Below, piece after piece: positions 1 to 64,000 of a stretch of 64,000 bases of DNA (within the stretch, counting starts at the first letter, position 1; each line of letters opens with the position of its first letter). The notes under the pieces were generated by a model. That model was not told the origin of the DNA. It saw only the letters and a list, made by a program, of their open reading frames with translations, and searched no databases. The stretch is from Rhodopseudomonas palustris HaA2. Lineage in GTDB: Bacteria; Pseudomonadota; Alphaproteobacteria; Rhizobiales; Xanthobacteraceae. The stretch spans positions 3,100,001 to 3,164,000 of the forward strand of contig NC_007778.1 of NCBI RefSeq assembly GCF_000013365.1, read 5' to 3'. Position numbers and translations under genes: made by a program.

Positions 1-2583
<2,583 letters not shown>

Positions 2584-2644
2584 GGGCCGCACCAATGTTG
2601 TTCAAGCGAAGGCCATTTGATGCGTTCGTTCCATGCGGGCGACG

Positions 2645-3892
2645 TCAGCGACGTTTCGATGGCGGCGTTGAAAACGAAAAGCTGCGCTGCTGTCGAAGCC
2701 GCAATGTGTCGGTAGGACGAATGGTGTGCGGCGCCCCCCGATCGCCGCCGCGTGCCGTGACCACTTGCAGGTCCGGATTTTCGATCATCACGCCATGAAT
2801 ATCCTGCGTGTGCGCCGGCGTAGCCGTATAGATGCTGGCGTAAAAGTCAGCAACAGATACAGCGTCGCCGAACTCGGATACAAGGCGGGGAATGTCACCG
2901 TGCAATTGCGATTTGGCGCTGTCGCGGCCTTTCATGTCGAATAGGTACAGGCCGCCTTCGTGTTGCGGATCGTAAGCCAACATATGTAGGCCAGACCGCC
3001 CGTAGTGCGCTAACGTGCTGGCGTTGTCGTGCAGTACGTCGTTGTACTCCTGTCGCGCGCGATGCGACTTTGCAAAGTGCAACATCCAGTAGTTCCATCC
3101 GTTCGGATTGTGAATAGAAAACGGGCTAACATAGCTGGCGCATCGCTCGAACGCTTCAAACACAAGCCGCTCAGTAGCGCCAAGCCACGCTTGATTGTTC
3201 ATCATTAGCCCGAGATTTGACACGCTGTCCGCGTCAACTCCAATCGGATTTAGGCGTGCGTTCAAAGCATTTGGATCAGTCTTTTTCAAGAACGAAATCA
3301 AGGCCTCAATGGCGAAAGTGTAGAAAATCTCAGGTGACGAAAACGACGCGATTATGTCGGTAAGCGTTTCGTGCGCTACGCGACTGTTGCCGCACTGATC
3401 CAGATTAAACAGAACGCTTTGCACTCGATTGTATTGCAGAAACTCACGTATCTCGGCGTAGACGTTTTCGAATTCCTGCTGCCGGTAGTGAACTTCAAGA
3501 TGAAGACGTGGCTCACTTTCCTTAATCCCGGCGAGCAGAGGCGCGACGTGCTGCTTTAGGATTTCAATAGCGCCGGGATCGAAATCGTTGAAGATTAGTA
3601 CACATTCTATATCTAATGGCGACATGCCTTCATTAGCGCGTCTCAGGTTCAGTTCGATTGAAGTGGCACGCAATTCCTCAATGAAGATCAACGGCGATCC
3701 CGATGCGCCACAATTGTAGACGCCGCCGCCAGCGAATCCATCAACTATTGCAAATCGGAACTTTGATTGCTGCGGAAGCTGGCAACGGACCCTAATGTAA
3801 CGGGCAAAGTACTGTCGGATGATTTGGTGCTTGCGGCGCGAATGTTCTTCTAACGTCGCGCCATCTTTCCACGTGTAAGGCTTTGCAACCAT
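2645..3892 (-). CDS. tcmP: Three-Cys-motif partner protein TcmP
   Basis: 415-residue protein of the TcmP family, named for regular pairing with a three-Cys-motif (DUF5131/Gp37-Gp68) protein, which is exactly its upstream neighbour here (21-nt gap, same strand). The N-terminus has the family opening WKDGATLEEHSRRKH and a Rossmann/methyltransferase-like motif FAIVDGFAGGG (about residues 47-57); a second loop reads NLDQCGNS where many relatives have DPxG. Biochemical function is not established; a nucleotide-modifying role is only a guess from the fold. Sampled lines are about 42-52% GC against about 65% around it, indicating recent transfer. A GGGGG tract ahead of the start serves as ribosome binding site. 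It is convergent with uvrA, leaving 61 nt between them. Confidence 0.88.
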   Translation of the reverse strand: MVAKPYTWKDGATLEEHSRRKHQIIRQYFARYIRVRCQLPQQSKFRFAIVDGFAGGGVYNCGASGSPLIFIEELRATSIELNLRRANEGMSPLDIECVLIFNDFDPGAIEILKQHVAPLLAGIKESEPRLHLEVHYRQQEFENVYAEIREFLQYNRVQSVLFNLDQCGNSRVAHETLTDIIASFSSPEIFYTFAIEALISFLKKTDPNALNARLNPIGVDADSVSNLGLMMNNQAWLGATERLVFEAFERCASYVSPFSIHNPNGWNYWMLHFAKSHRARQEYNDVLHDNASTLAHYGRSGLHMLAYDPQHEGGLYLFDMKGRDSAKSQLHGDIPRLVSEFGDAVSVADFYASIYTATPAHTQDIHGVMIENPDLQVVTARGGDRGAPHTIRPTDTLRLRQQRSFSFSTPPSKRR

Positions 3893-3913
3893 AAATACCC
3901 CCGGCGACCGGGT

Positions 3914-4699
3914 CTAGGCTCCGATCGTTCGATCTAATGCTGGCATCCCATCCCAGTGTTGACCGCGATACTCGCGGCCGTTCGCCTTCTTGGATCGCCG
4001 CTTGTTATCTTTACCCCAAGTGCCCCACTGCTTAAAAAAGAAGGTGGTGTTGAAACGCTCACACTGTTCGTAAATTTCGTCGATCCATTCTTCGCGGATC
4101 GGTCTTGCGGAACGACCGCTTTCGCCACCCACAATCGCCCAATCAATTCCGCATAAATCAACCGCGCCGACCGATCCTATCAAGGGTTCGAACGACAAGA
4201 AACGGATTGCTGCTGGCACTGTGCGTAAGTGATCGATGCGATCTACAACAGCGCCATTCTCAACACTCGTCCCCAGCCATACGTTCGGGAGAACGGTAGC
4301 AAGGTGGGATCGCACGAAGGTGCTCATCCGCGCCGGGCGTTTTGTTAAGATCTGATAGTGATGACGCGGCGTGTCCCGCATCACATCCCATACCTTATTT
4401 ATGAAGGCGTCGCTCACCCGTTCGTGGAATAGATCGCTCATCGAGTTGACGAAGATCTTCTTTGGCTTCCGCCACCGGTACGGGATTGCAAGCGCGTCGG
4501 CATCTTCGCGCACGACGCCATTCCAGATAACTCGTTTTGAACTTCTCCGCGTTAAGCCAGCGTATTTCGCAACCTGCATGGCTTGCAGGCGGCGAGCCAT
4601 TTCCATCGCGTAACAGTTGGTGCAGCCCGCGCTTACGATCGTGCAGCCGACCACGGGGTTCCACGTGGCATCGGTCCATTCGATCTGTGTTTCAGCCAT
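3914..4699 (-). CDS. DUF5131 / phage Gp37-Gp68 family three-Cys protein
   Basis: 261 residues with every hallmark of DUF5131 that I recall: IEWTDATWNPVVGC near the N-terminus, a Cys cluster C19-x6-C26-x2-C29 (GCTNCYA) that could bind an iron-sulfur cluster in a radical-SAM-like way, FVNSMSDLFHE, ILTKRP, WLGTSVEN, FLSFEPLIG, IVGGESG and the C-terminal FFFKQWG. Members are found on phages, plasmids and genomic islands and pair with TcmP, encoded just downstream. Enzymatic activity is unknown. Base composition is well below the chromosome average, as for tcmP. It is first in the two-gene unit; the start is preceded by a GGGG tract, and upstream lies an AT-rich stretch with an imperfect inverted repeat at 4730-4748. 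Confidence 0.9.
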   Translation of the reverse strand: MAETQIEWTDATWNPVVGCTIVSAGCTNCYAMEMARRLQAMQVAKYAGLTRRSSKRVIWNGVVREDADALAIPYRWRKPKKIFVNSMSDLFHERVSDAFINKVWDVMRDTPRHHYQILTKRPARMSTFVRSHLATVLPNVWLGTSVENGAVVDRIDHLRTVPAAIRFLSFEPLIGSVGAVDLCGIDWAIVGGESGRSARPIREEWIDEIYEQCERFNTTFFFKQWGTWGKDNKRRSKKANGREYRGQHWDGMPALDRTIGA

Positions 4700-4729
4700 C
4701 GTTCGCCCCAGTGCAGCACTTATAGGAAA

Positions 4730-4748
4730 GTGACCAAAAATAGTTCAC
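4730..4748. promoter_or_regulatory. AT-rich inverted repeat upstream of the DUF5131-tcmP unit
   Basis: GTGAcc and gTTCAC half-sites flank an A/T-rich centre, 31-49 nt ahead of the DUF5131 start. A TATAAG-like -10 element (minus strand, around 4719-4724) lies between it and the gene, so the repeat would sit near the -35 region and could be an operator. The match is short and imperfect. Confidence 0.25.
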
Positions 4749-4924
4749 AATCCACAAAAATGCGGATTGACGCCATCACTCGCCAATTGGGCATCCCGCA
4801 GCAGGCTGTACCGTCTGGGAAGCTCCACTTCGATGAAGCGAGCGACATCTATAGATGCCGCGTGTGGCCCCGTCACACCCGAATTTGAATCGCCCTCCCG
4901 CCCCCACCCGTCTACACTCCCCCC
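4749..4924. other. Junction of the low-GC cassette with chromosomal sequence
   Basis: No supported gene. A 42-codon frame (4760-4888, plus strand) begins with ATG but lacks a ribosome binding site and resembles nothing I know; it may be a relic of the acquired segment. Composition returns to high GC from about 4870. I looked for short direct repeats shared with the other end of the cassette (about 2590-2640) and saw none. Confidence 0.3.
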
Positions 4925-5293
4925 ATGACCCGCCTCACCGCCCTCACGCTCGCAATCACCCTCGCGCTGCTTCCCCTCGCCGCCTCGGCGGCTTCGCCCA
5001 AGAAGCACGCCAAGCGGGCACAGAGCAGCGGCCTGCCCGGCTATGTGCAGCCGCCGAGCAATTCGGTGCCGCTGTTCATGCAGAAGCTGTCCCGCCCGCA
5101 GCGGGCGATGCTGCGGCCGAAGCGGCCGTGGTACATCGATCCAACGCCGGAATATTATCGCTGGAACGGCGGCTGGTCCGGCGAATGGCGCTATCTCGGC
5201 CGGCCGGGCTTCTACCGCGGCCGCTACAATGGCGGCAGCTTCGGGCCTTGCTGGACGCAGACGCCGATCGGGCCGGTGTGGAATTGCGGCTGA
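4925..5293 (+). CDS. Small exported protein of unknown function
   Basis: 122 residues. Residues 1-23 form a clear Sec signal peptide ending in ASAAS. The mature part is basic at first (KKHAKRAQ) and then rich in Trp, Tyr, Gly and Pro, with WNGGWSGEWRYLG, two C-terminal cysteines and the ending WNCG. I do not recognise a named domain; similar short Gly/Tyr/Trp-rich periplasmic proteins are common in Bradyrhizobium and Rhodopseudomonas. It is monocistronic, with DUF433 convergent downstream. Confidence 0.65.
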   Translation: MTRLTALTLAITLALLPLAASAASPKKHAKRAQSSGLPGYVQPPSNSVPLFMQKLSRPQRAMLRPKRPWYIDPTPEYYRWNGGWSGEWRYLGRPGFYRGRYNGGSFGPCWTQTPIGPVWNCG

Positions 5294-5329
5294 GGCCGGT
5301 CCACAGTCTCTCAGTCGTCGGTGCGTAGC

Positions 5330-5515
5330 TCACGCATCCGCTTGCGCCGCCCGGATGTCGTCCGCCGTCAGCCGCGGATGCTCGGCGACGATTTGCGCGG
5401 TCGACAGTCCGGCGCCGAGTTTGCGCAGGATCAGTTCCACCGGGATGCGCGTGCCCCGCACGACCGGCTTGCCGCCCATCACTTCGGGATCGATCTGGAT
5501 ACGTTCGTGGCGCAT
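5330..5515 (-). CDS. DUF433 domain protein (antitoxin-like), orphan
   Basis: Short protein with the DUF433 core IDPEVMGGKPVVRGTRIPVELIL and a conserved ending (AEHPRLTADDIRAA). DUF433 proteins usually act as small DNA-binding antitoxins, often followed by a DUF5615 PIN-like nuclease; no such partner is present, so this one is an orphan. The start is chosen at MRHERI (5515), the usual N-terminus of the family; in-frame ATGs at 5539 and 5551 would add 8 or 12 residues. A perfect TATAAT sits 7 nt before the 5515 ATG on the coding strand, which favours 5515 with a nearly leaderless message. Confidence 0.75.
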   Translation of the reverse strand: MRHERIQIDPEVMGGKPVVRGTRIPVELILRKLGAGLSTAQIVAEHPRLTADDIRAAQADA

Positions 5516-5522
5516 GATATGG

Positions 5523-5528
5523 ATTATA
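5523..5528 (-). promoter_or_regulatory. TATAAT-type -10 element directly ahead of the DUF433 gene
   Basis: On the minus strand, TATAAT is followed by 7 nt and then the ATG at 5515, so transcription would begin at or next to the start codon. I see no good -35 match at 16-18 nt spacing, so the call is tentative. Confidence 0.3.
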
Positions 5529-5655
5529 GCATAATTCATGGCGCCTGCCATGCACCGGCTGGAGCCTCGGCCGGACTTGCCCGACGCGGCCTTTGAGCCG
5601 GATCTCGCGCGAACCCCATTGCCTCCCCCGCCCCGCCCGGTCCAATACTCGCCTC

Positions 5656-6432
5656 ATGACCTACGCCGAGCTGAAATCCTTCCTCCGCGAACTCTACGAA
5701 GGCGCCTCGCCGCGTGGGGTGGTGTTTCGCTATGGCGTGCTGGCGTTCGACATCGTCACGGTGCTGTTCATCATCGGCACCTCGTTCGTGCCGTCGAACG
5801 ACATCGTCGAGACGCTGGACGTGGTGTTCGGCGCGCTGATCCTGGTCGATTTCGCCGCAAGGCTGCTGATCAGCCGGCACCGGATGAAGGATTTCACCCG
5901 GCTCGCGACCTGGACCGACATCGTGGCGATCGTGTCGTTTCTGGCGCCGCTGGCCGGCGAGGGCGGCGGCTTCCTGCGCATCCTGCGCACGCTGCGGCTG
6001 CTGCACGACTATCAGATGCTGTCGCGGCTGCGCAACGACAGCGACTTCTTCCGCCGCAACGAGGACGTCGTGATCGCCGTGACCAATCTGGCGGTGTTCA
6101 TCTTCGTGATGACGGCGATCGTCTACGAGACCCAGCGCTCGCACAATCCGCAGATCGCCCACTACGCCGATGCGCTGTATTTCACCGTCACCGCGCTGAC
6201 CACCACCGGCTTCGGCGATATCACGCTGCCGGGCACGCTCGGCCGGCTGATCAGCGTCGCCATCATGATCTTCGGCGTCACGCTGTTCTTCAATCTGGCG
6301 CGGGCGCTGATCAGCCCGAACAAGGTGCGCTTTCCCTGCCCGGTCTGCGGGCTGCAGCGCCACGATGCCGACGCAGTGCACTGCAAGGCCTGCGGCACCG
6401 TGCTGAACATTCCCGACGATGGGCTCACATAG
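5656..6432 (+). CDS. Voltage-gated-type potassium channel with C-terminal zinc ribbon
   Basis: 258 residues from the ATG at 5656, chosen over an upstream in-frame ATG because the family begins just before the first helix. The fold is six-transmembrane: S1 about 25-45, S2 about 53-72, S3 about 84-100, an S4-like helix with spaced arginines (FLRILRTLRLL, R108/R111/R114), S5 about 137-156, pore helix, selectivity filter TTTGFGD (182-188) and S6 about 194-216. The GFG filter still indicates K+ selectivity. After S6 there is no RCK or cyclic-nucleotide domain but a short four-Cys zinc ribbon (C228, C231, C243, C246), probably a cytoplasmic sensor or assembly module. It is convergent with a 42-residue zinc-finger gene, with a palindromic repeat between them. 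Confidence 0.9.
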   Translation: MTYAELKSFLRELYEGASPRGVVFRYGVLAFDIVTVLFIIGTSFVPSNDIVETLDVVFGALILVDFAARLLISRHRMKDFTRLATWTDIVAIVSFLAPLAGEGGGFLRILRTLRLLHDYQMLSRLRNDSDFFRRNEDVVIAVTNLAVFIFVMTAIVYETQRSHNPQIAHYADALYFTVTALTTTGFGDITLPGTLGRLISVAIMIFGVTLFFNLARALISPNKVRFPCPVCGLQRHDADAVHCKACGTVLNIPDDGLT

Positions 6433-6433
6433 G

Positions 6434-6478
6434 GCATGATCTTGTCCGAAAACCGGTCTCCACTTTTCGGGATCATGC
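6434..6478. repeat. Dispersed palindromic repeat, family D (45 nt)
   Basis: The ends GCATGATC and GATCATGC are perfectly complementary, and an inner CCGAAAA/TTTTCGG pair forms a second stem. From memory the same motif is scattered in many copies through Bradyrhizobium-type genomes. Here it lies between two convergent genes, where it could act as a bidirectional terminator. Confidence 0.7.
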
Positions 6479-6485
6479 GCGCGGA

Positions 6486-6614
6486 TCAGCGCAGCCCGGT
6501 GCCCTTGCAACGCTGGCAGGTCACCACCTTGTCGCCCTTCTTCAGCGTGCCCTTGCCTTCGCAGTTCTTGCACTTCTGCTTCTTCTTGACATTGGGGCCC
6601 TTTTCATTGGCCAT
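6486..6614 (-). CDS. 42-residue protein with two DnaJ-type zinc half-motifs
   Basis: A very short gene with a strong ribosome binding site (GGGAGA six bases before ATG at 6614). The product is basic and contains CKNCEGKG (from C15) and CQRCKGTG (from C33), two CxxCxGxG motifs of the kind repeated four times in the DnaJ cysteine-rich domain; two such motifs can hold one zinc. It has no J domain. It probably binds zinc and perhaps unfolded peptide or RNA; no function is known. A convergent channel gene also ends in a zinc-binding module, which may be coincidence. Confidence 0.7.
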   Translation of the reverse strand: MANEKGPNVKKKQKCKNCEGKGTLKKGDKVVTCQRCKGTGLR

Positions 6615-6749
6615 GGTGGTCTCCCGAGGCGGTTCGCCGATGCGGCGTCGATGGCTGCATAGCATCGTTCGCCGGATGCAGCGCGGGATATCGACAGGAC
6701 ACCGGGCTTGTGCGCTATAAGCGCGCCGCATCATTGTTCCGGGGTCGCC

Positions 6750-7265
6750 ATGCTCAGCCGCCGCACGTTCCTGATCGCCACCGCTTCCCTCGCCGTTCCC
6801 GCCGCCGCGCTGGCGCAGGCCACGCCGCCGGCCAAGCCGCCGGCGAATGATCCGACGGCGCTGCTGACGAGGCTCTACACCGCCTCCTCCCCCGGCGGCA
6901 GCGATCTGGTCAACAGCCCGAAGAGTCGCGCGAAGATTCTGTCGAAATCCTTCGCCGCGCTGTGGACCAGGGCCGAGGCGAGAACGAAGGACGACATCGG
7001 GCCGGTCGATTTCGATCCGGTGAGCAATTCGCAGGACCCCGACATCAAGGCGTTCGCCATCAAGGTCGAGAAAGAGGACGACGCCAGCGCGACGCTCGCC
7101 GTCACCCTCACCGGCAGCCAGCCGCGCGACAAGGCGGAGGACGGCGTGATCCGCTACGACTTCGTCCGCGACGGCGGCCACTGGCGGATCGACGACATCC
7201 GCGGCGCGGTCGACGGCGAAGCGTGGTCGGTGCGCAAATTGCTGGCCGACTCGCTCAAGCGCTGA
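6750..7265 (+). CDS. Exported DUF3828-like protein
   Basis: 171 residues from the ATG at 6750. The N-terminus LSRRTFLIATASLAVPAAALAQA looks like a Tat signal (SRRTFL) with an AxA cleavage site. The mature part (LLTRLYTASSPGG ... VDFDPVSNSQD ... HWRIDDIRG) resembles DUF3828 proteins of the periplasm, which have an NTF2-like fold and unknown function. It stands alone and is convergent with the TPR gene downstream, with 26 nt between them. Confidence 0.7.
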   Translation: MLSRRTFLIATASLAVPAAALAQATPPAKPPANDPTALLTRLYTASSPGGSDLVNSPKSRAKILSKSFAALWTRAEARTKDDIGPVDFDPVSNSQDPDIKAFAIKVEKEDDASATLAVTLTGSQPRDKAEDGVIRYDFVRDGGHWRIDDIRGAVDGEAWSVRKLLADSLKR

Positions 7266-7291
7266 CGGTATCGATCGAGGCAGCGCTGCGA

Positions 7292-8233
7292 TCAGTTCAC
7301 CGCAGCGCCGAGCCGCTTCAGCGAATCCCGCGCGGTCTGCAGGCCCGGCCGCAATTCCAGCGCCTTGCGGAAATCCGCGATCGCGCCGCTGCGGTCGCCG
7401 AGCCGCATCCTGGCCTGGGCGCGGTTGTTCCAGGAGAACACGTCGGCCGGATCGTAGCGTAGCGCCTTGTCGTAGTCGGCGAGGCCGCCCTTGTTGTCGC
7501 CCTGGTACAGCTTGATCAGCGCCCGATTGCGCCAGCCGCGGGCGTCCTCCGGCGCCAGCCGGATCGCCTCGCCGTAATCCGCGGCGGCGCGGTCGAGTTG
7601 CTCGGTGTCGCGATGGACATTGCCGCGATTGATGTAGGCGAGCACGTTGGGCCGCAAGGCGATCTCGGCGTCGAAATCCGCCAGCGCACGAGCCATGTCG
7701 CGCTGCTGATAGTAGATGTGGCCGCGATTGCCGTAAGCGACGGCGAGCCCCGGGTCCGCTGTGATCGCCGCGGAGAGGTCGTCCAGTGCGCGGTCGGGGT
7801 CGCGCCGGGCGAGCCAGATCATGGCGCGGTTGTTGTAGGCCAGCGCGAATTTCGCATCGAGCCTGATTGCTTCGTCGTAGTCGGCCAACGCGCGATCGCC
7901 CTCTCCCTTGAACGCATAGACCCGGCCCCGATTGTTGTAGGCGCAGGCGAATCCCGGATCGAGCCGCACCGCCGCTTCGAGATCGGCCATCGCCTCGTCG
8001 AGCTTGCGCTGTTCGGTCAGGCCGTGGCCCCGGTTGCAATACGCCGCCGCCAGCCGCCGGCCAGTTTCGGCGTTGGTCTCGATCACCGTGCTGCAGGCGG
8101 CGACGCGCTCCGCCGGAGAGCCCTGCAGTCCGACACAGCCTTTCCACGCGGCGTCCTCGGCCGCGGCACTTTGCGACAGCAACGCGAACAGCGCGACCGC
8201 CACGACATTCGACGAGACCATGTGAGATCGCAT
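7292..8233 (-). CDS. Exported tetratricopeptide repeat protein
   Basis: 313 residues from ATG 8233, which places a Sec signal peptide (VVAVALFALLSQSAAA) at the N-terminus. A short segment with two Cys (GCVGL, AACSTV) is followed by about seven consecutive TPRs with the usual pattern (AYNNRG, ALADYDEAIRLD). It is a likely periplasmic scaffold; no enzymatic domain is seen. Upstream lies a 323-nt region separating it from the divergent GNAT gene. Confidence 0.8.
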   Translation of the reverse strand: MRSHMVSSNVVAVALFALLSQSAAAEDAAWKGCVGLQGSPAERVAACSTVIETNAETGRRLAAAYCNRGHGLTEQRKLDEAMADLEAAVRLDPGFACAYNNRGRVYAFKGEGDRALADYDEAIRLDAKFALAYNNRAMIWLARRDPDRALDDLSAAITADPGLAVAYGNRGHIYYQQRDMARALADFDAEIALRPNVLAYINRGNVHRDTEQLDRAAADYGEAIRLAPEDARGWRNRALIKLYQGDNKGGLADYDKALRYDPADVFSWNNRAQARMRLGDRSGAIADFRKALELRPGLQTARDSLKRLGAAVN

Positions 8234-8556
8234 GTCGGTTTCCCTCGCGCCTGCGTTGACGGCTTTGTCGCAGGCTGCGCGGTTGCGGTTCACGGTGTCG
8301 CAACCGCGCCAAGGCGGCATCCGGAATGCCGACCTCAGGGATTGCCCGGATTGCGTCCGGCATTTCACTATGGCTTTAACGTCGGACCTTCGATTCACAG
8401 TGCGCGTCGATGCGAGGGCGAGCAGACAACGTCACGCCTGCCTTGACATCAAGGTTCGAGACTCCACCTGAAGGCCATCGACGCTGCTGCGGTGGCGGGT
8501 GAGATCATCGACCGTGATATCGCCTGTGAAATCATCGACTGACATAGGGGAACGAC
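8234..8556. other. Divergent intergenic region between TPR protein and GNAT gene
   Basis: 323 nt that must hold the promoters of both neighbours. I see no convincing -35/-10 pair. The frame reading into it from the TPR gene remains open up to 8398, but that extension would hide the signal peptide, so it is treated as non-coding. Confidence 0.35.
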
Positions 8557-8847
8557 ATGAGCGAGACGACGATCGCGGCCAACGTGCGCGACAACAAGGC
8601 GCTTAACCGCTTCGAGCTCGATGCCTATGGTGAGATCGCGTTTGCGAACTATCGGCGCGTCAACGGCCACGTCGTCATCACCCATACCGAGACGCCGCCA
8701 CCGCTGCGCGGCCGCGGCATCGCCTCGCGGCTGGTTCGCGGCGCGTTGGATCTGGTGCGCGCCGAGGGGCTGAAGGTGACCGCGGGTTGTGGCTTCGTCG
8801 CCGATTATCTCGACGCACATCCGGAATATGCCGACCTGATCCGATAG
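8557..8847 (+). CDS. GNAT family N-acetyltransferase (YjdJ-like)
   Basis: 96 residues, the size of the small single-domain YjdJ-type GNATs. The acetyl-CoA binding loop is PPPLRGRGIASRLV (about 48-61, R/QxxGxG/A), preceded by the strand VVITHTET and followed by the conserved GCGFVADYLDAHPEYADLI. The substrate is unknown. A single gene preceded by AGGGGAACGAC as ribosome binding site. Confidence 0.9.
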   Translation: MSETTIAANVRDNKALNRFELDAYGEIAFANYRRVNGHVVITHTETPPPLRGRGIASRLVRGALDLVRAEGLKVTAGCGFVADYLDAHPEYADLIR

Positions 8848-8920
8848 CGCGGTCGCGGTCGGCTACCGCCGGCGCCCCGGATCGGCGCCATCCATCGCGC
8901 CGAAACAAACCTGCCCAAAC

Positions 8921-8944
8921 GAGAGGCCCGCTCGCGGGCCCCTC
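8921..8944 (-). terminator. Hairpin terminator downstream of the DUF3597 gene
   Basis: GAGAGGCCCG / CGGGCCCCTC pair around a CTCG loop with one mismatch. Read on the minus strand it lies 17 nt after the DUF3597 stop and is followed by CGTTTGGG. It can also serve the GNAT gene arriving from the other side. Confidence 0.5.
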
Positions 8945-8960
8945 GGCGTGGTGGGCGCGA

Positions 8961-9344
8961 TCAATCCTTCAGATCGTCCGGCACCTTGCCGCCATTGGCG
9001 GCGAGCTTGGCCATCACCTGCTTGTGCAGCCAGATGTTCATGCTGGCGCTGTCGCCGGTGTCGCCGGTGTAGCCGAGCTCCTTGGCGAGCTCCTTGCGCG
9101 CCGACAGGCTGGAATCGATATCCAGCGCCTTCATCAGGTCGACGATCGAGGTGCGCCACTCCAGCTTCTCGCCCTTGGCCTTCACGGCCTGGTCGAGGAT
9201 CGGGGCGACATCGACGGTTGCACCCGAACTCCCCGGCGCCGGCGCGGTTCCCGGAGCGGCCGTGCTCGTACCTGCGCTGCCGCCCGGCGCGGCGTCCGCG
9301 CTGCTGCCGAAAATCGCGCCCATGATCTTGCCGAAAATGCTCAT
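8961..9344 (-). CDS. DUF3597 family protein
   Basis: 127 residues from ATG 9344, preceded by GGAGAG. It begins MSIFGKIMGAIFG, followed by an Ala/Gly/Pro-rich linker (about 15-42) and a helical DUF3597 domain (VDVAPILDQAVKAKGEKLEW ... DLMKALDID ... MNIWLHKQVMAKLAANGGKVP). The family is widespread in alphaproteobacteria, sometimes LysM-associated, with no known activity. Confidence 0.85.
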   Translation of the reverse strand: MSIFGKIMGAIFGSSADAAPGGSAGTSTAAPGTAPAPGSSGATVDVAPILDQAVKAKGEKLEWRTSIVDLMKALDIDSSLSARKELAKELGYTGDTGDSASMNIWLHKQVMAKLAANGGKVPDDLKD

Positions 9345-9801
9345 TCGTCTCTCCAGGGTAAGGGACTCTTGGCCTGGCCACGACGATTTGCGCCGCGCCC
9401 GGCAGGCGAAGCTACCGCGTCGCGGCGAGCTTGCCAAATATGTCAACGCCGTGAAGCCGGGGATGGTGCAGCGCGAATGAACTAATTATTTGTTCGCATC
9501 TGCACGCAAACAGCCCGACCCTGGTGGAACTAATCGGCGCCGCAACTAACTGCGCCGCGCGGCGCCGCGACAAATCCGCTCTCACCGAAGCGTGAGCAAC
9601 CAGCGGGTGCGATCGGCGTTAGGCTATCGTCACAGGTCGCGGCAAAGCCCAGGTCACAGGACCAGTTCGCTCGTTGCTCTCGCGTCTGATTGAAGTGCTC
9701 CTGCTCGTGTCCGCACCGAACCAAGCCCGGCCCGCCTCATCCGGCGAAGGATCCGGTCCACAGCACGTGCCGTCACATGTGCCCACACGGGAGAAACGAG
9801 C
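9345..9801. other. Divergent intergenic region, DUF3597 / DUF2189 genes
   Basis: 457 nt without a gene I can support. The central part (9470-9560) is less GC-rich and carries two identical 8-nt direct repeats GAACTAAT (9479-9486 and 9527-9534) and a related AACTAAC, possibly regulator half-sites. The downstream gene has GGGAG just before its ATG. Confidence 0.35.
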
Positions 9802-10704
9802 ATGGCCACGATCTATCCTGCCGAAGCCAGTGACGCCCGCCCGATCGGCGCGGCGGCCGAGCCGTCGGTTCATCGTATCGCTCTTGCCGACCTGCACGAC
9901 GCGCTGCGGCGCGGCTGGGACGACTTCAAGGCGGTGCCCAGCCACGCCGTGATGCTGTGCGTGATCTATCCGGTGCTCGGCCTGGTGCTGGCGCGGCTTG
10001 TGCTCGGCTATTCGGTGCTGCCGCTGCTGTTTCCGCTCGCCGCCGGCTTCGCGCTGATCGGGCCGTTCGCAGCCCTCGGGCTGTACGAACTGAGCCGCCG
10101 ACGCAAGGCCGGCGAGGATGCCTCGGCGTGGCACGCCGTCGACGTGCTGCGTTCGCCGTCGATCGGGGCGATGCTAGGGCTCGGCGCGATCCTGTTCGCC
10201 GTGTTCGGGGTGTGGATCGCGACCGCGCAGGGCATCTATGTCGCCACCTTCGGCCATGCGCCGGCGGCGGCGATCCCGGATTTCGTCACCCGTGTGCTGA
10301 CCACGCCGGAAGGCTGGAGCCTGATCGCGATCGGCTGCGGTGTCGGCTTCATGTTCGCGGTCGCGGCGCTGTGCGTCAGCGTGGTGGCGTTTCCGATGAT
10401 GCTCGACCGTCAGGCCGGGGTCGGCGCAGCGGTGACGGCGTCGTTGCGCGTCGCCGCGCGCAATCCGCTGGAAATCGCCGCCTGGGGCCTGATCGTGGCC
10501 GCGCTGCTGGTGCTGGGCTCGCTGCCGGCCTTCCTCGGCCTCGCGGTGGTCATCCCGCTGCTCGGCCACGCCACCTGGCATCTCTACCGCAAGGTGATCG
10601 AGCCCAATCCGCATCCGCCGCAGATTCCCCCGCCGAACCCGATCAAGCGTTCCGCGGCCGACTTCCCCGCGACGCTGCTGCAGTGGAAGCGCAAGGCGGG
10701 CTAG
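9802..10704 (+). CDS. DUF2189 family integral membrane protein
   Basis: 300 residues with about six transmembrane helices (roughly 48-67, 73-97, 124-148, 172-200, 223-245, 245-258) after a 40-residue cytoplasmic N-terminus containing the DUF2189 opening (ALRRGWDDFKAVPSHA). The motif GPFAALGLYELSRRR is also typical. The function of the family is unknown. Pro-rich C-terminal tail. A perfect 10-bp hairpin follows the stop codon. Confidence 0.85.
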   Translation: MATIYPAEASDARPIGAAAEPSVHRIALADLHDALRRGWDDFKAVPSHAVMLCVIYPVLGLVLARLVLGYSVLPLLFPLAAGFALIGPFAALGLYELSRRRKAGEDASAWHAVDVLRSPSIGAMLGLGAILFAVFGVWIATAQGIYVATFGHAPAAAIPDFVTRVLTTPEGWSLIAIGCGVGFMFAVAALCVSVVAFPMMLDRQAGVGAAVTASLRVAARNPLEIAAWGLIVAALLVLGSLPAFLGLAVVIPLLGHATWHLYRKVIEPNPHPPQIPPPNPIKRSAADFPATLLQWKRKAG

Positions 10705-10717
10705 AAGCCAGCGCCGG

Positions 10718-10748
10718 CAGGATGACGCCCACGCGAATCGTCATCCTG
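10718..10748 (+). terminator. Hairpin after the DUF2189 gene
   Basis: CAGGATGACG pairs with CGTCATCCTG around an 11-nt loop, 14 nt past the stop. There is no T-run. The stem is the same decamer that ends the family A dispersed repeats in this window, in inverted orientation, so it may be a minimal relic of that repeat. Confidence 0.5.
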
Positions 10749-11260
10749 CGCGCCTGCTGTCGGTGCGGCCGGTGCCGATTTGATCACAACACAACCGGAC
10801 GGCCGGATGGCTCGGACACCGGCTGCACCCCGACACCGCGGCAATTCGGTGTTGTGCATTGCGATAGATCAAACCATCATCGCCCTGAACACCCGTTCAT
10901 CATGCGTTTAACGCATAGAATAAGTCGCAATTGCTGTGGCCGATTAACTCGTCGTCCGGAATTGGATTTCATCATCCCATTAAAAAATCAGGCGCGCGAC
11001 GTGCCGTCAGCCCGCTGATATGCAGTATATTTCCTGGGATTAGACCTTAGTGCGCGGGTGAGCCGCTGACGATGGTGGGCGCGTCCCATGCGCGCTCCAC
11101 GCAGCTCGGCGCGGAAGGGTTAATCATTCCTTCCCAAAGGTATGTCCATATCGCCTAGCTGCGGTGCAGCATTTACGCTGCTGGTTGCGCCGACTCTGCC
11201 CTATATTCCTTTCAACGGTTCGGCCGACGAAGAACTGAACCGTGAACTAAGGAGACTACC
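10749..11260. other. Long leader region upstream of the DUF1127 gene
   Basis: 512 nt without a supported gene. The stretch 10850-11040 is unusually AT-rich for this genome. AAGGAG immediately before 11261 is the ribosome binding site of the DUF1127 gene. The region is long enough to carry a small RNA or a complex promoter, but I can point to no defined element. Confidence 0.35.
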
Positions 11261-11413
11261 ATGTTGCTTTCGCTCATCCGCGCCCTCCGGGCGTTCCGGG
11301 ATTATCAGCGCAATCTCGCTGAACTCTCGCAGCTCAGTGATCGCGAACTGGCCGATATCGGACTCGACCGCTCGGACATCCCGCGCGTGGCGTCCGGTCA
11401 CTTCAATGGCTGA
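11261..11413 (+). CDS. DUF1127 (YjiS-like) small protein
   Basis: 50 residues with a strong AAGGAG ribosome binding site. The family core is plain: an Arg-rich N-terminal helix (LIRALRAFRDYQRN) followed by LSQLSDRELADIGLDRSDIPRVA. In other alphaproteobacteria short DUF1127 proteins bind RNA-processing factors or regulators and influence sRNA maturation and phosphate or stress responses; which applies here cannot be told. A terminator hairpin follows. Confidence 0.92.
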   Translation: MLLSLIRALRAFRDYQRNLAELSQLSDRELADIGLDRSDIPRVASGHFNG

Positions 11414-11439
11414 CCGTCCGACCCGACCTGTTCTCGGAT

Positions 11440-11463
11440 AACGCCCGCATCGCTGCGGGCGTT
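11440..11463 (+). terminator. Terminator after the DUF1127 gene
   Basis: Perfect 10-bp stem AACGCCCGCA / TGCGGGCGTT with a TCGC loop, 26 nt after the stop. The T-run is weak (TTGTCGT), but the stem is long and GC-rich. Confidence 0.7.
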
Positions 11464-11556
11464 GTCGTATCCGGGCCATGCTGATCGGCCGCCCTGACCT
11501 GGCCGCGACCGCCGAAACGGATTTGACCCGGGGCGGAAACGCGCTAGCTGTTGCGC

Positions 11557-13005
11557 ATGATCATTGCCGCGCCCCCTCCCCAACCCGCGTCCAACCAGCC
11601 TGTTCACGTCATCGGCGGCGGCCTCGCCGGCTCCGAAGCCACCTGGCAATTGGCGCGCGCCGGCGTGCGCGTCGTGCTGCACGAGATGCGGCCGCATCGC
11701 TCGACAGAGGCGCACAAGACCGACGGCCTCGCCGAGCTGGTCTGCTCCAATTCCTTCCGCTCCGATGACGCCGCCAACAACGCGGTCGGGCTGCTGCACG
11801 CCGAGATGCGCCGGCTCGGCTCGCTGGTGATGCGCGCGGCCGACGCCAATCAGGTCCCGGCCGGCGGCGCGCTGGCGGTCGATCGCGACGGCTTCTCCGC
11901 CGCCGTCACGAAGGCGCTGGCCGAGCATCCGCTGATCGAGATCCGCCGCGAGGAAATCGCCGGCCTGCCGCCGGAGGACTGGGGCAACGTCATCGTCGCC
12001 ACCGGCCCGCTGACCTCGGCGGCGCTGGCCGAGGCGGTCCGCGCGCTGACCGATGAATCCGCGCTGGCGTTCTTCGACGCCATCGCCCCGATCGTGCATC
12101 GCGACTCGATCGACATGTCGATCGCCTGGTTCCAGTCGCGCTACGACAAGGCCGGCCCCGGCGGCAGCGGCGCCGACTATCTCAACTGCCCGATGAATCG
12201 CGAGCAGTACGACGCTTTCGTCGACGCGCTGATCGCCGGCGACAAGGTCGATTTCAAGGACTGGGAGAAGGACACGCCGTATTTCGACGGCTGCCTGCCG
12301 ATCGAGGTGATGGCCGAGCGCGGCCGCGAGACGCTGCGCCACGGGCCGATGAAGCCGGTCGGGCTCACCAATCCGCACAACCCGACGGTCAAGGCCTACG
12401 CCATCGTCCAGCTCCGCCAGGACAACAAGCTCGGCACGCTGTTCAACATGGTCGGCTTCCAGACCAAGCTGAACTACGCCGCGCAGCAACGCGTCTTCCG
12501 CACCATCCCGGGGCTGGAAAATGCTGAATTTGCAAGGCTCGGCGGGCTGCATCGCAACACGTTTCTGAACTCGCCGAAGCTGCTCGATGCCGGCCTGCGG
12601 CTGCGCGCCGCGCCGCGGCTGCGGTTCGCCGGCCAGATGACCGGCTGCGAAGGCTATGTCGAATCAGCCGGCATCGGTCTCGTCGCCGGGCTCAGCGCCG
12701 CCGCCGACGCGCTCGGCCGATCCATGACGACGCCGCCGCCGACCACCGCGCTCGGCGCCCTGCTCGGCCACATCACCGGCGGCCATATCGAGACCATCGA
12801 CGCCGGCCCGCGCTCGTTTCAGCCGATGAACATCAATTTCGGCCTGTTCCCGCCGCTGGCGCAGGCGCCGACCCACGGCCCCGACGGCAAGAAGCTGCGC
12901 GGCCCGGAAAAGTCGGTCGCCAAGAAACAGGCGCTCAGCGCCCGCGCGCTGGCGGATCTGGATGCGTGGATCGCTGCAAGCCTGAAGCTACCGGCGGCGG
13001 CGTAG
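11557..13005 (+). CDS. trmFO: Methylenetetrahydrofolate-tRNA-(uracil-5-)-methyltransferase TrmFO
   Basis: Folate- and FAD-dependent enzyme that makes m5U54 in the T-loop of tRNA. 482 residues from ATG 11557; a TTG two codons upstream is less likely. The FAD-binding motif [13 protein letters not shown] is near residue 18-30, followed by the family signatures [63 protein letters not shown] and [11 protein letters not shown]. The C-terminus contains GHITGG and [13 protein letters not shown]. Length and motifs are complete. Monocistronic, with a palindromic repeat downstream. Confidence 0.96.
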
Positions 13006-13070
13006 CGCCTCTGCCGATGCATCCGACATTTGTTGCGGCGTCAGCTGTTGTGCGCCCGCCACAACTACTC

Positions 13071-13180
13071 CGTCATCCTGAGGCGCCGCCGCGCAGCGGC
13101 CGCCTCGAAGGATGAGCCGCAGGTGCCTGTCGCCGCATCCTTCGAGGCTCGCCGAAGACGGCGAGCGCCTCAGGATGACG
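13071..13180. repeat. Dispersed palindromic repeat, family A, copy 1 (110 nt)
   Basis: Perfect 16-bp terminal inverted repeat (CGTCATCCTGAGGCGC at 13071-13086, complement at 13165-13180) with an inner inverted pair CTCGAAGGATG / CATCCTTCGAG. It lies between convergent genes. Related copies are at 23573-23675 and 27449-27572. Confidence 0.85.
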
Positions 13181-13195
13181 AGTCCGTGCGTGTCG

Positions 13196-14059
13196 TTATT
13201 GCCGAAACGCCCGCGTCCGCGACGCCTTCCACAGGGTCCACAGCGTCGCCAGACGGGAGCGCTCGTGCGGCGCGAACAGGTCGGTGCCGGGCTGCGCCAG
13301 CCGGTCGAGATCGCGCTGCGCCAGCGCCAGCGGCAGGAACGCGCGGCGCGCCGGTGGCGGCACTTCGGCGAGCAGCCGCAGCGCGGCGTCGCAATGGCGC
13401 TGCGCCTCGGCGATCAGCGCGTCGAGCGTCAGCCGTAGCGCCGGTGTGGCGCGGCCGGCATAGACCTCGGCCTCGCTGCTGCCGTGCGCCGCCAAAAGCT
13501 CGAGCGGGACGAAGCACTGCCGTCGCGCTGCATCGATCGGCAGCCGCGCGATCGCGCGCGCGAATCCCTGCGCCACCCCGGCATGGCGGGCGAGATGGTC
13601 GACCGCCTCCGAGCCCTGATCGAGGATCCGCGCCGCCAGCGCGAACAGCGCGCCGTCGGTATCGGCCGCATAGGCTTCCAGCACGGTCAGCGTCGGCATC
13701 GGGTCGTTGTAGAGGTCGAACAGATGCGTTTCGATCAGTTGCGCCAGAGCCGCGACCGGCAGCCCGTGCTGCCCGGTCGCGCGCAACAATTCGGCCGCGA
13801 CCGGATTGCCTTCGATGCCGCCATGCGCGGTGCCGGCCAGCGTGTCGGTCCACCATTGCAGCCGGATTTCGCCCGGCAGCGGCTGGCTGACCTGGTCGCG
13901 GACGCGCACCACCTCGACGTTGAAGGCGTACAGCGCCAGCAGCGCGCGCCGGCGCGGCGGCTCGACGAACAGCGTCGCGGCGTAGCGGTCGAAATCGTGG
14001 CTGCGCACCAGTTCGGCGCAGAATGCCGCGGCGGCGTCGTCGCCGGCGTTGCCGCTCAT
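13196..14059 (-). CDS. Squalene/phytoene synthase-family protein, NDUFAF6-like
   Basis: 287 residues of the trans-isoprenyl synthase fold. The conserved ALYAFNVEVVRVRD ... PGEIRLQWW segment matches the NDUFAF6-type branch, in which the Asp-rich catalytic motifs are degenerate: the first reads RDQVS rather than DxxxD. NDUFAF6 assists assembly of mitochondrial complex I, so a role in NADH dehydrogenase assembly or a related membrane process is a better guess than carotenoid or hopanoid synthesis. The start overlaps the stop of the upstream gene by 4 nt, and that gene is a homologue of another complex I assembly factor, NDUFAF3. Confidence 0.85.
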   Translation of the reverse strand: MSGNAGDDAAAAFCAELVRSHDFDRYAATLFVEPPRRRALLALYAFNVEVVRVRDQVSQPLPGEIRLQWWTDTLAGTAHGGIEGNPVAAELLRATGQHGLPVAALAQLIETHLFDLYNDPMPTLTVLEAYAADTDGALFALAARILDQGSEAVDHLARHAGVAQGFARAIARLPIDAARRQCFVPLELLAAHGSSEAEVYAGRATPALRLTLDALIAEAQRHCDAALRLLAEVPPPARRAFLPLALAQRDLDRLAQPGTDLFAPHERSRLATLWTLWKASRTRAFRQ

Positions 14060-14439
14060 GGCACCGCGATCAGCGCCGCGGCGACGCGGCGGCGCTCGCC
14101 GATCATGATGTTGTAGGTCCGCACCGCCGGCCCGGTCTGCATCGTATCCAGAACGATGCCCACGGCGCGCAGTTGCTCGCGGAGCGGACGCGGCGCGATC
14201 CAGACGTCGGTGCCGGTGCCGACGATCAGCGTCTCGATCGCGTTGGCGTTGTCGAACACCCGCTGCAGGCTATAGCGGTCGATCTGGGCCGGCTCGGTGA
14301 CGTCCCAGCCCCACACCGCGTCGGGCAGGAACAGCAGCGAGCCGACATGCGACATGTCGCCGAAATAGAACCCGCCCTTGCCATAGGCCTCGACCGAGGC
14401 CGTGCGCGGAAAATGCGGGATCTCCGGGCGGTCCGCCAA
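14056..14439 (-). CDS. Mth938-like (DUF498) protein, NDUFAF3 homologue
   Basis: 127 residues. The Mth938/DUF498 fold is recognisable by YGKGGFYFGDMSHVGSLLFLPD, LIVGTGTD and the C-terminal GIVLDTMQTGPAVRTYNIMIGERRRVAAALIAV. The mitochondrial homologue NDUFAF3 acts early in complex I assembly. It starts 3 nt after the secF stop and overlaps the next gene by 4 nt, so it belongs to the yajC-secDF transcription unit. The association suggests coupling of membrane protein insertion to respiratory complex assembly, which is inference. Confidence 0.9.
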   Translation of the reverse strand: MADRPEIPHFPRTASVEAYGKGGFYFGDMSHVGSLLFLPDAVWGWDVTEPAQIDRYSLQRVFDNANAIETLIVGTGTDVWIAPRPLREQLRAVGIVLDTMQTGPAVRTYNIMIGERRRVAAALIAVP

Positions 14440-14442
14440 AGC

Positions 14443-15546
14443 TCAGCGCTTCCCCGACTTCACAGGCTTCTTCGGCTTCTCGGCCGTCTGGGGAATCGCG
14501 GCCCCCTCGGGTGTCGCCAGCGCCGCGGCCTTTTCCGACCGTTCGGTTTTTTCCGACGGATCGTCGAGCCGATGCGTGCCGACGCCGAGATAGATCAGGA
14601 TCGGCGCCGCGATGAAGATCGAGGTGTAGGTGCCGACCAGCACCACGCCGAACATCATCACCGCCGTGAAGGAGTGGATCGCGTTGCCGCCGAACAGCAG
14701 CAGCGCGAACAGCGCCAGCGTCACGGTGACGTGGGTGATGATCGAGCGCGACAGCGTCGAGTTGATCGACTCGTTCAGAAGCTGCGGCATCGGCATCTTC
14801 TTGTAGCGCCGCAGCATCTCGCGGATGCGGTCGTAGATCACCACGGTGTCGTTGAGCGAATAGCCGAGAATCGTCAGCAGCGCCGCGATGCTGGTGAGGT
14901 CGAAATCGACCTGGCTGATCGACATGAAGCCGATCGTCAGCACGATGTCGTGGACGTTGGCGATCATCGCGCCGAGCGCGAACTGCCATTCGAACCGGAA
15001 CCAGAGATAGACCAGAATGCCCAGGATCGCGAGCATCAGGCCGAGCATGCCGTAGGCCAGGAGTTCGCTCGAGACGCGCGGGCCGACCACTTCGACGCGG
15101 CGATAGTCGACCGAATTGCCGAGCGCGCCGCGCACCTTCTGCACCGCCTCCTGCTGCGCGGCGTCGCCGCCGGGCTGTTCGGCAACGCGGATCAGCACCT
15201 CGGACGGACCGCCGAATTGCTGGAGCTGGACTTCACCGAGCCCGAGTTTGCTCAGCGTGTCGCGCATCCCGGGGATATCGGCCGCGCCGGAATGAGCCCT
15301 GACCTCGAGCAGCGTGCCGCCCTTGAAGTCGATGCCGAAGTTCAGCCCGTGGGTGAAGAACAGCGTGATCGCGGCGATCGACAGCAGCGCCGAGATCGGA
15401 AAACTGATCCGCCGGAATTGGGTGAAGTCGAAATGCGTGTCGTCGGGCACGATCCGCAGCGACGGCAGCCAGCCCATGATGCTGACGATCGTCAGCGCCA
15501 CGACCAACGCGCCCAGCCCGATCAAAATCCACTGTGTCGATGTCAC
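14443..15546 (-). CDS. secF: Protein translocase subunit SecF
   Basis: Component of SecDF, the proton-driven accessory of the SecYEG translocon in the inner membrane. 367 residues from the GTG at 15546, preceded by AAAGAG; no ATG fits. Six transmembrane segments; the conserved LNFGIDFKGG loop follows TM1-2 (about 65-74), and the C-terminal half holds ILGYSLNDTVVIYDRIRE and TLSRSIITHVT. The C-terminal tail is Lys/Pro-rich. It follows secD after a 25-nt gap. Confidence 0.95.
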   Translation of the reverse strand: MTSTQWILIGLGALVVALTIVSIMGWLPSLRIVPDDTHFDFTQFRRISFPISALLSIAAITLFFTHGLNFGIDFKGGTLLEVRAHSGAADIPGMRDTLSKLGLGEVQLQQFGGPSEVLIRVAEQPGGDAAQQEAVQKVRGALGNSVDYRRVEVVGPRVSSELLAYGMLGLMLAILGILVYLWFRFEWQFALGAMIANVHDIVLTIGFMSISQVDFDLTSIAALLTILGYSLNDTVVIYDRIREMLRRYKKMPMPQLLNESINSTLSRSIITHVTVTLALFALLLFGGNAIHSFTAVMMFGVVLVGTYTSIFIAAPILIYLGVGTHRLDDPSEKTERSEKAAALATPEGAAIPQTAEKPKKPVKSGKR

Positions 15547-15571
15547 TTGCAGCTCTTTCGGATGATGGGCG

Positions 15572-17173
15572 TCAGATCGGCACGGTCTGCGGCCGCTTCC
15601 ACCGCACCCAGGTGGCAACGATCAGCCGGGTCACGGTGAAGGCGGTGAACACGGTGGTGATAATGCCGATGCCGAGCGTCACCGCGAAGCCGCGCACCGG
15701 CCCGGTGCCGATGTAGAACAGCACCGCGGCGGCGATGAAGGTGGTGATGTTGGAATCGAGAATCGTCGACAGCGCCCGCTTGAAGCCGGCATCGATCGCC
15801 GAGATCGCATTGCGGCCGGCGCGCAGCTCCTCGCGGATGCGCTCGTAGATCAGCACGTTGGAGTCCACCGCGATGCCGACGGTGAGCACCACGCCGGCGA
15901 TGCCGGGCAGCGTCAGCGTGGCGTTGAGCAGCGACAGCACGCCGAAGATCATCGCCACGTTGACGGCCACCGCGATGTTGGCGAACACGCCGAACAGCCG
16001 GTAGGTCAGCAGCATGAAGATGATGACGAGGATCGAGCCGACATAGGCCGCGAGTTCGCCCTTCTCGATCGAATCCTGGCCGAGGCCGGGGCCGACGGTG
16101 CGTTCCTCGATGATCGTCAGCGGCGCCGGCAGCGCGCCGGCGCGCAGCAGGATCGCGAGATCGTTGGCGCCCTGCACGGTGAAGCTGCCGGAAATCTGGC
16201 CGGAGCCGCCGGTGATCGGCTCACGGATCACGGGCGCGGAGATCACCTCGTTGTCGAGCACGATCGCGAACGGTTGGCCGACATTCTCGGTGGTGGCGCG
16301 GGCGAATTTGCGGGCGCCGTTGGTGTTGAAGCGGAAGCTGACGATCGGCTCGCTGGTGCGCTGGTCGAAGCCCGGCTGCGCGTCGGTGAGATCGGCGCCG
16401 GACACCAGCACCTGCTTCTTGATGACGTAAGGCTGCTTCGGCGACGACGAACTCATCAGCACATCGGAATCCGACGGCGCGCGGCCCGCTTGCGCCTGTT
16501 CGGGCGACACCGAGGAATCCACCATGCGGAAGTCGAGCTTGGCTGTCTTGCCGAGCAGTTCCTTCAATCGGGTCGGATCCTGCAGACCGGGCACCTGGAC
16601 GAGAATCCGATCGGCGCCCTGACGCTGGATCAGCGGCTCGACGGTGCCGAGTTCGTTGACGCGGCGCTCGACGATCTGGATCGACTGGTCGACCGACTGG
16701 CGCACCCGTTCGGCGATCGCCGCCTGCGGCACGGTCAGCCGGATCAAGCCGCCACCGGCATCGGTGACGTCGAGGCTGCGCTGGCCGTTGCTGCCGAGCA
16801 AGCCACCGAGCGGCTGCGACAGCTCACGCAGCTTGGTGAGCGCGGTCGGGACCTCGTTCTCCTTGCTGATCCGAACCTCGACCTGGTCGCCCTTCGTCGC
16901 CAGACCCGTATAGGCGATCCGGGCTTCGCGCAGCACCCGGCGCGCATCGTCGCGCACCGAATCGAGCTTGTCCTTCCTCACCGAATTGGCGTCGACCTCG
17001 AGCAGGATGTGCGAGCCGCCCTGCAGGTCGAGGCCCAGCACCAGATGGCGCTGCGCCCATTTCGGCCAGGTCTTCACGGTGTGGTCGGGGAAGAAGTTGG
17101 GAACGGCGCAAAGGCACACCGCCAGCGCCGTCACAATGACCGCCAGCGCCTTCCACCGTGTGAAATACAGCAT
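15572..17173 (-). CDS. secD: Protein translocase subunit SecD
   Basis: 533 residues. TM1 (about 9-26), then the periplasmic P1 region beginning LVLGLDLQGGSHILLEVD, the P4-like module with LVQVPGLQDPTRLKELLGKTAKLDFRMV, and the C-terminal five-helix domain with LTLPGIAGVVLTVGIAVDSNVLIYERIREE and AGFKRALSTILDSNITT, all SecD signatures. It pulls exported proteins across the membrane using the proton gradient together with SecF. Between yajC (42-nt gap) and secF. Confidence 0.97.
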   Translation of the reverse strand: MLYFTRWKALAVIVTALAVCLCAVPNFFPDHTVKTWPKWAQRHLVLGLDLQGGSHILLEVDANSVRKDKLDSVRDDARRVLREARIAYTGLATKGDQVEVRISKENEVPTALTKLRELSQPLGGLLGSNGQRSLDVTDAGGGLIRLTVPQAAIAERVRQSVDQSIQIVERRVNELGTVEPLIQRQGADRILVQVPGLQDPTRLKELLGKTAKLDFRMVDSSVSPEQAQAGRAPSDSDVLMSSSSPKQPYVIKKQVLVSGADLTDAQPGFDQRTSEPIVSFRFNTNGARKFARATTENVGQPFAIVLDNEVISAPVIREPITGGSGQISGSFTVQGANDLAILLRAGALPAPLTIIEERTVGPGLGQDSIEKGELAAYVGSILVIIFMLLTYRLFGVFANIAVAVNVAMIFGVLSLLNATLTLPGIAGVVLTVGIAVDSNVLIYERIREELRAGRNAISAIDAGFKRALSTILDSNITTFIAAAVLFYIGTGPVRGFAVTLGIGIITTVFTAFTVTRLIVATWVRWKRPQTVPI

Positions 17174-17215
17174 CGAGTTGTCCCGTCAGAAACCTGAGAA
17201 GGCGCCGCGACCGCG

Positions 17216-17644
17216 TCAGCTCGACGCGGTGTCGTCCTTGGTCGAGTCCTTGGCCGATTCGGCCTTGTCGTCGGCGTCCTTGTCCTTGGACTTGCCCTTG
17301 CCCTTCTCGGGAACGTCCTTGACCGGCTCGCCCTTGGTGCGGACGCCGGTGATCATCTGGCGCATCTGGCGCGCGCGGACACCGTCGGCGAGTTCGAACT
17401 CGATCTGGTCGTCGTCGACCACCTTGGTCACCTTGCCGACCAGGCCGCCCGAGGTGATGATGGTGTCGCCGCGGCGGATGTTCTTCACCAGTTCGGCGTG
17501 CTCCTTCACCTTGCGCTGCTGCGGCCGCAGGATCAGGAAATACATGATGACGAAGATCAGCGCGAACGGCAGCAGCGACATCAGCATGCTGTTGGCGTCG
17601 CCGCCGGCGGCCGCGGCCTGAGCAAATGCAGGAGTAACAAACAT
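17216..17644 (-). CDS. yajC: Preprotein translocase subunit YajC
   Basis: 142 residues: a short N-terminus, one transmembrane helix (about 19-39, SLLPFALIFVIMYFLILRPQQRK) and the YajC domain with GDTIITSGGLVGKVTKV. The C-terminal 40 residues are a Lys/Asp/Ser-rich low-complexity tail longer than in E. coli YajC. First gene of yajC-secD-secF-DUF498-NDUFAF6-like; its promoter should lie in 17645-17833, shared with the divergent ATPase gene. Confidence 0.95.
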   Translation of the reverse strand: MFVTPAFAQAAAAGGDANSMLMSLLPFALIFVIMYFLILRPQQRKVKEHAELVKNIRRGDTIITSGGLVGKVTKVVDDDQIEFELADGVRARQMRQMITGVRTKGEPVKDVPEKGKGKSKDKDADDKAESAKDSTKDDTASS

Positions 17645-17833
17645 CCGGATTCCCCGTGAAAAGAAGCGAGCCGGCGCGGCGCGAGGGCGACGTCCGGGGG
17701 GCGCAAATTCGCGCGGACTATAGCGGCCGCGGTCCCAATTGCAACGCTGCCAACCCTCTCATTCGCCCTCCGTTTCCGCCGCTTGCCCGGCCTGCCACAG
17801 CCCGATATGGCTGCCGCAACAGGAAGTGCAAGC

Positions 17834-18841
17834 ATGGCCAAGACAACCAAATCCAAGACAACCCAATCCAAGACGTCCCGCCCCAAATCCGCCCGCCCGT
17901 CCCGCCCCGCCGCCAAGAAGCCCGCCGCCAAGCGCCGCGGCACCGCGCCCAGGCCGGCCGCGGCAGCCGCGGATTCATCGACGCTGGAGCGCATCGCGCG
18001 CGCACTGGAGGGCATTTCGGCGCATTTGGCGGGGACTTCGGCGCAGCCGGCCGCCGCGACGCTGGCCTCCGCCGAGGCTTTCATCTGGCACCCCGAGGGG
18101 CGACTGGCGCCGGTTCCCAAGGTCAGCCGGGTCGAACTCGACCTGCTGCAGGGCATCGACCGGATGCGCGACACCCTGATCGACAATACCGAACGGTTCG
18201 CGACCGGCCTGCCCGCCAACAACGCCTTGTTGTGGGGCGCGCGCGGCATGGGCAAATCGTCGCTGGTCAAGGCCGCTCACGCTCATGTCAACGCGCGGCC
18301 CGACGTCGCCGGCACGCTGAAGCTGATCGAGATCCACCGCGAGGACATCGAAAGCCTGCCGGCGCTGATGACGCTGCTGCGGGAGTCGGATGATCGCTTC
18401 ATCGTGTTCTGCGACGACCTGTCGTTCGACGGCAACGACGCTTCGTACAAATCGCTGAAGGCGGTGCTCGAGGGCGGCATCGAAGGCCGGCCGGACAATG
18501 TGATTCTCTACGCCACCTCCAACCGGCGGCATCTGCTGGCGCGCGAGATGGTCGAGAACGAGCGCTCGACCGCGATCAATCCCGGCGAAGCCGTCGAGGA
18601 GAAGGTATCTCTGTCGGATCGCTTCGGGCTGTGGCTCGGCTTCCATAAATGCAGCCAGGACGAATTCCTGACGATGGTGCGCGGCTATTGCGACCATTAC
18701 GGCATTCGGGTCGATGACGAGCAGCTCGAGCGCGAGGCGCTGGAATGGTCGACGACGCGCGGCTCGCGCTCCGGCCGCGTCGCCTGGCAATTCGTGCAGG
18801 ACCTCGCCGGTCGGATGAAGGTGCGGCTCGGCGGCAAGTAA
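17834..18841 (+). CDS. DUF815 family AAA+ ATPase
   Basis: 335 residues from ATG 17834; an earlier in-frame ATG is less likely. The first 45 residues are Lys/Ala/Pro-rich and disordered. The ATPase domain has Walker A LLWGARGMGKSSL (about 134-146), Walker B FIVFCDDLSFD (about 187-197), the typical DUF815 segment LEGGIEGRPDNVILYATSNRRHL, and DRFGLWLGF. The family is widespread and uncharacterised, resembling a simple AAA+ regulator. Divergent from yajC. Confidence 0.92.
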   Translation: MAKTTKSKTTQSKTSRPKSARPSRPAAKKPAAKRRGTAPRPAAAAADSSTLERIARALEGISAHLAGTSAQPAAATLASAEAFIWHPEGRLAPVPKVSRVELDLLQGIDRMRDTLIDNTERFATGLPANNALLWGARGMGKSSLVKAAHAHVNARPDVAGTLKLIEIHREDIESLPALMTLLRESDDRFIVFCDDLSFDGNDASYKSLKAVLEGGIEGRPDNVILYATSNRRHLLAREMVENERSTAINPGEAVEEKVSLSDRFGLWLGFHKCSQDEFLTMVRGYCDHYGIRVDDEQLEREALEWSTTRGSRSGRVAWQFVQDLAGRMKVRLGGK

Positions 18842-18943
18842 TCGCCGCAGCGAGTTTCCGCTTCGCAAGCGAAGCCGGCCGACCCTAAACTGCGACCTCG
18901 ATTCGTCGAGGCGATCGTCGCTCGCGGCCGTCGTCTCGACCAG

Positions 18944-20686
18944 ATGTCGATGGCGACTTTGGGGGCAAACGCCGTGCGCATATCCGTCTTCTATCTTTCA
19001 GCCGCGCTTCTCACGCCGTCCGGCACGTCACAGGCCGCGGATCTCGCGCGGCCTGCAGCTCCGCTCGCAGGCGCCGTCTGGACCTGGACAGGATTCTATG
19101 TCGGCGCGCATCTGGGCGCCGGATTTGGAACGGTGAAGGTCGACAACCCTTACGGACCGTCGATCTATGGCGATACCATCCGCGTGCCGAAGGCGCTCGC
19201 CGGCCTGCAGGCGGGCTACAATTGGCAAGTGCCGGGCTCGCCTTGGGTGCTCGGCATCGAACTGGACGCATCCGCTCTCGACGCCGACGGCACCGACACC
19301 TGCCTTGCTTACTCCGGCCAGTTCGTGTCGGCGAATTGCCGCGTCCGCGAGCACGCGCTCGGCACCGTCACCGGGCGGATCGGTCGCGTGTTCGGACCGC
19401 AGGGGCGCTCGCTGGCCTACCTCAAGGGCGGCGCCGCGGTTCTGGCGGGCGACCTGACCATGACCACCAATGCGGTCGACTATCTGAACCAGCCGGCGGC
19501 GAAGCTCGACGCGACGCGCTGGGGCTGGACCGTGGGGGCGGGCCTCGAATACGGGTTGTCGTCCGGCTGGACCGTCAAGGCCGAGTACGACTATGCGGCG
19601 TTCGGTCGTCGCGGGATCGACAGCCCCGATGGCGGATTTCTTCAGATCCCGAACGATCCCTCCAGCCTGATCAACACCGTCGGCGCAGCGACGCAGGCCC
19701 GGCAGGATATGCATCTGGTCAAGCTCGGACTGAACTATTACTTCGGACGCGGCGCCGGCATCGCCGAACAAACCCCGCTCCTGCCCGTGAAAGCGCCGGC
19801 CACGAGCCCATGGGCGGCTTGGCAGTTCGATGTCGGCGCCCGCTATTGGTACAGCCGCGGCCGCTATCAGAACGATCTCACGCTCAACACCGTCAACGCC
19901 CAGCAGGACCATCTGGTCTCGCGCCTGACCTATGAAAGCGAAGGTCATTCGGGCGAAGTGTTCTGGCGGATCGACAGCCCGCGGAAGCTGTTCCTGAAGG
20001 GCTTCGCCGGCGGCGGCGGGCTGGTCGCGGGCAAGATGAACGACGAGGACTGGTTTCCGACCGACCCGAACTTCGCTGCAGCCTATTCGAACACCTATCA
20101 TGGCAAGGTGACCGGCACGATTGCTTACGCGACGCTGGACGCCGGCATCGATCTGCTCGGCGATGCCACCGGCAAGCTCGGCGTGTTCGCCGGCTACAAT
20201 TTCTATCGTGATCGCAAGGATGCGTTCGGCTGCGCGCAGATCGCGCTGGTCGGCCTGCCCTCGCCGTGCAGCGTCCCCGATCCGACCAGCCAGATCGCGA
20301 TCACCCAGCATGAGGATTGGCACTCGCTGCGGCTCGGAGCCAATGGCAGCCTGACCATTGCGCCCGGCGCCAAGCTCACGGTCGACGCGGCCTATCTGCC
20401 CTACGCGCACATCTCCGCGCTCGACGTCCACCACAATCGGACCGACGTCCCGGACAAGAATTCCCCGGCCTGGGGAACGGGACGCGGCGTTCAGCTCGAA
20501 GCGATCCTCAGCTACGACGTGACTCCGACGTTCAACGTCGGTGTCGGCGGCCGCTATTGGGCGATGTGGGCGACCGACGTGGAGACCGCCGGGTTCGGCA
20601 GTCCCGTCGCGACGCAATTGCTGCCGATCCGCGTCGAGCGCTACGGCACCTTCGTGCAGGCGTCCTACAAGTTCGACGTCCGCTAG
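18944..20686 (+). CDS. Double beta-barrel outer-membrane protein (Omp25-like plus omptin-like)
   Basis: 580 residues if the ATG at 18944 is used; a GTG at 18974 with GGGGG upstream gives a more standard signal peptide (VRISVFYLSAALL ... SQAAD) and may be the real start. Residues about 45-268 form an Omp25/Opa-type eight-strand barrel (WTGFYVGAHLGAGFG ... LGLNYYFGRG). Residues about 293-580 form a second barrel resembling omptins: GKMNDEDWFPTD matches the region of the omptin Asp pair (D367, D369 here), and ITQHEDWHSLRLGANGSL plus ALDVHHN match later strands. I do not see the omptin Asp-x-His dyad, so proteolysis is doubtful. It ends in an aromatic-rich strand (ASYKFDVR). Confidence 0.75.
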   Translation: MSMATLGANAVRISVFYLSAALLTPSGTSQAADLARPAAPLAGAVWTWTGFYVGAHLGAGFGTVKVDNPYGPSIYGDTIRVPKALAGLQAGYNWQVPGSPWVLGIELDASALDADGTDTCLAYSGQFVSANCRVREHALGTVTGRIGRVFGPQGRSLAYLKGGAAVLAGDLTMTTNAVDYLNQPAAKLDATRWGWTVGAGLEYGLSSGWTVKAEYDYAAFGRRGIDSPDGGFLQIPNDPSSLINTVGAATQARQDMHLVKLGLNYYFGRGAGIAEQTPLLPVKAPATSPWAAWQFDVGARYWYSRGRYQNDLTLNTVNAQQDHLVSRLTYESEGHSGEVFWRIDSPRKLFLKGFAGGGGLVAGKMNDEDWFPTDPNFAAAYSNTYHGKVTGTIAYATLDAGIDLLGDATGKLGVFAGYNFYRDRKDAFGCAQIALVGLPSPCSVPDPTSQIAITQHEDWHSLRLGANGSLTIAPGAKLTVDAAYLPYAHISALDVHHNRTDVPDKNSPAWGTGRGVQLEAILSYDVTPTFNVGVGGRYWAMWATDVETAGFGSPVATQLLPIRVERYGTFVQASYKFDVR

Positions 20687-20710
20687 GCGCGGCGCCGCAC
20701 TTCGCCAAAA

Positions 20711-20737
20711 AAATGCCCGACCTTTGGTCGGGCATTT
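20711..20737 (-). terminator. Rho-independent terminator between OMP gene and nlpD
   Basis: Perfect 12-bp stem AAATGCCCGACC / GGTCGGGCATTT with a TTT loop. On the minus strand the stem runs into a seven-T tract, giving a strong terminator for the nlpD-like gene; read forward it can also stop the outer-membrane protein transcript. Confidence 0.9.
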
Positions 20738-20771
20738 CGCTTGTCAGGCACGCTTCCCTCGACGGCGCTGC

Positions 20772-22196
20772 TCAGGCGCCGTTGAGGAACTTGAGCGGAT
20801 CGACCGGGGACGATCCCTTGCGGATCTCGAAGTGCAGCTGCGGTGAGCCGACTTCACCCGACTGTCCGGATTTCGCGATGGTCTGGCCGCGCTTGATGGT
20901 CTCGCCGCGCTTGACCATCAGTTCGCTGGCATGGGCGTAGGCGGTGACGTAGCCGTTGGAATGGCGCACCAGCACGAGGTTGCCGTAGCCCTTCAGCTCG
21001 TTGCCGGAATACGCCACGACGCCGTCCTCGGCCGCCTTGATCGGGGTGCCTTCCGGCACCGCGAGGTTGATGCCGTCGTTCGACTTGCCGTTGGTCTTGG
21101 CGCCATAGGCGGTGATGACCCGGCCGCGCACCGGCCAGCGGAAGCTCGGCAGCGCGCCGGTAGCCTCGGCCGCCTTGACCGGCGCGGCTTCGGCGGGCGC
21201 GGCTGCGGCCGGTGTTTCGGTCGGCGAAACCAGACGCGCCTTCTGCACCGGATCGGCCGGCACCGCGGCCGCCATCCGCACCGGCGGTGCGGCGACCGGC
21301 GCCGCAGCCGGCGCGGCGGCGACCTGGGCCGGCGCGGCGGCTTGCGTCGCCGCTGCGGTGGCGCGGCTGCCCGGCACGTTGATCTTCATGCCGGGCTTCA
21401 GCCGGGTAGTGGTGTCGAGGCGATTGTAGCGCGCCAGCTCGCTCAGCGAGATGTTGTTGCGGCGCGCGATGTTCATCAGCGTGTCGCCGTTGTTGACATA
21501 GTGCACCCGCGGCGGCGCGGCGGCGGCCACCGGCGCAGCAGCCGCGACCGGACGGGTCGCCGGCGGCGCGGCGGCAGGCGCCTGCAGCGTGGCGACGCGG
21601 CTCGGGATCACCAGCGACTGGCCGGGCTGCAGGCGGCGGGGCCCCTTGTAGCCATTGGCGTGCAGAATATCGGCGGTCGAGACGTTGTAGCGACGCGCCA
21701 GGCCTTCCAGCGTATCGCTGGTGCCGACGATGATGGTGGTGCCGCTGGCCGGAACAGGCGCCGGGCCCGGCGCGGGAGCCGGCCGCGCCGCAGCGACCGA
21801 ACGCGGCGCCACGGTGCCGGTGGTTTCCATCGGGGCGCGCGCCGGCGGCTCGTAGGAGCCGACGCCACGTCCGCCGCCCGACACGCCACTGCCGCCACCC
21901 GCGACCGGATAGGACGGTGGCGCCGAGATCGGCGGCAAGGCCTGCGACTGGTATTGCGGCTGGGCGGGCTGATATTGCGGCCGCGCATATTGCGGCAGCT
22001 CACGCGGCTCGGCATAGCGCTGCTGCGGCGGCGCCTGCCGCTGCACCGACCCGGTGGTTTCGACCGGCCCGAACGGGGCCTGCTGAAAACGGGTCTGCAT
22101 GTCCGCGCTGCACGCGCTGAATCCGACCGAAACGAACGCCAGCACCGCCATTTGCGGGGCCCGGCGCGAGTAAAGCAACTCGACTACGCGGGACAT
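20772..22196 (-). CDS. nlpD: NlpD-like LysM/LytM-domain protein, degenerate M23 peptidase
   Basis: 474 residues: hydrophobic N-terminus ending GFSAC (probable lipoprotein site although -3 is Phe), a Pro/Gln-rich spacer, LysM 1 (about 153-198), LysM 2 (about 231-275), an Ala/Pro linker and a C-terminal LytM domain (about 351-470). Of the catalytic and zinc residues of active LytM enzymes, the first His and the Asp are Asn (N373, N377) and the first His of HxH is Gln (Q453), while H422 and H455 remain. As in E. coli NlpD, it should therefore activate a cell-wall amidase during division rather than cut peptidoglycan. It lies downstream of pcm and surE, the classic surE-pcm-nlpD order. Confidence 0.92.
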   Translation of the reverse strand: MSRVVELLYSRRAPQMAVLAFVSVGFSACSADMQTRFQQAPFGPVETTGSVQRQAPPQQRYAEPRELPQYARPQYQPAQPQYQSQALPPISAPPSYPVAGGGSGVSGGGRGVGSYEPPARAPMETTGTVAPRSVAAARPAPAPGPAPVPASGTTIIVGTSDTLEGLARRYNVSTADILHANGYKGPRRLQPGQSLVIPSRVATLQAPAAAPPATRPVAAAAPVAAAAPPRVHYVNNGDTLMNIARRNNISLSELARYNRLDTTTRLKPGMKINVPGSRATAAATQAAAPAQVAAAPAAAPVAAPPVRMAAAVPADPVQKARLVSPTETPAAAAPAEAAPVKAAEATGALPSFRWPVRGRVITAYGAKTNGKSNDGINLAVPEGTPIKAAEDGVVAYSGNELKGYGNLVLVRHSNGYVTAYAHASELMVKRGETIKRGQTIAKSGQSGEVGSPQLHFEIRKGSSPVDPLKFLNGA

Positions 22197-22247
22197 GGTT
22201 ACTCACTCATACGCAACTCAAGGTAAATTGAGTAAACACGTCGGCAG

Positions 22248-22262
22248 TAAACAAGCGTTTAA
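22248..22262 (-). promoter_or_regulatory. Possible CtrA-type box upstream of nlpD
   Basis: On the minus strand the site reads TTAA-N7-TTTA, one base off TTAA-N7-TTAA, and lies about 52-66 nt before the nlpD start. The same gap has two AGTAAACA direct repeats (22231-22238, 22246-22253). Suggestive only. Confidence 0.25.
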
Positions 22263-22295
22263 CCCTGCGCCGCGACGGGCCTTGACGGACGACGC

Positions 22296-22949
22296 TCAGA
22301 GCTCGCGGGCGATGCCCGGCAGCGCCGGCACGAAGCGCACGTCGACCAGCGGCTTGCGCAGGAAGCCGTCGTCCTTGCGCTGCACCCGGATCAGCGTCTG
22401 CCGCCCGTTTCCCGGCCCGATCGGTGCGATCAGGATGCCGTCGGGGTCGAGCAGATCGAGCAACGGCTGCGGCAGTTCGGCCATCGCCGCGGTCACCAGG
22501 ATGCGGTCGAAGGTACCCTGCCCCTCCGGCAGCGCGAAGCCGTCGCCGAGCACCACCTCGACATTGGCGTAGTTCAATTCCTTCAGCCGGGCGCGGGCGC
22601 GGTCGGCGAGCGTCTTGAAGCGCTCGACGCTGACGACGTCGCGCACCAGCCGCGACAGCACCGCGGCGTGGTAACCGGAGCCGGTGCCGATCTCGAGCAC
22701 GCGGTGGCCGGGCTGGAGATGAAGCTGTTCGGTCATATAGGCGACGACGAAGGGCTGGCTGATGGTCTGGCCGCAGGCGATCGGCAGCGCGGTGTCGCGC
22801 CAGGCACTGTCACGATGCACCGCGTCGACGAAACGGTCGCGCGGCACCGATTCCATCGCCTGCAGCACGCCGCGATCGCTAATCCCGCGGCGGCGCAGGC
22901 TCAATTGAAACAGCATCTTTTCCGGCGGCGGCGCCACGGAACTGATCAT
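22296..22949 (-). CDS. pcm: Protein-L-isoaspartate O-methyltransferase
   Basis: 217 residues from ATG 22949, which has GAGGGG upstream; longer frames lack a binding site. The enzyme methylates isoaspartyl residues of damaged proteins with SAM. Signatures: [41 protein letters not shown] motif [16 protein letters not shown] (about 91-106), FDRILVTAA and the C-terminal LVDVRFVP. Downstream of surE in a cluster split by a response regulator on the other strand. Confidence 0.95.
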
Positions 22950-23167
22950 TGCCCCTCGCTCGGGCCGGCACGGGAGCGCAGCGGCCCGGGTTCCATCGCC
23001 GAATTCCCCGATTCGATCAAATTGTTGGATGGCCGAGCGATTTCTGGCAAGCCTGTGCTTGATCGCGATGTCGCAGCGGCAGGTTGCGATTGCTTTGCCC
23101 TGTGGTTTTTGCGAGTTTACAATCGCGACGCCAGCCCAGATTGCGGGCGGCTCCAAGGGGATACCCA

Positions 23168-23539
23168 ATGACGATCGACAAGCCGGCCCGCACCGTCTTC
23201 CTGGTTGAAGACGAGGCGATGATCAGGATGATGGTCGTCGACATGCTGGAGGAGCTCGGCTTCAGCGTCGCCGCCGAAACCGGCGAGATCAACGAAGCCG
23301 TCAAGCTCGCCGGCACGACCGATTTCGACGTCGCGATTCTCGACGTCAACGTCAACGGCAAGGTGATCTCGCCGGTTGCCGACGTGCTGAAGGCGCGCAA
23401 CCGCCCCTTCATCTTCGCCACCGGCTACGGCACCCAGGGCGTGCCGGAAGACTATCGCGACCGCCCGGCGCTGCAGAAGCCGTTCCAGATCGAATCGCTC
23501 AAGCAGGCCCTCGACACCACCCTGCGCGGCACGGCGTAG
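23168..23539 (+). CDS. Single-domain response regulator, FAT GUY type
   Basis: 123 residues from ATG 23168, preceded by AAGGGGA. Complete receiver: acidic pocket D15/E16, phosphoacceptor D59 (AILDVNV), conserved Lys in QKPF, and the segment FIFATGYG, which fits the FATGUY motif that defines a class of alphaproteobacterial single-domain regulators tied to the general stress response. There is no output domain; it would act by protein interaction or as a phosphate sink. It interrupts the leftward surE-pcm-nlpD group, and no cognate kinase is in the window. Confidence 0.9.
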
Positions 23540-23572
23540 TTCTCGCGCATCAGCGCATTCGTCGTCATCCTG

Positions 23573-23675
23573 AGGTGCTCGCCGCATCGCGGCGAGCCTC
23601 GAAGGATGGGCCGCAGACACCGTCCGCGTCGCTGTCATCCTTCGAGGCTCGCTACGCTCGCGCCTCAGGATGACG
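23573..23675. repeat. Dispersed palindromic repeat, family A, copy 2 (103 nt)
   Basis: Ends CGTCATCCTGAGG and CCTCAGGATGACG, with the inner CTCGAAGGATG / CATCCTTCGAG pair as in copy 1; the loops differ. It lies between the convergent response regulator and surE genes and may terminate both. Confidence 0.85.
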
Positions 23676-23698
23676 GCAGACATCCGATGACGTCCAGA

Positions 23699-24466
23699 TC
23701 ACCCCAGCGTCTTCGCCAGCGTGGCGGAGAACGCCTCGTCGGTGCGGTCGAGCCGCAGCGGCGTGACCGAGATGTACTTCGCCGCCAGCGCGGCGAGATC
23801 GGTGCCTTCGGCCGGCATGTCGACCACGGCGACGCGCTCGAAGCCGATCCAGAAATACGGATTGCCGCGGCCGTCGTGGCGCTCGTCGACGCGCAGGAAG
23901 CCCTGGTTGCGCTTGCCCTGCCGCGTCACCTGCACGCCCGCGACCTCGTCCGGCGCGCAGGCCGGGAAGTTGATGTTGATCACGGTGTTCTTCGGCACGC
24001 CGGCCTTGATCGCCTTGCGCAGGATCTCCGGACCATGCGCCTTGGCGGTGTCCCACAGCGGCGCGTTGCGGGTCTCGAGCGTGAATTCCTGCGACAGCGC
24101 GAACGACGGCAGGCCCAGAATGGTGCCCTCCAGCGCGCCGGCGATGGTGCCGGAATAGACCACGTCCTCGGCGACGTTGCGGCCGCGGTTGACGCCGGAC
24201 AGCACCAGATCAGGCGCCTTGTCGGCGAGAATGTGCCGCGCGCCCATGATCACGCAATCGGTCGGCGTGCCGCGCACCGCGAAATGCCGCGGGCCGACTT
24301 CGCGCAGCCGCAGCGGATCATTCAGCGACAGCGAATGCGACACGCCCGACTGGTCGAGTTCCGGCGCCACCACCCAGACGTCGTCGGACAGCGCGCGGGC
24401 GATGTCCTCGACGATTTTGAGCCCGGGCGCATGGATGCCATCGTCATTGGTGCACAGAATCCGCAT
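23699..24466 (-). CDS. surE: 5'-nucleotidase SurE
   Basis: 255 residues from ATG 24466 ([10 protein letters not shown]). Metal-dependent survival nucleotidase acting on nucleoside monophosphates. Catalytic motifs are complete: NDDG (about 7-10), [13 protein letters not shown] and [22 protein letters not shown]. The C-terminal oligomerisation arm is present ([13 protein letters not shown]). In the same direction as serS upstream and pcm downstream. Confidence 0.96.
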
Positions 24467-24690
24467 ATCGCTCGGGCGCCTTTCATCAGGTCGTTGATCC
24501 AGGCGCCGTCTTATCCGCCCCCGGTGGCAGAGGCAAATACCGACCGCCGAGTCGCCGACGCCGGACACCCGCCCTCCAAAATGCGCCGTCCACCAGTCGG
24601 TGTGACGACCATCACAGTCGCCGAATACCGCTCGTGAGAAGCTCTGCCATCAACAGCCGCACAGGGCGGCCGAGCAGAGGGACAGCGATC

Positions 24691-24969
24691 ATGACCACCA
24701 CCCGCATTAGCCTGATCCGCCGCATCGCGTTGTCGCTGATCGTCGCCGCGTCGCTGCCGGCAGCCTCGACCGCGAGCTTCGCCTACAGCGCCGAGGCCGC
24801 GCAGATGTGCACCGACGACGCCTTCAAGCTGTGCGCGTCGGAAATCCCGAGCATCCCGAAGATCACCGCCTGCATGCGCAGCAACCGCACCAAGCTCTCG
24901 ACCGGCTGCCGCGCCGTGATGGACCGCGACCTCGCCGCCGCGAAGTCGCACAAGGTCGCGGCGGAGTGA
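24691..24969 (+). CDS. Small exported Cys-rich protein
   Basis: 92 residues from ATG 24691. Signal peptide about 1-32 (SLIVAASLPAASTASFA). The mature part carries four cysteines with spacing C-x8-C, C, C (MCTDDAFKLCAS ... ITACMRSNRTKLSTGC), resembling a single cysteine-rich GLG1-type repeat; small paralogues of this kind are frequent in Bradyrhizobium and Rhodopseudomonas. The function is unknown. On the strand opposite to surE and the CAP gene. Confidence 0.75.
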   Translation: MTTTRISLIRRIALSLIVAASLPAASTASFAYSAEAAQMCTDDAFKLCASEIPSIPKITACMRSNRTKLSTGCRAVMDRDLAAAKSHKVAAE

Positions 24970-25020
24970 TCCCGCGTCCCGGGCGCGGCGCGCAGCGTTT
25001 TGGCCGTTGCCTATCAGCAT

Positions 25021-25140
25021 GTCGTCCCCGCGCAGGCGGGGACCCATACGCCGCAGCCTCTCGATTGAACCGGTGCGGCAGAGGCCCTTCTTCAACTTGA
25101 AAAGCCAGGGGATATGGGTCCCCGCCTGCGCGGGGACGAC
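25021..25140. repeat. Dispersed palindromic repeat, family B (120 nt)
   Basis: Perfect 28-nt inverted arms at 25021-25048 and 25113-25140, each with its own nested hairpin (CCCCGC / GCGGGG). Similar GTCGTCCCCGCGCAGG motifs are, from memory, common intergenic repeats in proteobacteria. Located between two convergent genes. Confidence 0.85.
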
Positions 25141-25179
25141 TCGTTGCGGGTGCCGCAGCGCGTCCGGGGAACGTGGAGA

Positions 25180-25794
25180 TCAGATGCACAGCCCCAGCAG
25201 CTTGATGGTGCAGTCGCGCGCGGCGGGCTTCGGCGGTTTGGACTTGGCCGGGGCATCCTTGGTCGTCTTGCCCTTGGCGGCTTCGGCGGTGCTCTTCGCC
25301 GGCTTGTCCTTGCCGGCCTTGTCCTTGGCAGATTTGGCCTTCGGCACCTGCGCGGGCTTAGGCTTCGGCTTCTCGTAATCGCCGCCGATCACCATCGCCC
25401 AATAGGTCCGGCCGCTGGCGCTCTTGGCGTTGGCGATGCCGACTTTCGACGCGCCCTTCAGCAGCAGGTTGCGGCGGTGGCCCGACGAATTGATCCACTG
25501 CCCCAGCGTGCGCGGAAAATCGGCGTAGCCATAGGCGATGTTCTCGGCGGCGCTGCCGGCCTTCGACCGCGCCACCCGCGCGGTGAAATTGCCTGCGACG
25601 TCGTGATCGAGCACGTCTTTCGCCGCCATCGCGGTGGCTTGCTCCTGCGCGACGGCATTCAGCGTCGCGTCCAGCGTCACCGCGCCCTCGCCGTTCTTGG
25701 CGCGGAACTGCGAGATCAGTTCGGCCGGCGATTGGGCGAAAGCGGGAGTCGAAGAGCTGATAACGAACAACACCGCCGCAAGTAGCAGCGTCAT
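25180..25794 (-). CDS. Exported CAP (SCP/PR1-like) domain protein
   Basis: 204 residues from ATG 25794. Signal peptide MTLLLAAVLFVISSSTPAFAQ; CAP domain about 22-140 with LNAVAQEQATAMAAKDVLDHD, AENIAYGY, GQWINSSGHRRNLLL and YWAMVIGG; then a Lys/Ala/Pro-rich tail ending in a two-Cys segment (DCTIKLLGLCI). Bacterial CAP proteins are extracytoplasmic and poorly understood. The start ATG lies within the last bases of a palindromic repeat (25789-25909), and the frame continues through that repeat to 25920, a few bases after the serS stop; that extension is repeat-derived and masks the signal peptide. Confidence 0.8.
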   Translation of the reverse strand: MTLLLAAVLFVISSSTPAFAQSPAELISQFRAKNGEGAVTLDATLNAVAQEQATAMAAKDVLDHDVAGNFTARVARSKAGSAAENIAYGYADFPRTLGQWINSSGHRRNLLLKGASKVGIANAKSASGRTYWAMVIGGDYEKPKPKPAQVPKAKSAKDKAGKDKPAKSTAEAAKGKTTKDAPAKSKPPKPAARDCTIKLLGLCI

Positions 25795-25909
25795 TGCGAG
25801 CGCAGCGAAGCAATCCAGGGCGCCGAGTACGGAGCCCCTGGATTGCTTCGTCGCGGAGCCTGTGCTCGGACGGCGCGGAGCGCCGATCCGGGTGCTCCTC
25901 GCAATGACG
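25789..25909. repeat. Dispersed palindromic repeat, family C (121 nt), overlapping the CAP gene start
   Basis: Outer 12-bp inverted repeat CGTCATTGCGAG / CTCGCAATGACG and a perfect inner 15-bp pair (25806-25820 with 25836-25850). The terminal CGCAATGACG supplies the ATG of the CAP-domain gene on the minus strand. It separates that gene from serS. Confidence 0.85.
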
Positions 25910-25924
25910 GGGAGATTCATCAGC

Positions 25925-27355
25925 TTACTTCGCGATCACTTTCAGCCCGCCCATATAGGGCTGCAGCGCGTCGGGCACGGCGATCGAGCCGTCCTCCTGC
26001 TGATAGTTCTCGATCACCGCGATCAACGCGCGGCCGACCGCGGTGCCGGAGCCGTTCAGCGTGTGGACGAAGCGCGGCTTGCCATCCGGGCCGCGCGAGC
26101 GCGCATCCATCCGGCGGGCCTGGAAGTCGCCGCACACCGAGCACGACGAGATTTCGCGGTAAGCCCCGCCCTCGCCCTGCCCCGGCATCCAGACTTCGAT
26201 GTCGTAGGTCTTCTGCGACGCAAACCCCATGTCGCCGGTGCACAGCGTCATGACGCGGTAGTGCAGCCCGAGCCGGCGCAGCACTTCCTCGGCGCAGCTC
26301 AACATCCGCTCGTGCTCGTCCTTGGACTGCTCCGGCGTGGTGATCGACACCAGCTCCACCTTGGTGAACTGATGCTGCCGGATCATCCCGCGCGTATCCC
26401 GCCCCGCAGCCCCCGCCTCCGCGCGGAAACACGGCGTCAGCGCCGTCAGCCGCATCGGCAGCTCTTTCTCGTCGAGAATGGATTCGCGGACGAGATTGGT
26501 GAGCGAGACTTCGGCGGTGGGGATGAGCCAAAAACGCTCGGGCATCTTGGCATAACTGAAATCCACAAGCTCTTCGTTAGCAAGCTGACGAGCAAACTCA
26601 GAACCGCCAGCATCAGTAGCCGATGCTCCGAGCTTCATTGCCGACGAAACAAACTCGACTATCGTTCTTCGGCGAACCTCTTCTGTAACAGTCTGGAACT
26701 GGTCTTCCCTGAATTTCGGCAACTGCGCCGTCCCGAACATTGCATCATCGCGCACTAACAGGGGAGGATTTACTTCCGTGTACCCATGCTCGCCAGTATG
26801 CACGTCGAGGAAGAACTGCCCGATCGCGCGTTCGAGCCGGGCGAGGCCCTTCTTCAGCACGACAAAGCGCGCGCCGCTGATCTTCGCGGCGGCTTCGAAG
26901 TCCATCATCCCGAGCGCCTCGCCGAGATCGTAGTGAGCCTTGGGCGTGAACGCGTAGTCGCGCTTGGCGCCGAAGCGATGATGGTCGACATTGCCGTGCT
27001 CGTCGGCGCCTTCCGGCACCTCGTCGAGCGGCAGATTCGGGATTTCCGACAGCGCCTTTTTCAGCGCCTCGTCGGCCTCCTTCACCGCGGCCTCGAGCGC
27101 CGGCATGGTGGTCTTGAGCTCGGCGACCTCGGCCATCAGCGCGTCGGCCCGCGCATTGTCCTTGGCCTTCTTGGCGTCGCCGATCTCCTTCGACGCCGCA
27201 TTGCGCCGCGCCTGCGCCTTCTCGGACTCCAGGATCGCCGCGCGCCGGGTCTCGTCGAGCTTGATCAGGCTGTCGGCGATCGGCGCCAGCCCCCGCCGCG
27301 TGAACGCCGCGTCGAACGCCTGCGGATTGTCGCGGATCGCTTTGATGTCGTGCAT
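25925..27355 (-). CDS. serS: Seryl-tRNA synthetase
   Basis: 476 residues from ATG 27355 ([15 protein letters not shown]). N-terminal coiled-coil arm about 30-100; class II motif 1 near TEVNPPLLV, serine-recognition TXE (TAE, 280-282) in [12 protein letters not shown], motif 2 [23 protein letters not shown], motif 3 [17 protein letters not shown]. Residues about 221-275, just before TXE, form a long connecting segment ([10 protein letters not shown] ... AKMPERF) that looks longer than the related alphaproteobacterial sequences I remember. DNA from about 26520 to 26800 is about 52% GC while both sides are far higher, suggesting a recombined patch. Upstream of it lies tatC. Confidence 0.95.
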
Positions 27356-27448
27356 GAGTCTCGTCCTGGAAACCGGCGCAAAGAAGGGCTCTGCAGTAGC
27401 GCGATTGGGCCGGGTTTGGAAGCTGATGCGCGTCCGCATCCGCCGAGT

Positions 27449-27572
27449 CGTCATCCTGAGGTGCGCGCCCTTGCGCGCCTCGAAGGATGCGGCGGCGGGC
27501 GCCATGCAGGCGCCCATCCTTCGAGACGGCCAGCCTCGCCCCTCGGGCGATGCCGGCCTCCTCAGGATGACG
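27449..27572. repeat. Dispersed palindromic repeat, family A, copy 3 (124 nt)
   Basis: Ends CGTCATCCTGAGG and CTCAGGATGACG with inner CTCGAAGGATG / CATCCTTCGAG elements and two extra internal hairpins. It sits in the 236-nt gap between tatC and serS, inside a same-strand gene series, so it may attenuate or separate the transcripts. Confidence 0.85.
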
Positions 27573-27591
27573 GCAAAATGCGTCGAGAGTC

Positions 27592-28410
27592 CTACCCCGC
27601 AGCCGGTGGCGGAGCCTCGGTCGAATCGGCCGCCGCTGCCGCCGCCGCTTTGGCCTTCAGATCCCTCTCGACGAACGCCACGGCGAAGATCGAGCCCTCG
27701 TAGAGAATCATCAGCGGGATCGCGAGCGAGGCCTGGCTGATGACGTCGGGCGGGGTCAGCACCGCGGCGATGACGAAGGCGCCGACGATGAAATAGCGGC
27801 GCTTCTCGCGCAGCTGCTTCGAGGTCAGCACGCCGATGCGGCCGAGCAGCGTCAGGATCACCGGGAGTTGGAACGCCAGGCCGAAGGCGAAGATCAGCGA
27901 CATCATCAGCGACAGATATTCGCCGACCTTGGGCAGCAGCTGGATCTGCGCAGTCTCGTCGCCGCCGATCTGCTGCATGCCGAGCGAGAACCGCACCAGC
28001 ATCGGCAGCACGATGAAATACACCAAGAGCGAGCCGAGCGCGAAGAACACCGGCGTCGCCACCAGATACGGCAGGAAGGCGTTCTTCTCGTGCTTGTAGA
28101 GGCCGGGCGCGACGAATTTGTAGATCTGCGTCGCGATGATCGGGAACGAGATGAAGCCGGCGCCGAACATCGCCAGCTTGAGCTGGGTGAGGAAGTATTC
28201 CAGCAGCGCGGTGTAGATGAATTTCGAATTCTCCGCGCCCGCGACCCAGACGAACGGCCACACCAGCACGTTGTAGATCTGCTTGGCGAAGAAGAAGCAG
28301 AAGATGAAGGCGATGCCGAACGCCAGCAGCGCCTTGATCAGCCGCGCGCGCAGCTCGACCAGATGATCCATCAGCGGCGCCTTGGAGGCTTCGATGTCCT
28401 CGGCGCTCAT
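27592..28410 (-). CDS. tatC: Sec-independent translocase subunit TatC
   Basis: 272 residues, six transmembrane helices. Family signatures: [19 protein letters not shown] at the N-terminus, [35 protein letters not shown]-like [35 protein letters not shown] and [19 protein letters not shown]. It is the receptor that binds twin-arginine signals. The start overlaps the tatB stop by 4 nt. Ala-rich C-terminal tail. Confidence 0.97.
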
Positions 28411-28973
28411 GAGGCTTTGGCGTCCTTGGCGGGTTCGGAGTTGGTGGGTTCGGGGTGAGCGGGCGCGGGATGCGCCAGGTCCGGCGGCGCCAGATCGGTG
28501 GTGGCGAGGGCGTGGGTTTCGGCCGGCACCGGCAGCGTCGTATGCGCGCCGGCCGCCTGCGCTTCACTGACGATCGCCAGCGGCTCGCCGGTGACGGCCT
28601 GATGCGTGGTGGCTTCGATGAAGGTTTCGGGCGTCGGCGGCGCCGGCGTGGTCGGCTCGACCGGCGGCGAGTCGAGCGCGCTCTTGTCGATCGCCGCGGC
28701 TTCGGAGAGTTCGCTGCCGAGCTTGGTCAGCATGTTGTTGGTCGACAGGCCGGCGGTCGCTTCCTTGACCTCGTCGAACGACTTCTTGAGGTCGGCCATC
28801 TCGGCCTCACGCATCGCTTCCTGAAACTGACCCTGGAATTCCGAGGCGAGCTTGCGCGCCTTGCCCATCCATTGCCCGACCATGCGCAGCACGCCGGGGA
28901 GTTCCTTCGGACCGATCGCGACCAGCGCGACGACTCCGATCACGACCAGTTCACTCCACCCGATGTCGAACAT
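28407..28973 (-). CDS. tatB: Sec-independent translocase subunit TatB
   Basis: 188 residues from ATG 28973. N-terminal membrane helix [26 protein letters not shown] with the conserved Glu8 and the GP hinge, an amphipathic helix to about residue 60, then a long Pro/Thr/Ala-rich tail (about 105-188) that is probably disordered. Partner of TatC in signal recognition. Separated from tatA by 234 nt, unusually far for this operon. Confidence 0.95.
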
Positions 28974-29075
28974 GAGACTTGCCGAAGATGCCAAACTTGC
29001 GCTTGCGGGCCGACATCGGCATCCGCCTCAGCGATCACTCTTGCCCGATGCGGTGTTGTGCCCGAGGCGACGTTA

Positions 29076-29108
29076 GACGACAAGAGCCGTTTCGACGACA
29101 AGAGCCGT
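29076..29108. repeat. Two-copy tandem repeat between tatA and tatB
   Basis: GACGACAAGAGCCGT occurs at 29076-29090 and again at 29094-29108 (period 18). The 234-nt gap holds no gene I can support. Confidence 0.6.
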
Positions 29109-29207
29109 GTTCACACGCGCCGCCTTCGACACGCGACGTGCCTCGGGTTTGCCACCAGTTTGCCGCAAGCGATTCCGCCGGTCGGCAACGTCCGGTCCAC
29201 GCCCGCG

Positions 29208-29447
29208 TCAGACCGCCTTGCTGCCGACGTCGGTTCGATTGGGCGGGGTGCCCGTCGTCGCATTGTGATCGAGCGACTTCACGGCGTCCGGCTTTTCGGC
29301 AGTCTTTTCATCGTCCTGCAAGCCTTTCTTGAAGGACTTGATACCCTGCGCGACGTCGCCCATCAGGTCGGAGATCTTGCCCCGCCCGAACAGCAGCAGG
29401 ACGACCGCGATAACGACGATCCAGTGCCAGATACTGAGTGAACCCAT
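29208..29447 (-). CDS. tatA: Sec-independent translocase subunit TatA
   Basis: 79 residues: membrane helix [17 protein letters not shown], the [24 protein letters not shown] hinge and amphipathic helix, then a short polar tail. It forms the protein-conducting oligomer of the Tat pathway. Clients in this window probably include the liv-type binding protein and the DUF3828-like protein, both with twin-arginine signals. Confidence 0.96.
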
Positions 29448-29597
29448 CCTGCAATCTCCCGAAACTCGACCGGCGCGCCAGCCCTTGCCCTGTCTCAGAA
29501 ACTAGGGGCAAAGGTCGCCAAAAACAAGGATTTAAGCCGCCACAACGGCGTCGTGATCGTCGCGGCTGGAGGTTCCTGTCGTCGCGCTTAACGCGAG

Positions 29598-30674
29598 TCA
29601 GTTCGGCTCGTGACCGCCTTTGCCGTCGCCGTTGTCGTCGTGCGCCTCGGCTTCGTCGGCCTCGGCGGTATCAAGCTCCGCGGTTTCGGTCTCCGCCGCG
29701 TCCGACGCGCCCGTTTCGTCGTCGAACTCATCGTGTTCGAGCGTTTCCAGCGTCGCCTCGTCCGTGGCGCCGGTATCCGTGGCGTCCGATCCGTCCTCAT
29801 AGGCTTCGGCGAAGCCGACCTCGGCCTCGGCAGGCTGATCCTCGGGCGTCTCGGCAAGGCCGGTCGCGGATTCGCCGACTTCGGCCTCGACAGTCGCGGT
29901 CCAAGCGGTCTCCGCCTCGGCCGCCTGAGCCGCAGCACCGACTTCGTCGGTCTCCGGATCGGCGACCGGCGCCAGCGCCAGTTCGAGATCGCCGGACTCC
30001 AGCGGGTCCTCGTCCTCGCGCAGCGTCGGATCGTCCGACGGCGTCGGCACGTTGAAGCCGGTCGGCAGCCGAGTATCGAGCAGGCCGGAGCCCTTCAGCT
30101 CTTCGAGGCCGGGCAGATCGCTCAGCGCTTCGAGGCTGAACTGCGACAGGAAGCTCTCCGTGGTGCCGAAGGTGAGCGGCCGGCCCGGCGTCTTGCGACG
30201 GCCGCGCGGGCGGATCCAGCCGGTCTCCAGCAGCACGTCGAGCGTGCCCTTCGAGGTCACCACGCCGCGGATGTCTTCGATCTCGGCGCGGGTGATCGGC
30301 TGGTGATAGGCGATGATCGCCAGCATCTCGATCGCGGCGCGCGACAGCTTGCGCGTCTCGGTGGTCTCGCGCGTCATCAGCCAGGCGAGATCGCCGGCGG
30401 TGCGGAAGGTCCATTTGCTGGCGATGCGCACGAGGTTGACGCCGCGATGCGCGTAGTCGGCCTGGAGTTGCGCCAGCGCCGCCTTGACGTCGACGCCGTC
30501 CGGCATTCGCTTGGCCAGCGCCGACTGTTCGAGCGGTTCGGTCGAGGCGAACAGCAGGGCTTCGAGAAGGCGCAGTTCCTCGGGCCGGGTTTGCGGCTGC
30601 TGTTCGGCGCTGACCTCGGCGTGTTCGACTTTGGGTTCGAACTCCACGATGCGCTTCTCCGCCAGACTTGCCAT
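29598..30674 (-). CDS. scpB: Segregation and condensation protein B, with long acidic tail
   Basis: 358 residues from ATG 30674 (AAGGAGAG upstream); a GTG at 30695 is an alternative that would abut the scpA stop. Tandem winged-helix ScpB core about 30-200 (LRLLEALLFASTEPL, SRAAIEMLAIIAYHQPITRAEIEDIRGV, LLETGWIRPRGRRKTPGRP, FGTTESFL). Beyond about 215 the protein is strongly acidic low-complexity (Asp/Glu/Ala/Thr) to the end, making it much longer than the usual 180-240 residues. Partner of ScpA in the SMC condensin complex. Confidence 0.94.
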   Translation of the reverse strand: MASLAEKRIVEFEPKVEHAEVSAEQQPQTRPEELRLLEALLFASTEPLEQSALAKRMPDGVDVKAALAQLQADYAHRGVNLVRIASKWTFRTAGDLAWLMTRETTETRKLSRAAIEMLAIIAYHQPITRAEIEDIRGVVTSKGTLDVLLETGWIRPRGRRKTPGRPLTFGTTESFLSQFSLEALSDLPGLEELKGSGLLDTRLPTGFNVPTPSDDPTLREDEDPLESGDLELALAPVADPETDEVGAAAQAAEAETAWTATVEAEVGESATGLAETPEDQPAEAEVGFAEAYEDGSDATDTGATDEATLETLEHDEFDDETGASDAAETETAELDTAEADEAEAHDDNGDGKGGHEPN

Positions 30675-30694
30675 GGCTCGCTCTCCTTCTTCCA

Positions 30695-31525
30695 CTACCC
30701 TGCCGGAACGTCCGGCACGGCCGCCGCTTCCATCGCTGGAGACGGCGGACGCTTACGAAAATACAAAGGCGCGAGAGGCCCCGACTGATGCAGTTCGACT
30801 TCGCCCTCGCGCACCAACTCCAGCGCTGCGGCGAAACTCGACGCCAGCACCGTTGCCTTCTGCGAAGGATCGGCCAGATATCGGAGCAGATACTCGTCGA
30901 GCCGGCTCCAATCCTCGGCGAGGCCGACCAGCCGCTCCAGCGACGCGCGCGCCTCGCTCAGCGACCACACCGTGCGCCGCGCCAGATGCACGCTCGCGAG
31001 CACGCGCGACTGCCGCTGCGTCGCGTAGGCGCTGAGCAGGTCGTACAGGGTCGCGGTGAATTTCGGATGCTTGATCTCGTCGATCGCCTCCGCCATGCCG
31101 CGCGGAAAGATCTCGCGCTGCAATTGCGGCCGCGTCATCAACCGGTTGGCGGCTTCGCGGATCGCCTCGAGGCGGCGCAGCCGGTTGGCGAGCGCGGTCG
31201 CCATGTCCTCGGCGCTCGGGCCTTCGGCCGCCGGCGGCTCCGGCAGCAGCAGCCGCGACTTCAGAAACGCCAGCCATGCCGCCATCACCAGATAGTCGGC
31301 GGCCAGTTCGAGGCGGATCTTTCGGGCTTCCTCGATGAAGAGCAAATACTGGTCGGCCAGCGCCAGGATCGAGATCTTGTGCAGATCGACCTTCTGCTGC
31401 CGCGCCAGCGTCAGCAACAGATCGAGCGGGCCTTCATAGCCCTCGACGTCGATGACGAGCGCCTCGTCCTGGTCGACCTGCTCAGCGGGCCGCCCAGTGT
31501 CGAACTGCAGAATTTCAGCGGTCAT
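30695..31525 (-). CDS. scpA: Segregation and condensation protein A
   Basis: 276 residues. Kleisin of the SMC-ScpAB condensin. The N-terminal domain carries the hallmark YEGPLDLLLTLARQQKVDLHKISILALADQYL and AADYLVMAAWLAFLKSRLLLP; the C-terminal winged-helix part ends VELHQSGPLAPLYFRKR. The start overlaps the nagZ stop by 4 nt and scpB follows directly, so nagZ-scpA-scpB are translationally linked. Confidence 0.96.
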   Translation of the reverse strand: MTAEILQFDTGRPAEQVDQDEALVIDVEGYEGPLDLLLTLARQQKVDLHKISILALADQYLLFIEEARKIRLELAADYLVMAAWLAFLKSRLLLPEPPAAEGPSAEDMATALANRLRRLEAIREAANRLMTRPQLQREIFPRGMAEAIDEIKHPKFTATLYDLLSAYATQRQSRVLASVHLARRTVWSLSEARASLERLVGLAEDWSRLDEYLLRYLADPSQKATVLASSFAAALELVREGEVELHQSGPLAPLYFRKRPPSPAMEAAAVPDVPAG

Positions 31526-32547
31526 GCGCTCGTTCCTGCGCGGAGAATCAAGGTTTCGAGTTCGGCGCGCGCAGCGCGGCGATCGAGCGGTTGCGGCGGC
31601 TTGCGCGACGCCAGCGCCGCCGTAGCGCGTTGCAGCGCCAGCCCGGTCAATTCCGGGGCCTCGGAGGCCACCTGCCGCATTTCGTCGAGCTTACCGTTAC
31701 AATGCAGGACGATGTCGCAGCCCGCCGCGATGCTCGCGCGCGCGCGCTCCGCAATCGTGCCCTCCAGCGCATTCATCGAGACGTCGTCGCTCATCAGCAG
31801 TCCCTGGAACCCGATTCGTCCGCGAATCACCTGATCGATGATTGTCGCAGAAGTGGTCGCGGGTTGGGCGGGATCGAGGGCGCTAAACACAACATGTGCG
31901 GTCATCGCCATCGGCAGATCGGCGAGCGGCTGGAACGCGGAGAAATCGGTGCGTTCGAGCTCGTCTCGCGACGTATCGACCGTCGGCAGGCGGAAATGGC
32001 TGTCTGCAGTGGCACGTCCGTGGCCGGGGATATGTTTGAGAACCGGCAGCACGGAGCCCTGCTCCAGGCCCTCGGTGACCGCACGGGCGATCGCCGCCAC
32101 CTTGGCGGCCGCGAAGCCATAGGCGCGATCGCCGATCACGGCATCGGCGCCCGAAACCGGCACGTCGGCCAGCGGCAAGCAGTCGACGGTGATGCCGAGA
32201 TCGAACAGGTCGGACGCGATCAGCCGGGCGCTGAGACGCGCCGCTGCGAGGCCGAGCTGCGAATCAATATCGTAAAGTGCCGAGAACAGCGCGCCGCGCG
32301 GATATACCGGCCAATGCGGCGGGCCGAGCCGCTGCACCCGCCCGCCCTCTTGATCGATCAGGACCGGGGCGTCCGGCTGGCCCACCTCGGTGCGCAATTG
32401 CTGAACCAATCCGGAAACTTGCGCCGGATTGTCGACGTTGCGCTTGAACAGGATGAAACCCCACGGACGCGATTCACGGATAAATCCGCGCTCGTCGTCT
32501 GTGAGGCCAAGGCCGGATATCCCGGTGATGAAGGCGCGCGAACTCAT
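31522..32547 (-). CDS. nagZ: Beta-N-acetylhexosaminidase (GH3)
   Basis: 341 residues. It removes GlcNAc from anhydro-muropeptides in cytoplasmic peptidoglycan recycling. GH3 signatures: GFILFKRN, PVLIDQEGGRVQRL, the catalytic His loop LKHIPGHGRATADSH and nucleophile Asp in LLMSDDVSM. The arrangement SPOR protein-nagZ-scpA-scpB is a conserved alphaproteobacterial order. Confidence 0.95.
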   Translation of the reverse strand: MSSRAFITGISGLGLTDDERGFIRESRPWGFILFKRNVDNPAQVSGLVQQLRTEVGQPDAPVLIDQEGGRVQRLGPPHWPVYPRGALFSALYDIDSQLGLAAARLSARLIASDLFDLGITVDCLPLADVPVSGADAVIGDRAYGFAAAKVAAIARAVTEGLEQGSVLPVLKHIPGHGRATADSHFRLPTVDTSRDELERTDFSAFQPLADLPMAMTAHVVFSALDPAQPATTSATIIDQVIRGRIGFQGLLMSDDVSMNALEGTIAERARASIAAGCDIVLHCNGKLDEMRQVASEAPELTGLALQRATAALASRKPPQPLDRRAARAELETLILRAGTSA

Positions 32548-32595
32548 ACAAGGCCGCTTAGCCCGCGCGCGCCTCCAGGGTCAAGGAAACGGGCG

Positions 32596-34113
32596 TTAAT
32601 TCCTCTGGACGACGCACTGTCCGCCGGCACTTTTCAGGTTGCCGCAGAGTCTCGACGCCTCTTCGGAACTGCCGAATGGGCCGACCATGGCGCGATAATA
32701 CACGCCCTTGCTGCCGAGATCGGCGCGCTTGATCAACGGCGCGCGCTGGCCGAGCACGGACGGGAACTTACCCTGCAGCGTCCGATACGACGATTTCGCG
32801 TCGGCCTCGCTGCGCTGCGACGACACCTGCACCACATAGCCTCCCGCGCCGGCCGATTCCGTGGGCGGCAGCGCTGCGACGCGCTGGTTGGCAGCTGGCG
32901 ACCCGCCTGAATTCGGCGCCAGCGACAGCGGCGTATTGCCCGCGGAAGCATTGGCATCTTCAAGCTGGCGCGCTGCCGGGCGCTGCGCAGGCGCCGTCGG
33001 AGCCGGCGCGCGGGACGCCTGCCGGGTCGCAGGAGCAGCCACATTGACCGGCGCCGCGCCCGGATCGCCCTGGTCGGGACGGATGCTGAAGGTCTTGATC
33101 CGCCGAGGCTCCTCGCCGGCAATCGTGCCGTTGTTGGGCGGCGGAAGGTTGGGCTTCGGCCCGGGCGCAACGGCGGACACCGCGGGCGGATTCGGATTCT
33201 GGTTGAGTTGCGGCAGCACCACGCGCGTACCCTGCCCAGCACGCGACGGGTCGGCGGGCTGCTCTTCGCGGGACACCAGTGCTTCGATGTTGTTGCCGGC
33301 GGCGAGCCGGTCCTGAATCGGTTTGCCTGCAGCATCTGCGGAGGCCGACGGCGCAGCCATCACCTTGGTCGGGCTGGCGTCGGCCTTGATCACCGGCGGT
33401 TCGCCGGTGCGGGGGCCGCTGGTGAAGCTGCGATAGGCGAACGCGCCGCCGGTGCCGACAACGGCGAGTGCCAACACAGCGGCCACAGTCATCATGTTGT
33501 TGCGACGGGGCTTGTACGCCCGACTGTCCGGCTCGTCGGCATATCCGTCATCGTAGCCATAAGGCGCCTCGGGATAGTTCGGATCCGGACGAACGTCGGC
33601 GGGATCGAGCTGGCCATACAGCGCATCGTCGTAGCGGCCGGGTACGAATTGCGGCGGCTCCAACGGCAACGGCTGCTGCACAGCATAGTGAGGGTCGTAA
33701 TTATTCGGCTCTTCGGCGACCTGATCGAACGATTGCCGATCGAACGGCGCTGGATCATAGACGGGGTCGGCCAGCCGGGGCGATGCGGCTGTGACGAAGG
33801 ACGGCGGCCTGCTGAAGTCAGGCTCGGGTTCGGGCGGCGACAACGGTGCTGGATCGGCAGCACGACGATGCTGCAACCATGAGGGGGTCGGCGGCGGCAC
33901 CTCGTCTTCGATCGGCGGCGGGCTGCTCAGACGAAAGTCGGTCGAACGCGACGACGGCCGGCCCGATGGCGGTGCTTCCTGCCCGAACGGATCGGTCTGA
34001 CCGATCAATCGTGCGAGTTCAGCGAGCGGGTCATTCTCGGGATTGCGCTTGGCGTAAGCTGCGTGGGCCTCGCCTTCCGCCAGGTAGGGTCGGTCCTGAT
34101 ATCGATCGGTCAT
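32596..34113 (-). CDS. SPOR-domain cell-envelope protein
   Basis: 505 residues from ATG 34113 (MTDRYQDRPYL). A cytoplasmic N-terminal 205 residues rich in Pro, Asp and Tyr, one transmembrane helix (about 210-230, MMTVAAVLALAVVGTGGAFAY), a Pro/Ala-rich periplasmic linker and a C-terminal SPOR domain (about 425-502; GGYVVQVSSQRSEADA ... YRAMVGPFGSSEEASRLCGNLKSAGG). SPOR domains bind denuded glycan at division sites, so it is a likely divisome-associated factor. Between argS and nagZ. Confidence 0.92.
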   Translation of the reverse strand: MTDRYQDRPYLAEGEAHAAYAKRNPENDPLAELARLIGQTDPFGQEAPPSGRPSSRSTDFRLSSPPPIEDEVPPPTPSWLQHRRAADPAPLSPPEPEPDFSRPPSFVTAASPRLADPVYDPAPFDRQSFDQVAEEPNNYDPHYAVQQPLPLEPPQFVPGRYDDALYGQLDPADVRPDPNYPEAPYGYDDGYADEPDSRAYKPRRNNMMTVAAVLALAVVGTGGAFAYRSFTSGPRTGEPPVIKADASPTKVMAAPSASADAAGKPIQDRLAAGNNIEALVSREEQPADPSRAGQGTRVVLPQLNQNPNPPAVSAVAPGPKPNLPPPNNGTIAGEEPRRIKTFSIRPDQGDPGAAPVNVAAPATRQASRAPAPTAPAQRPAARQLEDANASAGNTPLSLAPNSGGSPAANQRVAALPPTESAGAGGYVVQVSSQRSEADAKSSYRTLQGKFPSVLGQRAPLIKRADLGSKGVYYRAMVGPFGSSEEASRLCGNLKSAGGQCVVQRN

Positions 34114-34214
34114 GTGATGTCGCGTCCCATTCGGGAAAGCCGCCAAACCCGCTCACGCAGAAGATCAACTGCTCTCAAAAGCCGCCACAGATCCCCATCT
34201 GATCGGCTGTCCCC

Positions 34215-36008
34215 CTACCGCATCTCGTCCGGCGCAGTGACGCCGAGAATGGCAAGCCCTGAAGCCAGAACCGAGACGACGCCCTGAACCATTGCCAGTC
34301 GCGCCTTGGTAATCTCTGCATCATTATTGATAATGAAGCGTAAATGAGGCAAATCGCGCCCGCGCGTCCAGAGCGCGTGGAATTCACTGGCGAGATCATA
34401 GAGATAGAACGCCACCCGGTGCGGCTCGTGGGCCAGCGCAGCGGCTTCTACGGTCCGCGGGAACAGTGCCAGCCGCCGCAGCAGGTCCAGCTCCGACGGG
34501 TCGGTCAGCCGCTCCGCGTTGGCGTCTTTCAGGAAGGCGATGCGAGCCTCGGTCGCGTCCGGCAGGTCCGGGAACAGCTCCTTGGCGTTGCGGAAGATCG
34601 AATGGCCGCGGGCATGGCCGTACTGAACGTAGAAAACGGGATTGTCCTTCGACTGCTCGATCACCTTGGCGAGGTCGAAGTCGAGCACCGCGTCGTTCTT
34701 GCGGAACAGCATCATGAAGCGCACGGCGTCGGAGCCGACCTCGTCGACGACTTCGCGCAGCGTGACGAAATCGCCCGACCGCTTCGACATCTTCACCGGC
34801 TCGCCGTTGCGCAACAGGCGGACGAGCTGGACGATCTTGACGTCGAGCGCGCCCTTGCCGCTGGTCACCGCCGTGATCGCCGCCTGCATCCGCTTGATGT
34901 AGCCGCCATGATCGGCGCCCCAGACGTCGACCATGTTGCCGAAGCCGGCATCGAACTTGACCTTGTGATAGGCGATGTCCGAGGCAAAATACGTATAGGT
35001 ACCGTCAGACTTCAGCAGCGGCCGGTCGACGTCGTCGCCATAGGCCGTGGCTCGGAACAGCGTCTGCTCGCGGTCCTCGTAGTCTTCGACCGGCGCGCCC
35101 TTCGGCGGCGGCAGACGGCCCTGATAAACGTCGCCCTTGGCGCGCAGGAAGTCGATCGTGTCGGCGACACGGTTGCGTTCGCCCTCGATCAGAGATCGCT
35201 CCGAGAAGAACACTTCGTGCGTAATCGCGAGCGCGGCGAGATCGGCCTTGATCATCTCCATCATCATCGCGATGGATTTTGCGCGGACCATCGGAAGCCA
35301 CTGCGGCTCAGGCAGTTCTTTCAGCGCGGCGCCGTGCTCGGCCACCAAGGCGGTGCCGACCGGGACCAGATAGTCGCCCGGATAGAGCCCTTCCGGAATA
35401 GCGCCGATGTCTTCCCCGAGCGCCTCGCGGTAGCGCAGGAATGCCGAACGCGCCAGCACGTCGACCTGCGCGCCGGCGTCGTTGATGTAGTACTCGCGGG
35501 TGACGTCGTAACCCGCGGTCTCGAGCAAATTGGCCAGCGCATCGCCGAATACCGCGCCGCGGCAATGGCCGACATGCATCGGCCCGGTCGGGTTGGCGGA
35601 GACGTATTCGATGTTGACCTTCTCGGCCCCGCCGACCCGGCTGCGGCCGTAGCCTGCGCCGGCGTCGAGCACGGCGCGCAGCGCCTCGGCCCAGACCGCA
35701 GGCTTCAGCGTCAGGTTGATGAAACCGGGCCCCGCGATCGAGACCGTGTCGATTTGGTCTTCGGCCCGCAGCTTCTCGGCGATCTTCTCGGCGAGGTCGC
35801 GCGGTTTGGCCTTGGCGTCCTTGGCGAGCACCATCGCCGCATTGGTCGCCATGTCGCCGTGGGAGGCGTCCTTGGGCGGTTCGACCACGATGCGCGACAG
35901 GTCGGTTCCCGTGGGCAGCGCGCCCTCGTCGGTCAGCGCGGCGCAGACCGCGTGCACGCGCGCGAGGATATGGGCGAACAGATGCGTGGACGTGGTTTGA
36001 TCGGGCAT
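34215..36008 (-). CDS. argS: Arginyl-tRNA synthetase
   Basis: 597 residues, the usual length. N-terminal Add1 domain, class I HIGH motif as HVGH within [25 protein letters not shown], then the DHGGYIKRM segment, [20 protein letters not shown] (KMSKS-like loop with KRS), and a DALR anticodon-binding domain ending [35 protein letters not shown]. Located between dgt and the SPOR gene. Confidence 0.97.
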
Positions 36009-36056
36009 GGCTGCAGTTTTGATTGGGGGATGGCCATTTCCGGCCGGTCGGGCCGC

Positions 36057-37271
36057 CTAACGCAAATCCGGGGTCGAGTCAAAAAGCCGCTGATGTTCGG
36101 TCAAAGCGTAGCGGTCGGTCATGCCGGCGATGAAATTACGGATCCGGCGAAAGCGGTCGGCCTCGCATTCGGCCACTGGGCCATCGGCCGGCAGCCAGTC
36201 CGGCGGCAGGTCGGCGGGATGCTCGCAATACCGCCGGAACAGGTCGGCGACGATCGCCTCGGCGTCCCGCATCACCGCCATGACCCGCTCGGCGCGGTAC
36301 ATATGGGTCCAGAGAAAGGCTTTGATCTCGGCCTCCGCGACGGCCGTTTCGGACGGAAACGCGACCATCGCCGTGCTGGCGTGGCGCACGTCCTCGACCG
36401 ATCGTGGCGCCGCCTCGCCGAGCCGGCGCATGGTCTCTGCCGTGACGGCGCCGATCAGATGCGAAATCAGCTCGCGGACGAGTTCGGCGCCGCGACGGCT
36501 CTCGCCCAGCGCCGGATAGCGTCGCGAAATGCCATCTATGAGGGCGGCGGTCAGCGGCACGGCGCGCAGATCGTCGACCCGGAACAACCCGGCGCGAAGA
36601 CCATCGTCGATGTCGTGGGCGTCGTAGGCGATGTCGTCGGCAAGCGCCGCGACCTGGGCTTCGAGCGAGGCGAAGCTCCATATTTCGAGATCGAAGCGTT
36701 GGCTGAATTCGGCAATGCCGATCGGCACGCCACGCTCGGCATGGCGCGGCAGCGGCGCTCCGGTGCGATCGGTCAGCGGGCCGTTGTGCTTGACCACGCC
36801 TTCGAGCGTTTCCCAGGTCAGGTTCAGCCCGTCGAAGCCTGGATAGCGGTGCTCAAGTGCCGTCAGCACCCGCAGCGTCTGCGCGTTGTGGTCGAACCCG
36901 CCGTGGTCTCGCAGACAGGCGTCGAGCGCTCGCTCGCCGGCATGGCCGAACGGTGGATGGCCGAGGTCGTGCGCCAGCGCCAGCGTCTCGGTCAGATCTT
37001 CGTCGAGCCCGAGCTGGCGCGCGATGGCGCGGGCGATCTGGGCCACTTCCAGGCTGTGGGTCAGCCGGGTGCGGTAATGATCGCCCTCGTGAAACACGAA
37101 GACTTGGGTCTTGTGCTTCAGCCGACGGAAGGCATTGGAATGGATCACCCGGTCGCAATCGCGGCGGAACGCGCTGCGGTTGCTGCTCGGCGGCTCGGCG
37201 AATTGCCGGCCGCGGCTGCGGTCCGGGTCGCAGCTAAAAGCTGCGCGAGGAGCTGCCATTCCGACCGACAC
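36057..37271 (-). CDS. dgt: dGTP triphosphohydrolase-like HD-domain protein
   Basis: 404 residues of the type 2 dGTPase subfamily. HD-domain metal ligands: H in [21 protein letters not shown] in [17 protein letters not shown], and D in [17 protein letters not shown]. It hydrolyses dNTPs to nucleoside plus triphosphate and influences dNTP pools. First gene of the leftward block that continues with argS; divergent from erpA with about 110 nt between start codons. Confidence 0.94.
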
Positions 37272-37379
37272 GCTGAAGCGACCCCCGACCCGTTTGATTC
37301 TGCGGCAGGGTGCACTTAACTATGGCTTGCATGGAAATCCAATGACGGCACAATCCCCGCAGGGGATATGGAGCGACAC

Positions 37380-37712
37380 ATGACCGACTCAAGCGTCACC
37401 ATCAGCGAACGGGCGGCGCGCCGGATCGGCGAGATCCTGAAGGGCGAAGGCGACGGCGCGATGCTGCGGATCAGCGTCGAGGGCGGCGGCTGCTCGGGAT
37501 TCCAGTACAAGTTCGACGTCGATCGCGCCCGGACCGACGACGACGTCGTTATCGCACGCGACGGCGCCGTCGTGCTGGTCGATTCCGCCTCGGCGCCGTT
37601 CCTCGCCGGCTCGGAAGTCGACTTCGTCGACGACCTGATTGGCGCGTCGTTCCGGGTCAACAACCCGAACGCCACCGCATCCTGCGGCTGCGGGACGAGT
37701 TTCTCGATCTGA
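37380..37712 (+). CDS. erpA: Iron-sulfur cluster insertion protein ErpA (A-type carrier)
   Basis: 110 residues from ATG 37380. HesB/IscA fold with the three cluster cysteines: one in ISVEGGGCSGFQYKF (C38) and two in the C-terminal CGCGTSFSI. It delivers Fe-S clusters to apo-proteins. A-type carriers next to dgt and xth are a recurrent alphaproteobacterial arrangement; here the Cache/ion-channel pair lies between erpA and xth. Confidence 0.93.
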   Translation: MTDSSVTISERAARRIGEILKGEGDGAMLRISVEGGGCSGFQYKFDVDRARTDDDVVIARDGAVVLVDSASAPFLAGSEVDFVDDLIGASFRVNNPNATASCGCGTSFSI

Positions 37713-37954
37713 CACCCTTTGAACGGAGCGCGCGCCGCTTGGTTTGCTGCTCCCCGGAGCAGAAAATTGGGCTGTCGATGCTGAGACGCTGCGTCAAGAA
37801 AAACGCAGCACACATCATTGCTCACGGTTCCCACTTGCATTAATGGCGGCACTCGAACGATCCGCCGGACCAGCATCGCGAACAGTACGTTGGACGGACA
37901 CGGCCTGCGCCCGCGCGCAGGTCGACGACGGGTCATGCGCGTCTGGAATTGTCG
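37713..37954. promoter_or_regulatory. Upstream region of the dCache/ion-channel pair, two inverted repeats
   Basis: 242 nt after erpA. It contains CTGCTC-CCCG-GAGCAG (37747-37762) and GCTGCGT-N8-ACGCAGC (37788-37809), either a terminator for erpA or operator sites for the sensor/channel unit. A TTGCTC ... ATTAAT pair at about 37818-37844 with 15-nt spacing is a poor promoter candidate. CTGGAA about 8 nt before ATG 37955 is the ribosome binding site. Confidence 0.35.
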
Positions 37955-38974
37955 ATGCCTGTGCCTGCCAGCGTCCCGCTCCCTCCCCGTCCCCTCACCA
38001 GCTTCCGCGTCGGCCTGATCACCGCGCTGGTGCTGGCGGCGCTCTTCGGCGTCATGATCGCGATCACCTTCTCGATGCAGAACGAGGTGATCGCGCGCGA
38101 CCGCGACAACCAGATGGCCGCGGTCAGCCAAGCGATCACCTCGGCGCTGGATCAGGCCGGACGCTTCGCGCTGACCCAGGCCGAGACGACTGCCCGCCAG
38201 ACCGGGATAAGCGGCGCTCTGGCGGCCGGTGATCGCGCCGCACTGTCCAACCTTGCCGGCGGCACCTACAATTATCTCAAGACACAGGGCGTGCCGGTGT
38301 TCGGCTTTCACGCCGCCGACATGACCTATCTGCTGCGACTGCACCTGCCCGACAAATTCGGCGACGACCTGACCAAGATTCGTCCGATGGTGCTCGCCGC
38401 CAACAAGACCAGGCACTCGCAAGTCGGGCTCGAAATCGGCGTCGCCGGCACCTTCGTGCGCGGCATTGCGGTGATCCACGACGGCGACCGCTTCGTCGGC
38501 ACGGTGGAGGCCGGCCTCAACCTCGAACCGATCCTCGAGCAGGTCAAAACGCTGACCAACGCCGACATCGCCGTGGTGCTCAGCCAATCGCTCACAGGCC
38601 TGCCGCCGCATGGTGCCGGCAATACTAGCGCCGGCGAACAATTCGGTGACCTGATCGCATTGGCCTCGACCGATATGCCATTGTTCAGTGGCCTGCTGCG
38701 CGAGGGCGCAATCCGGCTGGCACGCACCCGCGAAGTGGCTTCGTATCGGATTCGCGACGACAGCGGCGCTGTTCTGGTACAGCCGCTGATCGATTTTTCC
38801 GGCCGGATGATCGGAAACGTCGCCGCCGTCAAAGTCTTCCCGACACATGGCGCGGCTCTGCAGCGGACACGCACCGAGCTGATCGCGGCGGCGCTGATCG
38901 GCGCCATCCTCGCCTTTGTCGTCTTCGCGGTGATGGCGCGGATGATCGCCATGCGCGGCGGCCCGCAGGGATGA
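37955..38974 (+). CDS. Double-Cache (dCache_3-like) membrane sensor without output domain
   Basis: 339 residues from ATG 37955. Topology: short cytoplasmic N-terminus, TM1 about 17-41, a large periplasmic domain about 42-303 and TM2 about 307-330, ending only about 9 residues later. The periplasmic part has the features of double-Cache sensors of chemoreceptors: a long first helix, YNYLKTQGVPVFGFHAADMTYLLRLHLPDKFGDDL, MVLAANKTRHSQVGLEIGVAGTFVRGIAVI, GTVEAGLNLEPIL. In those proteins HAMP plus a signalling, kinase or cyclase domain follows TM2; here there is none. The stop overlaps the start of a pentameric ligand-gated channel gene (ATGA), so the sensor is most likely a ligand-binding partner or modulator of that channel; this is inference. 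Confidence 0.88.
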   Translation: MPVPASVPLPPRPLTSFRVGLITALVLAALFGVMIAITFSMQNEVIARDRDNQMAAVSQAITSALDQAGRFALTQAETTARQTGISGALAAGDRAALSNLAGGTYNYLKTQGVPVFGFHAADMTYLLRLHLPDKFGDDLTKIRPMVLAANKTRHSQVGLEIGVAGTFVRGIAVIHDGDRFVGTVEAGLNLEPILEQVKTLTNADIAVVLSQSLTGLPPHGAGNTSAGEQFGDLIALASTDMPLFSGLLREGAIRLARTREVASYRIRDDSGAVLVQPLIDFSGRMIGNVAAVKVFPTHGAALQRTRTELIAAALIGAILAFVVFAVMARMIAMRGGPQG

Positions 38975-40032
38975 GAGAACTGCTGACACTGCTTATCTTG
39001 TTGGCCGCGGGCTTGCTCGCCGACCCGGCCCAGGCGCGCGCCGGCAAGGAAGGCGTGCCTGACGGCGTCGAACTGCCGATGCAGGTGCGGGTCGGACTGC
39101 ACGTCCTCGACATCACCGAGGTCAAGGAAGTCGCCGGTCGCGCCCGGCTCCACATTGAAGTCACGCAACGCTGGACCGACCCGCGCCGGCGATTCGATCC
39201 GGTCGAGGTCGGCGCGACCCGCGTCGATCGCGTCGGCGCAGAAGCCGATCAGTTCCTCGCGGGAATTTGGACGCCGGGCGTCGCGATCGACAACCAAATC
39301 GGCGAACCGCGCTCCAGAACCCAGGCGATCTCGGCCTACGCCGACGGCAGCATCGTGATGGTGGAGCGCTACGAAGCCGACTTCCGCGTCGCGATCGACA
39401 TGTCGGCGTTTCCGATCGATCGCCAGAAGCTGACGCTGTCGTTCTCGCTGCCGCGCTACGCCAAGCAAGAAGCGATGCTCGTCACCACAGAATCGGATCG
39501 TCAGTTCTCCCGGATCGACAACAAGCTGTCGGTGATCGACTGGCGGCCGCTCGATCTGACCTTCTTCTATGACGAAGCGACCGGCTGGAACGCACGCAGC
39601 TATTCGCGGCTCAACTCGACGGTCGGGATCGAGCGGCTGTCCGAGCGCTATCTGCTCCGGCTGTTCATCCCGATCCTGTCGACGCTGGCGGTGTCGCTGT
39701 TCGTGCTGTGGATTCCGGGCGCGGCGCCGAAGGATCACGGCGGCCTGGTGTTCTCGGCTCTGCTGGCCCTGGCGGCGATCAGCTTCACCTACGAGGCGAG
39801 CTTTCCCGGCTCGATCTCGCTGAACACCCCGATCGCCAAGATCATCTCGCTCGGCTATTTCTATCTCGTGGTGGTCGTCCTGATCGATGCCCTGCTGTGG
39901 AAGCCCTGCGCCGATCCGACCGCGCGACTACATGGGCTCGCGTCCGGAATTCGTGCGCACAGCAGATGGGCGCTGCCGTCGATCATGGTGATCCTGTGCC
40001 TGGCGCTTGTGGTGCGCGGTCTACCGGCGTGA
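38971..40032 (+). CDS. Pentameric ligand-gated ion channel (prokaryotic Cys-loop receptor homologue)
   Basis: 353 residues: signal peptide about 1-23, extracellular beta-sandwich about 35-225, four transmembrane helices M1 about 227-248, M2 about 254-277, M3 about 286-310, M4 about 332-350. Family landmarks: RWTDPRRRFDP (67-77), loop A WTPGVAIDN (100-108), DGSIVMVERYEADF, the Pro-loop FPIDRQ (147-152) without the two flanking cysteines, as in bacterial members, and Pro234 in M1. Aligned by eye with remembered GLIC, M2 has no gaps and gives Lys at -2', Asp -1', Gly 2', Ser 6', Leu 9' and Ala 13'. It should form a homopentameric channel in the inner membrane gated by a periplasmic ligand. Translationally coupled to the upstream dCache gene. 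Ligand and ion selectivity are unknown. Confidence 0.93.
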   Translation: MRELLTLLILLAAGLLADPAQARAGKEGVPDGVELPMQVRVGLHVLDITEVKEVAGRARLHIEVTQRWTDPRRRFDPVEVGATRVDRVGAEADQFLAGIWTPGVAIDNQIGEPRSRTQAISAYADGSIVMVERYEADFRVAIDMSAFPIDRQKLTLSFSLPRYAKQEAMLVTTESDRQFSRIDNKLSVIDWRPLDLTFFYDEATGWNARSYSRLNSTVGIERLSERYLLRLFIPILSTLAVSLFVLWIPGAAPKDHGGLVFSALLALAAISFTYEASFPGSISLNTPIAKIISLGYFYLVVVVLIDALLWKPCADPTARLHGLASGIRAHSRWALPSIMVILCLALVVRGLPA

Positions 40033-40044
40033 GGTGGTCATCGA

Positions 40045-40899
40045 TCAACGCGCGTCGGCGAACAGCGCCCGCGCATTGCCGTGCGCGATTTTCGCTGCGG
40101 TGGCAGGTGGCAGCTGCACGAGCCAAGCCCGATAACCGGCCATGATCTCGCCATAGGCCGCCCAGCGCTCGTTGACCCAGGTGTCCGACCCGAGCAGAAA
40201 GCGATCGGGAAACCGCTCGATCAACGCGCGCCACTCCGGCGTCAACGCACCGCCGCCGCCAACGATCCCGCTGCGATAGGACAGCTCGCCCACCAGCTTG
40301 GGATATCTTTCGAGTAGCGCGGCGACGCGATCGGTCGAAAGGCCGAAACCGGTATGCGCCCAGATGATCCGAGCGCGCGGATTGTGCCGCATCAGGATCT
40401 CGACGGCGTCCTCGTCGGCGTGGGCGTGCAGATAGAGGTCGTGTGCAACCGCGAAATCGACGGTCTTCTTCACCACTTCGGTGTCGGCCGCCGAGCCGGT
40501 CAGGTGAAATTCGCCGATGCCGCGGTAGTATCCGCGCTTGAACTCGTCCTGCACCAGATCGAAGATCACCGGGTCCCTGAACCAGGTCTGGATGTCCGGC
40601 CGAACCCGATAGGGCCGAATGAACGGCACGATTTGCAGCCCATCCGCGTTGGCCTCCATCAGCACATGGGTGCCCTTGTTGGGGCGGCTGGTCGCGAGGA
40701 TTCCGGTGACGCGATGGCGCTTCAGCAACGCCAAGACTTCATCCGGCTGATAGTAGGGCGCAGGCTCCCAGTTGTAGTGCAGATGCGCATCGAAGATTTC
40801 GATCGGCTCGACGGCCATGCTTCGACCGGAGGCCAGCCCGATCAGCCCGAACGCGACGAGGCTCGCAACCACCCGACGCACCGACAGGCGCGACCTCAT
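40045..40899 (-). CDS. Exported amidohydrolase (PF04909-type)
   Basis: 284 residues from ATG 40899, whose ATGA overlaps the stop of the RND pump gene. N-terminal signal RSRLSVRRVVASLVAFGLIGLASGRSMA. TIM-barrel amidohydrolase with metal ligands H39/H41 (FDAHLHYN), a Glu in GIGEFHLTG, His in LYLHAHADEDAVE, His in IIWAHTGFG and Asp in LLGSDTW. The substrate is unknown. Coupling to an efflux system is unusual and suggests that it processes or detoxifies the pumped compound in the periplasm. Convergent with the ion-channel gene, 12 nt apart. Confidence 0.88.
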   Translation of the reverse strand: MRSRLSVRRVVASLVAFGLIGLASGRSMAVEPIEIFDAHLHYNWEPAPYYQPDEVLALLKRHRVTGILATSRPNKGTHVLMEANADGLQIVPFIRPYRVRPDIQTWFRDPVIFDLVQDEFKRGYYRGIGEFHLTGSAADTEVVKKTVDFAVAHDLYLHAHADEDAVEILMRHNPRARIIWAHTGFGLSTDRVAALLERYPKLVGELSYRSGIVGGGGALTPEWRALIERFPDRFLLGSDTWVNERWAAYGEIMAGYRAWLVQLPPATAAKIAHGNARALFADAR

Positions 40900-43800
40900 T
40901 CCGCCGCCACCGCCCGCGGGCGCTCGCCGTCGGGCAATTCCTCGTGCTGCGGCTCGAGCCGGCGCTTCAGCTTGCGATCGATCTTGTCGAGATAGATGTA
41001 GATCACCGGGGTGATGAACAGCGTCAGCAATTGCGAAACGCACAGCCCGCCGACCACGGCGACGCCGAGCGGCTGACGCAGCTCAGCGCCAGCGCCGGTG
41101 CCGAGCGCGATCGGCAGCGTGCCGAAGATCGCGGCGAAGGTCGTCATCATGATCGGTCGGAACCGCAGCAGTGCCGCCTCGCGGATGGCGTGCTCGGCCG
41201 ACAGCCCGACGCGCCGCCGCTCCAGGGCGAAATCGACCATCATGATCGCATTCTTCTTGACGATACCGACCAGCATCACGATGCCGATCATCGCGATCAC
41301 CGAGAGCTCCATGTCGAACAGCATCAACGTCAGGATCGCGCCGATACCGGCCGACGGCAGGCCGGAGATGATGGTGATCGGGTGGATGAAGCTCTCGTAC
41401 AGGATGCCGAGGATCACGAACGCCGCGAACACTGCGGCGAGGATCAACACGCCCTGCCCGCGCAGACTTTCCTGAAACACCTGGGCCGTGCCGGAGAACC
41501 CGGTCACGATCGTGACCGGCAAATTGGACTCCTGCTCGATCTGGGTGATGCGATCGACCGCGGCGCCGAGCGACTGGCCTTCCGCGAGATTGAACGAGAT
41601 CGTCACCGCGGGCTGCTGACCCTGGTGATTGATCTGCAGCGGGCCGACGGTGGGCACCATCTTGGCCACCGCGTCGATCGGAATGGTCTGGTTGTTGCCG
41701 GTCTTGAGATAGAGCTTCGAGATGTCGTTCGGATCACCGCGGAACTGCGGCTGCACCTCGAGGATAATCTGATAGTCGTTCGACGGCATGTAGATCGTGC
41801 CGATCTGCCGTGCACCGTAGGCGTTGTAGAGCTGGTTGCGCACCTGATCGACGGTGATGCCATAGACGGCCGCCTTTTCGCGGTCGATCTCGATCGTCAT
41901 TTGCGGGTTCTTGATGTAAAGATCAGTGGTGACGTCGAGCAGGCCCGGCAATCTGGCGATCTTGTCACGCATCTCCGGGGCGAGGCGGTACAGCGCCTCG
42001 GTGTCGCCGCTCTGCATCACATATTGATACTGGCTTTTGGAAATGCGGCCGCCGATCGACAGATTCTGGATGCTCTGGAAGAACACCTGCATTCCGGGGA
42101 TCTGTCCGGCCTTCTGCCGCAAACGCGTGATCACCTTGGCGGCCGGATCGCGCTCTTTGATCGGCTTCAGGGCGACGAACAGCCGGCCGTAATTCGCGGT
42201 GGCATTCGGGCCGCCGGCGCCGACCGTGCTGTTGATGTAGTCGACAGCCGGATCGGTCTTGATGACCTCGACCAGCGCGAGCTGGCGATCCTTCATCGCC
42301 TCGAACGAGGTGTCGGTCGCGGCCTCGGTGACGCCGATCAGGAAGCCGGTATCTTCCTGCGGAAAGAACCCTTTAGGCACGACCATGTAGAGATAGATCG
42401 TGCCGCCGAGCGTGGCGAAGGTCACCATCAGCATCAGGAATTTGTGCGCCAGCACGCGGTCGAGCGCCCATTCGTAGCCGCGCAGCCAGCGGCTGAACAT
42501 CGTCTCGAAGCCGCGCAGGACGATGTTTTCCTTCTTGTGCGGGTCGTGCGCCTTGAGCATTCGCGCGCACAGCATCGGCGTCAGCGTCAGCGACACGAAG
42601 CCCGACACCAGGATCGCCACAGCGATGGTGACGGAAAATTCGCGGAATACGCGGCCGACAATGCCGCCCATCAGCAGCACCGGGATGAACACCGCGATCA
42701 GCGAGAAGGTGATCGAGATGATGGTGAAGCCGATTTCGCGCGCCCCCTTCAGCGCCGCATCGAACGGTCGCATGCCTTGCTCGACGTGGCGCATGATGTT
42801 CTCGAGCATGACGATGGCGTCGTCGACGACGAAGCCGACGGACAGCGTCAGCGCCAGCAGCGTCATGTTGTTGATCGAGAAATCGAGCATGTACATCACG
42901 GCGAAGGTGCCGAGCAGCGAGATCGGCACCGCCAGCGCCGGGATGAAGGTCGCGGACGCCTTGCGCAGGAACAGGAAGATCACCAGCACGACCAGCACAA
43001 CGGCGATCGCCAATGTCTCCTGGACGTCGAACACCGCCTGCCGCACCGACACAGAGCGGTCCATCATCACGGTCATCGCGACCGAGGGCGGGATCTGGGC
43101 GCGCAATGACGGCAGCTTGGCGCGGACGCCGTCCACCACGGCCACGGTGTTGGCGTCGGGTTGTTTCTGGATCGCAAGCACGATCGAGCGCTCGCCGTTG
43201 AACCAGGTCGCCAGCCGGTCGTTCTCGACGCTGTCGTAGACCCGGGCGACTTCATCGAGCTTGACCGGCGAGCCGTTGCGCCAGGCCACCACGATGTGGC
43301 GGTAGTCGACCGCCTTGTCCATCTGGCCGGAGGCCTGCAGCGCGAAGTCCTGCTTCGGCCCGCTCATGGTGCCGACCGGGGTCGAGGAATTGGCGCGCGC
43401 CACCGCGATGCGGATGTCTTCGAGCGACAATCCACGTGCCGCAGCGGCTTCCGGATCGGCCTGGACCCGAATGGCGAACTTCTGCGCGCCGTAGATCGTC
43501 ACCTGAGCGACGCCGGGAATCTGCGACAGAGCCTGCCCGATGGTGATGTCGCCGTATTCGTTGACCGCAGACAATGGCAGCGTCGGCGAACTCAACGCCA
43601 CGAACAGCACCGGGAACTCCGCCGGGTTCACTTTTCGAAAACTCGGGGGCGTCGTCATCTCGATCGGCAGGCGCCGCTGCGCGATCGTCAGCGCGGTCTG
43701 GACGTCGAGCGCGGCGGCATCGATATTGCGGCCGAGGTCGAACTGGATGGTGATGACCGAGGTGCCCTGCGACGAGTTCGACGACATCGAGGAGATGCCG

Positions 43801-44024
43801 GCGATGGTCGAGAGCTGGCGCTCGATGATGCCGGCGACCGACGCCGCCATGGTGTCGGCGCTGGCGCCCGGAAGCGTCGCCGTCACCGCAATGGTCGGGA
43901 AATCGACTTTCGGCAACGCCGAAACCGGCAGCAGTCGATAGCCGAAGATCCCGAAGGCGATGATCGACGCGGTGATCAGCGTGGTCAGAACCGGCCGCCG
44001 GATGCACAGCTCGGAAAGGGTCAT
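40896..44024 (-). CDS. RND efflux pump inner-membrane subunit (HAE1/MdtC-like)
   Basis: 1042 residues, full length. Twelve-helix proton/drug antiporter with two large periplasmic loops. Signatures: RRPVLTTLITASIIAFGIFGYRLLPVSALPKVDFPTI, the TM4 Asp pair in LSVGFVVDDAIVMLENI, FPQEDTGFL, GRISKSQYQYVMQ and LVGIVKKNAIMMVDFALE. It most resembles MdtB/MdtC-type pumps. It pairs with the HlyD-type protein 4 nt upstream; no outer-membrane factor is encoded nearby, so it must borrow a TolC-like protein. Confidence 0.95.
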   Translation of the reverse strand: MTLSELCIRRPVLTTLITASIIAFGIFGYRLLPVSALPKVDFPTIAVTATLPGASADTMAASVAGIIERQLSTIAGISSMSSNSSQGTSVITIQFDLGRNIDAAALDVQTALTIAQRRLPIEMTTPPSFRKVNPAEFPVLFVALSSPTLPLSAVNEYGDITIGQALSQIPGVAQVTIYGAQKFAIRVQADPEAAAARGLSLEDIRIAVARANSSTPVGTMSGPKQDFALQASGQMDKAVDYRHIVVAWRNGSPVKLDEVARVYDSVENDRLATWFNGERSIVLAIQKQPDANTVAVVDGVRAKLPSLRAQIPPSVAMTVMMDRSVSVRQAVFDVQETLAIAVVLVVLVIFLFLRKASATFIPALAVPISLLGTFAVMYMLDFSINNMTLLALTLSVGFVVDDAIVMLENIMRHVEQGMRPFDAALKGAREIGFTIISITFSLIAVFIPVLLMGGIVGRVFREFSVTIAVAILVSGFVSLTLTPMLCARMLKAHDPHKKENIVLRGFETMFSRWLRGYEWALDRVLAHKFLMLMVTFATLGGTIYLYMVVPKGFFPQEDTGFLIGVTEAATDTSFEAMKDRQLALVEVIKTDPAVDYINSTVGAGGPNATANYGRLFVALKPIKERDPAAKVITRLRQKAGQIPGMQVFFQSIQNLSIGGRISKSQYQYVMQSGDTEALYRLAPEMRDKIARLPGLLDVTTDLYIKNPQMTIEIDREKAAVYGITVDQVRNQLYNAYGARQIGTIYMPSNDYQIILEVQPQFRGDPNDISKLYLKTGNNQTIPIDAVAKMVPTVGPLQINHQGQQPAVTISFNLAEGQSLGAAVDRITQIEQESNLPVTIVTGFSGTAQVFQESLRGQGVLILAAVFAAFVILGILYESFIHPITIISGLPSAGIGAILTLMLFDMELSVIAMIGIVMLVGIVKKNAIMMVDFALERRRVGLSAEHAIREAALLRFRPIMMTTFAAIFGTLPIALGTGAGAELRQPLGVAVVGGLCVSQLLTLFITPVIYIYLDKIDRKLKRRLEPQHEELPDGERPRAVAAE

Positions 44025-44028
44025 GGTC

Positions 44029-45159
44029 TCAGGCTCCGGCCCTGCGGCTGCGCGGCTCGACCCTGGTGCCTTCCGACAGCAGCAACTGGCCGTCCGTCAC
44101 CACGTCTTCGCCGCCAGCAAGGCCATCGGTGATGACGGACTCTCCCATGAAGGTGCGGCTGACGGTGACCGGCTGGACGTGCGCAACGCCGTTCTTGATC
44201 ACGAACACAAAATTGCCGCCCTGACTGCGTTGCACCGCCACGGTGGGCACCGCAACGGCCTCCTCGGTCCGAACGGTGAGCTTGGTATTGACCAGCGTTC
44301 CCGGCCACAGCGTCTCGTTGCTGTTTTCCATGACGCCGCGGACCGTGACCATGCCGGTGGTGGCGTCGACGGTGTTCTCGACCATTGCCACCTTGCCCTC
44401 CTCGGATCGGCCGCTCCCGGGAATGGTAGCGACCACCTTGGTGGCGCCTGCTTTCATCGCATCGCGCAGATCGACCAGAACCCGCTGCGGGACGGCGAAA
44501 GTGACATAGACCGGCGCCATCTGGTTGATCGTCGCCAACGGCGCGGTGTCCGCGGGGCGGACGAAATTGCCGATTTTGACGTTGGCGGCGCTGATCCGGC
44601 CGGAGAACGGCGCGCGGATCGCAGTATAGCTTTTCTGGACCCGCAGATTATCCAGCGCCGACTGGGCGCCCCTGATGGTTCCCGCGAGGATGTCGGCCTG
44701 GGTCTTGGCGTTGTCGAGGTTGACCTGGGTGGTGGCGCCCTTCCCGATCAATTCGTTATAGCGGCGCAAGTCCCGTTCGGCGCCGGCGAGCTGGGCGCGG
44801 TCGCGGGCGAGATTGCCTTCGGCCTGCTCGATCTGGGCGTCGATCTGGCGCGAGTCGAGCGTGAACAACAGATCGCCTTGCTTGACCCGCGCGCCGTCCT
44901 CGAAATGGACGTCGACGATGGTGGTTTCGAGCCTGGATTTCAGCGCAACGCTGGAGATCGGCGTCACCATGCCGATCGCGTCGACATCGACCGGGATCGG
45001 TTTCCGCACCGCCTTGTCCAGATCGACCGTGACCACACGCGTCCGCGGCGCGCTTTTGGTCGCGACCTGGCTTTTCGACCAGTACGGCTGCAGGACAACA
45101 GCGGCCCCTGCGGAAATGCCCAGAAAGCAGGCAATGATGATCCAGCGACGTTTGGCCAT
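44029..45159 (-). CDS. HlyD-family periplasmic adaptor of RND efflux pump
   Basis: 376 residues from ATG 45159. N-terminal anchor helix (about 5-25), lipoyl/barrel-sandwich halves (VALKSRLETTIVDVHFEDGARVKQGDLLFTLD and YTAIRAPFSGRISAANVKIGNFV), coiled-coil hairpin between them, beta-barrel and membrane-proximal domain. Closest in type to MdtA. First gene of an HlyD-RND-amidohydrolase operon, divergent from xth. Confidence 0.94.
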   Translation of the reverse strand: MAKRRWIIIACFLGISAGAAVVLQPYWSKSQVATKSAPRTRVVTVDLDKAVRKPIPVDVDAIGMVTPISSVALKSRLETTIVDVHFEDGARVKQGDLLFTLDSRQIDAQIEQAEGNLARDRAQLAGAERDLRRYNELIGKGATTQVNLDNAKTQADILAGTIRGAQSALDNLRVQKSYTAIRAPFSGRISAANVKIGNFVRPADTAPLATINQMAPVYVTFAVPQRVLVDLRDAMKAGATKVVATIPGSGRSEEGKVAMVENTVDATTGMVTVRGVMENSNETLWPGTLVNTKLTVRTEEAVAVPTVAVQRSQGGNFVFVIKNGVAHVQPVTVSRTFMGESVITDGLAGGEDVVTDGQLLLSEGTRVEPRSRRAGA

Positions 45160-45309
45160 GACGCTCCGCGTTGATCTTGCCACGCCCGACGGCATCCACC
45201 GCCCGCGCGCTCCCGAGGCGTCATTACGCCCGATTTTTCTGAGGCTTACCACAGCCCCCGCAACCATGGTATGGCACCAGCCCGGATTTTTGAACCGACG
45301 GATAACGAC

Positions 45310-46101
45310 ATGCGGATCGCAACCTGGAACGTAAACTCTGTCAGGCAGCGACTGGATCACCTGGTCAGTTGGCTGAACGAGTGCGCGCCGGACGTGGTGT
45401 GCCTGCAGGAGATCAAGTGCGTCGACGAGGCGTTTCCGCGCGAGGCGATCGAAGCGCTCGGCTACAATGTCGTCACCCACGGCCAGAAGACGTTCAATGG
45501 CGTCGCATTGCTGTCGAAATATCCGCTGGAGGAAGCCACCCCTCGCCTCGCCGGCGACGACGATGATACTCACGCCCGATTCCTCGAAGGCGTTGTGTCG
45601 CTGAAGCGCGGCGTGGTCCGTGTCGCCTGCCTCTATCTGCCTAACGGGAATCCGGTCGAGAGTGAAAAATATCCCTACAAGCTACGCTGGATGTCGCGGC
45701 TTCTCGAGTACACGCAGCAGCGCCTGAAAACCGAGGAGCCGCTGATCCTGGCCGGCGACTTCAACGTGATCCCGCAACCCATCGACGTCCACAACCCGGC
45801 CGGCTGGGTCGATGATGCATTGTTCCGGCCGCAGACGCGGGAGAGTTTCCAGGCTCTGCTCGGCCTCGGACTCACCGATGCGCTGCGCGCCTCCACCGAC
45901 GCGCCGGGCCAATACACATTCTGGGACTACCAGGCCGGAGCCTGGCAGAAGAATTGGGGACTGCGGATCGACCACCTGCTGCTGTCGCCGCAGGCTACCG
46001 ACCGGCTCCGCAATGTCGGCATCGACGCTTACGTGCGGAACTGGGAGAAGCCGTCCGACCACGTGCCGGTGTGGGCGGATTTCGATCTGGATGCCGCCTG
46101 A
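45310..46101 (+). CDS. xth: Exodeoxyribonuclease III
   Basis: 263 residues from ATG 45310 (MRIATWNVNSVRQRLDHL). AP endonuclease/3'-5' exonuclease of base excision repair. Metal and catalytic motifs: IATWNVNS, VVCLQEIKC (Glu), LYLPNG, ILAGDFNVIP (GDFN), LRIDHLLLS and PSDHVPVWADF (catalytic His). The EEP fold is complete. Transcribed away from the efflux operon. Confidence 0.96.
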   Translation: MRIATWNVNSVRQRLDHLVSWLNECAPDVVCLQEIKCVDEAFPREAIEALGYNVVTHGQKTFNGVALLSKYPLEEATPRLAGDDDDTHARFLEGVVSLKRGVVRVACLYLPNGNPVESEKYPYKLRWMSRLLEYTQQRLKTEEPLILAGDFNVIPQPIDVHNPAGWVDDALFRPQTRESFQALLGLGLTDALRASTDAPGQYTFWDYQAGAWQKNWGLRIDHLLLSPQATDRLRNVGIDAYVRNWEKPSDHVPVWADFDLDAA

Positions 46102-46778
46102 GGCTTCGGGGCTTGATCCAAGCAAAGCTCCGTAGCGAAATTCGGTCTGGCCAAGCCCAAAACCGACCGTCGCCGATGTTTCGTGTGCACCTGAGCGATC
46201 GCCGCTCCTCATCGTACAGCCATCGCTTTGTTGCTGCGATCATTGTCAACGATACCGCCGGCGCCGGGAACGGCCGCGCCGCTATGGTTCAAGCGGCGTG
46301 TAGCACCTGACGCCGCCATCTCATGCGACCACCGTCTTGCGCGACCTGCTCGCGCGGCACGCGGGCCGGATCGGCGAACCGGGAGCGAGTTCGAGGTGAA
46401 GTCGCGCCAGTAAATACCGCCAAGGCTTTCCGATGTCGGTTCACGCAGTTACCGCGGCTATTTGACGCGAGGATTGAGCCGGGTCTTCGACCGGTACGAT
46501 CGGCTTCGACTCCATCGCTCGTTCCGTTGACCAACTACGTAAAAAGCACACGACTGCAGGGCTTTCCGTCGAGTCTCATTTCCATATCCGTTGCATTGCA
46601 CCATGATCTCTCGAGCGAAGTAATTGTCGCGCGCCTACACCAAACGTAGCGGTTGACGGATTCAACTCCGAAACACGAACATGCCTCCAGAAGCGACCAA
46701 AGCTCTGGCCGAACGATCTCGCATGTGTGGGAGCGACGGTAACAAGAAGCGCTGATGTTGAAACGCCGAGGAGGAAAC
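46102..46778. other. 677-nt non-coding region upstream of the liv-type transporter
   Basis: I see no gene I can support. From about 46400 the sequence is less GC-rich than the surrounding genes. A hairpin GCGGCGT-N10-ACGCCGC lies at 46293-46316. GAGGAGGAAAC directly before ATG 46779 is a strong ribosome binding site; an ATG at 46755 has none. The length suggests a long leader or a regulated promoter for the binding protein. Confidence 0.4.
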
Positions 46779-48131
46779 ATGGCCAACGACAAGCTCATCA
46801 TCAATCGTAGAACTGCACTCAAGACCGGGCTTGCCGGCGCGGCCGCGCTGGCAACGCCGACGTTCTTCATCCGCGACGCCTGGGCCGACGACTTCTGCAA
46901 CATGCCCAAGGGCAAGGAAGTCACGTTCGGCTTCAACGTGCCGCAGTCCGGCGCCTATGCCGATGAAGGCATGGATGAACTCAAGGCCTATCAGCTCGCC
47001 GTCAAGCACCTCAATGGTGAGGGCGATGGCGGCATGCTCAAGACCATGAAGCCGCTGGCGCTGAAGGGCAACGGCGTGCTCGGCAAGAAGGTCGCCTACG
47101 TCTCCGGCGACACCCAGACGAAGGCCGATCAGGCGCGCGCCACCGCCAAGCGCATGATCGAGAAGGACGGCGCGATCATGATCACCGGCGGCTCGTCGTC
47201 GGCCGAAGCGGTCGCGGTGCAATCGCTGTGTCAGGACGTCGGCGTGATCTTCATGGCCGGCCTCACCCACTCCAACGACACCACCGGCAAGGACAAGCGC
47301 GCCTACGGCTTCCGCCACTTCTTCAACGCCTATATGTCGGGCGTGGCGCTTGGACCGGTGCTCTCCGAAGCCTATGGCAAGGACCGCGCCGCCTATCACC
47401 TGACCGCCGACTACACCTGGGGCTGGACCCAGGAAGAGTCGATGAAGGATGCGACCGAAAAGCAGGGCTGGAAGACGGTCAAGGCCGTCCGCACCCCGCT
47501 CGGCGCTGCCGACTTCTCGCAGTACATCACCCCGGTGCTGAATTCCGGCGCCGACGTGCTGATCCTGAACCACTACGGCAAGGACATGATCAACTCCTTG
47601 ACCCAGGCGGTGCAGTTCGGCCTGCGCGACAAGATGGCGAACGGCAAGAAGTTTGAAATCGTCGTTCCGCTGTTCTCTGAACTGATGGCGCAAGGCGCCG
47701 GCGATGCGATCAAGGGCATCTACGGCACCGCCAATTGGGACTGGAAGCTGGAAGACGCAGCGACCAGCGCCTTCACCAAGTCGTTCGGTGCGGCCTATGG
47801 CACGCCGCCGTCGCAGGCCGCCCAGACCTGCTACGTTCAGGCGATCCTCTACGCCGACGCCTGCGAGCGTGCCGGCAGTTTCAACCCGTCTGCCGTGATC
47901 AAGGCGCTGGAAGGCTTCGAGTTCGACGGCATGGGCAACGGCAAGACGCTGTACCGCGCCGCCGACCATCAGTGCTTCAAGGACGTGCTGGTGGTGCAGG
48001 GCAAGGACAAGCCGAAGGACAAGTTCGACCTGCTCGAGGTCCGGAAGATCGTGCCGGCGTCTCAGGTCACCTATGACCCGAGCATCTTCGGCGGCGAACT
48101 CGGCTCCAAGGACGCCAAGAAGTGCGGATAA
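46779..48131 (+). CDS. ABC transporter substrate-binding protein (branched-chain amino acid/amide type)
   Basis: 450 residues from ATG 46779. The N-terminus contains INRRTALKTGLAGAAALATP, a twin-arginine-like signal, with cleavage near DAWA-DDF. The mature part is a type I periplasmic binding fold of the LivK class, at the large end of the family (GKEVTFGFNVPQSGAYADEGMDELKAYQLAV, GVLGKKVAYVSGDTQTKADQARATAKRMIEKDGAIMITGGSSS). It supplies ligand to the permeases and ATPases encoded downstream. Ligand unknown; related Rhodopseudomonas systems take amino acids, amides or aromatic acids. Confidence 0.9.
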   Translation: MANDKLIINRRTALKTGLAGAAALATPTFFIRDAWADDFCNMPKGKEVTFGFNVPQSGAYADEGMDELKAYQLAVKHLNGEGDGGMLKTMKPLALKGNGVLGKKVAYVSGDTQTKADQARATAKRMIEKDGAIMITGGSSSAEAVAVQSLCQDVGVIFMAGLTHSNDTTGKDKRAYGFRHFFNAYMSGVALGPVLSEAYGKDRAAYHLTADYTWGWTQEESMKDATEKQGWKTVKAVRTPLGAADFSQYITPVLNSGADVLILNHYGKDMINSLTQAVQFGLRDKMANGKKFEIVVPLFSELMAQGAGDAIKGIYGTANWDWKLEDAATSAFTKSFGAAYGTPPSQAAQTCYVQAILYADACERAGSFNPSAVIKALEGFEFDGMGNGKTLYRAADHQCFKDVLVVQGKDKPKDKFDLLEVRKIVPASQVTYDPSIFGGELGSKDAKKCG

Positions 48132-48353
48132 TCTGACCCTGTCGGATTTGCCGCAAGCAATTCGGTAGGCCTGGACTCCTATTCCGGTCGGTTGCGTTCT
48201 GGCGACGCAGCCGGCCGGCTGTGTCTTGCGACGGTAGCCGTCACGACATGGCAACGCTCGTACAGCCAATACCAGTTTCGAGGTGACGATTTTCGTCGCC
48301 GGACGATTTCGTGGACACGCGCCGCGCGTGGCTCGATGGGAGATTGACGACGC

Positions 48354-49361
48354 ATGGACGCCATTTTTCTGCAGATCCTGAACGGCCTCGATAAAGGAGG
48401 AGCCTATGCGCTGATCGCGCTCGGGCTGACCCTCGCCTTCGGCACGCTCGGCGTGGTGAACTTCGCGCACGGCGCGCTGTTCATGCTCGGCGCGTTCTGC
48501 GCCGTGGTGTTCAACAAGCTCCTGACTTTGGAGATCGTCAAAGTCGACCCGACGCGGACCACCCCGTGGGGGTCGCCGCTCGAGGTCAAGACGCCCTACG
48601 TCCAGGCGATGCTCGGCGACTGGGGCAAGATTTTGATCGACTACTCGGTGCCGGCGTCGATCCTGCTGGCGATTCCGGTGATGCTGCTGATCGGCATCAT
48701 CATCGAGCGCGGCCTGATCCGGTTCTTCTACAAGCGCCCGCATGCCGACCAGATCCTCGTCACCTTCGGCCTCGCCATCGTGTTGCAGGAGATCGTCAAG
48801 CACTTCTTCGGCGCCAACCCGATCGCGCAGTCCGCGCCGCAGATTTTCTCCGGCAGCCTGCAGTTGACCGAGGCGATCGTCTATCCGTACTGGCGCATCG
48901 TCTATCTGGCGTTTTCGCTGGCGGTGATCGCGGCGGTGTTCGCCTTTCTACAACTCACCACCTTCGGCATGGTCGTTCGGGCCGGCATGCAGGACCGCGA
49001 GACGGTCGGCCTGCTCGGCATCAACATCGAGCGCCGCTTCACAATCGTGTTCGGTCTCGCCGCGGTGGTCGCAGGGCTTGCCGGAGTGATGTACACGCCG
49101 ATCGTGCCGCCCGACTATCACATGGGCATGGATTTTCTCGTGCTGTCGTTCGTCGTCGTGGTGGTCGGCGGCATGGGGTCGCTGCCGGGCGCCGTGCTGG
49201 CGGGGTTCCTGCTCGGCATTCTGCAGTCGTTTGCCTCGATGAACGAGGTCAAGAGCCTGGTGCCGGGCATCGACCAGATCATCATCTATCTGGTCGCCGT
49301 CGTGATCTTGTTGGTGCGCCCACGCGGACTGCTGGGGCGCAAGGGCGTGATGGAGAGCTGA
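48354..49361 (+). CDS. livH: Branched-chain amino acid ABC transporter permease LivH type
   Basis: 335 residues. It starts [44 protein letters not shown], the LivH signature, with about eight membrane segments and the cytoplasmic loop [37 protein letters not shown] that contacts the ATPases. It has an extra soluble insertion after the second helix (about 65-95). The 222-nt gap after the binding-protein gene may hold a transcript-processing or partial termination site that lets the binding protein be made in excess. livM follows after 4 nt. Confidence 0.94.
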
Positions 49362-49365
49362 TCAG

Positions 49366-50601
49366 ATGAAGCATACCTCCAAACTCGCCGACGTCGCACT
49401 GTTGATCGGCTTTGCCATCGTGGTCGCGCTCGGGCCGGTGATCTTCACCCCGATCGGCGCCGGCTATCCCGACCTTCTGCAGAAGTTCGCGATCTACGGC
49501 ATCTTCGCGATCGGCTTCAACATCCTGTTCGGTCTCACCGGCTATCTGTCGTTCGGCCACGCCGCGTTTCTCGGTGTCGGCTCCTACGCCGCGGTGTGGT
49601 CGTTCAAGCTGGTCTCGATGGACCTGCTGCCGGCGGTGGCGTTCTCGGTCATCCTCGCGGGCCTGCTGGCGCTGGCGATTGGGTTCATCAGCCTGCGGCG
49701 CTCGGGCATCTACTTCTCGATCCTGACGCTCGCCTTCGCGCAGATGTGCTACAATATGGCGTATTCGGTGCTGACGCCGATCACCAATGGCGAGACCGGA
49801 TTGCGCGTGTTGCGCCAGGATCCGCGGCATCTCGACGCCGCGCTCGGCTACGTCTCGCCGACGCCGTCGCTGCTCGGCCTGCCGATCACCGGATGGACCG
49901 GCTTCTACATTTGCGGCGCGGTGCTGGTGGCGGCATTCGGCCTGTCGATCGCGATCTTCCGCTCGCCGTTCGGCATGACGCTCCGCGCGATCAAATCGAA
50001 CCAGAACCGGATGGGATATACCGGCTATCACACCAGGCCGTATCTGCTGTCCGCCTTCGTGATTTCCGGCATGTTCGCCGGTCTGGCCGGCTCGTTGCTG
50101 GCGGCGACCGATCCGCTGGTCGGCGCCGAGCGGATGCAGTGGACCGCGTCGGGCGAGGTGGTGCTGATGACCATCCTCGGCGGCTCCGGCACGCTGCTCG
50201 GTCCGGTGCTCGGCACCGGCCTCATCAAGTATTTCGAGAACATCTTCTCGGCCTACAACGAGCAGCAACTGACCGCCGTGTTCGCCTTCTTGCCGGATGG
50301 CGTCCGCGAACTGGTGGTCAAGACCGCAGGCCTGTTCGTGGGCGAAGGTTGGCAGCTCACTCTCGGCCTGTTGTTCATGGCGGTGGTGATCTTCCTGCCC
50401 GGCGGCATTATGGAAGGCATCAACCGGCTGCTCGGCTTCAAGCACACGCCAAGGGTCAAGTCGCTCGGCGACTCGCCGCAGCGCGATGGCCTCGGTGAGA
50501 GCGTGATCGAAGAGATGCCGTCGAGTCACGGCGCGGCGGCGGCCGAGAAGAAGGTCGCCGAGAACGAGACTGCCGAGAAGAAGAGGGCCGTTGCGCCATG
50601 A
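49366..50601 (+). CDS. livM: Branched-chain amino acid ABC transporter permease LivM type
   Basis: 411 residues. Membrane core about 8-360 with [33 protein letters not shown] and the coupling loop [46 protein letters not shown]. After the last helix there is a long hydrophilic tail (about 365-411), Glu/Lys/Ala-rich, not needed in typical LivM. Its stop overlaps the livG start by 4 nt. Confidence 0.94.
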
Positions 50602-51364
50602 TTGCGACCAACGACATCGTTCTGCACATCGACCACGTCCACAAGACCTTCGCGGGCCTGCACGCGTTGGCCGATGTGAATCTGGATATCCGCGAGGGCG
50701 AAACCCACGCGATCATCGGGCCGAACGGCGCCGGCAAGTCGACGCTGCTCAACGTCTGCGTCGGCGTGCTGCCGCCGACCCAGGGCAAGGTGATGTTCCA
50801 CGGCACCGAGCTGACGGGGCTCAAGCCCTACGAGATCAACCAGCTCGGCGTCGCACGGGTGTTCCAGACGCCGGAGATCTTCGGCGATCTCACGGTGCTC
50901 GAGAACGTGATGATGGCGATGCTGTCGCATCGCGACGGCGCGTTCCGGCTCAAGCTGGTGTCCCGTTTCGACGAGCAGGGCGAGATCGGGCAGCGCGCCA
51001 TCCAGGCGCTGCGTGAGCGTGGGCTGGGCGAGCATCTGTATCATCTCGGCGGCGCGCTTTCGCGCGGCGACAAGCGGCGGCTCGAGATGGTGATCGGACT
51101 GGTGCAGAAGCCGAAACTATTGTTGCTCGACGAGCCGACCGCCGGCATGGCCCGCGCCGACACCAACGCCACCATCGAGATCCTGCGGCAGATCAAGGAT
51201 TCGGGGATGACCATCGTCATCATCGAGCACGACATGCATGTGGTGTTCTCGCTCGCCGACCGCATCACCGTTCTGGCCGGCGGTCGCGTCATCGCGCAGG
51301 GCGTCCCCGACGAAATCAAGGGCAATCCCAAGGTGATCGAAGCCTATCTTGGCGAGGAACAGGT

Positions 51365-51368
<4 letters not shown>
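50598..51368 (+). CDS. livG: Branched-chain amino acid ABC transporter ATPase LivG type
   Basis: 256 residues. Walker [14 protein letters not shown] (about 45-57), Q-loop [17 protein letters not shown], signature region [19 protein letters not shown] (the serine-glycine signature is replaced by LSRGDKR, common in LivG relatives), Walker [13 protein letters not shown], switch His in IIEHDM. ATG overlaps livM and its stop overlaps livF (ATGA at both ends). Confidence 0.95.
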
Positions 51369-52117
<749 letters not shown>

Positions 52118-52170
52118 GCCCGGGTGGCGTCGTCAGCGCCCTCCTCCGCGGCGCGTCGCTTTGGGTGTCG

Positions 52171-52569
52171 TCACGTGCTCTTGGTTGTCCGGGCGCTGGC
52201 CCACAGGCCAAGCAGCCCGACCGGCAACAGCAGTGTCCATTGTGGCAGCTTGAAGAGCCAGCCCGACTCCGGTTGAAGCGCAATGATGGCCAGGAACACG
52301 CCAGCAAAGCAGCACCACGATACCGAGATGAACCAGACCAGATAGCGTGACGCCTCAGCGTGCCGGGGCAAGCCGCCAACGAATAGCGCGACAGCCGACA
52401 AAATCAGCGCTGCCGATCCCATGTGCCAGACAGCGTGGAGAACCAGCTTTGGCCATGTCTCCAGCGTCGACGCCAACAGCGGATCGACCACGCCGCGACT
52501 ACCCATGAAAATGTGGATAAAGGCGGTGATGGCGGCGAGTGCTGATGCGACCGCGAGCGTTCGATTCAT
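52171..52569 (-). CDS. Small integral membrane protein of unknown function
   Basis: 132 residues, four predicted transmembrane helices (about 3-24, 42-64, 72-96, 104-124). It contains FIHIFMGSRGVVDPLL and a HxxWHxGS-like LHAVWHMGSAALI; His-rich helices of this kind recur in small uncharacterised membrane proteins. I cannot assign a role. Convergent with livF. Confidence 0.7.
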   Translation of the reverse strand: MNRTLAVASALAAITAFIHIFMGSRGVVDPLLASTLETWPKLVLHAVWHMGSAALILSAVALFVGGLPRHAEASRYLVWFISVSWCCFAGVFLAIIALQPESGWLFKLPQWTLLLPVGLLGLWASARTTKST

Positions 52570-52796
52570 GCGTCCTCAACCCGAAGAGCTGGCGCCCGCC
52601 GCCTTGGGCCGACGAGGACATCGGCCGGCGCGGCGGATCGAGCCGTGCAAACCGCCGAGGGACAGTATCCTGTCAGAATGACATGTATATTGTCGAAAGG
52701 AGCGTGCCGGTCACACCAACAGCTATCAGGGACGATCTGATCCAGATTCGCGCTGCCCGCCCCCGTCGGTACGACGACGCGTCCGTTGCCGACGCG
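52570..52796. other. Gap between exoR and the membrane-protein gene, with TGTCA inverted repeats
   Basis: 227 nt. At 52661-52697 there is a cluster of TGTCA/TGACA half-sites (GACAG-TATC-CTGTC, TGTCA-GAA-TGACA, GACA-N7-TGTC), a plausible binding site for a dimeric regulator of the membrane-protein gene. No gene is seen. Confidence 0.3.
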
Positions 52797-53618
52797 TCAG
52801 TCGCGTCGGCCCTGCACCCAGTGCTCGAGCATCTGCAGCGCCATGGCGCGGTCGTCGTCGGAGGCCTTGGCGAAGGCCCTGTTGTAGCTGTCCTTGATCC
52901 ATGCCTCGTCTGGCGTAGCGCTGTCGCGGGCGAGCGTCAGCCACATCAGGCCGCGAGCGGCCTGGCGCGGCAGTTTTTCGCCGTTGAAGAGCAACTGGCC
53001 GAGCATCGCCTGGGCCTGGTGCTGGCCTTTCTGCGCCGCGAGGCCTAGCCAGCGGGCGCCGTACCGGAAATCGCGCGGCATTCCAATACCGTCGATATAC
53101 AACCTTGCCAAGTCGTACTGCGCATCGGCATTGCCGAAATACGACGCCGCATAGGAGAACATCTCCCGCGCCCGCTCCGTGTCGCGCTTGACCTTCGAAT
53201 TCGGGATGCCGTCGAGATAGTAACGGCCGAGCGCAACGAAGGCATTGGCCACGATCGCGGCCTGCGGCGCGGACGGGCTGTCCTCGGCATGGGCGTTGGC
53301 GATCTTGCTGAAATAGTCAAACGCGCGCAGATCGTCCTGAACCACGCCGTTGCCGTCGGCATACATCCGGCCGAGACGCCATTGCGCAATCGGGTGACCG
53401 CCCTCGGCGGCATATTGCAGCGCCGTCAGCGAGGTGGTGGCTGCCTCTGCCGGCATCGCCTTTTTCAGCACAGGCGCGGTGCCGGGCTGCGACGAGGCGA
53501 TCGGGATCGCGGTGTTCTCCGGGCTGACGGGAGTGCCCTCGAAGCCGAATGCCGGCGACATGGCCGCCGTGGCGCCCATCACCAACGCAATCAAGGTTGT
53601 ACGCTCAAACTTCCGCAT
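52797..53618 (-). CDS. exoR: ExoR-like periplasmic Sel1-repeat regulator
   Basis: 273 residues. Signal peptide about 1-25 (ALVMGATAAMSPAFG). Sel1-like repeats follow: LTALQYAAEGGHPIAQWRLGRMYADGNGV, VALGRYYLDGIPNSKVKRDTERAREMFSYAASYFGNADAQYDLARLYIDG, WLGLAAQKGQHQAQAMLGQLLF, RGLMWLTLARDSA. It matches remembered Sinorhizobium ExoR along its length, including the C-terminal ALQMLEHW. ExoR is the periplasmic inhibitor of the ExoS/ChvI two-component system controlling exopolysaccharide and envelope stress; exoS/chvI are not in this window. A 6-bp hairpin (53642-53657) lies just upstream of the start. Confidence 0.9.
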   Translation of the reverse strand: MRKFERTTLIALVMGATAAMSPAFGFEGTPVSPENTAIPIASSQPGTAPVLKKAMPAEAATTSLTALQYAAEGGHPIAQWRLGRMYADGNGVVQDDLRAFDYFSKIANAHAEDSPSAPQAAIVANAFVALGRYYLDGIPNSKVKRDTERAREMFSYAASYFGNADAQYDLARLYIDGIGMPRDFRYGARWLGLAAQKGQHQAQAMLGQLLFNGEKLPRQAARGLMWLTLARDSATPDEAWIKDSYNRAFAKASDDDRAMALQMLEHWVQGRRD

Positions 53619-53641
53619 CGCACTGCATCTCGCGGGCCAGG

Positions 53642-53657
53642 CCCGGCTTCAGCCGGG
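53642..53657 (-). promoter_or_regulatory. Hairpin in the exoR leader
   Basis: CCCGGC-TTCA-GCCGGG, 24-39 nt upstream of the exoR ATG, within its probable 5' untranslated region. It could affect translation; no evidence beyond the structure. Confidence 0.35.
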
Positions 53658-54267
53658 ACGCCATCCAAATCGCCCCCAACCGAATGTTGGTCTTCCGGCT
53701 TCCGGCTTTGGACTTGCGCGGCACCGGGTGGGCGGAGGTCAACTTTCTGTCAAAGGCATCCCCGCCCCAAGACGAGGACGATCCAAGTTCGATGCGGGTG
53801 CGGTGATTGCGCAAGATCATCTTCGGCAGTTGCAAGCCGACAAAATCCTTCATGTCTTTGGCGACATGACGGCCGACCAGTTTCGAACCCGCGGCACACG
53901 GTGACTTTTTTGGGGTTTCAGCGCGGCCGAAGCTGAGCATTGCGGCAAACCGGTCGTGCCCACGTGCGTGGGTCGCTGTCGTCCGGCGACCGCGAAGCGT
54001 CGATTTGCGCTGCACCCTGGCGTCCATTGCGTACCCGATTTCTCCGGCCGTCGGTCCCACCCGGAGCCTCCCCAAGGCAGGGATCATCCGGTGACTTTGA
54101 CCTGATCTTTGTCGCCTTATCCTGTGATCATGATTTCATTGAGCGGTGTGGCTAAAAAGCGGCGCGCGCAAGAACGACCGTCAAAGACGGTTAAATGATC
54201 CGGAACTGTGGCGTCGAGGCAACAAGCGTTGCCGCACGGCCACCGTCTGTGCGACCGGAGGGGAATG
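53658..54267. other. Non-coding region between lpdA and exoR
   Basis: About 610 nt. A minus-strand frame (53605-54087) is open for 160 codons but has no ribosome binding site, no recognisable domain and overlaps the exoR start, so I do not call it. A short hairpin ACCGTC-AAA-GACGGT at 54178-54192 is a weak terminator candidate for the pdh-lpd transcripts. The region should also contain the exoR promoter. Confidence 0.35.
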
Positions 54268-55689
54268 TCAGGCGTTGAGGACGCGACCGTAGGCGTCGAG
54301 CACGGCTTCCTTCATCATTTCCGACAGTGTCGGATGCGGGAAGATGGTGTGCATCAGTTCTTCCTCGGTGGTCTCGAGGTTCATCGCCACCACATAGCCC
54401 TGGATCAGCTCGGTGACCTCCGCGCCGATCATATGCGCGCCAAGCAACTGGCCGGTCTTCTTGTCGAAGATCACCTTGACCAGGCCCTGGTCCTCGCCCA
54501 GCGCGATCGCCTTGCCGTTGGCGGTGAACGGGAAGCGGCCGATGCGGACCTCCCGCCCCTGCTCCTTCGCCTTGGCCTCGGTGACGCCGACGGACGCAAT
54601 CTGCGGATGGCAGTAGGTGCAACCGGGAATCAGGCTCTTGTCGAGCGGATGCGGATGCAGGCCCTTGATCGCCTCGACGCAGACCACGCCCTCGTGCTCG
54701 GCCTTGTGCGCCAGCATCGGCGGACCGGCGACGTCGCCGATCGCATAGATGCCGGGGACGCTGGTTTGGCCCAGGCCGTCTGTGACGATGGTGCCACGGT
54801 CGAGTTTCACGCCGAGCTTCTCCAGTCCGAGATTCTCGACATTGCCGACCACGCCGACCGCCGAGATCACCCGGTCGAATTCCTGCGTCTCGGCCTTGCC
54901 GGTGCCGGGATCGATGGTGGCGACGACGCTGTCCGCCTTCTTGTCGAGCTTGGTCACCTTGGCCCCGGTTAGGATCTTGATGCCCTGCTTTTCGAACCGC
55001 TTGCGGGCGAGGCCGGCGATCTCCGCGTCCTCGACGGGCAGAATCTGCGGCAGCACCTCGACCACGGTGACCTCGGCGCCCATGGTGTGGAAGAACGACG
55101 CGAATTCGATGCCGATCGCGCCGGAGCCCACCACCAGCAGAGACTTCGGCATGGTCTCCGGCACCATCGCCTCGAAATAGGTCCAGACCAGCTTCCTGTC
55201 CGGCTCCAGCCCCGGCAGCACGCGCGGCCGCGCGCCGGTGGCAACGATGATGTGCTTGGCCTGATAGCTGCCCTGCCCCAGCGCGCCCTTCGGCGCCTCG
55301 GTCTTCGACGCCGCGACGGTGAGCTTGCCCGGCGCGTCGACCGTCGCCGCGCCCCAGATGATCGAGATCTTGTTCTTCTTCATGAGGAAGCCGACGCCGT
55401 CGTTGAGCCGCTTCGACACCCCGCGCGAACGCGCCACCACCGCCTTCGGATCGTAGCTGATGTTGTCAGCCGACAGCCCGTAATCCTTGGCGTGTTGCAT
55501 CAGGTGGTAGACCTCGGCCGAACGCAGCAGCGCCTTGGTCGGGATGCAGCCCCAGTTGAGACAGATGCCACCGAGATAGGATTTCTCGACGATCGCGGTC
55601 TTGAAGCCGAGCTGCGCCGCCCGGATCGCCGCGACATAACCGCCGGGGCCGGAGCCGATGATGATGACGTCGAAGGAGGTGTCGGTCAT
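54268..55689 (-). CDS. lpdA: Dihydrolipoyl dehydrogenase (E3)
   Basis: 473 residues. FAD/NAD disulfide oxidoreductase of the pyruvate dehydrogenase complex. FAD motif DVIIIGSGPGGYVAAIRAAQLG, redox-active disulfide in GGICLNWGCIPTKALL (C42 and C47), NAD motif LLVVGSGAIGIEFASFFHTMGAEVTVVE, second FAD site YAIGDVAG, and C-terminal catalytic His-Glu in HPHPTLSEMMKEA. It is last in the pdhA-pdhB-DUF5076-pdhC-tautomerase-lpdA cluster. Confidence 0.97.
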   Translation of the reverse strand: MTDTSFDVIIIGSGPGGYVAAIRAAQLGFKTAIVEKSYLGGICLNWGCIPTKALLRSAEVYHLMQHAKDYGLSADNISYDPKAVVARSRGVSKRLNDGVGFLMKKNKISIIWGAATVDAPGKLTVAASKTEAPKGALGQGSYQAKHIIVATGARPRVLPGLEPDRKLVWTYFEAMVPETMPKSLLVVGSGAIGIEFASFFHTMGAEVTVVEVLPQILPVEDAEIAGLARKRFEKQGIKILTGAKVTKLDKKADSVVATIDPGTGKAETQEFDRVISAVGVVGNVENLGLEKLGVKLDRGTIVTDGLGQTSVPGIYAIGDVAGPPMLAHKAEHEGVVCVEAIKGLHPHPLDKSLIPGCTYCHPQIASVGVTEAKAKEQGREVRIGRFPFTANGKAIALGEDQGLVKVIFDKKTGQLLGAHMIGAEVTELIQGYVVAMNLETTEEELMHTIFPHPTLSEMMKEAVLDAYGRVLNA

Positions 55690-55735
55690 GGGATCCCCGG
55701 ATCAGTTCATAGGGTCGAACGCGGCGCGCGAGGGC

Positions 55736-56116
55736 TCAGACGTATTGCGCAATGCCGTTGCCGAACGACCAGTTCTCTTTGGCGACTTCGATCAGATTGA
55801 TGAACACGTCTTCGCCGCGCACGCCCGGCTCACGCGCCAGCAACTCGGCGATCCTTGCATACAGCGCCTGCTTCTGCGCGACATTACGGGTGTTGCTGAC
55901 CGTGATCTGGATGATCACCAGATCGTCGGACCGGGCGATGTCCATGTAGGTCTTGCTGAACTGGAAATCCGCCGCGCCATGTTCCGAGACGACGACGAAG
56001 CGGTCTTCTTCAGGAACGTTGAAGGTGTCGCGCAGCGCCTGATACACGCCCTCGCCGACCGCCTGCCGGTAGGCCTCGCTTTTGCCGGCGCGCAGCGAAA
56101 TCCGGACTAGCGGCAT
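55736..56116 (-). CDS. Tautomerase-family protein
   Basis: 126 residues. It begins MPLVRISLRAG, so Pro becomes the N-terminal catalytic residue after Met removal, as in 4-oxalocrotonate tautomerase relatives. The two beta-alpha-beta units and length fit the Tautomerase_2 group (VQITVSNTR-like IIQITVSNTRNVAQKQALYARIAELLAREPGVRGEDVFINLIEVAKENWSFGNG). Substrate unknown. It lies 1 nt after pdhC and 46 nt before lpdA, inside the PDH cluster. Confidence 0.88.
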   Translation of the reverse strand: MPLVRISLRAGKSEAYRQAVGEGVYQALRDTFNVPEEDRFVVVSEHGAADFQFSKTYMDIARSDDLVIIQITVSNTRNVAQKQALYARIAELLAREPGVRGEDVFINLIEVAKENWSFGNGIAQYV

Positions 56117-56117
56117 G

Positions 56118-57473
56118 TCACACCATCATCATCACGGGATTTTCGATCAGCGTCTTGAACGCGCCGATCAGTTCGGCGCCGAGCGCGCCGTCGACGGCGC
56201 GGTGATCGCAGCTCAGCGTCACGCTCATCATCGTGGCGATCTCGATCTGGCCGTTACAAACGATCGGGCGCTGCTCGCCGGTGCCGACGGCGAGGATGGT
56301 GGCGTGCGGCGGGTTGATCACTGCCGTGAAGTCCTTGATGCCGTACATGCCGAGGTTGGACACCGCGGTGGTGCCGCCCTGATACTCTTCGGGCTTCAGC
56401 TTGCGCGCCCGAGCACGTGCGGCGAAATCCTTCATCTGCGCGGAGATATATGACAGCGACGCCGTCTCGGCGCTGCGGATGATCGGGGTGATCAGTCCGC
56501 CCGGCATCGCGACGGCGACGCCAATGTCGGAATGCTTGTGCTTGAGCATTCCGGCTTCCGTCCACGACACGTTGGCGTCCGGGATACGCTGCAGCGCGAT
56601 CGCCATCGCCTTGATGACGAAATCGTTGACCGACAGCTTGTAGGCCGGCTTGCCGTCCTTGTCTTTCGGGGCGGCGGCGTTGATGTCCTCGCGCGCGGCC
56701 ATCAGCCGGTCGAGATTGCAGTCGATCGTCAGATAGAAATGCGGGATGGTCTGGGTCGATTGCGTCAGCCGCTGCGCAATCGTCCGGCGCATGCCGTCAT
56801 GCGCCACCACCTCGTAGCTGCCTTCCGGATATAGCGCGCGGATCTGCTGGTCGGACATCGACGGCGCGACGCTGGGCGCTGCGGACGAAGCCGGAGCCGC
56901 TGCCGGCGCCTTGAGGCCGCCGCCGGCCTTGGCTTTTTCAATGTCGCGGGCGATGACGCGGCCGTGCGGCCCGCTGCCTTCGACGCGGGCCAGATCGATC
57001 CCGGAATCCTTGGCGAGCCGTCGCGCCAGCGGCGACGAGAAGACGCGCGCGCCGTTGGTGTGAGCGGCCTCGGGCGAAGCAGCGCGCGGCGCCCCGTCCT
57101 TGGCGGCTGGCGTGGTGGCCTTCTCGGGTTTGGCTTCCGCGAGATTCGCTTTGGGGGCCTCGGCTTTGGGGGCCTCTGCCTTCGGCGCTTCCGCCTTCCC
57201 AGCGCCTGCCCCGGCCGTCGCAACGTCCTCGCCGTCGCCGGCCAGCACCGCGATCACGGCGTTGACCGCAACGTCCTGGGTGCCTTCCGGCACCAGGATC
57301 TTCGCCAGCGTGCCCTCGTCGGCGGCCTCGACTTCCATCGTCGCCTTGTCGGTCTCGATTTCGGCGATGACATCGCCGCTCTTGACCTTGTCGCCCTCCT
57401 TCTTCAGCCACTTCGCAAGGTTGCCCTTCTCCATGGTCGGGGACAGCGCGGGCATCAGAATGTTGATCGGCAT
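56118..57473 (-). CDS. pdhC: Pyruvate dehydrogenase complex E2 (dihydrolipoamide acetyltransferase)
   Basis: 451 residues: one lipoyl domain (about 2-77; lipoyl Lys in [11 protein letters not shown]), a Lys/Ala/Glu/Pro linker with the repeated unit KAEAP, the peripheral-subunit-binding domain (about 142-178; [36 protein letters not shown]) and the catalytic domain with [25 protein letters not shown] at the C-terminus (His and Asp of HRAVDG). It transfers acetyl to CoA and forms the complex core. Confidence 0.97.
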
Positions 57474-57485
57474 GGCGTGAATACC

Positions 57486-57782
57486 TTACTGCGGCCGTTC
57501 GGTGGTGCTGCCCAGATCCGACGGGCGCGCGATCTCGGCCTCGAACATCTCGACGATGCGGCCCAGCGCCTCGTCCTCGGTGTAGTTGCTCTCGCGCGCA
57601 TAGGCGCGCGCGGCGTGGCGGGCGATGTCGACCAGCAGCAGCCCCCACATGTCGGGCTCCTCGAAGGCGCGCATGAACGCGATCGACAGCCCGCCGTCGA
57701 GCACGAAAGCGCGCAGCACCTCGGTGGCGTCCTCGCGGCCGACCACGTCGGGCGGCAGCGGCTGTTGCTTCGGGCCGGTCAT
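57486..57782 (-). CDS. DUF5076 family protein
   Basis: 98 residues from ATG 57782, 4 nt after pdhB and 12 nt before pdhC. Sequence features: VLRAFVLDGGLSIAFMRAFEEPDMWGLLLVDIARHAARAYA and an acidic C-terminal helix (NYTEDEALGRIVEMFEAEIARP). The family has no known function. Its tight placement between the E1 beta and E2 genes suggests an accessory role with the complex, such as in assembly, which is inference. Confidence 0.85.
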   Translation of the reverse strand: MTGPKQQPLPPDVVGREDATEVLRAFVLDGGLSIAFMRAFEEPDMWGLLLVDIARHAARAYARESNYTEDEALGRIVEMFEAEIARPSDLGSTTERPQ

Positions 57783-57786
57783 GGCC

Positions 57787-59190
57787 TCACCGATAGCAGA
57801 CGGCTTTGGCCGCCTCGACGACTTCGGCGACGCTCGGCAGCGCCAGCTTCTCGAGATTGGCTGCGTAAGGCATCGGCACGTCCTTGCCCGACACGCGCTT
57901 GACCGGCGCATCCAGATAATCGAACGCGTGCTCCATAATCCGCGCAGCGAGTTCGGCGCCGACGCCGTTCTGCTGCCAGCCCTCCTCGACCGCCACCGCG
58001 CGGCCGGTCTTCTTCACCGAGGCGATGATCGTCTCGGTGTCGAGCGGCCGCAGCGTGCGCAGGTCGATCACTTCGGCGTCGATGCCGTCTTTGGCCAGTT
58101 CCTCGGCCGCCTTCAGCGCGTAGGTCATGCCGTGCGACCACGAGATCAGCGTGACGTGCTCGCCCGCGCGCGCGATGCGCGCCTTGCCGATCGGAATGAC
58201 GAAATCGTCGAGCTTCGGCACTTCGCCGGACTGCCCGTACATCATCTCGTGTTCGAGGAAGATCACCGGGTTGGGATCGCGGATCGCTGCCTTGAGCAGG
58301 CCCTTGTAGTCGGCGGCGGTCGACGGCGCGACCACCTTGAGGCCGGGAATCTGCGCGTACCAGGCCGAGTAGTCTTGGCTGTGCTGCGCGGCGACGCGCG
58401 AGGCCGCGCCGTTGGGGCCGCGGAAGACGATCGAGCAGCCGAGTTGCCCGCCGGACATGTACAGCGTCTTGGCGGCGGAATTGATGATCTGGTCGATCGC
58501 CTGCATGGCGAAGTTGAAGGTCATGAATTCGACAATCGGCTTCAGCCCGGTCATCGCCGCGCCGACGCCGACGCCGGCGAAGCCGTGCTCGGTGATCGGG
58601 GTGTCGATCACGCGGCGCGCGCCGAACTCCTGCAGCAGCCCCTGCGTCACCTTGTAGGCGCCCTGATACTCGGCGACTTCCTCGCCCATCACGAACACGT
58701 CGGGATCGCGACGCATCTCCTCGGCCATCGCGTCACGCAGCGCTTCGCGGATGGTCTGCGTCACCATTTCGGTGCCGGCGGGAATGTCTGGATCTGCGGC
58801 AGCCGAGACAGCGGGCGCTTCCGGAGCACTCTGCGCAGGCGCTGACTTCGGTTCAGCGGCTTCCGATGCTGCGGCCGGCGGTGCAGACTGCGAGCTCTTG
58901 TTCTGCGCGGCAGGATCGGGTGCCTTGTCGGCATCGGCGGCGCTTTCGCCGTCGCCGAGGATAGTGGCGATCGGGGTGTTGACCGCGACGTCGTTGGTGC
59001 CTTCGGGGATCAGGATCTTGCCGAGCGTGCCGTCATCGGCGGCTTCGACTTCCATCGTCGCCTTGTCGGTCTCGATCTCCGCGATCACGTCGCCGCTCTT
59101 GACCTTGTCGCCTTCCTTCTTGAGCCATTTCGAAAGGTTGCCCTTCTCCATGGTCGGCGACAGCGCGGGCATCAGAACTTGAGTTGGCAT
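57787..59190 (-). CDS. pdhB: Pyruvate dehydrogenase E1 beta subunit with N-terminal lipoyl domain
   Basis: 467 residues from ATG 59190 ([18 protein letters not shown]); an upstream ATG adds seven residues. Residues 1-78 are a lipoyl domain with [11 protein letters not shown]; a linker (80-140) rich in Ala/Pro/Ser follows; the E1 beta domain (about 145-467) has [53 protein letters not shown] and a C-terminal [27 protein letters not shown]. The fusion of a lipoyl domain to E1 beta is a known alphaproteobacterial trait. Confidence 0.96.
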
Positions 59191-59281
59191 TTGGGCTCCG
59201 CAGTCATTCAATCATGCGCGCGATCGCCGCGCGACAGCGGCACAGGCGCATTCGCGCGATCGGCGTCAGCGACGGACATCA

Positions 59282-60316
59282 TCAGCGATACACATCGGTG
59301 TAGAGTTCGGCGGGATCTGGCTCGGGATCGTTCTGCGCGAAATCGGCCGCCTCGTTGACGATCTTGCGGATCTCGGCGTCGATCTTCTTCAGATCGTCCT
59401 CGGTCATGTCCTGCCCGAGCAGACGCTGCCGCACCTGCTCGATCGGGTCCTGATCGTTGCGGATCTTGTCGACCTCCTCGCGGGTCCGGTACTTCGCCGG
59501 GTCCGACATCGAGTGGCCACGATAGCGATAGGTCTGCATCTCCAGGATGTAGGGGCCGTTGCCGGCGCGGCAATGCGCCACCGCCTTGTCGCCCGCGGCC
59601 TTGACCGCGCGGACGTCCATGCCGTCGACCTGCTCGCCGGGAATGTTGAACGAGATGCCGCGCTTGGAGAAGTCGGTCTGCGCCGACGAACGCGTCACCG
59701 ACGTGCCCATCGCGTAGCGGTTGTTCTCGATGACGTAGACCACGGGGAGCTTCCACAGCTCCGCCATGTTGAAGCTCTCGTAGACCTGCCCCTGATTGGA
59801 GGCGCCGTCGCCGAAATAGGCCAGGCAGACGCTGCCATTGTCGCGATAGCGGTTGGCGAAGGCGATGCCGGTGCCGAGCGAGACCTGCGCGCCGACGATG
59901 CCGTGGCCGCCGTAGAAGTGCTTCTCCATGCTGAACATATGCATGGAGCCGCCCTTGCCCTTGGAGTAGCCCCCGCGGCGGCCGGTCAGCTCGGCCATCA
60001 CGCCCTTGGCGTCCATGTCGCAGGCGAGCATGTGGCCGTGGTCGCGATAGCCAGTGATGACCTGATCGCCCTCGCGCAGCGCCATCTGCATGCCGACGAC
60101 GACGGCTTCCTGGCCGATATAGAGATGGCAGAATCCGCCGATCGCACCCATGCCGTAGAGCTGGCCGGCTTTCTCTTCGAAGCGGCGGATCAGCAGCATG
60201 TCGCGAAACGCGCGCAGCTCCTGTTCCTTCGAGAAATCCGGGACCCGCGGCTTGTTCGGTGCAGGGTCCTTGTCCTGCCCCGCCTCTTTCGCGGCGCTCT
60301 TCTTGGGTGCGGCCAT
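59282..60316 (-). CDS. pdhA: Pyruvate dehydrogenase E1 alpha subunit
   Basis: 344 residues. Thiamine diphosphate-dependent decarboxylase. TPP/Mg motif CLAYFGDGASNQGQVYESFNMAELWKLPVVYVIENN, substrate-channel FYGGHGIVGAQVSLGTG, and the loop RYRGHSMSDPAKYRT with conserved serines that are phosphorylated in mitochondrial homologues. An N-terminal Lys/Ala/Pro extension (about 1-25) precedes the fold. First gene of the cluster; 91 nt separate it from pdhB. Confidence 0.97.
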   Translation of the reverse strand: MAAPKKSAAKEAGQDKDPAPNKPRVPDFSKEQELRAFRDMLLIRRFEEKAGQLYGMGAIGGFCHLYIGQEAVVVGMQMALREGDQVITGYRDHGHMLACDMDAKGVMAELTGRRGGYSKGKGGSMHMFSMEKHFYGGHGIVGAQVSLGTGIAFANRYRDNGSVCLAYFGDGASNQGQVYESFNMAELWKLPVVYVIENNRYAMGTSVTRSSAQTDFSKRGISFNIPGEQVDGMDVRAVKAAGDKAVAHCRAGNGPYILEMQTYRYRGHSMSDPAKYRTREEVDKIRNDQDPIEQVRQRLLGQDMTEDDLKKIDAEIRKIVNEAADFAQNDPEPDPAELYTDVYR

Positions 60317-60467
60317 GGCGATTCCGATGAGAGAGAAGATCAGCCTCTCTACCGTAACTTATTCAGTCGTGAAAGGAGCCGCGCGCCGCAACACGCAATT
60401 CAGTTTGCCGCACTGCAACGAAGCGTAATTTTCGACATCGTTTGTGTGGGTTTTTGGAATATGCGGA

Positions 60468-60785
60468 TCAGCGCTGCGGATGCATCCGCACCAGATCGGC
60501 CGGATTGGCGAAGTCGAGCTGATAGCGCACACGCTCATCGAGCATGTCCGGGTCGAGGCGATCCGACCGCAGCAGCGCCACGCGCTTTTCGCCCTCGGCA
60601 CGCTCGTGTTTCAGCCGCACCAGTTCAGAGGTCAGTGCGATGATCTCCTGGTCGAGCTCCTGCTGCGCCGTGAGCCCGTAGCGCCCGGTATAGGCGTTGA
60701 TCCCGAAATACGCGATCGCCGCCGCCGCGATCGCGTACAGCGCGACGCCGGCAAGGATCGATTTGAGGCGGCTCCGGGTGACCAT
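60468..60785 (-). CDS. ftsB: FtsB/DivIC-family septum formation initiator
   Basis: 105 residues from ATG 60785 (MVTRSRLKSILAGVALY). One transmembrane helix (about 8-27), then a periplasmic coiled coil (about 36-70; QQELDQEIIALTSELVRLKHERAEGEKRVALLRSD) and a conserved end DMLDERVRYQLDFANPADLVRM. Subunit of the FtsQLB divisome complex. Upstream of pdhA, as commonly found in alphaproteobacteria. Confidence 0.93.
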   Translation of the reverse strand: MVTRSRLKSILAGVALYAIAAAAIAYFGINAYTGRYGLTAQQELDQEIIALTSELVRLKHERAEGEKRVALLRSDRLDPDMLDERVRYQLDFANPADLVRMHPQR

Positions 60786-60808
60786 GGATCGACCATGCGA
60801 CAGCGCGG

Positions 60809-60823
60809 TTAATGCAGCGCTAA
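60809..60823 (-). promoter_or_regulatory. Possible CtrA-type box upstream of ftsB
   Basis: TTAA-N7-CTAA, one base from TTAA-N7-TTAA, 24-38 nt before the ftsB start. A CtrA-like site is expected for a cell-division gene in this class, but a near-match alone is weak evidence. Confidence 0.25.
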
Positions 60824-60837
60824 CGCCCGCCTGCCGC

Positions 60838-61395
60838 CTATTTGTGCTGCTGCGCCACCCAGGCGGCGAAGGCATCGATATAGGTCTGCAGGAACTCCCG
60901 CAGCGGGGGCTTCACCAGATCACCGGCGTCGTCGAAGGCATCGCCGATGCCACCGATATAGGCTTCAGGCTGCTGCAGCACCGGCATGTTGAGGAACGTC
61001 AGGCACTGCCGCAGATGGTGGTTGGCGCCAAAGGCGCCGATCGCGCCGGGCGAATTCGACACCACGCCGGCAGGCTTCTTGTCGAACGCGCTCTTGCCAT
61101 AGGGCCGTGAGCCGACGTCGATCGCGTTCTTCAGCACGCCCGGGATCGAGCGGTTGTATTCCGGCGTCACGAACAGCACCGCGTCCGACGCCTTGATCTT
61201 GTCGCGGAACGTGATCCAGTCGGCAGGTGCGCTGGCCTCCAGATCCTGATTGTAGAACGACAGATCCTGCAGCGTCACGATATCGAGCTTCAGGGTGTCG
61301 GGCGCAAGCTTGGCCAGCGCCTGGCCGAGGCGGAGCGAAAAGCCATTGCTGCGCAGGCTGCCGACAACGACAGCGACGCGATAGGGAGCGGCCAT
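60838..61395 (-). CDS. NADPH-dependent FMN reductase
   Basis: 185 residues from ATG 61395; a TTG two codons upstream is also in frame. Flavodoxin-like fold: phosphate-binding loop VVGSLRSNGFSLRLG, and the family motif FVTPEYNRSIPGVLKNAIDVGSRP with NSPGAIGAFGANHHLR. It matches chromate-reductase/azoreductase-like NAD(P)H:FMN oxidoreductases. Substrate unknown. Stands alone between ftsB and the CoA-transferase gene. Confidence 0.92.
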   Translation of the reverse strand: MAAPYRVAVVVGSLRSNGFSLRLGQALAKLAPDTLKLDIVTLQDLSFYNQDLEASAPADWITFRDKIKASDAVLFVTPEYNRSIPGVLKNAIDVGSRPYGKSAFDKKPAGVVSNSPGAIGAFGANHHLRQCLTFLNMPVLQQPEAYIGGIGDAFDDAGDLVKPPLREFLQTYIDAFAAWVAQQHK

Positions 61396-61514
61396 AGGCA
61401 AAAATCCTGAGAGGTTCGGGGAAGGAGCGGTCAGGTCGAGATGACCCTAGCGCGCCAGCGGTGCCGTCGGCATCACACGACACCGTGCGCGCGCCGTGCT
61501 GACGAAATTTTGAT

Positions 61515-62684
61515 CTACTCTGCAGCGTCGGCGCGATCGACCAAAACCTCGGCGTTGTGAGCGCCGAGCTTCGGCGTGTTCTGCACGGGGTGTGGACGCT
61601 CGCCGTCGAACATGATCGGCAGTCCAGCCACCTTGAGTCTGCTTCCAGGCATTGTCCGCAGCATGTCGGCGGACGCGAGCTGTTCGGTGGCGGCGAGCTC
61701 CGGAATATCGTTGACCGGGCTCACCGGCACGCCGGCGCGTTTCAGCGCACTCAGCCATTCGGCCGCGCTGCGTGTCGTCAGCACCGGCTGCATCAGCGCA
61801 ATCAGTTCGACCCGATGCGCACTGCGATCTTGAACCCGGGCGAAGCGTTCATCGGTGATCCATTCCGGATGGCCGAGCACTTCCGCACATTTCGCGAACA
61901 GCCGGTCATTGCCGGCGGCAATGACGATCGGCCGGTCGGCGGTCTCGAACACCTGGTACGGCGCCAGCGTCGCGCTCGCTGTGCCGTGACGCGTCGGCGC
62001 CTCGCCGTCGAGCAGGAAATTGTTGAGCTGGATATCGACCCAAGCAACCGCGGTATCGAACAGCGAGGTGTCGACCACGCCGCCCTTGCCGGTGACATGG
62101 CGCTGCTGCAGTGCCGCGAGCGCGCCGATGACGCACCATTGCGCGGTGGCCCGATCGTTGATCGCGGGGGCACAGAACGTTGGGGGATCACCCTCCGATC
62201 CGGTCAGCGACATCACTCCGCCATAGGCCTGGAGCAACGGATCGAAGCCCGGCTCGCGGCTCAATGGTCCGGTCTTGCCGAACGCCCACACCGAGCAATA
62301 GATCAGCCGCGGATTGATCGCACACATCACGTCCGGCCCGATGCCGCAATCCGCGACCACGCCCGAGCGCAGATTCTGGATCAGGATGTCGGCATCCTTC
62401 ACCAGATCCTTCAACTTGGCGACGTCGTCCGGATTCTTGATGTCGAGCGTCACTGAGCGCTTGTTGCGGTTGAAGGTGTGAAACAGCAGCGAATCGCCGT
62501 CGATGAAGGGCGGGCCCCAGTGCCGGGCGTCGTCGCCGCCGTCATGCTTCTCGATCTTGATCACGTCGGCCCCCATGTCACCGAGGATCATGCCGGCCAT
62601 CGGCCCTGCGATCGCCTGCGCGATCTCGATCACCTTCAGGCCGGCGAGCGGTCCACCCATCTGCTGCTCCGTTTCGATAGACAT
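61515..62684 (-). CDS. Class III CoA-transferase (CaiB/BaiF family)
   Basis: 389 residues. Signatures: LAGLKVIEIAQAIAGPMAGMILGDMGADVIKIEK, the RNKRSVTLDIKNPD strand, FGKTGPLSREPGFDPLLQAYGG, and the catalytic Asp in GGVVDTSLFDTAVAWV. It moves CoA between carboxylic acids; the acids cannot be deduced, and no pathway genes lie beside it. The length is slightly below 400, normal for the family. Confidence 0.93.
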   Translation of the reverse strand: MSIETEQQMGGPLAGLKVIEIAQAIAGPMAGMILGDMGADVIKIEKHDGGDDARHWGPPFIDGDSLLFHTFNRNKRSVTLDIKNPDDVAKLKDLVKDADILIQNLRSGVVADCGIGPDVMCAINPRLIYCSVWAFGKTGPLSREPGFDPLLQAYGGVMSLTGSEGDPPTFCAPAINDRATAQWCVIGALAALQQRHVTGKGGVVDTSLFDTAVAWVDIQLNNFLLDGEAPTRHGTASATLAPYQVFETADRPIVIAAGNDRLFAKCAEVLGHPEWITDERFARVQDRSAHRVELIALMQPVLTTRSAAEWLSALKRAGVPVSPVNDIPELAATEQLASADMLRTMPGSRLKVAGLPIMFDGERPHPVQNTPKLGAHNAEVLVDRADAAE

Positions 62685-62757
62685 GCCGGGGTTGGCGCGG
62701 CACTGTTTCCGTGCCGAGACGCAAATTGCAAGTCCATCTCAACAGTGGGACCCTGCC

Positions 62758-63375
62758 ATGACGATCAGCGCCGAATTCCTCATCACCTCGTTGATCGTGG
62801 TGGCCTCGCCCGGCACGGGCGCGCTGTACACGATCGCGGCCGGGCTTTCGCGCGGATCGCGGGCCAGCCTGATCGCCGCCTTCGGCTCGACGCTCGGGAT
62901 CGTCCCGCACATGGCGGCGGCGATCGTGGGGCTCGCCGCCCTGCTCCACACCAGCGCGGTGGCGTTCCAGACCTTCAAATATCTCGGCGTGGCCTATCTG
63001 CTCTACATGGCGTGGAAGACGCTCGGCGAGCGCGGCCCGCTGAGTGTCGAGGCGGAGGTCGGGGCGCGCTCGGCGCTGCAGATGACCGTGACCGGCGTGC
63101 TGATCAACATCCTCAATCCGAAGTTGTCGATCTTCTTCCTCGCCTTCCTGCCGCAGTTCGTCTCGGCCGACGACGCACATCCGCTCGGCCGCATGGTCGA
63201 ACTGAGTGCCATCTTCATGCTGATGACATTCGTCGTATTCGCGATCTACGGCCTGTTCGCTTCTTGGCTGCGCGACCACGTCGTGACGCGGCCTAAAGTG
63301 CTGACCTGGATGCGCCGCAGCTTCGCGGCCGCCTTCGTCGCCCTCGGCGCCAAGCTGGCGACCGCGGAGCGCTGA
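62758..63375 (+). CDS. LysE/RhtB-family amino-acid exporter
   Basis: 205 residues from ATG 62758, six transmembrane helices. The LysE signature is at the N-terminus (FLITSLIVVASPGTGALYTIAAGLSRGSRASLIAAFGSTLGI), with KYLGVAYLLYMAWKTL and the conserved INILNPKLSIFFLAFLPQFV. It exports amino acids such as threonine, homoserine or lysine; specificity cannot be read. Convergent with the partial gene at the window end, 4 nt apart. Confidence 0.93.
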   Translation: MTISAEFLITSLIVVASPGTGALYTIAAGLSRGSRASLIAAFGSTLGIVPHMAAAIVGLAALLHTSAVAFQTFKYLGVAYLLYMAWKTLGERGPLSVEAEVGARSALQMTVTGVLINILNPKLSIFFLAFLPQFVSADDAHPLGRMVELSAIFMLMTFVVFAIYGLFASWLRDHVVTRPKVLTWMRRSFAAAFVALGAKLATAER

Positions 63376-63379
63376 GGCG

Positions 63380-64000
63380 TCAGGTCCGCGCGCGGATTTC
63401 GTTGAGCAGGAAGTTGCCGATACGCTTGCCGCGATTGCGCAGCACCTTAACGACGCCCTGATCGACGAAATAGGTCAGCAGAATGCTGTCGCGGGTCTCC
63501 ACCCGGTCGTGCACCGGGTCCGCGGAGTGCCAGGTGTGTTTGTCCACTGCGAACGCATAGCCGGAATTCGGCGCAAATTTCATCTGTCGCGCCTTCGGCA
63601 TCGAGCCGTCGGGCAGCACATCGTGGAAGATGGTGCCGATATCGGTATTGGCCTCGTCGCGCGGCAGATAGAGCTGCACGGTGATGCCCTTCCAGTGCGT
63701 GTCGGTGTGCGGCGTGATCTTGTAGCCGGGAATATCGCGGGTCAGGATCGGGATCGGAAACATCCCGACATCATGAAATTCTGGGCCGAACCGCTTTTCC
63801 AGCGCAGGAGCGAGCTTGCGGCGGAAAGCGTTCTTGACCGGCTCCGAGCACAAGGCATTGCCGACGACTTGCCAGACCCCGCGTTGTTCCGGCGGCAGGT
63901 GCCGGATGTATTCCGGAAACAGGTCGATCTTCACCCGCGTGTGGGTGCCGTCGGCGAGATCATTGCCCTTGCTGCGGCCGTGCATCGGCCGATAATCGTT
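63380..64000 (-). CDS. 2OG-Fe(II) oxygenase-like protein, partial (5' end beyond window)
   Basis: The reading frame stays open to the last base of the window, so the true start lies outside; an internal ATG at 63985 is unlikely to be it. The visible 200 residues have features of 2-oxoglutarate/Fe(II) dioxygenases: HxD in ITPHTDTHWKGITVQLYLP, a distal His in KHTWHSADPVHDRVETRDSILLTYF with the following Arg-x-Ser that binds 2-oxoglutarate. Substrate unknown; the jelly-roll core is present. Confidence 0.7.
   Translation of the reverse strand, partial: NDYRPMHGRSKGNDLADGTHTRVKIDLFPEYIRHLPPEQRGVWQVVGNALCSEPVKNAFRRKLAPALEKRFGPEFHDVGMFPIPILTRDIPGYKITPHTDTHWKGITVQLYLPRDEANTDIGTIFHDVLPDGSMPKARQMKFAPNSGYAFAVDKHTWHSADPVHDRVETRDSILLTYFVDQGVVKVLRNRGKRIGNFLLNEIRART

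Follow-up and report, generated by a model that had tools for sequence, protein, structure and literature searches.

Little is known about the stimuli to which bacterial homologues of nerve receptors respond, or about their use to the cell. In a 64,000-nt stretch of the Rhodopseudomonas palustris HaA2 genome (NC_007778.1, positions 3,100,001 to 3,164,000; the window), a gene for a membrane-anchored double-Cache (dCache) sensor directly precedes one for a pentameric ligand-gated ion channel (pLGIC) subunit. This locus raises the question whether a sensor devoid of a cytoplasmic output domain and the channel encoded next to it work together, and in what way.

The gene pair and its products

The first-pass annotation had the dCache gene ending in an ATGA whose ATG starts the channel gene, and open reading frames and Pfam matches confirm this arrangement (Table 1). 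The sensor frame runs from an ATG at 37955 to a TGA at 38972–38974, with an in-frame TTG at 37949; the start codon of the channel gene is the ATG at 38971–38973, and the two frames share 4 nt. The overlap is likely to couple translation of the two genes. A gene for Fe-S biosynthesis ends 242 nt upstream and the downstream neighbour lies on the opposite strand; the two-gene pair thus stands alone. A promoter scan of the 242-nt gap returned no match to a sigma-70-type consensus, and the two terminator-like matches from the same scan were discarded as being at shuffle level (mean 1.6).

Table 1. Features of the sensor–channel locus (positions in the window)
Feature	Position	Strand	Basis
Gap before sensor gene, 242 nt	37713..37954	+	Candidate site of the operon promoter
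dCache_3 sensor gene, 339 aa	37955..38974	+	Pfam PF14827, E 9.3e-20; AF2 pLDDT 92.5; VIA-align matches to dCache sensors
Sensor TM1, residues ~18–40	38006..38074	+	AF2 secondary structure; span limits by eye from translation
Membrane-distal Cache subdomain, residues 59–196, CitA-like	38129..38542	+	VIA-align to CitA 1p0z_A; conservation counts
Sensor TM2, residues ~304–328	38864..38938	+	AF2, conservation; span by eye
ATGA stop/start overlap of sensor and channel genes	38971..38974	+	ORF positions; 4-nt overlap possible in 78/92 pairs
pLGIC subunit gene, 353 aa	38971..40032	+	Pfam PF02931, E 1.1e-16; GLIC profile match, E 4e-36; VIA-align Z ~25
Periplasmic beta-sandwich, residues ~30–222	39058..39636	+	AF2
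Loop C tip G205-W206, signature of dCache-paired channels	39583..39588	+	Alignment of 92 paired and 17 unpaired channels
M1, residues ~225–247, with P234	39643..39711	+	AF2
M2 pore helix, residues ~253–277	39727..39801	+	AF2, GLIC profile alignment, conservation
M3, residues ~287–314	39829..39912	+	AF2
M4, residues ~321–350	39931..40020	+	AF2

The sensor consists of TM1, a double Cache domain (PF14827, 71.7 bits against a curated cut-off of 25.7), TM2 and a tail of about 11 residues, as judged from the AF2 model and, for the end of the membrane span, from the translation. In the model, two long helices flank the dCache fold, and TM1 runs without a break into the first of them (H14–80). Pfam found no match to HAMP, kinase or MCPsignal domains in the window sensor (HAMP and kinase checked up to E 1); it thus has neither of the two domains, HAMP and MCPsignal, that mark a chemoreceptor of the MCP type, and the proposed absence of a cytoplasmic output is borne out. 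In clades B and C, the cytoplasmic tail is 36–74 residues longer in 54 of the 55 sensors examined, possibly with a separate function. We considered these extensions as HAMP-like and dropped the idea: four long-tailed partners gave no HAMP or MCPsignal match at E ≤ 0.01, and since Pfam was HAMP-negative in these four tails, we call the extensions only tails.

The membrane-distal subdomain superimposes on CitA (1p0z_A) with a Z of 19.4 and an rmsd of 1.8 over 130 residues at 22% identity, and the sensor on DctB with a Z of 16.2 and an rmsd of 4.7 over 207 residues (both VIA-align). The distal subdomain shares the fold of the citrate/C4-dicarboxylate sensors CitA, DcuS and DctB; a sequence search of the distal piece against the PDB gave no match. 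The subdomain contains R128, H130, D138, R143 and R169. R128 is invariant in all 90 sensors compared, and D138 (89/90), R143 (89/90) and E185 (88/90) are nearly so; R169 is present in 64/64 sensors of clades A and B and in 0/26 of clade C. The arginine of the CitA LRGK stretch, which we take to be a citrate-binding residue, falls into the R169 profile column in a weak match (E 0.02). The ligand may be a small molecule, perhaps a carboxylate, the CitA-like fold of the distal subdomain being the sole basis for proposing a citrate-like compound. In TM2, L309, G316, A320 and F324 are conserved in 33–35 of 35 clade A sensors; the mean conservation of TM2 is barely higher than that of the soluble part (0.73 versus 0.70; the clade A rows and a single one of clade B).

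The channel matches PF02931 with 61.3 bits (curated cut-off 26). All landmarks of a bacterial Cys-loop receptor listed by the first-pass annotation are found in the translation and the AF2 model (pLDDT 88.4): loop A (W100-TPGVAID-N108), the Pro-loop FPIDRQ at residues 147–152 (F147-PIDR-Q152), P234 in M1, L265 at M2 9′ and four membrane helices. These helices follow a beta-sandwich, and the fold is that of solved receptors, with Z values of about 25 against GABA-A, RDL and glycine receptor chains (RDL 9siq_A: Z 25.1, rmsd 3.3 over 322 residues; VIA-align). A fused N-terminal domain of the DeCLIC type is absent from the 353 residues, which in the AF2 model begin with a leader helix (2–16) only and have their first strand at 37. 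M2 carries D255 at −1′, S262 at 6′, A269 at 13′ and F272 at 16′. The −1′ residue is acidic in 34/35 channels of clade A, 23/29 of clade B, 11/28 of clade C and 8/17 unpaired channels. From these residues, the pore of the window's clade is probably cation-selective; with an acidic −1′ in just 11/28 of clade C, this selectivity may not extend to all.

Conservation of the pair and kinship of the sensor

Among 1,472 genomes surveyed with PF02931, a dCache gene lies directly upstream of the channel gene, on the same strand, at 29 of 48 channel loci, and at 18/18 within the family of Rhodopseudomonas. The order is the same, side by side, at all 17 other family loci, down to 25–28% channel identity, which places the pairing beyond chance. 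At the genus level, 7 of the 16 Rhodopseudomonas genomes surveyed carry a channel, each with a sensor. A second scan found the pairing at 80/80 loci among the matches listed (at least 80), from four phyla; as the loci were selected by an M2 motif, this count is informative for that clan only. Many of the 80 are genomes of the PF02931 survey, and 16 duplicate rows were removed. Nine loci lie outside Pseudomonadota, eight of them in metagenome bins (by record titles), where contig misplacement is possible. Among 92 pairs, an overlap of −4 is possible in 78 and of −1 in five more, with other arrangements in nine.

No dCache_3 gene was found at the other 19 of the 48 surveyed loci, "unpaired" meaning no dCache_3-type profile match in the fetched stretch (up to 18 kb; for one such locus, L092, the upstream sequence is only 429 nt, and another, L090, is a 3-kb contig that cuts the channel). 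Among their neighbours, of which 20 proteins were scanned, unpaired L082 adjoins a gene for a Cache sensor of a different kind, and unpaired L093 a binding-protein gene. Had such channels been the rule in most genomes, the first-pass annotation would have lost its ground; the outcome is split, since 17 of these 19 could be placed in a tree and stand apart from the paired clan. In this channel tree of 109 rows, one branch (SH-aLRT 100) separates 92 paired from 17 unpaired channels, and on the paired side none of the 92 is without a sensor, down to 20–25% identity. The tree derives from a quick search, and its unpaired rows have long branches. It comprises the 112 distinct rows (93 paired) less the fragments L090 and L095 and less L174, in which both genes are broken.

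The sensor is equally faithful to the channel. A sensor profile run against 382 family genomes gave 17 matches at E 5.3e-119 or better, all at channel loci (17/17 and not 18, as one channel genome, G387, is not among the matches). The next match, at E 7.8e-61, lies within a 944-aa frame, and some match occurs in at least 135 of the 382 genomes. Sensor and channel distances correlate with r 0.89 over 90 pairs, and with 0.97, 0.88 and 0.86 within clades A, B and C; this mirror test, like the sensor counts, omits L174, L156 and L153, which are broken or cut. Rhizobium terrae NAU-18 has two modules, and each sensor clusters with the sensors of its own channel's clade. Mirrored trees are also expected from plain co-inheritance of adjoining genes. 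Mutual information between the two proteins (APC-corrected, 90 pairs, Neff ~50 at 70% identity) revealed no interface; the top pairs mostly separate clades, and the sensor–channel interface is therefore unreadable from covariation.

Among the 14 largest clusters of neighbouring genes, drawn from flanks of no more than 5 kb, those with a fixed place cover at most 8/80 loci, and we therefore take the module as two genes. The largest cluster (13 loci) was rejected as a third member: its place and strand are scattered, and an example ORF resembles an antisense frame. None of the loci read holds a natural sensor–channel fusion; in L026, L148 and L155, where the channel ORF is long, it overlaps the sensor in a different frame.

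Residues that distinguish paired channels were sought by comparing the 92 with the 17 unpaired ones, GLIC and ELIC being outside the comparison. A loop-C tryptophan (W206) is aligned in 91/92 paired and 0/17 unpaired channels, and loop-A W100 in 92/92 paired channels. The loop-B aromatic position holds F, W or Y in 0/92 paired channels; of the 17 unpaired ones, 10 have F there and 7 have L. The motif [SN]F[TS] at 271–273 is present in 92/92 paired and 0/17 unpaired channels, a signature partly built in by the M2 pattern that selected the second scan.

The nearest other dCaches belong to chemoreceptors: all 16 long frames scanned match dCache_3, MCPsignal and HAMP, the HAMP match being under the cut-off in one. 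These 16 confirmed MCPs contributed the chemoreceptor pieces to a dCache tree with 51 of the 90 sensors. The genome of the window has two dCache_3 MCP genes (L207 and L208).

Sensor and channel as one probable receptor

A clan with no sensor-less member, co-occurrence in both directions and mirrored trees together lend strong support to a functional pair, and the joint working proposed by the first-pass annotation is all but certain. Sensor and channel probably form one receptor-channel. With a probability of roughly 0.6, we read the locus as an obligate bicistronic module, in which a chemoreceptor-derived dCache_3 sensor would serve the pLGIC as an auxiliary subunit, sensing a ligand and gating or modulating the channel. 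Within this reading, pairing, single clan, co-occurrence, co-divergence and chemoreceptor kinship are established by computation. As to how the Cache domain might gate the pore, the sensor would be translated together with the channel and, as its auxiliary subunit, assemble next to it. Binding of a small molecule to the distal Cache pocket would then cause a movement that could pass to the channel via contacts on the outside of the channel's periplasmic domain, for which loop C is a candidate; TM2 may offer an alternative or added route within the membrane. The pore would be opened or modulated, turning an MCP-type chemical signal into an ionic one. Cache domains are usually dimeric, and the symmetry mismatch with a five-fold channel counts against this model.

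Only tentatively, we also consider a two-chain ionotropic receptor, in which an MCP's sensory half would have shed the signalling part to serve the channel as its ligand-binding subunit, and the channel's own neurotransmitter-type pocket may have been rebuilt (loop-B aromatic lost, near-invariant loop-C Trp gained) as the site of both docking and transmission for this subunit. If true, the pair would make up a heteromeric receptor-channel of bacteria in which the Cache auxiliary subunit is obligate.

RIC-3 and NACHO are assembly, folding and trafficking partners of animal receptors, and the dCache protein could be such a partner, its ligand pocket vestigial or only stabilising. An obligate membrane partner encoded in one coupled unit would suit this role, and signal transfer is seen in no covariation or model; however, R128, D138, R143 and E185, candidate pocket residues, are near-invariant over the 90 sensors, which one would not expect if the protein were just a chaperone whose pocket is dead; the account is rather unlikely. 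A looser cooperation was put forward in the available text of Tasneem et al. as "preliminary concentration or sensing" (PMC549065): the sensor would bind or pass ligand for the channel's own site, or each would bind its own ligand, with no stable complex. The retention of W100 and W206 in paired channels agrees with this, but a Cache anchored in the membrane cannot diffuse as a carrier, and one-to-one retention and mirrored trees favour tighter coupling, even if co-inheritance would mirror them too; we think such an arrangement improbable.

That the closest relatives found are MCPs, two of them encoded in the same genome, would fit a headless chemoreceptor whose Cache and TM helices let it enter MCP dimers or arrays, with the channel being regulated only indirectly. 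The sensor has no HAMP and no signalling tip, however, and its strong stand-alone form occurs in the 382 family genomes only with the channel, although at least 135 have some match; this reading is very unlikely. The pair might also be incidental, two genes that co-travel by horizontal transfer with no joint function. Bacterial operons often have overlaps of four bases, and the patchy spread within the genus fits transfer and loss. Yet the sensor is missing from none of the paired-side channels even at the lowest identities, is not seen alone in its strong form in the 382 family genomes, and among the largest neighbour clusters no third gene keeps a fixed place at more than 8/80 loci; there is hardly any room left for chance company.

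If the module reading is true, the pair would be a minimal model of an auxiliary sensor subunit controlling a pentameric channel. The paired clan offers a direct way to a channel ligand, as the sensor family is ligand-tractable and a ligand of the soluble Cache domain could then be tried on the channel.

Comparison with known systems

The first-pass annotation knew of no characterised system of this kind, and in a partial search of the literature we found no tested system of a dCache sensor with a pLGIC; the operon in Rhodopseudomonas and a functional reading of it were, on the other hand, published in 2004/5 (PMC549065). The available text of Tasneem et al. describes a stand-alone Cache gene in a predicted operon with an ART-LGIC and suggests cooperation (PMC549065). 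The window pair, an adjacent stand-alone Cache gene and a single-module channel, agrees with it in genus, in the two gene types and in the ideas of operon and cooperation. Whereas that text places the pairing in "one bacterium" (PMC549065), we find one clan in four phyla, kinship with chemoreceptors and signature residues; going by the text available, what is new here is the scale of the pairing.

Other bacterial pLGICs carry a periplasmic sensor or regulatory domain as the window pair does, in the available descriptions as a fused N-terminal sensor (Cache with MCP-N, or PBP-I; PMC549065) or, in DeCLIC, as a fused N-terminal domain (NTD; PMC12664993). In contrast, the window sensor is a separate protein, twice anchored in the membrane, which leaves stoichiometry and contact free. 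GLIC and ELIC have the architecture of the window channel, and GLIC structures are matched by it in a profile search (E 4e-36). GLIC is proton-gated, and we know of no partner for it. With dCache_3 MCPs and the sensor domains of CitA and DctB, the window sensor shares sensory fold and kinship; unlike them, it has no HAMP, MCP signalling domain or kinase. The alpha2delta subunit of voltage-gated calcium channels is anchored differently, and its channel is unrelated to pLGICs. Cache domains are mentioned for alpha2delta in the available text of Tasneem et al. (PMC549065). The window sensor may work in a similar way, as an ion channel's auxiliary subunit that carries a Cache domain.

The two-gene unit and its distribution

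In the window, the sensor and channel genes are joined by an ATGA overlap, and together with their Pfam domains this bears out the coupled pair of dCache sensor and pentameric channel described in the first-pass annotation. With a 242-nt gap upstream and a convergent gene downstream, the two genes stand as a unit of their own; neither the Fe-S-biosynthesis gene, which we take to be of the IscA/ErpA type, nor the amidohydrolase gene shows any sign of membership in the module in the window annotation. The window comes from a Rhodopseudomonas genome of 5.33 Mb in a single contig, and its channel is the single PF02931 match in a Pfam search of that genome. Presence within the genus is patchy (7 of 16 genomes), and the channel of R. 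pseudopalustris DSM 123, the same as in genome G125, shares 87% identity with the window's in the best-matching segment.

Sensor and channel genes in the window, with their neighbours
Gene	Position	Product	Pfam evidence	Arrangement
Fe-S biosynthesis (upstream neighbour)	37368-37712		Pfam assignment	ends 242 nt before sensor gene
Sensor	37955-38974	339 aa	dCache_3, single domain over cut-off, E 9.3e-20
Channel	38971-40032	353 aa	neurotransmitter-gated channel ligand-binding domain, E 1.1e-16
Amidohydrolase (downstream neighbour)	40045-40899		Pfam assignment	convergent to channel gene

We surveyed 391 family, 297 order, 385 class and 398 phylum genomes (1,472 in total) for PF02931 and found matches in 18, 19, 5 and 7, respectively, with the window's genome in each count. 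Iterated profiles of sensor and channel were then run over 48 channel loci with their flanks, including the window's. A dCache gene lies immediately upstream on the same strand at 29 of the 48, and at 18/18 loci of the window's family. The remaining 19 loci gave no dCache match in the sequence stretch scanned, which is short at L090 and L092; at least two of them adjoin a different sensor gene (another kind of Cache at L082, a periplasmic binding protein at L093).

A second scan, based on named genomes, a channel alignment and one M2 pattern, covered at least 80 loci. Among the matches listed, a dCache gene is upstream at 80/80. The loci belong to Pseudomonadota, Myxococcota, Acidobacteriota and Verrucomicrobiota; nine lie outside Pseudomonadota, and eight of these are from metagenome bins. 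Once duplicates and broken rows had been taken out, 109 channels were left for a tree, in which one branch (SH-aLRT 100) splits 92 paired from 17 unpaired channels. The form of the junction is also kept: 78 of the 92 pairs allow a 4-nt overlap and 5 more a 1-nt overlap, with other spacing in 9.

Both genes are fragmented in the same genome at L174 (Rhizobium sp. RCAM05350), a joint decay as expected of partners. The betaproteobacterial record of Acidovorax delafieldii 2AN (L119) holds a module of clade A, the window's group of paired channels, with a 57% identical channel; this represents either a transfer or a foreign contig.

Kinship and co-divergence of the sensor

We searched 382 family genomes with the sensor profile; the weaker matches are known in part. 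All 17 matches at E 5.3e-119 or better are at channel loci, and the next (E 7.8e-61) lies within a 944-aa frame. The further matches listed sit in frames of 570-1164 aa, except those in G288 (197 aa) and G212 (225 aa, at a contig end). Each of the 16 long frames scanned encodes a dCache_3 protein that also matches MCPsignal and HAMP (one HAMP below cut-off), and the nearest kin of the sensor within the window's family of bacteria are thus chemoreceptors. A tree built from 51 sensors together with 16 chemoreceptor pieces has a branch (SH-aLRT 98) that sets all the sensors apart, and their groups mirror the channel clades. The genome of G288 looks complete and gave no channel match; its lone dCache_3 frame (L209:2140-2730, 196 aa) ends within dCache and is perhaps a broken receptor gene.

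Sensor and channel distances correlate with r 0.89 over 90 pairs, and within clades with r 0.97 (A, 35 pairs), 0.88 (B, 29) and 0.86 (C, 26); in each clade, 0 of 999 permutations reached the observed value. Two modules from separate clades, each including a sensor of its own, occur in at least two genomes: G454 (L078 and L085) and Rhizobium terrae NAU-18 (L145 and L158). In the latter, the two channels are 23% identical, as are the two sensors, and the nearest sensors are those of the channel's nearest channels, except for one of three for L145. This co-divergence shows exclusive pairing and not contact, because co-inheritance of linked genes gives the same pattern.

Structural models and signature residues

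AlphaFold2 models of both proteins were built with 71-row alignments. The sensor model is confident (pLDDT 92.5): a 67-residue helix runs from TM1 into the first of two predicted Cache subdomains, and the last helix (296-334) bears TM2, with few residues left inside. The best fit to the distal subdomain is the citrate sensor domain of CitA (1p0z_A; Z 19.4, rmsd 1.8 over 130 residues, 22% identity). The entire model fits DctB with Z 16.2 (rmsd 4.7, 207 residues) and chemoreceptor dCache domains more weakly (Z 13-14).

Against chains of the GABA-A, RDL and glycine receptors, the channel model (pLDDT 88.4) reaches a Z of about 25, and the best solved relative by sequence among the matches listed is GLIC, the proton-gated channel of Gloeobacter (E 4e-36). 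The GLIC alignment places D255, S262, L265, A269 and F272 at -1', 6', 9', 13' and 16' in the prime numbering of M2, and these residues suggest a cation-selective pore with hydrophobic gates.

In loop C, paired channels have an aligned Trp in 91/92 (letters GW in 90/92), which is found in 0/17 unpaired channels. The loop-B aromatic column is Phe or Leu in the 17 unpaired channels, and Phe, Trp or Tyr in 0/92 paired ones. The classical ligand pocket is therefore altered exactly where the partner is present. Loop C faces the outer side of the pentamer; an adjacent sensor, similar in height, could touch it.

Among the sensors, R128 is present in 90/90, D138 and R143 each in 89/90 and E185 in 88/90. 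The R169 column aligns, in a weak match, with the Arg of the CitA LRGK stretch; in clades A and B it holds Arg in 64/64 sensors, in clade C in 0/26 (Phe in 25), so that ligands probably differ between clades. Clade A sensors, like the window's, stop just past TM2, while 54 of 90 sensors extend 36-74 residues further. The clade B sensor of L137 is short too; one reading is that a cytoplasmic stub was lost in the window's clade and separately in L137.

Proposed function and relation to earlier descriptions

The sequences show that the two genes are neighbours, overlap in most of the pairs and pass down as a single unit. Their products most likely act on each other, since the sensor lacks an output of its own, and probably form a complex in which the sensor serves as an auxiliary subunit, in line with the two-component receptor channel proposed earlier. 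A small molecule in the putative distal Cache pocket may alter gating, via the periplasmic side or TM2; conceivably, this ligand is a carboxylate.

Three rival roles compete with this reading. The sensor might be a chaperone for the channel, which we consider unlikely. Loose cooperation of the two proteins at the channel's own site is somewhat less probable again. Action of the sensor with chemoreceptor arrays is very improbable.

Unpaired channels have neighbours of other kinds. At L082:7944-11793, a gene for a PLP-dependent decarboxylase lies 10 nt upstream of the channel (9328-10392) and one for a two-TM sensor 12 nt downstream; the latter matches an MCP-like PDC and, below cut-off, dCache_1, and its long cytoplasmic part looks like a degenerate kinase. 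Perhaps a channel and a Cache sensor came together here a second, independent time, next to an amine-making enzyme. At L083:8186-11496, a DUF5624 gene lies 15 nt downstream of the channel, which is flanked on its other side by an extracellular solute-binding protein gene on the opposite strand. At L093:7614-10013, a phosphonate-type periplasmic binding protein gene lies 27 nt downstream, in agreement with the PBP-II neighbourhoods described by Tasneem et al. (PMC549065).

The same paper catalogues channels fused to Cache, MCP-N and PBP-I domains, and predicts that a Rhodopseudomonas channel shares an operon with a stand-alone Cache domain, a pair that 'may similarly cooperate functionally' (PMC549065). 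The first-pass annotation knew of no characterised example; for one genus, the idea of a functional pair had in fact been published twenty years earlier. We found no later treatment of the pLGIC and Cache pairing among the open-licence papers listed, although one may exist elsewhere. The DeCLIC paper (PMC12664993) concerns a fused N-terminal domain and its main text is without 'cache'; the main text of a channel inventory (PMC4795631) is without 'cache', 'operon' and 'Rhodopseudomonas'. Compared with that early description, what was an anecdote from one genus is now a rule that holds across the clan, with residues that can be tested and a likely origin for the pair.
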